Notes: a model not told the origin generated them from the letters alone. DNA of 39,576 nt from an uncultured Gammaproteobacteria bacterium (GCA_913063505.1 CAJXYT010000010.1:1-39576), one strand, 5' to 3'; shown: positions 1-39,576, numbered from the stretch's first letter. Program-made: numbers and translations.

Positions 1-129
1 GTCATACAGCGGCACCCACTCGACGATCGCCCATTTGGTCAGCTGATCCGCAATAACGATAACCACAGCGACGATCATCCATATGACGAATCGTGCGTTG
101 CTTGCATTGGAACTCTCGAGCTTTCTCAA
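1..129 (-). CDS. lspA: Signal peptidase II (lipoprotein signal peptidase), N-terminal part, truncated by window edge
   Basis: Reverse-strand translation from TTG at 129 gives LRKLESSNASNARFVIWMIVAVVIVIADQLTKWAIVEWVPLYD, with the LspA hallmark ADQLTKW; AGGA-type SD upstream. Confidence 0.85.
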   Translation of the reverse strand, partial: MRKLESSNASNARFVIWMIVAVVIVIADQLTKWAIVEWVPLYD

Positions 130-141
130 ATTATTGTCCTT

Positions 142-1083
142 TTAGCTCGCGTCTGCGGCAAGCATTGATCGTGCATTCTCGGTGACAGTATCCATTTCTG
201 CAACCAGTTCTTCAACTGATTCGAATTTTAGCTCATCGCGGATGCGAGCGATAAAGTCGATGTGGATGTATTCGCCGTAAATATCGCGATCAAAATCAAA
301 CAGGTGTACTTCTAACAGGGGCTTAACCAAATCGAACGTTGGCCGGGTACCGACGCTAGCAACGCCAGAGACAACACCTTCTTTCAGTCCGGATACTCGC
401 ACCGCGAAAATACCCAGAACGGCAGATTGACGCCGCCTCAGGTCGACATTCGCCGTTGCATAACCCAGCGTTTTGCCAACCTGGCGACCCTTAATAATGC
501 GACCAGACATCCGATATGGACGACCGAGCAAAGACTTCGCAAGCGGCAAGTTACCCTCGGCCAGTGCGGCGCGAATCGCTGTCGAACTGACCCGAACTCC
601 GTCTTTAACGATGCTGGCAACTTGGTCCACGGCGAAGTCTAGTGGTTTTTGCACCCGCCGCAGCTCATCAATATTGCCTTCTCGTTTGCGAGCAAAATGA
701 AAGTCATCGCCGACGACAATATGTCGTGCATTCATTCCCTGTACGAGAATCTGACGAATGAAGTCACCAGACCGGATACTCCGCATCCCTGGATTGAATC
801 GGGGGCAATAAAATATATCGATACCGTAGTCAGCTAGGAAATCAAATTTCTCCCGGAAACGCATAAGTCTCGCGGGTGGGTTCGCCGCAGAAAAAAACTC
901 TTTTGGTGTCGGCTCAAAGCTCATCACTATCGACGGCACACCCATCGCATACGATTTCGAGATCACCTGATCGAGTAACTGCTTATGACCAAAATGAAGT
1001 CCATCAAAACTACCTATGGTCACCACACTCCCGGCTCGCAAATCAGCGTGTGGCAAGTCCCTAATGTGACGTACTAACCTCAT
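142..1083 (-). CDS. ribF: Bifunctional riboflavin kinase/FAD synthetase
   Basis: VVTIGSFDGLHFGHKQLL nucleotidyltransferase motif and a C-terminal flavokinase domain (GRIIKGRQVGKTLGYATANVD). ORF track starts at 1113; start at MRLVRHI (1083) preferred. Confidence 0.95.
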   Translation of the reverse strand: MRLVRHIRDLPHADLRAGSVVTIGSFDGLHFGHKQLLDQVISKSYAMGVPSIVMSFEPTPKEFFSAANPPARLMRFREKFDFLADYGIDIFYCPRFNPGMRSIRSGDFIRQILVQGMNARHIVVGDDFHFARKREGNIDELRRVQKPLDFAVDQVASIVKDGVRVSSTAIRAALAEGNLPLAKSLLGRPYRMSGRIIKGRQVGKTLGYATANVDLRRRQSAVLGIFAVRVSGLKEGVVSGVASVGTRPTFDLVKPLLEVHLFDFDRDIYGEYIHIDFIARIRDELKFESVEELVAEMDTVTENARSMLAADAS

Positions 1084-1084
1084 A

Positions 1085-2716
1085 TCAATCTGCCCGCAGC
1101 TTGAACTGCGCAACTCTAGTACCCATTAGCAACATCATCAGAAAATAGGTCCCCATACCAGCACCAACGGATACCGCAAGCCAAATAACTCGTCTGACGA
1201 ACGTAGCATCAACCCACCATTCAATCGGCCGATTCAAGTAATTCAAGGCAGCGAACATAGCAATGCACGCGATTGCAACCCTCGCCAGCAAAATTGGCCA
1301 ACCAGCCGAATGCCGCAAGATCCGAGTGCTGCGCAGTCCGCGATACAGCAGGATGGCGTTCAAGACAGCCGCGACAGATGTTGCCGCCGCAAGTCCCACA
1401 TGCGGGCCAGCGATGTTGTTGGTGGACATATACCAGGCTAGGCCAACACTCAATATTAGGTTGACCAGGAGCGCTAAGAGAGCAATTCGAACGGGAGTCT
1501 TCGTGTCCTCACGAGCAAAATAGGCAGGAGCCAAGATCTTGACAAATGAAAATCCGACAAGCCCCATCGCGTAGGCCTTCAATGCAAGTGCGGTCATACG
1601 AACGGCGTACTCATCAAACACACCGCCGAAGAAAAGTGCGGTCACTAAAGGTTCAGCTAGCATAAACAGACCGATCGCCGCTGGTACCGCTATCAGGAAG
1701 GCGATTTTCAATGACCAGTCCAGTGTCTGCCTGAACGCTTGTTTGTCGTCCTTCGCCCATAACCTCGACAGATACGGCAACGTTACTGTACTAAGCGCTA
1801 TGCCAAATATACCCAACGGAAATTCCATCAAGCGGTCAGAAAAATAGAGGTAGCTGATACTACCAACCGGCAACATCGAGGCGATGATGCCGCCAACGAG
1901 CACGTTGATCTGTGCCGCTGATGAGCCAAATATGGCCGGAACCATCAGCTTGAATGCTCGCTTCACGCCTGCGTGTCGCGGCGCCCATTTTGGCCGTGGC
2001 AATACCCGAATCTTGGCGAGATACGGCAGCTGAAACAGCAGTTGAAGCACTCCAGCAACCAGCACGGCATAGGCAAGCGCCATGACAGGCTCATCAAGCT
2101 TCGGCGATACCCAGATCGCCGCCGCGATCAACACGATATTAAGAATCACCGGCGTAAATGCGGGGACGCCAAATCGGCCATAAGTATTTAGGATCCCACC
2201 AGCGAAAGCTGTCAGAGAAATGAAAAACAGGTAGGGAAACGTGAATCGCAACATCAGCGCCGCAAGATCGAGATCACCTCCATCACCCACGAATCCTGGC
2301 GCCACTATCAGCACCAGCAATGGTGCAGCGACCACGCCCATCAATGTCACGATAAAAAGAACGATGCCAAAGGTACCGGAGATAGAATCGATAAATTCAC
2401 GAGCATCATCGTGATCGTAATTTTCACGGTACCGCGCCATAACCGCAACGAAACCGGCCGAGAATGCGCCCTCCGCGAAGAATCGACGCAGCATATTTGG
2501 GATTCGGTTAGCCACGAGGAAAGCGTCCATCACCAGTTGGGCACCGAAATATCGAGCGAATACGATATCCCGTAAGAGACCCAGAATTCTCGAAATTAAG
2601 GTCATCCCGCCGACGACGGTGATTTTTCTGAAAAGCTCCGCCCCGGGCGTGATTTCCCCGCTGTTTGCGGAACGTCCGTCCTGCCCTTCTACTTGTTTGT
2701 TTTCAGTGCCCATCAC
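1085..2716 (-). CDS. murJ: Lipid II flippase MurJ/MviN
   Basis: Polytopic MATE/MVF-like protein: GGMTLISRILGLLRDIVFARYFGA, RIPNMLRRFFAEGAFSAGFVPV-like motif; next to ribF and rpsT as in many gammaproteobacteria. Confidence 0.95.
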   Translation of the reverse strand: MMGTENKQVEGQDGRSANSGEITPGAELFRKITVVGGMTLISRILGLLRDIVFARYFGAQLVMDAFLVANRIPNMLRRFFAEGAFSAGFVAVMARYRENYDHDDAREFIDSISGTFGIVLFIVTLMGVVAAPLLVLIVAPGFVGDGGDLDLAALMLRFTFPYLFFISLTAFAGGILNTYGRFGVPAFTPVILNIVLIAAAIWVSPKLDEPVMALAYAVLVAGVLQLLFQLPYLAKIRVLPRPKWAPRHAGVKRAFKLMVPAIFGSSAAQINVLVGGIIASMLPVGSISYLYFSDRLMEFPLGIFGIALSTVTLPYLSRLWAKDDKQAFRQTLDWSLKIAFLIAVPAAIGLFMLAEPLVTALFFGGVFDEYAVRMTALALKAYAMGLVGFSFVKILAPAYFAREDTKTPVRIALLALLVNLILSVGLAWYMSTNNIAGPHVGLAAATSVAAVLNAILLYRGLRSTRILRHSAGWPILLARVAIACIAMFAALNYLNRPIEWWVDATFVRRVIWLAVSVGAGMGTYFLMMLLMGTRVAQFKLRAD

Positions 2717-2865
2717 TGCGGTCAGTTTAGCCCAAAAAATTCATAAAATAAGTCGTTTAGGTAATAGCACGACGGCGCCAAGCCGGACCCGCCGGTAGTT
2801 GTTGACAATCACCCTCCAGCCACGAATAATACGCCGCTCTTTGCAGGCACGACACGGAAATACCA

Positions 2866-3132
2866 GTGGCAAACATCAAATCAGCAAAAAAACGCGCCCG
2901 GCAGGCTGAAAAAACTCGCCAGCGCAACATGGGCATGCGCTCTCTTATGCGCACCAAGATCAAGACTGTTGTGAAAGCATGTGATGCCGGCGACAAAGAC
3001 GCTGCTGCGGTTGCGTACAATGACGCTGTGCCAGTGATCGACAGCATGATCAATAAGGGCATTGTGACTAAGAACAAAGCGGCACGTCACAAGAGTCGCT
3101 TAAATAAGCGAGTAAAAGCACTCGCCGTTTAA
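2866..3132 (+). CDS. rpsT: 30S ribosomal protein S20
   Basis: [21 protein letters not shown]...[18 protein letters not shown]; canonical S20. Confidence 0.97.
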
Positions 3133-3151
3133 TCGCGACCTTGTAGAGACA

Positions 3152-3180
3152 CAAAAAAGCCGCCTGATGGCGGCTTTTTT
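3152..3180 (+). terminator. Rho-independent terminator of rpsT
   Basis: Hairpin AAAAAAGCCGCC-TGAT-GGCGGCTTTTTT just downstream of the rpsT stop. Confidence 0.9.
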
Positions 3181-3189
3181 GTACGCGAT

Positions 3190-3410
3190 ATTCTGCCGCC
3201 ATTTGTTCTCATATCTTCGAGCGTGCCGTTCACGATTTGCGCAGCGGCGGTGCGTTGCACGGACTCGTAATTTGATTGCTTCGATACGGCCTGTCATCCA
3301 ACCATTGTCAGCATTTCGGTATTGAACACGATTAGCGCAATCAGCATTTCAAACAATGAAAAACCAGATTGGGTAATACGTTCGGGAACCTAGGATAATG
3401 ACTTAGGCAT
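3190..3410 (-). pseudogene. Degenerate PilV-like type IV prepilin N-terminal fragment with two in-frame stops
   Basis: Reverse frame from ATG 3410: MPKSLS*VPERITQSGFSLFEMLIALIVFNTEMLTMVG*QAVSKQSNYESVQRTAAAQIVNGTLEDMRTNGG. GFSLFEMLIALIV is a prepilin cleavage/N-helix signature and QAVSKQSNYESVQRTAAAQ..EDMRTN is PilV-like; in-frame TAG (3390-3392) and TGA (3294-3296). Confidence 0.7.
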
Positions 3411-3501
3411 GACACCTTCAGACCAGCAGTCAATCAGTACCGAACAACGGTACGCTCCAGCTGGGGAGGACCCCGTCTCAGCGACTTGGGAGGTGTTTAT
3501 G

Positions 3502-4533
<1,032 letters not shown>

Positions 4534-4550
4534 TTATTTAGTATCCCATA

Positions 4551-4573
4551 CGAAAAACCCCGCTTGAGCGGGG
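4551..4573 (-). terminator. Rho-independent terminator/attenuator between rpmA and obgE
   Basis: On the minus strand CCCCGC-TCAA-GCGGGG followed by TTTTTC; lies between co-directional rpmA and obgE. Confidence 0.75.
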
Positions 4574-4650
4574 CCTGACTTTGGGCGCCCAATTTAGGCG
4601 CCTTGCAATTCGAACTCGTCGCATTGCTCGCGGTCTGGGACCGCTCCTAC

Positions 4651-4908
4651 TTATGCGTCAACTACGCTGACGAATTGGCGATTCTTCGGGCCTTTACGCT
4701 GAAATTTTACAAACCCGTCTTTTTTGGCGAACAGTGTGTGATCGCGACCAAGACCAACATTTCTACCCGCATGGACACGAGTGCCACGCTGACGAATGAT
4801 GATATTTCCGGCAATAATTGCCTGACCGCCATAGATTTTAACGCCAAGGCGTTTGCTTTCCGAATCGCGACCGTTCCTAGTACTACCGCCTGCTTTTTTA
4901 TGTGCCAC
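4651..4908 (-). CDS. rpmA: 50S ribosomal protein L27
   Basis: [29 protein letters not shown]...[24 protein letters not shown]; canonical L27. Confidence 0.97.
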
Positions 4909-4964
4909 TGTACCGTACCTGTTTGTTTCAGCACCCCGCCACTAAGGCGTGGGCTTCGTTAGAA

Positions 4965-5486
4965 TTAGTCTTTCTTAGCTGCCGGTTTCTTGGTAGCTGT
5001 TTTCTTAGGAGCTGCTTTCTTAGGAGCCGCTTTCTTAGGGGCTGCTTTCTTAGGGGCTGCTTTCTTAGGGGCTGCTTTCTTAGGGGCTGCTTTTTTGGTA
5101 GTCGTTTTCTTGGGAGCCGCTTTCTCGGCTACCGGTACTCCTGCTTCTGCCTTAGGGGTGGCCTTCTTGATGCCACTAGCGCTGATCGCCGTAATCTCTA
5201 CCTCAGTAAAGAACTGGCGGTGCGTGCCCTGACGAAGATAATTCTGACGTCGCTTGAACTTGACGACTGGAACCTTCTTGCTCTTGCCCTGGCGAAGAAC
5301 CTTGCCACTAACAGAGCTGCCAGAAAGAACCGGATTTCCTACTTTAATATCAGCGCCTTCACCGATAAGCAGAACATCATCAAAACTTATTGTTGCGCCC
5401 TCTTCGGCCTCGATTTTCTCGAAACGCAGGACGTCACCTTTTACCGCGCGGTACTGTTTGCCGCCGGTGCGAAAAACCGCATACAT
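4965..5486 (-). CDS. rplU: 50S ribosomal protein L21 with long Lys/Ala/Pro-rich C-terminal extension
   Basis: MYAVFRTGGKQYRAVKGDVLRFEKIEAEEG...VKFKRRQNYLRQGTHRQFFTEVEITAI is L21; the C-terminus is (AAPKK)n. Start at 5486 (ATG), not the 5522 of the ORF track. Confidence 0.95.
   Translation of the reverse strand: MYAVFRTGGKQYRAVKGDVLRFEKIEAEEGATISFDDVLLIGEGADIKVGNPVLSGSSVSGKVLRQGKSKKVPVVKFKRRQNYLRQGTHRQFFTEVEITAISASGIKKATPKAEAGVPVAEKAAPKKTTTKKAAPKKAAPKKAAPKKAAPKKAAPKKAAPKKTATKKPAAKKD
4978..5117 (-). repeat. Tandem 15-bp coding repeat (unit approx. tttcttaggggctgc on + strand, encoding AAPKK)
   Basis: Consecutive near-identical copies of ttcttaggggctgctt/ttcttaggagccgctt inside the 3' end of rplU; divergence is mainly synonymous. 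Confidence 0.85.
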
Positions 5487-5751
5487 GTGTTTACTCCAAT
5501 ACGTAAGTTGCGAAAATTGCAATCTACTGAGAATTAAGACTTTTTTGTGGGTCTGTATAAATACCGCGTAAGCGATTCAATGGCGGGTGCCACAAAAGAG
5601 CGGGAATTCTATAGATTCCGGTGCCCTAGGTCAACGTACATCACTCCTGAAATCTAACCTTATTTCAATAGCTTGCAATATCGCCCTAAGAGGTAGAAAA
5701 AGCGTACAAATGTCGCCAATTTCGTAGCTTTCGGGCATTATCACGAATCTC

Positions 5752-6750
5752 ATGCAAGTCGCCAAAAAAACTCCCATTGCTGTCAGCTTTGATGACATCG
5801 CAGCGCTCGCAGCGGCGGATAGGCGTGCGGTCGATCAGTTGATCTCAGACAGCCTTGAAAGCGACGTAGTTCTGGTATCTCAGGTTTCGGAGTACATCGT
5901 CATGAGCGGTGGCAAGCGTCTCAGGCCGCTTGTCGTGCTGCTGGCGGCTCGGGCTCTAGGCTATGAAGGCAAGCAGCACGTTCGCGCTGCCACCATTGTT
6001 GAGTTTATTCATACCGCTACCCTGCTCCACGACGATGTTGTCGATTCGTCTTCTAGGCGACGAGGTCAGGATTCAGCTAATACCGTCTTCGGTAACCAAG
6101 CTAGCGTTCTGGTCGGGGACTTTCTCTACTCCCGCGCCTTTCAGATGATGGTCAACATCGGCAATATGCGCGTGATGCAAATACTCGCCGACGCGACCAA
6201 TACGATCGCGGCTGGGGAGGTCATGCAACTTATGAATGTACATGACCCGAAAACAACTGAGGATGACTATCGACAGGTGATCTATCGCAAGACTGCTCGA
6301 CTGTTCGAAGCTGGCGCTCAGATCGCCGCCGTGTTGAACGGTAAAGGCGGCGAAATCGAATCGTCCATGATTAACTACGGGCGACATCTCGGTACAGCTT
6401 TTCAGTTAGTGGACGACGCCCTAGACTACGATGCATCAGCTGACGAGCTAGGCAAGAACATCGGCGATGACCTGGCAGAAGGTAAGGCCACATTACCGCT
6501 GATCTATGCGATGAAAGAGGGATCTAGTGAAGACCGCAAAATCATCCGCGACGCGATACTGGAAGGCGGACTTGATCAACTCGACCGAATCACGGCGATC
6601 ATCAAGTCAACTGGTGCGCTCCAATACACTGCCAACAAGGCGCGAGAAGCTGCAGACAATGCCATTTCGTCACTAGGTCGCGTACCGGAATCAAAGTATA
6701 AGCAGGCGCTGATCGATATCGCCGAACTGTCTATTCAGCGTCGTTCCTGA
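5752..6750 (+). CDS. ispB: Polyprenyl (octaprenyl) diphosphate synthase
   Basis: GGKRLRPLVVLLAARALGY, LLHDDVVDSSSRRRG (first Asp-rich motif), FQLVDDALDYDAS (second); adjacent to rplU/rpmA as is typical. Confidence 0.95.
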   Translation: MQVAKKTPIAVSFDDIAALAAADRRAVDQLISDSLESDVVLVSQVSEYIVMSGGKRLRPLVVLLAARALGYEGKQHVRAATIVEFIHTATLLHDDVVDSSSRRRGQDSANTVFGNQASVLVGDFLYSRAFQMMVNIGNMRVMQILADATNTIAAGEVMQLMNVHDPKTTEDDYRQVIYRKTARLFEAGAQIAAVLNGKGGEIESSMINYGRHLGTAFQLVDDALDYDASADELGKNIGDDLAEGKATLPLIYAMKEGSSEDRKIIRDAILEGGLDQLDRITAIIKSTGALQYTANKAREAADNAISSLGRVPESKYKQALIDIAELSIQRRS

Positions 6751-6900
6751 CTATTTGGCAAGCTTGCCAGAGGCATCAAGCGTAACTTCAGAAGACCTGA
6801 ATGGCTGGACGAAGTGCCGACCAACGAACTGGAGAAGGAGCTATTCTTACCACGCGAACAGCCTCTCGATTAACGACAGATTGTTGGGGCAAGAAAAGAA

Positions 6901-6977
6901 TGGTCGGGGTGAGAGGATTTGAACCTCCGACCCCCTGACCCCGAGACAGGTGCGCTACCAAGCTGCGCCACACCCCG
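6901..6977 (-). tRNA. tRNA-Pro (anticodon CGG)
   Basis: Minus strand CGGGGTGTGGCGCAGCTTGGTAGCGCACCTGTCTCGGGGTCAGGGGGTCGGAGGTTCAAATCCTCTCACCCCGACCA: 7-bp acceptor stem, T-loop GGTTCAAATCC, encoded CCA, anticodon loop CTCGGGG. Confidence 0.95.
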
Positions 6978-7228
6978 ACCGAGGACGGGATTCTACAGCA
7001 GGCACTCAAGGATGTCCGCCTAGATGTATTCACAGACAGTCCATTGATTCACGCGGCATTCGCAAAGCGACCTTTCAGCGCCGGCAGAGAAATGGACGCG
7101 TGAAAACGGAGCCGCCTCAATTCCACTGAGTGTCTTTTGCGGGACTCCATTTACCAACACTCGAGTCCAGTTCTGACGCCGTAACTCTCGAAGCTGCAGC
7201 GAAGAGGCTTTGCGCACTGTAATTTGAT

Positions 7229-9418
7229 TCAGGCGCTACCGATCTGAAAAGCCAGCAATGCCCCGCCATAACCGATCCCCGTCATATAGACCCACGCGAA
7301 AACCGGCCAACGCCAGGAGTTTGTCTCGCGACGAATAACCGCAAGTGTCGCTGCACATTGTAAGCAGCATGCGTAGAAGATCAGAAGACCAATCACCATT
7401 GGCAGCGTAAACACAGGAGCCCCGTCAGGCCACGTTGACGCCTGCAGGCGACCGCTCAGTGTTTTCTCATCTGCTTCGTCACCGACGGCATAGACGGTAC
7501 CAAGCACTGCGATGACGACCTCTCTGGCCGGAAAACCTGCAATAACAGCAGCTGATACTCGCCAATCCCATCCGAGCGGTCTAAATAACGGTTCAACCGT
7601 TTTGCCCGCCCTACCCAACCAACTCTGTTCAAGTTGCGCAGCAGAGGCTGCATGTTCGATTCGCTCATACTCCGAGGCCAACTGCACGCCCGACAAAGAA
7701 TAAGCCGCGATCGTCCTTTGCTTTTGTGCTTCAGGCACGATTGTTTCTGAACGCGGGTAATAAGCTAGAGCCCATACGATAACCGCAACGGTGAAGATCA
7801 CGGTACCCGCCCGGTAGAGAAAAACTTTGACGCGACCGAGTAACTGGAACATTAACGTTTGTAGGTTCGGCCGACGAAACTCAGGCAACATCAGCACAAA
7901 CGAAGGTTTGGGACCGCGCAGTGCTGTCTTCCGCATCAATAATGCGGTCAATACACCCATCACGATACCGAACATGTATAGCCCAAAGAGCACTAAGCCT
8001 TGTAGGTTCATGAAGCCAATCTGGTCAGCTGGCACAAAGGCGGCAATCAACAACGCGTATACCGGCAATCGTGCAGAGCATGTCATGAACGGCGCGGCTA
8101 TGATCGTTGCGATTCGATCACGTCGGTTTGGTATTACTCGAGTCGCCATGATTCCCGGAACGGCGCAGGCAAAACTCGAAATCATCGGAATGATAGATTG
8201 CCCTGACAAGCCAACCGAGCGCATCGTCCTGTCCATCAGATAGGCAGCTCGAGCGAGATAACCAGAGTCCTCCAATAAGATGATGAGCAGAAATAGGATC
8301 AGAATTTGTGGCAGGAAAATAATCACACTACCGACGCCCGCTATGACGCCATCAGCGATCAAACTAGAGAACGCTCCATCGCCGAGCAGATTGCCGACAC
8401 GAGCGCTGAGGACCGCCGTGGAACCATCAATGAATTCCATAATAGGTGTGGCCCAGGCGAAGACCGCCTGAAACACAATCGCCATGACAAGAAATAGTCC
8501 GACTGTTCCCGCAACCGGTTGATTTAGAAAGGCGGTCACACTTACTCGCCACGAATAAAATGGTGGCGTTGAACACTGCAACTTGAGTAGATTTTCCCGT
8601 ACCCAGTCATAACGAACACGCGCCTCGATCGCAATGCCTGGTTCATCGACGAAGAGCTCATGACGCATTTCAAGCAAACGCCCCTTCGCTTCTTCGCTAA
8701 GCTCGGAGGCGAACGATTGATTACGTTCCGTTACACCATCAACCAGAAGCCGCTCACATTCGACAAGTGATAAATTGCTTTTTGACGTTGAGCGCAGTTT
8801 ACCTGCCGCAGAACGAAGCGCTGGCCAGACATCGATTGCGTTCGGCGGCGCTGATTTCGGCAATTCTGAAATTGCGGATCGTAGATTTTCAAGGCCAGCG
8901 CCGGTCGTCGCAACAACACTACAGATTCGTACGCCACCCAGCACTTCGCTAAGAGCATCGACATCAATGGCAATACCTGATTGCGTCGCTGCATCGGTCA
9001 TCGTTAGTGCTACGACCATCGGCTTGTTTAGATCAACAAGTTGCTGCAGTAAGAATAAACCCTGGTATAAATTAGTCGCATCAAGAACAGCGAGAATGCC
9101 GTCAGGCGAACTGCTTCCGGCCATACGTCCCAGAATTACGTCAACGGCTATCTGCTCTTCGAGCGAATGCGCACTTAGTGAATGAGTACCGGGCAGATCG
9201 ACCAACTCAGTCTTCTTGCCATCAAAAGACATCGTGCCGACATGACGTTCGACCGTGACGCCGGGGTAATTGCCAATGCGCTGCTTCAAACCGGTTAGTC
9301 GATTGAACAGCGTACTTTTGCCCGAATTGGGATTACCGACAACGGCAATGCTGGACTCGACGTCCGACCGTATCGCTATCTTACTGGCAAAAATTCGAAT
9401 TTCGGAGGGTTTAGCCAC
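7229..9418 (-). CDS. feoB: Ferrous iron transport protein B
   Basis: N-terminal G domain GNPNSGKSTLFNRLTGLKQRIGNYPGVTVER, DLPGTHSL, and polytopic C-terminus with ARLPVYALLIAAF and GFPAREVVIAVLGTVY. Confidence 0.95.
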   Translation of the reverse strand: MAKPSEIRIFASKIAIRSDVESSIAVVGNPNSGKSTLFNRLTGLKQRIGNYPGVTVERHVGTMSFDGKKTELVDLPGTHSLSAHSLEEQIAVDVILGRMAGSSSPDGILAVLDATNLYQGLFLLQQLVDLNKPMVVALTMTDAATQSGIAIDVDALSEVLGGVRICSVVATTGAGLENLRSAISELPKSAPPNAIDVWPALRSAAGKLRSTSKSNLSLVECERLLVDGVTERNQSFASELSEEAKGRLLEMRHELFVDEPGIAIEARVRYDWVRENLLKLQCSTPPFYSWRVSVTAFLNQPVAGTVGLFLVMAIVFQAVFAWATPIMEFIDGSTAVLSARVGNLLGDGAFSSLIADGVIAGVGSVIIFLPQILILFLLIILLEDSGYLARAAYLMDRTMRSVGLSGQSIIPMISSFACAVPGIMATRVIPNRRDRIATIIAAPFMTCSARLPVYALLIAAFVPADQIGFMNLQGLVLFGLYMFGIVMGVLTALLMRKTALRGPKPSFVLMLPEFRRPNLQTLMFQLLGRVKVFLYRAGTVIFTVAVIVWALAYYPRSETIVPEAQKQRTIAAYSLSGVQLASEYERIEHAASAAQLEQSWLGRAGKTVEPLFRPLGWDWRVSAAVIAGFPAREVVIAVLGTVYAVGDEADEKTLSGRLQASTWPDGAPVFTLPMVIGLLIFYACCLQCAATLAVIRRETNSWRWPVFAWVYMTGIGYGGALLAFQIGSA

Positions 9419-9662
9419 CAGCCACTACGGGGGAGACCTTAAAGAATCTGGCATGCTCCTGGCGCAATGAGATGCCGCAACCAAATAGTCTGAACTCCAT
9501 TGGGTCGCCGCCGATTGCGGAACTGACATGCTCAATTTCCGCACCCTCTACAAGTCCGAGCACCATAAGTCGCTGCACCTGCGGGTCGCTGGTATCCACC
9601 GACTCGATGATGCCTTTCTGGCCTCGCTTAAGGCTAGCAAGTGTGTAAGCTTTTATTTCCAC
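9411..9662 (-). CDS. feoA: Ferrous iron transport protein A
   Basis: 83-aa SH3-like FeoA (LASLKRGQKGIIESVDTSDPQVQRLMVLGLVEGAEIEHV), overlapping the feoB start by 8 bp. Confidence 0.92.
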   Translation of the reverse strand: MEIKAYTLASLKRGQKGIIESVDTSDPQVQRLMVLGLVEGAEIEHVSSAIGGDPMEFRLFGCGISLRQEHARFFKVSPVVAGG

Positions 9663-9696
9663 AAGGTTTTTCCAACAGAGTTCGTCTCAGGTCAAA

Positions 9697-9718
9697 AATG
9701 ATAATGATTCGCATTCCG
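9697..9718 (-). promoter_or_regulatory. Putative Fur box upstream of feoAB
   Basis: aatgataatgattcgcattccg; 13/19 matches by eye to GATAATGATAATCATTATC (window 9700-9718), about 35 bp upstream of feoA. Confidence 0.65.
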
Positions 9719-9806
9719 ATACGCAATAGGAACTTTCACAGATTACGCGTTCAGGTTGCATTCATTCGGGCGGAGGTAGCGTAGCCAGACACTAATTCTC
9801 CATGCC

Positions 9807-10010
9807 TTAGACCCCGGGACCGCACAGCAGGAACTTTATAACAAGCGCAAGTGCGATGGCACTGAGAGCGACTCTGGCTATCAGAAAATCGCGCGTCAGA
9901 CCGGGGCTACTTATCTCGAGATGCTCACCATCATGTAGGAGCGTCTGCCGGACATGGAACACGCCGTTAATAATACAAACGAGAGAACAGCCGTTATCAT
10001 TGCTTAACAT
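9807..10010 (-). CDS. Small putative membrane protein of unknown function overlapping the symporter 3' end
   Basis: ATG at 10010 overlaps the last codons of the symporter; MLSNDNGCSLVCIINGVFHVRQTLLHDGEHLEISSPGLTRDFLIARVALSAIALALVIKFLLCGPGV ends in a single hydrophobic helix. Confidence 0.35.
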   Translation of the reverse strand: MLSNDNGCSLVCIINGVFHVRQTLLHDGEHLEISSPGLTRDFLIARVALSAIALALVIKFLLCGPGV

Positions 10011-11769
10011 CCACGTGTCGCGGAACGCGCAATTGTTCAACCATGTGTTGAATGTGTTCCGGTGGTGGGCGGGTCAGATAGCTAACAGCAATCGCTACCG
10101 TGAAGTTAAGGCACATGCCAATCACGCCAATACCCTCTGGAGAAATCCCCAAAAACCAGTGCTCGGCATCATTAACGCCCCACGGTGCACCTACCCCTTT
10201 CAGGAATAAACCTTTGAAAAACTCGATGTAGCCGTAGGTAAACACTAAGCCTGTCAGCATTCCTGCGATGGCACCTTCGCGATTAACTCGCTTGAAGAAA
10301 ATGCCCAGCAGTATGACCGGAAATAACGACGCAGCCGCAAGGCCAAATGCAAAAGCCACCACTTGCCCGACCCAGCCTGGGGGATCGAAGCCAAGATAGC
10401 CGGCTACCAGGATTGCGAATGCTGCGGCAATTCGGCTCGCCATCAGCTCCTTTTTATCTGAAATATTCGGCATGAAAATACCTTTGATCAAATCGTAAGA
10501 TACCGCAGCAGAAATAACGAGCAAGAGTCCAGCGGAGGTCGACAACGCCGCCGCAATGCCACCGGCGGCAACCAGCGCAATAACCCAATTCGGCAGGTTC
10601 GCGATCTCGGGGTTCGCAAGCACTATAATGTCAATATCAACGGTGAGTTCATTGCCCTTCCATCCATATTGTTCAGCTATCGGCATGAAGGACTCATTCG
10701 AATCATCGTAGTACTGCACACGGCCATCGCCATTCTTATCGTCGAATACAACGAGGCCGGTTTTCTCCCACGTATTAACCCAGTCAGGGCGTTCGTCGTA
10801 CAGCAGGTTGCCGTCTTCAGTGCCTACTTCGCCGGTCTGAAAAGTATTCATCAAATTCAGCCGCGCCATCGATCCGACAACCGGTGCCGCCGTATATAAA
10901 ATGGCAATAAACAGCAATGCGTAACCAGCGGACAGACGTGCGTCACGCACTTTTGGCACGGTAAAGAACCGAACGATGACGTGCGGTAAGCCGGCGGTTC
11001 CGACCATCAGGGCCATCGTGATACAGAACACATCAATACGACTCTTCGTTCCCGATGTGTACTGATTGAAACCTAATGATGTAACGATATCGTCCAACTT
11101 GTCGAGGAGCGTGGTACCAGATCCGACGACCTCGCTACCAAATGCCAGCTGCGGAATCGGATTGCCTGTGAGTTGAATGGCGATAAAAACTGCCGGTACC
11201 GTATAAGCGAATATCAACACGCAATATTGAGCAACCTGCGTGTAAGTGATTCCCTTCATGCCGCCGAGGACGGCGTATATGAAAACTATACCCATGCCGA
11301 TCATGAGACCGGTTGTTACATCAACCTCCAGAAATCTCGAGAAGACGATACCGACACCGCGCATTTGACCCGCGACATATGTAAACGAGATAAAGAGCAG
11401 GCAAATCACGGCGACTATTCGTGCCGTCTTGGAGTAGTAGCGCTCTGCGATGAATTCAGGGACGGTGAACTTGCCGAACTTCCGAAGGTAAGGTGCAAGT
11501 AACAAGGCCAATAGCACATAACCGCCGGTAAAACCCATCAAATAAACGGAACCGTCATAGCCCATAAAAGCGATAAGTCCGGCCATCGAAATAAACGACG
11601 AGGCACTCATCCAGTCAGCTGCGGTCGCCATACCATTTGCCAGTGGAGAAACGCTTTTGCCGGCAATATAGAATTCACCGGTGTTTTGCGCTCGCGACCA
11701 GATCGCGATACCGATGTAGAGAGCAAAGCTTAGTCCGACCACGATGTAGGTCAGCATTTGAAGACTCAT
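9997..11769 (-). CDS. Sodium:solute symporter, ActP-like / VC_2705 subfamily
   Basis: SSS-family motifs: GEFYIAGKSVSPLANGMATAADWMSASSFISMAGLI, VLGGMKGITYTQVAQY, GGIAAALSTSAGLLLVIS; paired with a DUF4212 small subunit. Confidence 0.9.
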   Translation of the reverse strand: MSLQMLTYIVVGLSFALYIGIAIWSRAQNTGEFYIAGKSVSPLANGMATAADWMSASSFISMAGLIAFMGYDGSVYLMGFTGGYVLLALLLAPYLRKFGKFTVPEFIAERYYSKTARIVAVICLLFISFTYVAGQMRGVGIVFSRFLEVDVTTGLMIGMGIVFIYAVLGGMKGITYTQVAQYCVLIFAYTVPAVFIAIQLTGNPIPQLAFGSEVVGSGTTLLDKLDDIVTSLGFNQYTSGTKSRIDVFCITMALMVGTAGLPHVIVRFFTVPKVRDARLSAGYALLFIAILYTAAPVVGSMARLNLMNTFQTGEVGTEDGNLLYDERPDWVNTWEKTGLVVFDDKNGDGRVQYYDDSNESFMPIAEQYGWKGNELTVDIDIIVLANPEIANLPNWVIALVAAGGIAAALSTSAGLLLVISAAVSYDLIKGIFMPNISDKKELMASRIAAAFAILVAGYLGFDPPGWVGQVVAFAFGLAAASLFPVILLGIFFKRVNREGAIAGMLTGLVFTYGYIEFFKGLFLKGVGAPWGVNDAEHWFLGISPEGIGVIGMCLNFTVAIAVSYLTRPPPEHIQHMVEQLRVPRHVDVKQ

Positions 11770-11778
11770 ATTGTCGCC

Positions 11779-12036
11779 TCAGTCTTCATGAACATCATGT
11801 TCGCGATCGATGCGGTTCATGCGCCAAGCGTAAAAAAAGATCAATAACACGAACACATATATCGATCCCTGCTGTGCGAACCAGAAACCGAGCTTGATCC
11901 CACCAATACGAATCGTATTCAGCTGATCAACAAGCAGAATTCCAAATCCATAAGAGCATATAAACCAGATCGCGAGGCAAAAGCTCATCAGTCTAAGGTT
12001 CGCTCGCCAATACGCTAAGCGCTTCTCCGTATTCAT
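11779..12036 (-). CDS. DUF4212 sodium/substrate symporter small subunit
   Basis: 85 aa with two TM helices; RLAYWRANLRLMSFCLAIWFICSYGFGILLVDQLNTIRIGGIKLGFWFAQQGSIYVFVLLIFFYAWRMNRID is the DUF4212 pattern, immediately upstream of the symporter. Confidence 0.88.
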   Translation of the reverse strand: MNTEKRLAYWRANLRLMSFCLAIWFICSYGFGILLVDQLNTIRIGGIKLGFWFAQQGSIYVFVLLIFFYAWRMNRIDREHDVHED

Positions 12037-12325
12037 GATGATCCCACTTATTCAGAATTCCTTATGCTCAGAAAGCATCCAAGAATGCTGTAGCTGAGTG
12101 GTTAGAATATTTTTCTATTTATATCAGTCTATAAATTCATGTATGCATTATTTCATGCATCTATATTACAAATTCCTTTCTATAGCTATTGCTGCCATTC
12201 CTCTTAATGATTCTAGGGGGAGTATTTTATTATTTTCTTTATCCATTATGCCCCTTAGTACCGATTGCCGACTGGCTGCCGGGTTAGCGAATCAATTGCC
12301 AATCAAGCGGAAATCGTAAGCAAAA

Positions 12326-12354
12326 AAAAGCAGCTTCTTTCGAAACTGCTTTTT
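12326..12354. terminator. Terminator-like hairpin, possibly bidirectional
   Basis: aaaaGCAG-cttctttcgaaa-CTGCtttt in a non-coding region; A-tract and T-tract flank the stem. Confidence 0.5.
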
Positions 12355-12548
12355 CAAACCTACGCTAGCACGCGGTCATGGCTCCCTGAATCCCCCGCCA
12401 AGTCGTACCTGAAGGTATTTTTCGTTCTTCTGCGAAGCCCAATTGTTGCTGAAAGACTACGCTGATTAAATTGAAAATTCGCAGAAAACCCTCTGTATGT
12501 CAATCATTTATAATGAACTTAAGGCTTTCAGGGCGTTTTCAGACTTTT

Positions 12549-12574
12549 TCTGTTGCTAAATAACAACAGATTTT
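12549..12574 (+). terminator. Terminator-like hairpin in intergenic DNA with no obvious upstream CDS
   Basis: TCTGTTG-ctaaataa-CAACAGA followed by TTTT; perfect 7-bp stem. Confidence 0.4.
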
Positions 12575-12793
12575 GATGGGCCATATTCTCTGCAAAATCA
12601 ATATCTAACGCGACTAAGCCCGCCTCTCATTAGCGACCAGATTCGCCAACTGGTTGAATACAGGCACTTCAAATCAACCCGGTCACCAGTCGTCAACGAA
12701 CCTGGATAAACGTGTGCCGCGCCATTCTTCTTAGTATGCCATTCACCCTGACATACAAAAGAAGCCCTTAGCGCTGCGTGATAAAGTAACTAA

Positions 12794-13225
12794 ATGAAAA
12801 AAATAACGCTTCGGGCCACCGCCATTTTCGTCATCCTCGGTGTCAACTGCATCTGGCCCGCAAATGCGGATACTGCCTTGCACGGTATCCATGGCTATAC
12901 GTATAACGGCCTACGGTTATTTTCAGTTCTGATCTTCGACGATGACGGCCAAATCTTTGCCGCTGGTGATTCTAAACTCCTCTCAAATTATCCTGAGGCG
13001 ACTCTGATCGACGAAGCCCAGAAGACGGTATTGCCAGGATTAATCCACTCGCATACCCGCGTTTATGGCTTCGGCCTGTTCAGGTCGAATCTCGACTTGT
13101 TTGGCTCTGCTCGCGTCGAAAATTCTGTCGCCCAAATTAAATCCTATGCAGCAGCTGAACCGCGCGCTCGATGGATTACTGGACGAGGTTGGCACGTTAC
13201 CAAAGACTCGGGAACGCTTTCGTGA
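12794..13225 (+). pseudogene. Truncated amidohydrolase (YtcJ-like) with signal peptide; N-terminal fragment only
   Basis: MKKITLRATAIFVILGVNCIWPANA signal peptide, VLPGLIHSHTRVYGFGLFRSNLDLFGSARV..IKSYAAAEPRARWITGRGW matches the amidohydrolase N-terminal region; the metal-binding and catalytic remainder is absent after ITGRGW. Confidence 0.7.
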
Positions 13226-14013
13226 TTGTCGAACAGATCTGGACGGGCAACAGTCTGCGAAACTTCAATTATCTGATTGTGTGCCCGGAAACTGGAGACG
13301 CGCTTGCGATCGATCCTCTCGACTACAAGACGTGCCTCAACATCGCTGCCGAACGCGGTTGGCAAATTACACAGATTCTGAACACCCATGAACACGCAGA
13401 CCATATTGGTGGCAATAAAGGCATCGTTAATGCGACCGGCGCGAAAGTAATAGCCCATGAATTGGCGTATGACAGGATTCCGAATATGGATCGTGGTGTC
13501 GGGGCCGGCGACATCATTAAGGTTGGAAAATCAGTGGAGCTGGAGTGTCTGGATACTCCTGGGCATACCATGAGCCACATTTGCCTGTTATCGCAAACGG
13601 ATCATCCTGGCTTATTCAGTGGCGACACGCTATTCAATGCTGGGGCCGGGAATTGCCACAACGGTGGCCACCCCAATCAACTGTTTGACACGTTCGAGCA
13701 ACAGCTGGAGACACTGGGTAATGACACTCGCATATACCCTGGCCACGACTACATGATTAACAATCTTGCATTTACCCTGGATCGCGAACCTGACAATGCC
13801 ATCGCGGCAAGCATGTTAGAGCAGTATAAGAATCAGGATCCAGACGACGCTTTGATAACGACGCTGCAGCAAGAAAAAGAAGTTAACGTATTTTTTCGCC
13901 TGGGCAGTCCGTCGGTCATTGCCAAACTCGCAGCAGACTTTCCAGACATCGGCGACAAACCGGACGCGCGCAGTGTGTTCGTGAAACTACGCGAACTCAG
14001 GAATAGTTGGTAG
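13222..14013 (+). CDS. Metallo-beta-lactamase fold hydrolase, hydroxyacylglutathione hydrolase (GloB)-like
   Basis: NTHEHADHIGGNKGI (HxHxDH), DTPGHTMSHICLL, LFSGDTLF, YPGHDYMINNL. Likely GTG start at 13222 overlapping the upstream TGA; the ORF track start 13171 lies in amidohydrolase-derived DNA. Confidence 0.85.
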   Translation: MIVEQIWTGNSLRNFNYLIVCPETGDALAIDPLDYKTCLNIAAERGWQITQILNTHEHADHIGGNKGIVNATGAKVIAHELAYDRIPNMDRGVGAGDIIKVGKSVELECLDTPGHTMSHICLLSQTDHPGLFSGDTLFNAGAGNCHNGGHPNQLFDTFEQQLETLGNDTRIYPGHDYMINNLAFTLDREPDNAIAASMLEQYKNQDPDDALITTLQQEKEVNVFFRLGSPSVIAKLAADFPDIGDKPDARSVFVKLRELRNSW

Positions 14014-14803
14014 CGAGACGCAAAGCGACACTGTCGAGTTCCGCAGGATCGCCGTTAGATCTCGACCCCATCCACAGACAGAGAAGTGCAAGATAGAGTT
14101 TGCGCTGCTGCTCAAGGTGGGCTCGCCAGCGTTGGCCGTCGCCGCCCATATACGCATCGAGAAATACGGTGACCTGTTGATCACTTAATTCGTGATGCTC
14201 AACAATGGTTGCAAGATCAAAGAACGGGTCATTATCCGACGAATACTCCCAGTCCAGAAACATGAGTTCGGGCGTCGTAATAAGGTTGGCCGCGACAAGA
14301 TCATTATGACAGCAGCATAAATTCAGAGGCACTCGCATTCTGGCGGCAATCTCAACGCACTTCTTGGCGACATCAGGTTCAAGCCCTTTGAGGTTATCAG
14401 CGTATAGTTTAGCGGCAACGCTCGCGTCGAACGATCGGCCCGTCAGCGGCAAGGCATGCAATCGTTTCAATGCAGCTGCGATCATTTCGAGATTGCCCGC
14501 TTTGTCCAGGCAGTCTCTAGTCCAGACGACCCCTTCCGTGAATTCAGTGAAGTATAGACCGCTGTCCGCAAGTATCACTTGTGGTGCGAGGCCTGCTTTG
14601 CATGCCATGTTCTGCACATAGGCTTCATCACAACGAGAGTTGAACGGAGCTTCGCGGGGCTCATCGTCAATCTTGAGTACACCGCTCTTTGTGTCTTTTG
14701 TTACTCGCCAAGTGCGATTGGTAAGACCACCTGATAATTCTGACAGTGTCGCACCGTCCCATCCAGGAATATCCGCAAGCACTTGCTCTGGAGTTTGTGT
14801 CAC
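13997..14803 (-). CDS. Choline/aminoglycoside-type phosphotransferase, probable thiamine kinase
   Basis: APH fold: LSGGLTNRTWRVTK, CCCHNDLVAANLI (HxDxxxxN), LMFLDWEYSSDNDPFFDLATI; last gene of the TPP-riboswitch operon. Confidence 0.8.
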   Translation of the reverse strand: MTQTPEQVLADIPGWDGATLSELSGGLTNRTWRVTKDTKSGVLKIDDEPREAPFNSRCDEAYVQNMACKAGLAPQVILADSGLYFTEFTEGVVWTRDCLDKAGNLEMIAAALKRLHALPLTGRSFDASVAAKLYADNLKGLEPDVAKKCVEIAARMRVPLNLCCCHNDLVAANLITTPELMFLDWEYSSDNDPFFDLATIVEHHELSDQQVTVFLDAYMGGDGQRWRAHLEQQRKLYLALLCLWMGSRSNGDPAELDSVALRLATNYS

Positions 14804-15405
14804 CGCGACTGATTGTGCATAGATTTGGTCCAGCTGAACAGGCCAATAGGAATCATGATGAAATAGATTACAAATAGGACACTGGTCAATTTCAGATCAC
14901 GGGACCAGTAGATGAATATCGATGCCAAATCGATCAGAAGCCAGTACCACCAGTTTTCCAACACCTTCTGAGCGATCAGGTAAGTAGCCCAAATCGCGAA
15001 CCAAGTCGTGAGTGAATCTATGAACGGAAACGCCGCATCACTATAGATGTAGAGTAAAAGGCCGTTCGCAAGACCCAAGACCACTATGCAGGAAATCGCC
15101 CGAGCATGAATCTTTAACGGCCACGTCACGACCGGCTTGTTGCTGGTGTCGGTGTGGCCAACGTTCCACTGATACCAACCGTATCCTGCCATCACCAAGT
15201 AGAAGACGTTGAGTATCGATTCCATGTACAGCTTGGCTTCGATAAATAACCAGATATAGATAGCTGTACTGATGGCTGCGAAAAACCAGCACACGATCTT
15301 CTCGCGGATGGCGAATGCAAGATAGAGAGCTGCCGCAACAACCGCGACTAGCTCGGGCAGTGATTGCGCCCGTGCCTGGTCGATAATTTCAGCGAAGGCA
15401 GTCAT
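14800..15405 (-). CDS. PnuC/PnuT-like vitamin transporter, probably thiamine (PnuT)
   Basis: YLAFAIREKIVCWFFAAISTAIYIWLFIEAKLYMESILNVFYLVMAGYGWYQW and ENWWYWLLIDLASIFIYWSRDLKLTSVLFVIYFIMIPIGLFSW are PnuC-family motifs; downstream of a TPP riboswitch. Confidence 0.9.
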   Translation of the reverse strand: MTAFAEIIDQARAQSLPELVAVVAAALYLAFAIREKIVCWFFAAISTAIYIWLFIEAKLYMESILNVFYLVMAGYGWYQWNVGHTDTSNKPVVTWPLKIHARAISCIVVLGLANGLLLYIYSDAAFPFIDSLTTWFAIWATYLIAQKVLENWWYWLLIDLASIFIYWSRDLKLTSVLFVIYFIMIPIGLFSWTKSMHNQSR

Positions 15406-15419
15406 TTACTACTCGTATC

Positions 15420-17492
15420 TTAGAACTTCATTTCAATCGTTACGCCAAACTGTCGTGGGTCACCGAAGCGCGTATACAAGGTGTCCGGGAAATCTGGCGG
15501 CTCATTCCCAAAGAAGAAACCTCGGACAGCGTATTCCCTGTTGAACAAGTTTCGACCCCACAACGATATTAGCCAATTCTCGTTTTCATATCCGATCCGA
15601 GCATTCACCAATCTGAAGGAATTCGATTTCTGGTCATGACTTGCCGAAAAGTAGAATTCGTCTTTGGCTGTTGCATCAACTCTTGCAAACATTCCGCTCT
15701 CGGAGCGATACGCTATGCCACCTGCCAAAGTATAGGCTGGCGCGTGAACCTGCTCACGGCCCAACAACGGATCGATACCCAGATCCGGCGGTACCTTCTT
15801 GAACGCGCCATCAAGCAATCCAAGATTTACGTATAACTCCCAGTCTCGATGCGGTGCCCAACTCAATTCAGCCTCTACGCCGAACATTCGTGACTCGTCG
15901 ACGTTCAGCGTGGCGAAGTCAAACGTTGTTGGGTCGCCCGGGGTCAGCTGAAACGACGTACGCACTTGCTGATCGACTCGCCATTGATGAAACACCGATG
16001 CATTCAGAAACAGTGACTGATTTAGGAGGGCGGTCTTGATGCCGATTTCTACCATCCAAAGCGCCTCGTTATCATAAAATCGAACGTTATCTGGCACCGC
16101 ACCAAGATTGAACCCACTGGCCTTGTAGCCCTTGGATAGACTAGCGAATGCAGCGACCGAATCAGTGAAATCATGAACAATGCCTATCTCGCCGCCCCAT
16201 AAACTCTCAGATGGGTCCGCCGTCAAATCCTCAGTGTCGTGATATTCCGTCGATCGCCGTTCGACTCTCAGACCAGCAGAGATCTGCGTATCACTATTAA
16301 TCTCATTATTGTATTGCCCAAACAGAGACATGTTCGTTGCCTTATAGCCACTGTCAAACGCGTAATCCAGAGTGCTCGAATAATCATAAAGCGGGTCGTA
16401 GTAATTTCCTCGATCCAGTTTCGCGAGTTCATCAGTCAAACTAAGCGCGTACACACCAAATAACCAATGCTGCGTCGCATAACGAAACTCCTGACTCAAC
16501 GTACGACGCTTACGATCATTAAACGCTTCATAGTCGTAGGTAACAGGACCCCAGCTATCATCGTTTCCCCAATCGGCGTCATAGCTGAAATTGATGTCGG
16601 AATTTGCGGCGGCAGTAATCGATGTTAGAGAGCCGCTGCCAAATTCATTCCAATCCAAACGCACGGATGCGCCGATGCTCTCCTGAGCATCCTTGCCGGG
16701 CTTATCGGACAACATTATGTAACTGTTATCGAGAGCAAAAGCGTCGTAGCCATTGTCGATATTGGAATACATCACAGCGATGTTGGCTTCGAAATTAGCA
16801 CTCTTCGCGAACCGTAATCGGGCGCGAATCGTGGACTCATCCCGGCCGTTTGTATCATTAGAATTCAGATAAGTATTATTCCTGAAGCCATCGCTTTCAT
16901 GCTTGTGAGCACTGAGTCTGAACGTTGCAGAAGCACTCTCGTTGAGCGCTCCACCGAATGCCGCTCCCACCGAAAATGCATTGTCCCCGGCAACACCAAT
17001 CTGAACTCGGCCGCTCTGTTCGGCTGATGGTTCAGTCGAACGCATATAGATAAGACCGCCAAGCGCGTTCGCGCCGTAACGGCTGCCTTGAGGCCCTCGT
17101 AATACCTCGATCGACTGCATGTCGAACAATGTGGCGATAGTACCGATACCGCTAAAGTCGATATCATCTATGAGGAAACCGATCGACGGGTTCGGTGCGC
17201 CCTCATATTGTGACGTTTCTCCTACACCCCTTATCTGGAAATACCGCGCCCGGTTTCCATCGCCGGACCAGTTCAGGTTTGGCACCAGATTCACAAGCTC
17301 CTCGAAATGCTGGACAGCCGTTTCTTTAATGAATTCGGCGTCCATGATCATCACACTTGATGGGATTTCTGTCGCAGGACGCCCGCGAAAATCGGCGGTG
17401 ACGATGATCTCGTCCATAATAGCGTCCGCGGCTAACGCCTGCGAGCCGATAAGGCATGTAGCTAAGAGCCACTGATGGGTCTTTGTAGTCAA
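15420..17492 (-). CDS. TonB-dependent outer membrane receptor, predicted thiamine uptake
   Basis: Signal peptide, plug domain (DEIIVTADFRGRPATEIPSSVMIMDAEFI..., IEVLRGPQGSRYGANALGGLIYMRS), C-terminal beta barrel ending FGVTIEMKF; TTG start directly after the TPP riboswitch. Confidence 0.92.
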   Translation of the reverse strand: MTTKTHQWLLATCLIGSQALAADAIMDEIIVTADFRGRPATEIPSSVMIMDAEFIKETAVQHFEELVNLVPNLNWSGDGNRARYFQIRGVGETSQYEGAPNPSIGFLIDDIDFSGIGTIATLFDMQSIEVLRGPQGSRYGANALGGLIYMRSTEPSAEQSGRVQIGVAGDNAFSVGAAFGGALNESASATFRLSAHKHESDGFRNNTYLNSNDTNGRDESTIRARLRFAKSANFEANIAVMYSNIDNGYDAFALDNSYIMLSDKPGKDAQESIGASVRLDWNEFGSGSLTSITAAANSDINFSYDADWGNDDSWGPVTYDYEAFNDRKRRTLSQEFRYATQHWLFGVYALSLTDELAKLDRGNYYDPLYDYSSTLDYAFDSGYKATNMSLFGQYNNEINSDTQISAGLRVERRSTEYHDTEDLTADPSESLWGGEIGIVHDFTDSVAAFASLSKGYKASGFNLGAVPDNVRFYDNEALWMVEIGIKTALLNQSLFLNASVFHQWRVDQQVRTSFQLTPGDPTTFDFATLNVDESRMFGVEAELSWAPHRDWELYVNLGLLDGAFKKVPPDLGIDPLLGREQVHAPAYTLAGGIAYRSESGMFARVDATAKDEFYFSASHDQKSNSFRLVNARIGYENENWLISLWGRNLFNREYAVRGFFFGNEPPDFPDTLYTRFGDPRQFGVTIEMKF

Positions 17493-17496
17493 AATT

Positions 17497-17575
17497 TCCT
17501 TCCTACGCCGGTATTAGCCGGATCAGGTTCTAAGGGTTCTCGGTACGAGTCTCAGGCCAGAAGGCCACCCCTGTA
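17497..17575 (-). promoter_or_regulatory. TPP (THI-box) riboswitch
   Basis: Minus strand CAGGGGTGGCCTTCTGGCCTGAGACTCGTACCGAGAACCCTTAGAACCTGATCCGGCTAATACCGGCGTAGGAAGG with THI-box signatures GGGGTG, CTGAGA, ACC...GAACCTGATCCGG.TAATACCGGCGTAGG. Confidence 0.95.
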
Positions 17576-17588
17576 ATTTATGCTTTGT

Positions 17589-18449
17589 CTATTTTAGTCG
17601 AGCTATCAGAGCTGATGTGTCCCAACGCTGACCACCGAGATCCTGCACTTCACTGAAAAATATATCAACCAATTTCGTGAGTTCCAATGTGGCTCCGTTG
17701 CTGGTCGCCTCATCGAGCGCGATAGCCAAGTCTTTGCGCATCAAATCAACAGCGAAACCAAAATCGAATTCATCATTTATCATTGTTTGCCAACGATTTG
17801 ACATTTGCCACGATCCCGCGGCGCCTCCTGAGATCGCCTCAGCTACCACCGCGCGGTCCAAACCTGCCTTCTTCGCAAAATGCAGGCCTTCAGCCAATCC
17901 CTGAACCACTCCTGTAAGACAAATCTGATTGACCATCTTCGCAAGCTGTCCCGACCCGACCGGACCAATCAGTGTAATCGCCTTGGAATAGGAATCTATG
18001 ACGGGGGCTGCGCGCTCAAAAGTAGCAGCGTCGCCGCCGACCATCACCGACAGTTGTCCATTTTCGGCACCCGCCTGGCCACCAGAGACCGGTGCATCAA
18101 GAAAATCAACGCCCTTGGACTCCGCCGTGACCGCGACTTCACGAGCGATGGTTGCTGACGCAGTAGTGTGGTCGACGATAACCGAACCTTCTGCAATCGA
18201 GCTGAGGACACCGTCGCTGCCAAGCAGTACATCGCGAACGTCATTATCATTACCCACGCAGGAGAAAACGATCTCGGCATCTCGAGCCGCGGCTGCAGGC
18301 GTTGATGCCGACTGCCCCTTATTCTCTAAACACCAAGCTGCAGCTTTGGATGCGGTTCGGTTATACACCGTAACCTCGTAATTATTTTTCGCAAGATAAG
18401 CTGCCATTGGATACCCCATGACACCAAGACCTATAAAAGCTACTTTCAT
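17589..18449 (-). CDS. NAD(P)-dependent oxidoreductase, 3-hydroxyisobutyrate dehydrogenase / GarR family
   Basis: MKVAFIGLGVMGYPMAAYLAKNNYEVTVYNRT Rossmann motif, DAPVSGGQAGAENGQLSVMVGG, GSGQLAKMVNQICL; start at M (18449) preferred. Confidence 0.9.
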   Translation of the reverse strand: MKVAFIGLGVMGYPMAAYLAKNNYEVTVYNRTASKAAAWCLENKGQSASTPAAAARDAEIVFSCVGNDNDVRDVLLGSDGVLSSIAEGSVIVDHTTASATIAREVAVTAESKGVDFLDAPVSGGQAGAENGQLSVMVGGDAATFERAAPVIDSYSKAITLIGPVGSGQLAKMVNQICLTGVVQGLAEGLHFAKKAGLDRAVVAEAISGGAAGSWQMSNRWQTMINDEFDFGFAVDLMRKDLAIALDEATSNGATLELTKLVDIFFSEVQDLGGQRWDTSALIARLK

Positions 18450-18521
18450 TCTGATTTCCTTTGAATTTTTCCTACGTGAACGCAGCTCTTTCACTTCTGC
18501 ATTGACAATAATTTTACTTAT

Positions 18522-19379
18522 TCAACTCGCCAGTATGCACTTACCGTTACGAAGAACGATCGTATCACGGTCTTTAACGGTGCATCGGAACGAAACGACG
18601 TTTCCGTCTTGCCACATATCGGTTGTGATGACGTCACCCGGTACGACAGGAGAAGTAAAGCGAGCGTCAAAGCTCTCGATCAGAGTGTAGTCGTAATCGC
18701 AAATACTCTTAAGAATCGCGCGACATGCAATCCCATAGCTGCACATACCGTGCAAAATTGGTCTATCGAAGCCAGCTTTCGCAGCTTCCCTGGGATCTGC
18801 ATGCAGAGGATTGCGATCGCCGGTCAGCCGGAATAACAAGGCCTGATCTTCACGCGTTGACAGATCGCAACTCAAATCCGGATCGCGTCGTGGAGCACGG
18901 TGCGGCCGTGGTCCTTTACCGTTCGGTCCGCCAAACCCGCCATCACCCCGGGCCATAACGGTGCAACCAAGAGTAAACAGCACAGTATCATCGCTCGCCA
19001 GTCGCCCCTCTGCTTCGAACAGGAATAACGCACCTTTGCGCGGCCCCCAATCAAATACGTCAGAGATTCTTTTGTTGATTAAAAGATCGGCTTTTGGTGG
19101 CAACGGACGATGCAACTGCATACGCTGTTCTGAGTGCAGTACTTGGCTAAAATCCCAGCCAAGTCCAGGCGGGAACATATCGGGCACCAAAACGGTCGCG
19201 AATGTTGGCACCGTCTTAAAGATTTTTCCCTGTTCGTAGACATAAGGCAATTCTTTCAGGTCAAGCGGGTCCAGCCCCATTCCCACGCTCAGCGCATAAA
19301 GAATGGCACCGGAATCGTCGTAGCTCAGAGGAAGGTCGACGACTTCCGTCGCCATAAGCTTATCGTAATTAAGTGGCAT
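18522..19379 (-). CDS. MaoC-like (R)-specific enoyl-CoA hydratase / 3-hydroxyacyl-CoA dehydratase
   Basis: YALSVGMGLDPLDLKELPYVYEQ...TFATVLVPDM and hot-dog motif LLFRLTGDRNPLHADPREAAKAGFDRPILHGMCSYGIACRAIL. Confidence 0.9.
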   Translation of the reverse strand: MPLNYDKLMATEVVDLPLSYDDSGAILYALSVGMGLDPLDLKELPYVYEQGKIFKTVPTFATVLVPDMFPPGLGWDFSQVLHSEQRMQLHRPLPPKADLLINKRISDVFDWGPRKGALFLFEAEGRLASDDTVLFTLGCTVMARGDGGFGGPNGKGPRPHRAPRRDPDLSCDLSTREDQALLFRLTGDRNPLHADPREAAKAGFDRPILHGMCSYGIACRAILKSICDYDYTLIESFDARFTSPVVPGDVITTDMWQDGNVVSFRCTVKDRDTIVLRNGKCILAS

Positions 19380-19653
19380 TATTCATCCAGTTATCAATTG
19401 CCGTAATTGTACCGGACTTGCATAAGAAATTGGCCCTTTCAATAGTGGGCCTACATTCCATCAGGTATTGGACAATTCATCGATAAAGGATGTTATTTTT
19501 AGCCCAAGATTATGCTTGATGGGGCAATCCTTAAGGAAGGAGCGAGATAGTGATTTCATTCTTATTACCGCCAATTCTCGTACATTGATAGTGCCTGAAC
19601 CGCTATGCTGACGTATTATTGAACTCCAGAGCGAATTAGACATCGAAATCATA

Positions 19654-20439
19654 ATGAAAGCTAACTCTACCCTCGCCGCAGTGGCACTTTTCGCACTGCT
19701 ACTGAACAGCACCGCAGAAGCCGCAACCCGCGAAGAAAAGCGCGTTGGGGACTCCGCCGATGTCCTTGAGCAGCTACTTCGAATTCCGGAGAAAACGGTA
19801 CCGCAGGCACTGCTTTCCCGCGCCTATGCCGTCGCCGTCATTCCGAATGTCATCAAAGCCGCCTTCGGACTGGGCGCCCGACGTGGCAAAGGAATAATCG
19901 TTATTCGTCAGGACGATAATTCCTGGAGTAATCCGGCGTTCGTTACACTCACAGGCGGCAGCGTTGGCTGGCAGGTTGGCGCACAATCGACCGACATTAT
20001 TTTGGTGTTTAAGACGCGTAAAGGCGTAGAGGGCATTGAAAACGGGCGCCTTACCTTAGGTGCAGACGCCTCCATCGCGGCCGGTCCAATCGGACGGCAT
20101 ACTGGAATCTCGACGGACATCGAGTTCCAGTCTGAAGTGTATTCCTATTCTCGTAGCCGCGGACTTTTTGCCGGCGTTTCCCTTGAGGGTACTGGTGTGA
20201 CGATGGACCGAAAAGCGAACGCCGCATTCTACGATTCGATTAGCATAACACCGGAACGTATTTTTGTTAGCTCGCCCAATATCGCTCCGGATATTGCGAA
20301 TACATTCGTGCAAATTCTCACAACGCAGACGAGCCAATTGCCTACCCAGCCAGGCATGAACATCAAGGACACGATCCGCGCACCAGATGAAGCTACGGAG
20401 CCCCGGATATTTGGCATGCCAGACAGCAGTAGCAATTAA
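19654..20439 (+). CDS. Secreted SYLF (Ysc84) domain lipid-binding protein
   Basis: Signal peptide plus AYAVAVIPNVIKAAFGLGARRGKGIIVIR...WSNPAFVTLTGGSVGWQVGAQSTDIILVFKTRKGVE...YSYSRSRGLFAGVSLEG. Confidence 0.92.
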   Translation: MKANSTLAAVALFALLLNSTAEAATREEKRVGDSADVLEQLLRIPEKTVPQALLSRAYAVAVIPNVIKAAFGLGARRGKGIIVIRQDDNSWSNPAFVTLTGGSVGWQVGAQSTDIILVFKTRKGVEGIENGRLTLGADASIAAGPIGRHTGISTDIEFQSEVYSYSRSRGLFAGVSLEGTGVTMDRKANAAFYDSISITPERIFVSSPNIAPDIANTFVQILTTQTSQLPTQPGMNIKDTIRAPDEATEPRIFGMPDSSSN

Positions 20440-20478
20440 TGGCTCGTCAAATAACAAAAATGACCCTAGCCAAGTGTT

Positions 20479-21561
20479 ATGACTCTGACTGAGCTCATCG
20501 CACAGGTTCAGCAGCTCGCCGAACTCATCGGACCCAACGTCTATCTGCAAGCGGCCATTATCGCCGCAGCCTTTATCGTCGTTGGTAAGATCGCAGACTG
20601 GGTTATTTCTGGAATCATTAGTCGCTTCGCGCGCCGCTCAACAAACGATTTTGACGACCAGTTGGTCAGCCTCGTACACAAACCCATTTTTATGTCATTT
20701 GTGCTGCTGGGACTGTCTCTTGGCGCGCGCCGGCTCGGCCTTCCCGATGTCCCGACCTTTATTACTATCGGTATTCTGAAAACCCTCGCGATTTTCGTTT
20801 GGTACAGCACGTTCATGAGTTTGATGAGCCTGGTCGTCAGTGTTTTTTCCAAAACCCGGGATCGCAAGATCGTCCAGACCGGAATGCTACCGCTACTGCA
20901 CAACGTGATGAAAATTATTGTGTTTGCGTTGGCCGTTTACTTTCTTTTTCTTGCCTGGAACATCGATGTTACCGCTTGGTTAGCATCCGCCGGAATCGTT
21001 GGCTTAGCGCTAAGTTTCGCGGCTAAAGACACTTTGTCGAATCTGTTCGCTGGCGTCTCTATAATAATGGACTCACCGTACAAGGCCGGCGATTTTATTA
21101 TTCTGGATACGGGTGAACGTGGTCTCGTCACCGATATTGGTCTTCGTAGTACTCGAATCCTGACGCAAGACGATGTCGAAATCACCGTGCCAAACGGCAT
21201 TATCGGAAATGGTAAGATCATCAACGAGGCTGGTGGGCCGCCAGCACAGCATCGTATTCGGGCTGCCATTGGCGTTGCCTATGGCAGCGACCTCGATCAG
21301 GTCATTGCAGTTTTGAGTGCAGTAGCTGCAAAGCATCCCGAGATACTGGATACCCCTGAACCACGCGTGCGATTCAGAACGTTCGGCGACTCGAGTCTTA
21401 ATTTTGAACTATTGGGTTGGATCGCACAGCCTGTTGATCGCGGGCGTGTAACTCACGAACTCAACTGTGCGATTTACAGGGCGTTAAACGAAAATGAAAT
21501 TAGTATTCCATTCCCACAAAGAGACTTGCATGTACGGTCCATGCCCGAGAAAAACGACTAA
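20479..21561 (+). CDS. MscS-family small-conductance mechanosensitive channel
   Basis: WLASAGIVGLALSFAAKDTLSNLFAGVSIIMDSPYKAGDFI pore/beta-domain region and VTVPNGIIG-like segment. Confidence 0.92.
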   Translation: MTLTELIAQVQQLAELIGPNVYLQAAIIAAAFIVVGKIADWVISGIISRFARRSTNDFDDQLVSLVHKPIFMSFVLLGLSLGARRLGLPDVPTFITIGILKTLAIFVWYSTFMSLMSLVVSVFSKTRDRKIVQTGMLPLLHNVMKIIVFALAVYFLFLAWNIDVTAWLASAGIVGLALSFAAKDTLSNLFAGVSIIMDSPYKAGDFIILDTGERGLVTDIGLRSTRILTQDDVEITVPNGIIGNGKIINEAGGPPAQHRIRAAIGVAYGSDLDQVIAVLSAVAAKHPEILDTPEPRVRFRTFGDSSLNFELLGWIAQPVDRGRVTHELNCAIYRALNENEISIPFPQRDLHVRSMPEKND

Positions 21562-21606
21562 AAATTATGTTAAAAATATTGAAAATTAATAAAACATAGA
21601 GGAAGC

Positions 21607-22389
21607 ATGACCAATCTTTCACTGAAAAATAAACGCATATTAATCACGGGCGGTTCGCAAGGAGTTGGTTTTGCAATTGCAAGAGCGTGTTGCAATTTGG
21701 GTGCTCAACATCTTGTGATCATCGGCAGAGATGAGGCTAAAGGCCAGGCTGCAGCCAATCAGCTGTCCACTGACAGTTCGAAAACAACTTTTTTTAGTGC
21801 TGACCTCGCCAATGAAGATGCGGCGAATACAGTTTTTGATTTCGCGCGCCAGGAGATGGGGGGTGTGGACGGCTTGGTGAATGCTGCTGGTATAACCACG
21901 CGTGGCTCATTTCTGGATGGCAAGCTGGAAGATTGGGATCGACTCTTTGCCATCAATGCGCGTGCGCCCTTTTTTCTAATGCAAGCTTTTATTCGTCAGG
22001 CCCTAGATGTTGGTCAGGCTGGGTCAATTGTAAACATCTCGTCGATGCACACCTATTGCGGCCTCCCCGAGGTTGCAATGTACGCGGGATCAAAAGCGGC
22101 GATCACCACTTTAACAAAAAATGCAGCAAATGCGCATTTACAGGACAGGATACGTGCAAACGCCATTGCAATGGGGTGGGCTGCCACACCTGCTGAACAG
22201 GACATGCAGGCGAATAAGCTTGGCAAGGGGAAGGGCTGGGTCGAAGATATTGCGTCGCAACTACCCCTTGGACGACTGCTTGATGTCTCTGAAGTCGCAA
22301 ATCTCGCGGTTTACCTGTTAAGTGATATGTCGGGACTACAGACCGGTACGATTATCGATTTAGAACAAAAAGTAATGGGGGCAATATAA
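21607..22389 (+). CDS. SDR-family oxidoreductase
   Basis: ILITGGSQGVGFAIARACCNLGA (TGxxxGxG), NAAGITTRG, SIVNISSMHTYCGLPEVAMYAGSKAAI (YxxxK). Confidence 0.92.
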   Translation: MTNLSLKNKRILITGGSQGVGFAIARACCNLGAQHLVIIGRDEAKGQAAANQLSTDSSKTTFFSADLANEDAANTVFDFARQEMGGVDGLVNAAGITTRGSFLDGKLEDWDRLFAINARAPFFLMQAFIRQALDVGQAGSIVNISSMHTYCGLPEVAMYAGSKAAITTLTKNAANAHLQDRIRANAIAMGWAATPAEQDMQANKLGKGKGWVEDIASQLPLGRLLDVSEVANLAVYLLSDMSGLQTGTIIDLEQKVMGAI

Positions 22390-22493
22390 TTAGCATATCT
22401 AACTCAGGGCAAGAATACGGCGTCGATAGTCAAGAATATCCAATTGATGCGCCGGTATTAAATTCGAAAAATATCATTTGTTTACCTGAGAGT

Positions 22494-23960
22494 GTGCAGC
22501 GGCCGCAATATGATCGCGGGAACCTTTCGCCAAGTATAGTGCATCTTGGAAGTGGTGCTTTTCACCGTACTCATTTGATGGATTTTCACGAAGACGCGCT
22601 CGAGCATCAGTTTGGAGCGTGGGGGGTAATCGGTATCAATTTGAGGGCGCCGGATATCGGTGCTGTTCTGGCGCCGCAGGAGGGGCTTTATTGTCGGCAG
22701 CTTCGTTTCGGTGATGAGCATCAAACCAGATTGATAGGCGGATTATTGGGGGGGATGAGTGTGTCTCATCTGAATGAACCAATGCGCCGTCAATCTGTTC
22801 GGAAAACATTAGAGGCGGTTGTCGCGCCGGAGATCAGAATTGTTTCAATGACTGTCACGGAAAAGGGCTATTGTCATGCTCCCTCTACCGGCGTTTTGCA
22901 AGAGGGTCATCATGACATTCTTCATGATATTGAGCACCCGCGCTACCCTTTGTCAGTACCGGGTTTTGTGCTTGAAGTTATTCAAATGCGTTTGGACTTA
23001 AGTCAGGTTCCGCCCACCTTTATCAGTTGCGACAATGTGCCAGCCAACGGTAAGACTCTGAAAAACTGTGTTTTGAAATTAGCTGAGCAGGTATGTCCTG
23101 ATCTTGTTCCACGTATCGCTAATGAAGTAATTTTTTTAAGCACAATGGTGGATCGCATTGTGCCTGCAACGCGAGAGCAGGATATGTCGGAGTTTCAGTC
23201 TTGGGCCGGTGTTTCAGATGCTGCTTTGGTAGTTGGTGAGCCTTATCGTATGTGGGTTATTGAAGATGATAAGCGCGCGCAATTGCCTGCTTGGCATGAG
23301 GTGGGTGCGCTCATCACGAATAATGTGCACGATTATGAATTAGTTAAAATGCGGGCTGTTAATGGCATGCAGACAGCTCTTGCCCACTTAGGTCATCTCT
23401 CGAACTTCAAATACATGTCCGATGTTCTCGATAACGAGACTTTGCGCGAATTTGGCAGAACTTTAATCATGAAAGAAGTTCTACCTAACCTGCCGCAGGT
23501 TAATGGGCTTGAGCCTGAGGACTATGTAAATGAGACGGTTAATCGGTTGGCGAATACAGCTATCGGACATCGCACAGCACAAATTTCGACTGATGGATCG
23601 CAGAAGATACGCCATAGATTACTTGACCCCCTATATGATGCATTCAAAGTTGGTATGCCGAGGGATGGTTTAACTATCGTCGTAGCAGCCTGGCTCATGC
23701 ACATGTTTAAGTTAGGTGGAGATGCAGATCAAAAGGAGATCTCAGACCCTTTTTTGTCAGTCGCGATAAAGGTGCGGGGGGAATCGGAAAACAACCTATC
23801 TTACTTCATTGACGAATTGCTGAAGGAGCGCACTGTGTTTCCACAATGGGTGAATGAAGTTCCCAATTTAGTCGGTGAGTTCAAGGCAATTGCTGCGCAA
23901 ATACAAGATCAGCAGATGGATAAGGTATTGCGCGAATATCTTAGTGCTCATCAACGCTAA
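22494..23960 (+). CDS. Mannitol dehydrogenase family protein (mannitol 2-dehydrogenase / fructuronate reductase-like)
   Basis: PSIVHLGSGAFHRTHLMDF, SMTVTEKGYC, FISCDNVPANGKTLKNCVLKLA, TMVDRIVPAT, WVIEDDKRAQLPAWHEVGALITNNVHDYELVKMRAVNGMQTALAHLG. The true N-terminus may extend upstream of the GTG at 22494. Confidence 0.92.
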   Translation: MQRPQYDRGNLSPSIVHLGSGAFHRTHLMDFHEDALEHQFGAWGVIGINLRAPDIGAVLAPQEGLYCRQLRFGDEHQTRLIGGLLGGMSVSHLNEPMRRQSVRKTLEAVVAPEIRIVSMTVTEKGYCHAPSTGVLQEGHHDILHDIEHPRYPLSVPGFVLEVIQMRLDLSQVPPTFISCDNVPANGKTLKNCVLKLAEQVCPDLVPRIANEVIFLSTMVDRIVPATREQDMSEFQSWAGVSDAALVVGEPYRMWVIEDDKRAQLPAWHEVGALITNNVHDYELVKMRAVNGMQTALAHLGHLSNFKYMSDVLDNETLREFGRTLIMKEVLPNLPQVNGLEPEDYVNETVNRLANTAIGHRTAQISTDGSQKIRHRLLDPLYDAFKVGMPRDGLTIVVAAWLMHMFKLGGDADQKEISDPFLSVAIKVRGESENNLSYFIDELLKERTVFPQWVNEVPNLVGEFKAIAAQIQDQQMDKVLREYLSAHQR

Positions 23961-24303
23961 GCATGAGCGTACACTTTTGTGTATTACAGACAAAGAGTGA
24001 AGCCCAGCTGCGAGCTTTGGTAAGCACTTACCCTTTATTCGCGAAGTAAGGCTTGGTCATTTTAGGTTTCAGGTTCTGGCCACTGCGCTCCGCCAATTAT
24101 CTGATGATGAGTGTTGTAAGGCTCCGATCCTGAAAAAGTGACAACCTTTAGTAAGAAGCTGATTGAAACGAGAAGGCGGATCGAACTCACTTGGGGAATG
24201 AAACGAAAATCTAATTAAGTGCACCATTTGATGGTGGATTGACACACGCATATAGCGAAATTCTGTTTGCACCTCCAAAACTCTAACTGTTGAAAGGTAG
24301 AAA

Positions 24304-26202
24304 ATGAAAAAACTAGATTTAATTACCATTGGCCGTTCGGGAGTTGATTTATATGGCGCACAGGTCGGAGGCCGTCTGGAGGATATGGGGAGTTTCCAAA
24401 AGTATATAGGGGGGTCACCGACTAACATTGCAGCAGGCTCTGCGCGGCTTGGATTGAAGTCCGCCTTAATAACCCGGGTTGGCGATGAGCATATGGGGCG
24501 GTTTATTTGTGAAACGCTTAAAGACGAAGGGGTTGATACAAATGGCATTGTGGTGGACCCAAAAAGGCTAACAGCGCTTGTGGTTTTGGGTATTCGTGAC
24601 CAAGATCAGTTTCCACTTATTTTCTATCGAACTGACTGTGCCGATATGGCCTTATGTGAGCAGGATATCGACCCCGATTTTGTGGCCAGTGCACGATGTG
24701 TTACTGCTACAGGTACACATTTAAGTAATCCAAAAACAGAAGCAGCAGTTTTAAAGACACTAAAAATAGCTAAAGAAACTGGTGCTCAGACGGCATTGGA
24801 TATCGATTATCGTCCAAACCTTTGGGGGCTTGCAGGTCATGGGGACGGGGAAAATCGTTTTATTGCATCGGAGCGAGTTACTCAAAAGCTCCAACAAAAC
24901 TTGCACCTTTTTGACTTGATTGTGGGTACGGAAGAAGAGTTTCACATAGCCGGCGGGAGTACAGACACAGTGGCTGCATTAAGAGCTGTCAGAGCCGTGA
25001 GTGATGCGACGCTTGTATGTAAAAGAGGTGCTGAGGGAGCGGTTGCACTTACAGGCGAGATTCCAGATTGCCTGAATGACGGACAAAGTGGTCCAGGCTT
25101 CCCAATCGAAGTCTTCAATGTGCTGGGTGCGGGCGATGGGTTTATGTCTGGGTTACTTAAAGGCTGGCTAGATGGCGAAGATTGGCCAACCACACTCAAA
25201 TATGCGAACGCTTGTGGCGCTTTTGCGGTAAGCCGACACGGCTGTACGCCAGCCTATCCTAGCTGGGAGGAACTACAGTTCTTTCTGAAGCGAGGTATAA
25301 AAAATCCCGCGTTAAGGAAGGATTCTGAGCTTGAGCAAATTCATTGGTCGACCAACCGAAAAGGTGAATGGCCTGAGGTGCGCGTGTTTGCCTTTGATCA
25401 TAGGTTGCAGTTTGAAGAAATGCCGGGTGCGACCATCAAGAAAATTGATGCATTCAAGCAACTTTGCCTGCAAGCCGCTTTGAGCGTGCAAAAAGGCCGT
25501 TCTGGTTATGGGATTCTGTGCGATGGTCGTCTAGGGCGAAAGGCTCTATACCAGGCAGCGGGACAGAATTTATGGATTGGCAGACCAACCGAATGGCCGG
25601 GCTCTCAGCCACTTGAACTGGAGCCAGCATTAGTTGGGTCGGAATTTGTACTTAGTGAATGGCCATTGCAACATGTCGTTAAAGTTCTTTGTTTTTGCCA
25701 CCCTGAAAATGATGAGGCAACCTGGTCTAGCCAGGAGCAATCTATAAAACGTCTGTTTGAGACTGCAAGGCACAACAGATTGGAGTTTTTACTAGAGGTT
25801 ATTCCATCTAAAGTTGGCGAAGTGGATGATGAGACGACGGCAAAATTAATTCAGCGATTTTATGATTTGGGGGTCTTTCCAGACTGGTGGACGCTTGAGC
25901 CGCCTAAGACATCTCGCGCCTGGCAATTGGCTTGCGATACAATTAACAAGAATGATCCCTACACTAGAGGTATTGTCGTGTTGGGCTTAGATGCTCCGGC
26001 AGAGGAGCTGTTTGAGAGCTTTCAATTGGCTGTACAACACGATCTGGTTAAAGGTTTTACCGTTGGCAGGACAATATTTGGTGATGTGGCCCGACACTGG
26101 ATGCAAGGAAAAGTTACGGATACTGAAGCAGTCAATACCATGACACAAAATTATGCAGAAATTTGTCGTATGTGGGGTGACGCGAAAAGTTCAGTGACAT
26201 AG
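24304..26202 (+). CDS. 5-dehydro-2-deoxygluconokinase-like PfkB kinase fused to DUF2090 aldolase-like domain (IolC-DUF2090)
   Basis: N-terminal PfkB kinase LDLITIGRSGVDLYGAQVGGRLEDMGSFQKYIGGSPTNIAAGSARLGLKSALITRVGDEHMG and NVLGAGDGFMSGLLKGWL; C-terminal DUF2090 FAFDHRLQFEEM...GILCDGRLGRKAL...GRTIFGDVARHWMQG. Confidence 0.92.
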   Translation: MKKLDLITIGRSGVDLYGAQVGGRLEDMGSFQKYIGGSPTNIAAGSARLGLKSALITRVGDEHMGRFICETLKDEGVDTNGIVVDPKRLTALVVLGIRDQDQFPLIFYRTDCADMALCEQDIDPDFVASARCVTATGTHLSNPKTEAAVLKTLKIAKETGAQTALDIDYRPNLWGLAGHGDGENRFIASERVTQKLQQNLHLFDLIVGTEEEFHIAGGSTDTVAALRAVRAVSDATLVCKRGAEGAVALTGEIPDCLNDGQSGPGFPIEVFNVLGAGDGFMSGLLKGWLDGEDWPTTLKYANACGAFAVSRHGCTPAYPSWEELQFFLKRGIKNPALRKDSELEQIHWSTNRKGEWPEVRVFAFDHRLQFEEMPGATIKKIDAFKQLCLQAALSVQKGRSGYGILCDGRLGRKALYQAAGQNLWIGRPTEWPGSQPLELEPALVGSEFVLSEWPLQHVVKVLCFCHPENDEATWSSQEQSIKRLFETARHNRLEFLLEVIPSKVGEVDDETTAKLIQRFYDLGVFPDWWTLEPPKTSRAWQLACDTINKNDPYTRGIVVLGLDAPAEELFESFQLAVQHDLVKGFTVGRTIFGDVARHWMQGKVTDTEAVNTMTQNYAEICRMWGDAKSSVT

Positions 26203-26328
26203 GTGGCAATAGTGGGTTATTTATCGACGGCATATCCACGTAATCGACAACCAAAGATGCAATAGCTCTCAGAAAGTGCGCAGGGCCTTATGGCGACCAA
26301 GCAATTTTGAATTTAGAATTTCTCCCAC

Positions 26329-27204
26329 TTATGAATCGTGGCGTTTTTCCTCAATTCCACGCACGCCAAGGCCGGTAACGGCAAACAATGCTCCACGATG
26401 GTGGTTGTCTTTTGGATGATTTGGTGAAAACTGAGCACCCATGGATGTCACATACAAAATATCCAGATCCGGTCCTCCAAAAGCAACGCTTGTGGGTTTG
26501 CTAATTGGCATGTCTATGCTTTGCATCAACGCTCCATCTGGGGAATAGCGATCTACCCTACCGCCAAAAATACGGGTACTCCATAAACACCCTTCATCGT
26601 CCACCGTACACCCATCAAAACTACCACTCAAAGGCTCATCAGTTGAGACTATGGCAACCTTATTCTTAAGGGTGCCAGTTATAGGGTCATGGTCGTAGCG
26701 CCAAATTTTGCCCACACCTGAATCCGATGCATAGAAGATTTTGCCGTCAGGTGACCAGCATGGACCGTTAAATACAACAAAACCCTTATCTAGTTCTTGC
26801 ACGCGCCTTTCTTTATCACACCGGTAGACTTTGCCAAGACCGGCTTTCTCCGTCATGTCCATGCCACCAAAGAAAAAATTTCCATTGCGATCAACCTTAC
26901 CGTCATTAAGTCTTTGATCTTGAGTCATACCTTGAGGGGTAAAGATAAGTTCCGTTTGCTCACTCTCAAAGTCAAACTCAAACAAACCAGTTTGGCCCGC
27001 TACTAGCGCGTTTCCTTGCTTTGTGAGGCAAATGGAACCGATTAGTTCTGGTACCTCCCAAACTTTGAGTTCACGACCATCGGCGGTTGCCATATATATT
27101 CGTTTCTCAAAACTATCGATCCAATATAGACGTTGAGTCTTAGTATCCCATTGAGGCCCTTCACCTAACACATGCCTGAGATCAACAAGCGTTTCAATCT
27201 GCAT
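26329..27204 (-). CDS. SMP-30/gluconolactonase/LRE family protein
   Basis: LGEGPQWDTKTQRLYWIDSFEKRIY, RLNDGKVDRNGNFFFGGMD, GPCWSPDGKIFYASDS, PTSVAFGGPDLDILYVTS. Confidence 0.93.
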   Translation of the reverse strand: MQIETLVDLRHVLGEGPQWDTKTQRLYWIDSFEKRIYMATADGRELKVWEVPELIGSICLTKQGNALVAGQTGLFEFDFESEQTELIFTPQGMTQDQRLNDGKVDRNGNFFFGGMDMTEKAGLGKVYRCDKERRVQELDKGFVVFNGPCWSPDGKIFYASDSGVGKIWRYDHDPITGTLKNKVAIVSTDEPLSGSFDGCTVDDEGCLWSTRIFGGRVDRYSPDGALMQSIDMPISKPTSVAFGGPDLDILYVTSMGAQFSPNHPKDNHHRGALFAVTGLGVRGIEEKRHDS

Positions 27205-27494
27205 TCTTACTCCAAGTTTTGCGATTTAGTATTAGAAAATAAAAAAACTTCATGCGTATGCATTTTCCCGGGCTAAGCTTTGGCAGCGAACTTAATTTGA
27301 AGCACTGTCAAAATCGTGCATTCGAAATGCCGTGGAAATCAGTTAGCTTTCTTTCTTATGCAGCCATTCAGTATTTTGGCATCTGTCGCAGATTCTGAGC
27401 ACACCAAGATTGTACTAATTGTAAATAGAATTAAAAAATATTATATGCTTGCAAATATGTAATTAAATCATTAACTATTTTTAAGGAAAGTCCA

Positions 27495-28184
27495 ATGGCA
27501 ATAACAACATGTGTCTTTGATGCCTATGGCACCCTTTTTGATATAGCCGCCGCAGCAAGGATCGCAGCGGATGAGGACAGCGAAAGTGACTTAGCCCATA
27601 ACTGGCCCAAACTTGCTGAAATTTGGCGGGCAAAACAACTTCAATACAGTTGGCTCAGGGCCGTGGCTGGAGTTCATACAGATTTCTGGGAGGTGACGCG
27701 CAACGGCCTTGATTTTGCGCTTGAGGCATTGGGTTTACAAGATAATCCCGCTCTTAGGGACCGCCTGCTACATCTATATTGGGAGCTGCAGGCATACCCA
27801 GAGGTTTCTCAGATGTTGCAAGATCTGCAGGCAGGCAAAGTTAAAACGGCTATCCTATCAAACGGCTCTCCAGATATGCTTGACGGTGCGGTCAGATCCG
27901 CAGGCATTGGGAATTCTCTCGACGCCATCTTATCGGTTGAAAAAGTTGGGGTATTTAAACCACACAAAAGCGTTTATGAACTAGTTGAAAAACAATTTTT
28001 CTGCTTAAAGGAAGAAGTTCTTTTTGTCTCTTCGAATTGCTGGGACGTAGCAGCCGCTGCAGGCTTTGGATTTCAGACGGCCTGGGTCAACCGCGCAGGC
28101 GACCCTATGGAGCGTCTGCCTTGGGTACCTAAACATATTATGAAAGATTTGAGTGGAATTGCAGTACTCGCGAGCGGTACTTAA
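27495..28184 (+). CDS. Haloacid dehalogenase type II (HAD superfamily)
   Basis: CVFDAYGTLFDIAAAA (DxxGTL), ILSNGSPDMLDGAVRSAGI, VGVFKPHKSVYELV, VSSNCWDVAAAAGFGFQTAWVNR. Confidence 0.92.
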   Translation: MAITTCVFDAYGTLFDIAAAARIAADEDSESDLAHNWPKLAEIWRAKQLQYSWLRAVAGVHTDFWEVTRNGLDFALEALGLQDNPALRDRLLHLYWELQAYPEVSQMLQDLQAGKVKTAILSNGSPDMLDGAVRSAGIGNSLDAILSVEKVGVFKPHKSVYELVEKQFFCLKEEVLFVSSNCWDVAAAAGFGFQTAWVNRAGDPMERLPWVPKHIMKDLSGIAVLASGT

Positions 28185-28252
28185 AAAATAAGGAATTGAT
28201 TGCATGATATTCGCGCTATAGTGGCGCGTTGTTTATCTATGAGGATTAAGTA

Positions 28253-30136
28253 TTGTCGAGTACCAATCAGTTCTCACTACTTGTCCAGCGCCGTTTCTTA
28301 CCATTTTTCTCAACCCAATTTCTAGGCGCACTTAACGACAACATTTTTCGCAATGGACTTGTAACCCTAGTCACATTTCAGGGCATTTCGATCCTAGGTA
28401 TGGATCACACTATCCTGGCGAATGTCGCTGCCTTTTTATTCACCCTCCCGTTCTTTCTATTCTCAGCGACAGCTGGACAGTTCGCAGACAAGTATGAAAA
28501 GTCCATGTTGATGCGGCGTATCAAATTGCTGGAAATTGGCTTGATGTCTTTTGCGGCTATAGCGCTTCTAACTCGACAATATTCGTTACTGCTGTTCGTA
28601 TTGTTTCTAATGGGCTGTCAATCGGCACTTTTCGGCCCCGTTAAATACGCGTATCTCCCGCAGAAACTGCATACGGATGAGCTGGTCGGTGGAAACGCAC
28701 TTGTCGAATCAGGAACCTATATTGCAATTATCGTTGGCTTAATAATCGGCGTCGAGACAGTCGATTTCGAATCTGATCGACAAACCATTCTAGCCTTTGT
28801 TCTTGTTGCAGTATCTTCCATCGGGTACTTGACGAGTCGCCAAGTACCCGTTACAGAAGCCGCGGATCCAAGTCTTAAAATTAATTTTAATACCTGGCAG
28901 GAAACCTGGAACATCGTCAAATTCGCTCGCGAAGAAAAAAGCGTATTTATATCGATACTAGGTATTTCCTGGTTTTGGTTTTTCGGCTCAGCGATGACCA
29001 TCCAAATGCCAGCCTATGCCGCAGATATTATCAACGGTAATGAATCTGTTATTACAAGTTTGTTGGTCGCATTCGCGGTGGGCATCGGACTCGGAGCACT
29101 ACTATGCGAAAGAATGTCCGGTCACCGAATTGAGCTCGGCCTTGTGCCGCTTGGCTCTATTGGAATGAGTGTATTTGCCGTCGATCTTTACTTCGCGCAG
29201 CCTGCAGCTGCAGGAGCAGCCGTCGAATCTGTCGCCGACTTTATCAGTCGTTCTGGCGGTTGGCGCATATTACTCGATCTGGCATTGCTTGGGGTATTCG
29301 GTGGTTTTTATAGTGTACCGCTTTACGCACTAATGCAGAAACGATCACGTCGACAGCATCTCTCGCGTATCGTAGCCGCAAACAATATTCTCAACGCTCT
29401 ATTCATGGTTGGTGCCGTAGTTTTCAGCATTATCATTCTCAAATTAGGATTCTCAATTCCTGAGCTTTTTCTTTTCATCGCAGCATTGAATGCTGTGGTC
29501 GCTATTTATATTTACTCTCTGCTTCCCGAATTTCTTATGCGCTTCCTTGCGTGGTTGATCATCAATGTCGTTTATAGAATTTATCCATCAGGAGTCGAGA
29601 ACATTCCTAAGACGGGACCTGCTGTGGTCGTTTGCAATCACGTTAGCTTCATGGACCCAATAATTCTTGGCGGCTCTGTTTCTCGACCAATGCAGTTTGT
29701 GATGCATTACAAGATCTTCAAGATGCCCTTCTTAAGCTTCATATTTCGTAACACAAAGGCTATTCCGATCGCTTCCAAGAGTGAAGATACCGCCCTGATG
29801 AATGAGGCATTCGAGAAAGTGGATGCAGAGCTTGCGGCCGGCAATATCGTTTGTATTTTCCCGGAAGGCAGTCTAACTGATGATGGTGAGATCAAACGCT
29901 TCAAACCCGGCATTGAGAGGATCATTGAACGTCGGGCTGTTCCAGTTATTCCAGTTGCACTTGGCAGATTATGGGGAAGCTGGTTCAGCCGCCAAAAGAA
30001 TAGTGGTATTCGAACAATACCAAGCCGACTATTCACGCGTGTTCCGGTCATGTTCGGCGAACCGGTCCAGCCCGCGGACGCTTCTGCCGAAAAACTCGAG
30101 CTGTTAGTTAGGACTCTTCGGGGGGACTTGCGATGA
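28253..30136 (+). CDS. MFS transporter (LplT-like) fused to 1-acyl-glycerol-3-phosphate acyltransferase (PlsC-like); no AMP-ligase domain
   Basis: MFS N-terminus FSTQFLGALNDNIFRNGLVTLVTF; C-terminal PlsC motifs VVCNHVSFMDPIILGG (NHxxxxD) and CIFPEGSLTDDGEI (FPEG); TTG start. Confidence 0.9.
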   Translation: MSSTNQFSLLVQRRFLPFFSTQFLGALNDNIFRNGLVTLVTFQGISILGMDHTILANVAAFLFTLPFFLFSATAGQFADKYEKSMLMRRIKLLEIGLMSFAAIALLTRQYSLLLFVLFLMGCQSALFGPVKYAYLPQKLHTDELVGGNALVESGTYIAIIVGLIIGVETVDFESDRQTILAFVLVAVSSIGYLTSRQVPVTEAADPSLKINFNTWQETWNIVKFAREEKSVFISILGISWFWFFGSAMTIQMPAYAADIINGNESVITSLLVAFAVGIGLGALLCERMSGHRIELGLVPLGSIGMSVFAVDLYFAQPAAAGAAVESVADFISRSGGWRILLDLALLGVFGGFYSVPLYALMQKRSRRQHLSRIVAANNILNALFMVGAVVFSIIILKLGFSIPELFLFIAALNAVVAIYIYSLLPEFLMRFLAWLIINVVYRIYPSGVENIPKTGPAVVVCNHVSFMDPIILGGSVSRPMQFVMHYKIFKMPFLSFIFRNTKAIPIASKSEDTALMNEAFEKVDAELAAGNIVCIFPEGSLTDDGEIKRFKPGIERIIERRAVPVIPVALGRLWGSWFSRQKNSGIRTIPSRLFTRVPVMFGEPVQPADASAEKLELLVRTLRGDLR

Positions 30137-33100
30137 GCTTCTCGCGCCAATCGTGAAGCAGCTGATCCTGACTGCCAAACAACCCACTTGCAGCAGACCC
30201 ACCAAAGCTCAGCTCAAGTAGCTCTAGAAACCCGTTTCTCGCAACAGGAAGGTAAATCTTATGCGCCTCGTCCATCATGCCATTGCCCTGTACGATACCC
30301 GCACCTCGCAGTGCACGCGGCACGAATAACGCATCGAGCCAACTCAGCCCGGAATTCGACGAGCTTGCGCGGTGTAACCAGCGGGCAGTTCTAAAGTACG
30401 CACGTGACCCATTCAAGTCGAAGGCTATTTCATGAACATCTGATGGCAATTGCATGGTTGCCGCGCCGATCTGTCCCTCGGCGAGCCGGAACTGACTCGC
30501 TAGATTGTTATTGTCGATAAGGATTAGAATGTTTCCCCTGGGAGACGCACGCAGCAGTTGTATCCCCTCTGGTCCCTGCCACACCTGCTGCATGCCCCAT
30601 CTCTTATCCGGGTCATGACTCAGTAACTGAAGCGTGCCATCCTCTGTGCCTAAGTAGAGATCGCTCTCTCCAGCGAAAGTCATTCCGCTGAATATACTGG
30701 CCGAATCATACTCAGCAACAATTTCTCCATCGCTGACTTCTACGATTGAGACACGACCTGCACTCAGGAGTGCAACATATTCAGAGTTCGCTGAAAAAGC
30801 CATTTGTGAGACTTTCGCTCCCGCGATATTTACAACGTACGGAAGGGGCTCGCCGCTATCAGTTTTCCACAATCGCAATGAATTGTCCGCCGCGATGCTT
30901 GCGGCCATCGAGCCTGTTGGCGAAACATTCAATAGAACAACCTCGCTCGTATGCCCGACAAAACTGACATCATCGCTGATGTCAGCAATATCAGTTAACG
31001 AGGCATCGGGCGGTACAATATGCACATGTCCAGACGGATCTCCAATCACAAGGAACGCTCCATCCGGTGCGGCGACGATCGGACGGTCAGATGCAAAACC
31101 CCATATCGTATGTGACGCAGCCTGCGTTGCATCAACGGAGAGAACGCTGGGTACCGGAACCCGCCACACTCTCGCTTCGCCGGCAGTACTGCCAGTTAGT
31201 AAGACCTGTTCATCCTGACTGAAGGCTAGCAAATCCTTGCTCTGCTCATGCCTGCGCACACCGAGTGGCGGGCCAACCAACAATCCATCCGTACTGCTGA
31301 ATATTTGAAAGCCAGTCTCAGGACGCCCGGCAGCAACAATGTTACCTGAAGGAGAAAACGCCAATTGCCAATGCCCTGCGCCAAACTCCTCTAGCATCGG
31401 TTGCTGTGGATTCGCCACACTCCAAAGCGAAACTCCAACATTGGGGTACACGACGCCCATCGTCGAACCGTTCGCTGACAAGCTGATGGAGCCAGGCTGT
31501 GCTGGCAAGTCAAACTGACCCAGTAATTCAGTCGTTTGCATATCCCAAATACGAACCGCACGATCAAAGTCCGCGACTGCGACACGCCCTCCCGTTGCAT
31601 CAACCGCAACCAGCGCCGGAACACCTGCAACAATGACTTCTGCCACTACGATTGCGTCATCAAGACTCCATAGTTGGAATCGGCTATCCACGTCTCCGCG
31701 GCGCTCGACGAACAGATGTGAACGGTCAGGCGTCAGCACTGCCGTCGTACTCATGGCGCCAACTGCCAGACTCGAAATTTTGTCTCCGGTCGCTGTATCC
31801 CAGATATTTACAGTGTTTTGGGACGCCGTGATCAGTCGATATGCCGACGCGTCGAGTCCAATGAGAACTTCGCTTTCTGGCAATGCGATTGCACGGATTG
31901 GCTCAGCGAATGTCAAATCCCAAACTCGCGCGCTATCACTCTGCACTGCACGCGCCACGGCATACCGGCCGGACGGATCGAACCAGATATTGTCAGTCTC
32001 GCGCTCGACAGGATCGGGAATATTCAGTCCTCGTTGAAAATACTCAACCACGCCCTGTGAATTCAGTTTCAAGTTCCAGCCGACTAGCTGCCCGGCAACG
32101 CCAAGACTCTCGTCGCGGACACTAATGCTCCATGTACCACTTAGCGACTCACCTAAAAGATCGCGAAGTTGCTCAACGGTAATCTGTATGTCGTCATTAT
32201 CTGAGGCTCGCTCCATTCCCGGATCAATCTCTACAGTACGACCGGAAGGTGCTATAACTTTGATACGCAAGTCAGACAGTTGCGCATGGCTAATGGTGAG
32301 CGTGAGTCCTATGCGACTGACCGAGCCTTCACGATCGACTATCACCCGTCGAACAAGGGGACTGACCTCGAGAGCGGTCACCGACCATGCCTCACGTTGC
32401 TGCACTCCTTTTGGCGAATAGGAGAACTGGGAAATCTTGGCACCGACTGACGTCGTCAACACCATGCCACTGGCATCAAAAACCGTGGGCCCATCTGGCA
32501 TCGCAGGAAGAGTCGCTACGAGATAGGGATAGTCCTCGCTTACGAGTGACGCCGCTCGCTGACGCCGAACAGGGGTTGGCAGCACTAGCGCCTGAATCTT
32601 CGCCAAGAGCGCCGCATCTCGATCCTCGATTTGGACGGCCGCTCTCGACTGACGGTCCCAATAACCGGAGATAAATTCGTCGGCAAAACGCGATCCGTCT
32701 GGTAATTCGACAACCAGCGATGCGAGCTGTCCAATTTCCGATTCGTTGTCCGACGAACGAGCACGGCGCTCAAGGAAACCACGATATAAGTTGTCAGCCG
32801 TGTCGACATGGCCAGGAAAGGACCGGTAGTTTTCATATGCCGCCGAGGCCACTGGCAACTCTACCTCGTCAGAGGCGAGCACTCGAACGTACGGATTCGG
32901 TAACCATTGGGTATACCAAAACGGAATCATCGCGAACAACAACAGAACACCCACTACGATTACGGGCACTTTGAAATCTATGGATAGGTTCTCATTTGCC
33001 CATCGCGCTGTGAAAACCATTTCGTACAGCTTGTTGCGAACCTGAAGGTTACTCTCATCGTCTATGACCAACAGGCCGACTGCCATGAGTCGACGTTGAT

Positions 33101-34133
33101 GCTCGGACCCAAGATCAGCAGGAACCTCAACACCCTTGCGTACTTTTCCGTACAGGTTAAGCAGCCCTTCCCGCAACTTGCCATCATTCGCGACGATGCG
33201 ATGGATGTGACTCATGTGAGGTTCACTGTGCAATGCTGCGCGACCAGCGAGTTGCAAGTTCGCGATTCGATCGATCAGCTGCTCAATATTATCCGGGCTC
33301 GGCTCTCGCGCAACCGCTCGGGCAAGCTTCTGACTTAGGTATGGCTGCCCGCTTGTCCAGTAATAGATTCGATCCAGTGCGATCGCCGCATCGTCATGAT
33401 CCAAATTGAGTTCGGTAACGAATAATTCCAAATCTTTCCGTGAAAAATCGTTAAGCGAGACTTGCTGAGTAATATTAAATGGAGACAATTCCGCTTCTTG
33501 CATTAGACTTACTGGGTCGCACTCTCCAAGAAGCACGAAACTCAACCTCGAGAAATCCGGATCAGTCGTACGCGCATTGTGGGCCGCTCGAAAACTCGTC
33601 AGAAGCTGATCAGCGTGGGGCAAGTTCTCAATGCACTGAATCTCGTCGACGAAAACTACGATCGGCTCACTGACATTCGATAAAATGACTTCTGAATAAA
33701 ATTCAAAAAGCCTTTGACGGTTACTCAGAAAAGACTTGTCTTGCCACCACGGTTGTAAGTCGTAGCGAATTCGAAGTTGTCGCAATAATCGATACGCAAC
33801 ACTGTAGTACCAGCGGCCAGAATCGGTCCCACCATCGCGATCTCCGATCTGCGCGAGATCAATGATTGCAACCTTACTCCCCTGAGACTCCAATCGGGCT
33901 GCAGTTGCGGCGATGAGGCTCGATTTTCCGCTTCGGTCGGGAGCAACCACATGCGCGTATCGGCCGGATCTGACAGCATCATAAAGCTGATCATCAGCGC
34001 GCCGCCGAATATAGCCTGCGCGTACAGCGTGCAGCGGCACGCCGACACTAAAGAACTCGCCCATCGTGTCGGAATAAGCGCGCTTTTCATCACGATCTTT
34101 TTCAGTTGAATCCGCGGCCACACTGCATCTCAT
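30108..34133 (-). CDS. Large membrane-anchored multidomain protein: AAA_35/STAND-like ATPase + TM helix + proprotein-convertase P-domain + WD40 beta-propeller
   Basis: Walker A-like APDRSGKSSLI, Walker B IVVFVDEIQCI, AAA_35-type TSGQPYLSQKLAR; TM helix VPVIVVGVLLLFAMIPFWY; P-domain LTLTISHAQLSDLRIKVIAPSGRTVEI...LSGTWSISVRDESLGVAGQLVGWNLKLNSQ; many WD-like repeats (RVWDLTFAEP, NIWDTATGDKISSL, RIWDMQTTELLGQF, RLWKTDSGEPL). Start possibly at M24 (34064). Confidence 0.88.
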   Translation of the reverse strand: MRCSVAADSTEKDRDEKRAYSDTMGEFFSVGVPLHAVRAGYIRRRADDQLYDAVRSGRYAHVVAPDRSGKSSLIAATAARLESQGSKVAIIDLAQIGDRDGGTDSGRWYYSVAYRLLRQLRIRYDLQPWWQDKSFLSNRQRLFEFYSEVILSNVSEPIVVFVDEIQCIENLPHADQLLTSFRAAHNARTTDPDFSRLSFVLLGECDPVSLMQEAELSPFNITQQVSLNDFSRKDLELFVTELNLDHDDAAIALDRIYYWTSGQPYLSQKLARAVAREPSPDNIEQLIDRIANLQLAGRAALHSEPHMSHIHRIVANDGKLREGLLNLYGKVRKGVEVPADLGSEHQRRLMAVGLLVIDDESNLQVRNKLYEMVFTARWANENLSIDFKVPVIVVGVLLLFAMIPFWYTQWLPNPYVRVLASDEVELPVASAAYENYRSFPGHVDTADNLYRGFLERRARSSDNESEIGQLASLVVELPDGSRFADEFISGYWDRQSRAAVQIEDRDAALLAKIQALVLPTPVRRQRAASLVSEDYPYLVATLPAMPDGPTVFDASGMVLTTSVGAKISQFSYSPKGVQQREAWSVTALEVSPLVRRVIVDREGSVSRIGLTLTISHAQLSDLRIKVIAPSGRTVEIDPGMERASDNDDIQITVEQLRDLLGESLSGTWSISVRDESLGVAGQLVGWNLKLNSQGVVEYFQRGLNIPDPVERETDNIWFDPSGRYAVARAVQSDSARVWDLTFAEPIRAIALPESEVLIGLDASAYRLITASQNTVNIWDTATGDKISSLAVGAMSTTAVLTPDRSHLFVERRGDVDSRFQLWSLDDAIVVAEVIVAGVPALVAVDATGGRVAVADFDRAVRIWDMQTTELLGQFDLPAQPGSISLSANGSTMGVVYPNVGVSLWSVANPQQPMLEEFGAGHWQLAFSPSGNIVAAGRPETGFQIFSSTDGLLVGPPLGVRRHEQSKDLLAFSQDEQVLLTGSTAGEARVWRVPVPSVLSVDATQAASHTIWGFASDRPIVAAPDGAFLVIGDPSGHVHIVPPDASLTDIADISDDVSFVGHTSEVVLLNVSPTGSMAASIAADNSLRLWKTDSGEPLPYVVNIAGAKVSQMAFSANSEYVALLSAGRVSIVEVSDGEIVAEYDSASIFSGMTFAGESDLYLGTEDGTLQLLSHDPDKRWGMQQVWQGPEGIQLLRASPRGNILILIDNNNLASQFRLAEGQIGAATMQLPSDVHEIAFDLNGSRAYFRTARWLHRASSSNSGLSWLDALFVPRALRGAGIVQGNGMMDEAHKIYLPVARNGFLELLELSFGGSAASGLFGSQDQLLHDWREKLIASPPEES

Positions 34134-34282
34134 GAAAACAATTAATGTATTCTCTTTAATTATTCATGCGACTGCCAGTGCAAGACCATAAGAAATGAAA
34201 AAATAATTGCTGGAAAAGCACCTCCTCGGCCAAGTTTGGCCGCGGAACGCTAATCTTTCGGTATACTCGCGCAGCAACAACA

Positions 34283-34549
34283 ATGGACTTGAGGGAAGCA
34301 GTGAATTATTGCCATAAACACAACCTGGTCGCTCAATCATTGGTCGAAGCCGAAAGGACATTCGGAATTCGAGTTACTTTGCCAGCCGCCGATACTCTGC
34401 GGAATATTCTTGGAGAAAATTGGGAACAGGTGCATTGGTACGCGGGCGAAGCGGAGCGGGACCTTGCGTTCGAAAAAATGGCCGAACACCATGGATACTA
34501 TCGCGACACTGACGCACCAACTCAGGTACTTGAAAAAATATTGCGATAA
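34283..34549 (+). CDS. Small conserved-looking hypothetical protein (80-88 aa)
   Basis: Protein-like composition (MDLREAVNYCHKHNLVAQSLVEAERTFGIRVTLP...VHWYAGEAERDLAFEKMAEHHGYYRD); GTG at V7 has a good SD (GAGGGAAGCAGTG); divergent from the ATPase gene. Confidence 0.65.
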   Translation: MDLREAVNYCHKHNLVAQSLVEAERTFGIRVTLPAADTLRNILGENWEQVHWYAGEAERDLAFEKMAEHHGYYRDTDAPTQVLEKILR

Positions 34550-34627
34550 GAGATTATCGCAGTGCCGCATCGCGTGCGATTCCGGCGCCAATGATCGCCA
34601 GACCTTACTGAGGCGCGAAGCCTGCCT

Positions 34628-35902
34628 TCAGGGCCGTACCTGGCCCGTTCCGCGAACCACATACTTATAGCTGGTTAATTGTTCCGCGCCAACCGGGCCC
34701 CGGGCGTGTACACGCCCTGTCGCAATTCCGATCTCGGCGCCCATTCCGAATTCACCGCCATCAGCAAATTGCGTCGAGGCATTGTGCAAAACGATCGCAC
34801 TATCAACCGAGCAAAGAAAGTGTTCGGCGGACTCAGTATCACTTGCGACGATACTTTCCGTATGGCCCGAACCGTACTTGGCAATATGAGCAATCGCAGC
34901 ATCGATGTTATCGACTGCACGAATTGAGACAATCGCTTCGAGATACTCGGTCGACCAGTCACTCTCGATTGCGGGTATCGCCTGAGGTACGAGCGCAGCG
35001 ACAGTCTCGTCAGCGCGTATTTCGCATCCCGCCTCGCTCAGCGCTCTACACACCTCAGGCAGAAGACTCGCTGCTGCCTCGGCGTCAACCAACACTGTCT
35101 CGGCCGCTCCGCAGATACCGGTACGGCGCATTTTTGCATTCAATACCACATCGCGAGCAATCGATGGCTCTGCTGATGCATGCAGATAAACGTGACAAAT
35201 GCCTTCCAGGTGACCGATCACTGGCACTCGTGCCTCGTCCTGTACTCTTTTAATTAAGCTCTTGCCGCCACGTGGAACGATGACATCGATCCATTCAGCC
35301 ATGCTGGATAACAAGAATCCAACCGCTGCCCGATCACGTGTTCCAACCATCTGCAATGCGTTCTCATTAATGCCAGCAGATCGAAGGCCCTCCCTCATAC
35401 ATGCGTAAATCGCATGATTGGACTCGAAGCTCTCAGATCCGCCACGGAGAATTACGGCATTACCTGACTTCAAGCACAACGCCGCAGCATCCGCAGTCAC
35501 GTTTGGCCTGCTTTCGTAGATTATCCCGATGACTCCAAGTGGTACCGTAACGCGTTGAATATTGAGGCCGTTCGGACGATCCCACTCAGCAAGGATCCTG
35601 CCAACCGGGTCGGGTAACTCGCTGATGCAGTCGAGACCGGCCGCCATCGCCTCCACGCGGTCCTCATCCAACATCAGTCGGTCAAGCATCGCCGTGGTAA
35701 TGCCCCGGCTCTTGGCCGACATCATATCCACTTGATTTGCTTCTATAATCTTAGCCGCATTCGTGCGTATCGCGGCCGCAGCTGCTACCAGCGCCGCATT
35801 TCGCAGTTCCCCACTACACGTAGAAAGTTCAGAAAATGCGGATCGAACGGCCACTCCAAGCGCCGTCATTTCTCTCGCTATATCGAGTGATTCATTAGTC
35901 AT
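34628..35902 (-). CDS. proA: Gamma-glutamyl phosphate reductase (glutamate-5-semialdehyde dehydrogenase)
   Basis: VPLGVIGIIYESRPNVTADAAALCLKSGNAVILRGGSE, VPRGGKSLIKRV, EFGMGAEIGIATGRVHARGPVGAEQLTSYKYVVRGTGQVR. Confidence 0.97.
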   Translation of the reverse strand: MTNESLDIAREMTALGVAVRSAFSELSTCSGELRNAALVAAAAAIRTNAAKIIEANQVDMMSAKSRGITTAMLDRLMLDEDRVEAMAAGLDCISELPDPVGRILAEWDRPNGLNIQRVTVPLGVIGIIYESRPNVTADAAALCLKSGNAVILRGGSESFESNHAIYACMREGLRSAGINENALQMVGTRDRAAVGFLLSSMAEWIDVIVPRGGKSLIKRVQDEARVPVIGHLEGICHVYLHASAEPSIARDVVLNAKMRRTGICGAAETVLVDAEAAASLLPEVCRALSEAGCEIRADETVAALVPQAIPAIESDWSTEYLEAIVSIRAVDNIDAAIAHIAKYGSGHTESIVASDTESAEHFLCSVDSAIVLHNASTQFADGGEFGMGAEIGIATGRVHARGPVGAEQLTSYKYVVRGTGQVRP

Positions 35903-37019
35903 GATTGAACAACACCAATTCGTCTCGGTGAACCATCACGGATCGACCGCGGTAGCCGAGAACGTTTTCTATTTGATCGGATTGAACACCCGACAACCTT
36001 GACGCTTCATCACTTGAATACTCCGCCAAGCCCCGTCCAACGACTTTTCCCGACAGGGTCTTTAGTATGACAACGTCACCACGACTAAAGTCACCGGAAA
36101 CAGCGACGACGCCGACTGGCAACAAGCTGCTGCCGTCCCGAAGTGCCCCAATAGCACCGTCGTCAAGGCTCAACTCACCTGAGACATCAAGTACACCGGC
36201 AATCCACTGTTTTCGCGCTGCTGCTGGCGTTTCTGATGCGTTAAAGATAGTGCATCGACCGCCGTCTTTCAATGCTCGCAATGGACTGTCGATGACGCCG
36301 CTTGCGATAATCGTTATACACCCCGCATGCGTTGCGATTCCAGCGGCCTGTACTTTTGTCGCCATACCACCGGTGCCGACCCCCGATCGACTCTCTCCGG
36401 CCATCGACAGAATATCATCATTTATGGCGGCGACTTCCAGGATATGTTTCGCATCCGAATTGCTGCGCGGATCAGTGGTATACAGTCCGTCGACGTCTGA
36501 TAGTAATATCAAAGCATCCGCCATAACGAGTTGGGCGACACGAGCCGCTAATCGATCATTGTCGCCATAACGAATTTCTTCGGTCGCGACGGTATCGTTT
36601 TCGTTGATGACCGGAACCACCGACCAAGCGATCAATTTACCCAAAGTACGCCGTGCATTCAGGAAGCGGCGCCGATCCTCAGTGTCATCCGGCGTGAGAA
36701 GAATCTGAGCTACCGTGATGCCATGACGACTAAACGCTTCCTGGTAAGCGTGGACTAACTGCACTTGCCCGGCAGCCGCGGCGGCTTGCAAGTCCGGAAG
36801 TTTCGCCCGTTGTTTGTTGATCCCCAGCACCGAGCCGCCAATCGCAATGGCGCCGGACGATACGATAAGGACCTCATGCCCATTGTTGGATAAATCAGCG
36901 ACATCGTCCGCCAGTTTGTCCAGCCAGGCACGATTCAGTTCGCCAAAGTCATCAACCAAGAGTGATGAGCCGACTTTGACAACCAATCGACGGTAATTCG
37001 AAAAATTCAGCCCGGACAC
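35895..37019 (-). CDS. proB: Glutamate 5-kinase with C-terminal PUA domain
   Basis: RRLVVKVGSSLLVDD, IVSSGAIAIGGSVLGI, VPVINENDTVATEEIRYGDNDRLAARVAQL, LLSDVDGLYTTDPR; C-terminal PUA; overlaps proA by 8 bp. Confidence 0.97.
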   Translation of the reverse strand: MSGLNFSNYRRLVVKVGSSLLVDDFGELNRAWLDKLADDVADLSNNGHEVLIVSSGAIAIGGSVLGINKQRAKLPDLQAAAAAGQVQLVHAYQEAFSRHGITVAQILLTPDDTEDRRRFLNARRTLGKLIAWSVVPVINENDTVATEEIRYGDNDRLAARVAQLVMADALILLSDVDGLYTTDPRSNSDAKHILEVAAINDDILSMAGESRSGVGTGGMATKVQAAGIATHAGCITIIASGVIDSPLRALKDGGRCTIFNASETPAAARKQWIAGVLDVSGELSLDDGAIGALRDGSSLLPVGVVAVSGDFSRGDVVILKTLSGKVVGRGLAEYSSDEASRLSGVQSDQIENVLGYRGRSVMVHRDELVLFNHD

Positions 37020-37022
37020 AGG

Positions 37023-37544
37023 CTAGCCAACGTGAAGGTGCTGACGGTCAAACGACGTCAGCGTAACTTCGCCTTTGGAAACCGCAACTGTGCCGCTGCG
37101 AGCGACAGCGGAGATTTCGCCAATGTCAGCCGCTTCAGAGACGAATGCATCAATGTCTTTGACCCTACCGGTCAACTGAACGGTGCAGCTTATCTGCGCT
37201 TCATCAAGGATTTCTGCGCCGAATTGTTTTACGAGTGTCATGACTCGCGTCAGTCCGCCGGCACCCAGTTTGATCTTGACGATAGCGAGTTCGCGTGCAA
37301 AATGTTCACCAAGCGTCATATCGTGAATGTTCACTACATCGACGAGTTTTGCCAGCAGTGCATTCAACTGTGCTATGGCCGCGTCAGAGCCGGATACGAC
37401 CAGTGTGACACGCGAAACACGAGGATCGTAGGTGGGCGCAACATTCAGCGTCTCAATATTGTAGCTCCGCGATGAAAACATGCCTGTCATACGCGTCAAA
37501 GCGCCGACTTCGTTCTGTAAAAGAACTGATATTGCGTGCCGCAT
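37023..37544 (-). CDS. ilvH: Acetolactate synthase small (regulatory) subunit
   Basis: MRHAISVLLQNEVGALTRMTGMFSSRSYNIETLNVAPTYDPRVSRVTLVVSG ACT domain; start at 37544 preferred over 37589. Confidence 0.95.
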   Translation of the reverse strand: MRHAISVLLQNEVGALTRMTGMFSSRSYNIETLNVAPTYDPRVSRVTLVVSGSDAAIAQLNALLAKLVDVVNIHDMTLGEHFARELAIVKIKLGAGGLTRVMTLVKQFGAEILDEAQISCTVQLTGRVKDIDAFVSEAADIGEISAVARSGTVAVSKGEVTLTSFDRQHLHVG

Positions 37545-37701
37545 GGATTTTAGATCCTGCCTAATATGAAGGATTACAAATGAAACCATTTTGGTCTCTA
37601 ATTACCGCGGATATTGTCGCAGTTGTTCGAGTATTGCAATGCCATAAAAATTAGTAAACACTCGCGCAAAATCCGTAACTTATGCGAAAGTTTGCAATCT
37701 G

Positions 37702-39552
37702 ATGAACGAACAGTCGAATACAGCCAGTCTGGACACACACCCAATGAGCGGTAAGTCGATGAGCGGCGCTGATACCGTCATCCAGGTTCTTGCCGATGAA
37801 GGCGTTGATACCATCTTCGGATATAGCGGTGGTGCCATTCTGCCTATCTATGACGCGGTGTTTCGTTACAACGGTAAGAACAAGCGTACTGACGGTTCGG
37901 CCGCTATTCCCCTGATCGTGCCGGCCAATGAGCAGGGAGCCGGGTTCATGGCCGCGGGCTACGCGCGCGCTAGCGGTAAAGTGGGTGTACTGATGGTGAC
38001 ATCAGGTCCCGGCGCAACTAACACCGTGACGCCTGTTCGAGACAGCATGGCAGATTCTGTTCCCCTGGTCGTCATCTGCGGTCAGGTCCCAACGGCGGCA
38101 ATCGGAACAGACGCTTTCCAGGAAGCTCCAGTGACAGCGATCATGGGTGCAGTCGCCAAACATGTTTTTCTGGTGACGGACGCGGAGCGATTGGAGGAGA
38201 CGGTTCGCAGTGCCTTCGATCTGGCAAGGACGGGTCGTCCAGGCCCAGTGGTGATCGATATTCCAAAGGACATACAAAATTGGTCAGGGGTATTCAAAGG
38301 CCACGGTACGCTACCGTTACATGGCTATCGAAGACGATTGAAGGCCATTACCGAGAATAAGCTGTCGGATGACGCCTGCGAACGTTTCTATAAAATGCTC
38401 TCCAAGTCCGAACGGCCTTTGATTTATGCCGGTGGCGGAGTTATTAATGCGAATGCAAGCAAGGCCATGCGTCAATTCGCAGAAGAATACGGCCTGCCCG
38501 TGACGACAACGCTAATGGCGTTGGGTGCAAGTGACACCAATCACCCGCTGGCATTGCATATGCTAGGCATGCACGGCGTGGCGTCAGCAAATTATGCCGT
38601 TGAAGACTGTGATTTTCTGATAGCCATCGGCGCACGGTTTGACGATCGCGTTGCTGGCAATCCAACTCAATTCGCACCGCGTGCCAAGAATATCGCGCAG
38701 TTCGACGTTGATTCAGCCGAAATTGGCAAGGTCAAACGTGTCGACTGGCATCACGTCGGCATCTTAAATACAGACCTCACGGATATTCTTGAGTACGGTC
38801 GTAATATCAAGTTCAGTAAGACTTTCGAAACTTGGCATGAAGAAATTGCCATGCTGAAAAGCGAGTATGCGATGAATTACGATCGTGACAGTGACCTTAT
38901 ACAGCCTTACGCAGTTATTGAAGAGATCAACAAGCATTCTAAAGGCGAGGCCATTATTTCAACGGGCGTTGGACAACATCAAATGTGGGCTGCCCAGTAC
39001 TTTGATTTTCGCGAACCTCGCCTGTGGCTGACATCCGGTAGCATGGGAACAATGGGTTTCGGTCTGCCCGCCGCTATCGGTGCTCAGTTCGCGAAACCGG
39101 ACAAGGTGGTTATCGACATCGATGGCGATGCAAGTATTCGAATGAATATCGGCGAGATGGAAACGGCAACAACTTACAATCAACCCGTTAAAGTCATCGT
39201 TCTCAACAACCGCGGTGACGGCATGGTGCGTCAGTGGCAAAAACTGTACTTTGACGGCCGAATGTCGGGCAGCGACAAATCTTTACACGCCAAGGACTTC
39301 GTCAAATCGGCTGAAGCTGATGGCTTCAAGTTTGCGAAGCGACTCGACTCCAAAGAAGACATCCCTGCGATGATCCGTGAATTCATGGACTTCAAGGGTC
39401 CAGCATTCCTGGAAGTCCTCATCGACCAAGACGCGGGTGTCTATCCAATGGTCGGGCCAGGGCAGAGTTATGAAAACATGATAACCGGCGATTTCATTAA
39501 GAGTCGTTCGAAGCCCAGCGACGATACGCCCGGCGCCAGCGAAATGTTCTGA
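37702..39552 (+). CDS. ilvI: Acetolactate synthase large (catalytic) subunit
   Basis: ThDP enzyme: [106 protein letters not shown]. Confidence 0.95.
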   Translation: [616 protein letters not shown]

Positions 39553-39576
39553 TTTTCCAATTGCGTCATTTCCAGT

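Follow-up and report, generated by a model that had tools for sequence, protein, structure and literature searches.

Research on STAND ATPases has concerned cytoplasmic switches, either immune or regulatory. Apaf-1, for instance, is wholly cytosolic and carries a CARD, with neither a transmembrane (TM) helix nor a P-domain. A layout resembling that of the protein described here, in which a cytoplasmic ATPase is followed by one TM helix and a periplasmic binding part, occurs in ExeA/GspA of type II secretion. According to published work, ExeA binds peptidoglycan and is needed for assembly of the ExeD secretin (PMC4098917). P-domains (PF01483) commonly follow the catalytic domain of a protease (PMC9210967).

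Herein, a gene was analysed in a 39,576-nucleotide stretch of DNA from an uncultured Gammaproteobacteria bacterium (the window; GCA_913063505.1, CAJXYT010000010.1:1-39576) whose product combines an AAA_35/STAND ATPase, a TM helix, a P-domain and WD40 propellers. Its parts, and their division by the membrane, exist elsewhere; from sequence comparison, what appears to be new is that the protein has a P-domain, that the partner gene is missing and that the gene is fixed as a core gene of a whole order. If confirmed, a conserved core protein whose sensor lies on the other side of the membrane would show that periplasmic input can drive a STAND switch; it would also provide a testable envelope function for an order to which abundant marine sediment bacteria belong.

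Domain layout and predicted structure

The 1341-codon frame that a sequence-only reading had proposed, with no strand stated, is real and lies on the minus strand (Table 1). AAA_35 (PF14516) matched residues 41-375 and spanned model positions 13-330 of 331 (E 6e-28; 98 bits against a cut-off of 27); the range first given for the ATPase (about 25-380) was off by no more than a few residues. P_proprotein (PF01483) matched residues 607-690 (E 2.5e-12; 47 bits against a cut-off of 21), close to the earlier estimate of about 605-695 (DNA about 32048-32321), and an own-genome search located it on the DNA as tabulated. Many WD40/beta-propeller families matched residues ~720-1250, and no peptidase family was present among the Pfam matches listed for the protein. 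A match to NCBIfam NF048007 (MmpL3/TtfA stabilizer; E 8e-12, 45 bits against a cut-off of 600) was set aside as ordinary propeller similarity. Among 26 homologues, drawn from several of the order's families, AAA_35 and WD40 were detected by Pfam in all and the P-domain in 25, and the domain order was unchanged down to 20-28% identity. Since over 50 loci conserve the arrangement, a chance fusion or assembly join was rejected.

AlphaFold models, built from 53-row alignments, reached a pLDDT of 88 for the part from the ATPase to the P-domain and of 89 (pTM 0.84) for the part after the TM helix. The domain layout was as previously claimed, with a helical linker and a second propeller in addition. 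The winged helix of the ATPase was modelled as helices and a hairpin at residues ~344-372, and the TM segment, earlier put at about 388-407, as a long helix at ~388-410. The linker was all-helical over ~408-531 and was followed by a few strands (538-584) and then by the P-domain; these strands are possibly the first propeller blade, in which case the P-domain may sit inserted within that blade. Outside the P-domain, the WD40 region comprised ~55 strands, corresponding to 13-14 blades, which in the model is two propellers; the WD40 assignment of the sequence-only reading therefore stands, and its single propeller does not. Foldseek matched the ATPase part to SSO1545 (E 7e-9), PABY2304, MalT, CED-4, Avs3, Avs4, Orc/Cdc6 and plant NLRs, and the part after the TM helix to double propellers, the matches including Apaf-1. 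Whole-length TM-scores were low because the domains are placed differently.

Table 1. Features of the locus, with positions counted from the first letter of the window.
Feature	Position	Strand	Basis or remark
AAA_35/STAND gene, 1341 aa	30108..34133	minus	Start uncertain: ATG 34133, conservation from ~residue 25
AAA_35/STAND P-loop ATPase + winged helix, residues 25-383	32985..34061	minus	Pfam, Foldseek
Walker A APDRSGKSS, residues 64-72	33918..33944	minus	Alignment of 53 homologues
Walker B IVVFVDE, residues 158-164	33642..33662	minus	Alignment of 53 homologues
GxP motif of STAND helical domain, residues 262-264 (WTSGQPYL)	33342..33350	minus	G262, P264 invariant
TM helix, residues 387-407	32913..32975	minus	Hydropathy in 53 homologues; helix in AlphaFold model
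Predicted extracytoplasmic all-helical linker, residues ~408-537	32523..32912	minus	AlphaFold models; Cys absent in all homologues
First beta strands, N-terminal to P-domain, residues ~538-584	32382..32522	minus	AlphaFold secondary structure
Proprotein-convertase P-domain, residues ~606-690	32064..32318	minus	Pfam PF01483, own-genome search, 25/26 homologues
WD40-type double beta-propeller, residues ~694-1308	30210..32054	minus	Pfam, AlphaFold pLDDT 89, Foldseek
C-terminal helix, residues ~1322-1333; L1325 and W1329 conserved	30135..30170	minus	Alignment, AlphaFold model
Convergent neighbour, MFS-acyltransferase fusion (LplT-Aas type)	28253..30136	plus	Pfam
Divergent small conserved ORF, 88 aa	34283..34549	plus	Locus comparison
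Terminator-like hairpin after proA, upstream of AAA_35/STAND gene	34542..34561	minus	Consensus match only

Membrane topology and nucleotide chemistry

A strong hydrophobic segment begins at residue 387 (mean Kyte-Doolittle 2.42 over 19 residues). A weaker window near residue 828 was not counted as a TM helix, since it occurs in some of the sequences only and falls in propeller strands of the model. Across 53 homologues, the 15 residues before the TM helix hold a mean of 2.0 Lys/Arg against 1.3 in the 15 after it, these residues being commoner on the N side in 30 sequences and rarer in seven. The distribution of cysteine is far more uneven: the ATPases contain 190 in 19,017 residues (10.0 per 1000), and everything after the TM helix only 5 in 49,252, about a hundredfold fewer: the propellers have 0.15 per 1000 and the 15,132 residues spanning linker and P-domain none. 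The neighbouring ProB, GlpD and LplT-Aas proteins have ~8 per 1000. These homologues are related and do not amount to 53 independent samples; the hundredfold cysteine contrast is nevertheless consistent throughout. Because hydropathy, the positive-inside tendency and cysteine depletion agree, a single-pass inner-membrane protein with an N-in/C-out orientation is a well supported prediction. It bears out, chiefly through the cysteine depletion, the earlier placement of the ATPase in the cytoplasm and of the P-domain and propeller in the periplasm. The extracytoplasmic part would comprise ~930 residues, namely the helical linker, the P-domain and two WD40 propellers.

Within the ATPase, G69 and K70 of Walker A and D163 of Walker B are invariant in all 53 homologues, and residue 71 is Ser or Thr. 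In the WTxGQPYL motif, G262 and P264 do not vary. The position after D163 is looser, with Glu in 34 of the 53, Asp in four, Arg in nine and Gly, Ala, Gln or Ser in six. All nine Arg-164 sequences belong to one family of the order, f15 (L056-L062, L065, L066), and read DRIE, DRVE or similar beside an intact Walker A; plasmid relatives of the downstream-gene class (see below) have DE at Walker B in all cases. Nucleotide binding thus seems to be under selection everywhere and hydrolysis perhaps not: as the Walker-B glutamate is not kept in all families, the conserved activity is probably nucleotide binding rather than continuous hydrolysis. The natural loss of this glutamate in f15 would serve as a ready-made test of the importance of hydrolysis.

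Inheritance, relatives and gene neighbourhood

The source assembly (1.45 Mb, 90% complete) represents a reduced genome in which the gene has been kept. A match was found in 99 of 107 family genomes, two of them weak and partial (G017, G019), leaving ~97 in substance. These homologues are nearly always full length and 41-96% identical, apart from one divergent copy in G001 (25%), and in almost every family genome the gene is the sole AAA_35 gene above the cut-off. It is absent from nine genomes of a small-genome genus (g10) and from G032. Long homologues occur in further families of the order (f2, f3, f4, f6, f9, f11, f15), and a scan of genome contigs matched close relatives only. A search of 399 genomes across the phylum returned, outside the order, only separate ATPase or WD40 pieces and never the full architecture. 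Against the nearest homologue (96% identical), dN/dS is ~0.13, indicating purifying selection. Altogether, this is a vertically inherited, single-copy core chromosomal gene and not a mobile defence gene. Separately, in a small genome of the same genus (G073) the gene is truncated after residue 495, so that the ATPase, the TM helix and part of the linker remain, and LplT-Aas has no acyltransferase half any more (L013 2437-3966, 3996-5339).

A tblastn search of plasmids turned up this type of ATPase, 26-37% identical, in Cyanobacteria, Chloroflexota, Abditibacteriota and one Sphingobium. In several of these relatives the ATPase is followed by a TM helix and then WD40 repeats or CHASE2; others carry PAS/GAF, GUN4 or TPR. 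At five loci the relative's gene lies directly downstream, with a short overlap, of another AAA_35 gene, which in some carries TIR, CHAT or HTH. In an ATPase-domain tree, all sequences of the order form one clade (100/100) that groups with this downstream-gene class, far from the upstream class. Neither P-domain nor helical linker turned up in profile searches of the plasmid AAA_35 relatives, and no upstream AAA_35 partner was found in the family, where there is one AAA_35 gene above the cut-off per genome and no such neighbour at the loci. Hence the protein appears to descend from such a downstream gene, its partner having been lost and a P-domain acquired; this direction of change is inferred.

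Two-gene units were seen on plasmids of Chloroflexota, Cyanobacteria and Abditibacteriota (L135, L136, L138, L139, L141; also L142 and the class loci L108, L121, L133), where an upstream AAA_35 protein overlaps or abuts a downstream AAA_35 protein with WD40, CHASE2, PAS/GAF, GUN4 or TPR. In proteobacterial two-gene cases the upstream gene is different and hydrolase-like. The two-gene units are suggestive of a modular system for conflict or signalling.

These relatives narrow what the sequence-only reading had put forward. It had proposed a candidate undescribed envelope-sensing system: the P-domain version was indeed found only in the order in the phylum-wide search, and no paper on an AAA_35-TM-P-domain-WD40 architecture was found in the open literature (the AAA_35 search gave string matches only), but AAA_35-TM-WD40 and AAA_35-TM-CHASE2 proteins occur in Chloroflexota and Cyanobacteria. 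The same proteins are a precedent for an ATPase and a sensor divided by the membrane, which had been thought unusual, and the word 'system' finds no support, as the gene stands alone without its relatives' partner gene.

A survey of homologue neighbourhoods, as had been suggested, revealed conserved synteny across the order. The broadly syntenic locus runs ilvBH, proBA, glpD, patatin-Omp85 or other genes, often a RIO-like gene, and the AAA_35/STAND gene, beyond which lie LplT-Aas, MscS, Ysc84, M48, LemA and ApbE. The hairpin in Table 1 would separate transcription of the AAA_35/STAND gene from proBA, with the total of such hairpins not above shuffle expectation. The 88-residue ORF has no Pfam match and is kept beside the locus even where the large gene has been lost. 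Elsewhere in the window, a TPP riboswitch (17483-17582, minus; 71.8 bits) directly precedes a TonB receptor (15420-17492, minus), followed by a PnuC-like transporter (14800-15405, minus) and a phosphotransferase/kinase-like gene (13997-14803, minus); judged by gene names read from sequence, this cluster looks like a thiamine uptake operon. An L21-like ribosomal protein ORF (4965-5522, minus) has a long lysine/alanine/proline (PKKAA) repeat tail resembling histone H1.

Possible function and comparison with known systems

The sequence-only reading had suggested a receptor coupling the periplasm to a cytoplasmic NTPase. That remains the most likely explanation, with about an even chance of being correct: an inner-membrane STAND receptor/switch would couple periplasmic binding to cytoplasmic, ATP-dependent oligomerisation. 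The propellers and P-domain may bind a periplasmic, peptidoglycan or outer-membrane partner, and binding or its loss would be relayed through the linker and TM helix. The cytoplasmic STAND module would then change over between two states, closed with ADP and oligomeric with ATP, as in MalT or Apaf-1, with sensor and switch placed, unlike in those proteins, on opposite sides of the membrane; the output would be the cytoplasmic oligomer, acting on a putative partner. The intact STAND features (Walker A, D163, GxP, winged helix and Foldseek matches) argue for such a switch, as do the predicted topology and the core status of the gene. The receptor part is suggested by a receptor-like conservation, the ATPase (mean pairwise identity 0.51) being more conserved than the propellers (0.34 and 0.29; P-domain 0.44), by the Apaf-1 match of the extracytoplasmic model, and by same-branch relatives with different sensor modules at this position (WD40 or CHASE2 behind the TM helix, PAS/GAF, GUN4). 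Counted against it are that no ligand, effector, output domain or partner gene was found, that the relatives' usual upstream AAA_35 partner is absent, and that residue 164 is Arg, Gly, Ala, Gln or Ser in 15 of the 53 homologues and Asp in four. In a more specific and tentative form, the protein would be a membrane-split, Apaf-1-like receptor, that is, a conflict-lineage STAND switch that lost its partner, gained a P-domain and became core to envelope surveillance throughout a gammaproteobacterial order, with transmembrane control of oligomerisation.

The main rival, which we consider rather unlikely, is an ATP-assembled envelope scaffold, where a cytoplasmic STAND oligomer would cluster the periplasmic P-domains and propellers and so build or position an envelope complex. 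Its logic would be comparable to that of ExeA/GspA in secretin assembly, ExeA indicating that such work exists (PMC4098917). A core gene without effector or partner, a relaxed Walker-B glutamate, double propellers and P-domains as binding modules, and envelope genes among the neighbours (patatin-Omp85, MscS, M48 peptidase, LemA, LplT-Aas) are consistent with it. However, the STAND modules studied to date are switches, a conserved switch with more variable propellers resembles a receptor, and the neighbouring genes are not co-operonic with the AAA_35/STAND gene.

It is improbable that the protein is a membrane-bound immune (conflict) receptor sensing envelope damage by phage or toxin, in the manner of other STAND defence proteins. 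Its ATPase does group with AAA_35 proteins behind TIR-, CHAT- or HTH-AAA_35 genes on plasmids and matches Avs3/Avs4 in Foldseek, but single-copy vertical inheritance in nearly all family genomes, fixed synteny across the order, purifying selection, retention in a 1.45 Mb reduced genome and the lack of an effector domain or gene all point away from defence. An anti-phage defence system was rejected: the best PADLOC match, mad8, is weak (E 7e-4, 17 bits over 52 residues), and core inheritance argues against it. Some other function is given a similarly small chance.

A specific tie to phospholipid repair through the convergent LplT-Aas lysophospholipid transporter/acyltransferase is very improbable and was largely refuted by independent occurrence across the order. 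The two ORFs overlap at their 3' ends by 29 bp in the window. In favour of the tie, LplT-Aas or its MFS half lies tail-to-tail with the gene in 27 of 27 family loci examined, the acyltransferase half is also missing wherever a family genome lacks the gene (ten genomes: nine of g10, and G032), and in G073 both genes are cut, LplT-Aas without that half. Against it, many genomes of the order have the gene without full LplT-Aas (e.g. G170, G185, G200, G114, G107, G116), several have LplT-Aas without the gene (G119, G121, G130, G132, G137), and G030 and G070 retained the gene although their acyltransferase half is gone. A single deletion spanning the joined 3' ends would suffice for the joint loss in the family.

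Compared with known systems, the protein shares with ExeA/GspA its layout, whereas theirs is another ATPase family with a peptidoglycan-binding domain, the partner ExeB, and no WD40 or P-domain. Its P-domain, although above the Pfam cut-off, lacks the protease domain usual in P-domain proteins. MalT, SSO1545 and Avs STAND NTPases are alike in ATPase fold and motifs; they are cytoplasmic, with other sensors and outputs. Apaf-1 is similar in combining a STAND ATPase, a helical part and a double WD40 propeller, and was a Foldseek match of the extracytoplasmic model. Members of the same ATPase branch, such as WP_341471937.1 from a Chlorohelix plasmid (AAA_35-TM-WD40) and WP_042158336.1 from Planktothrix (AAA_35-TM-CHASE2), have their TM helix near residue 370, behind the winged helix, with WD40 or an extracytoplasmic sensor following. 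These relatives have no P-domain and no similar helical linker, and they are plasmid-borne second genes of two-gene units, whereas the present protein is encoded by a stand-alone, chromosomal core gene.
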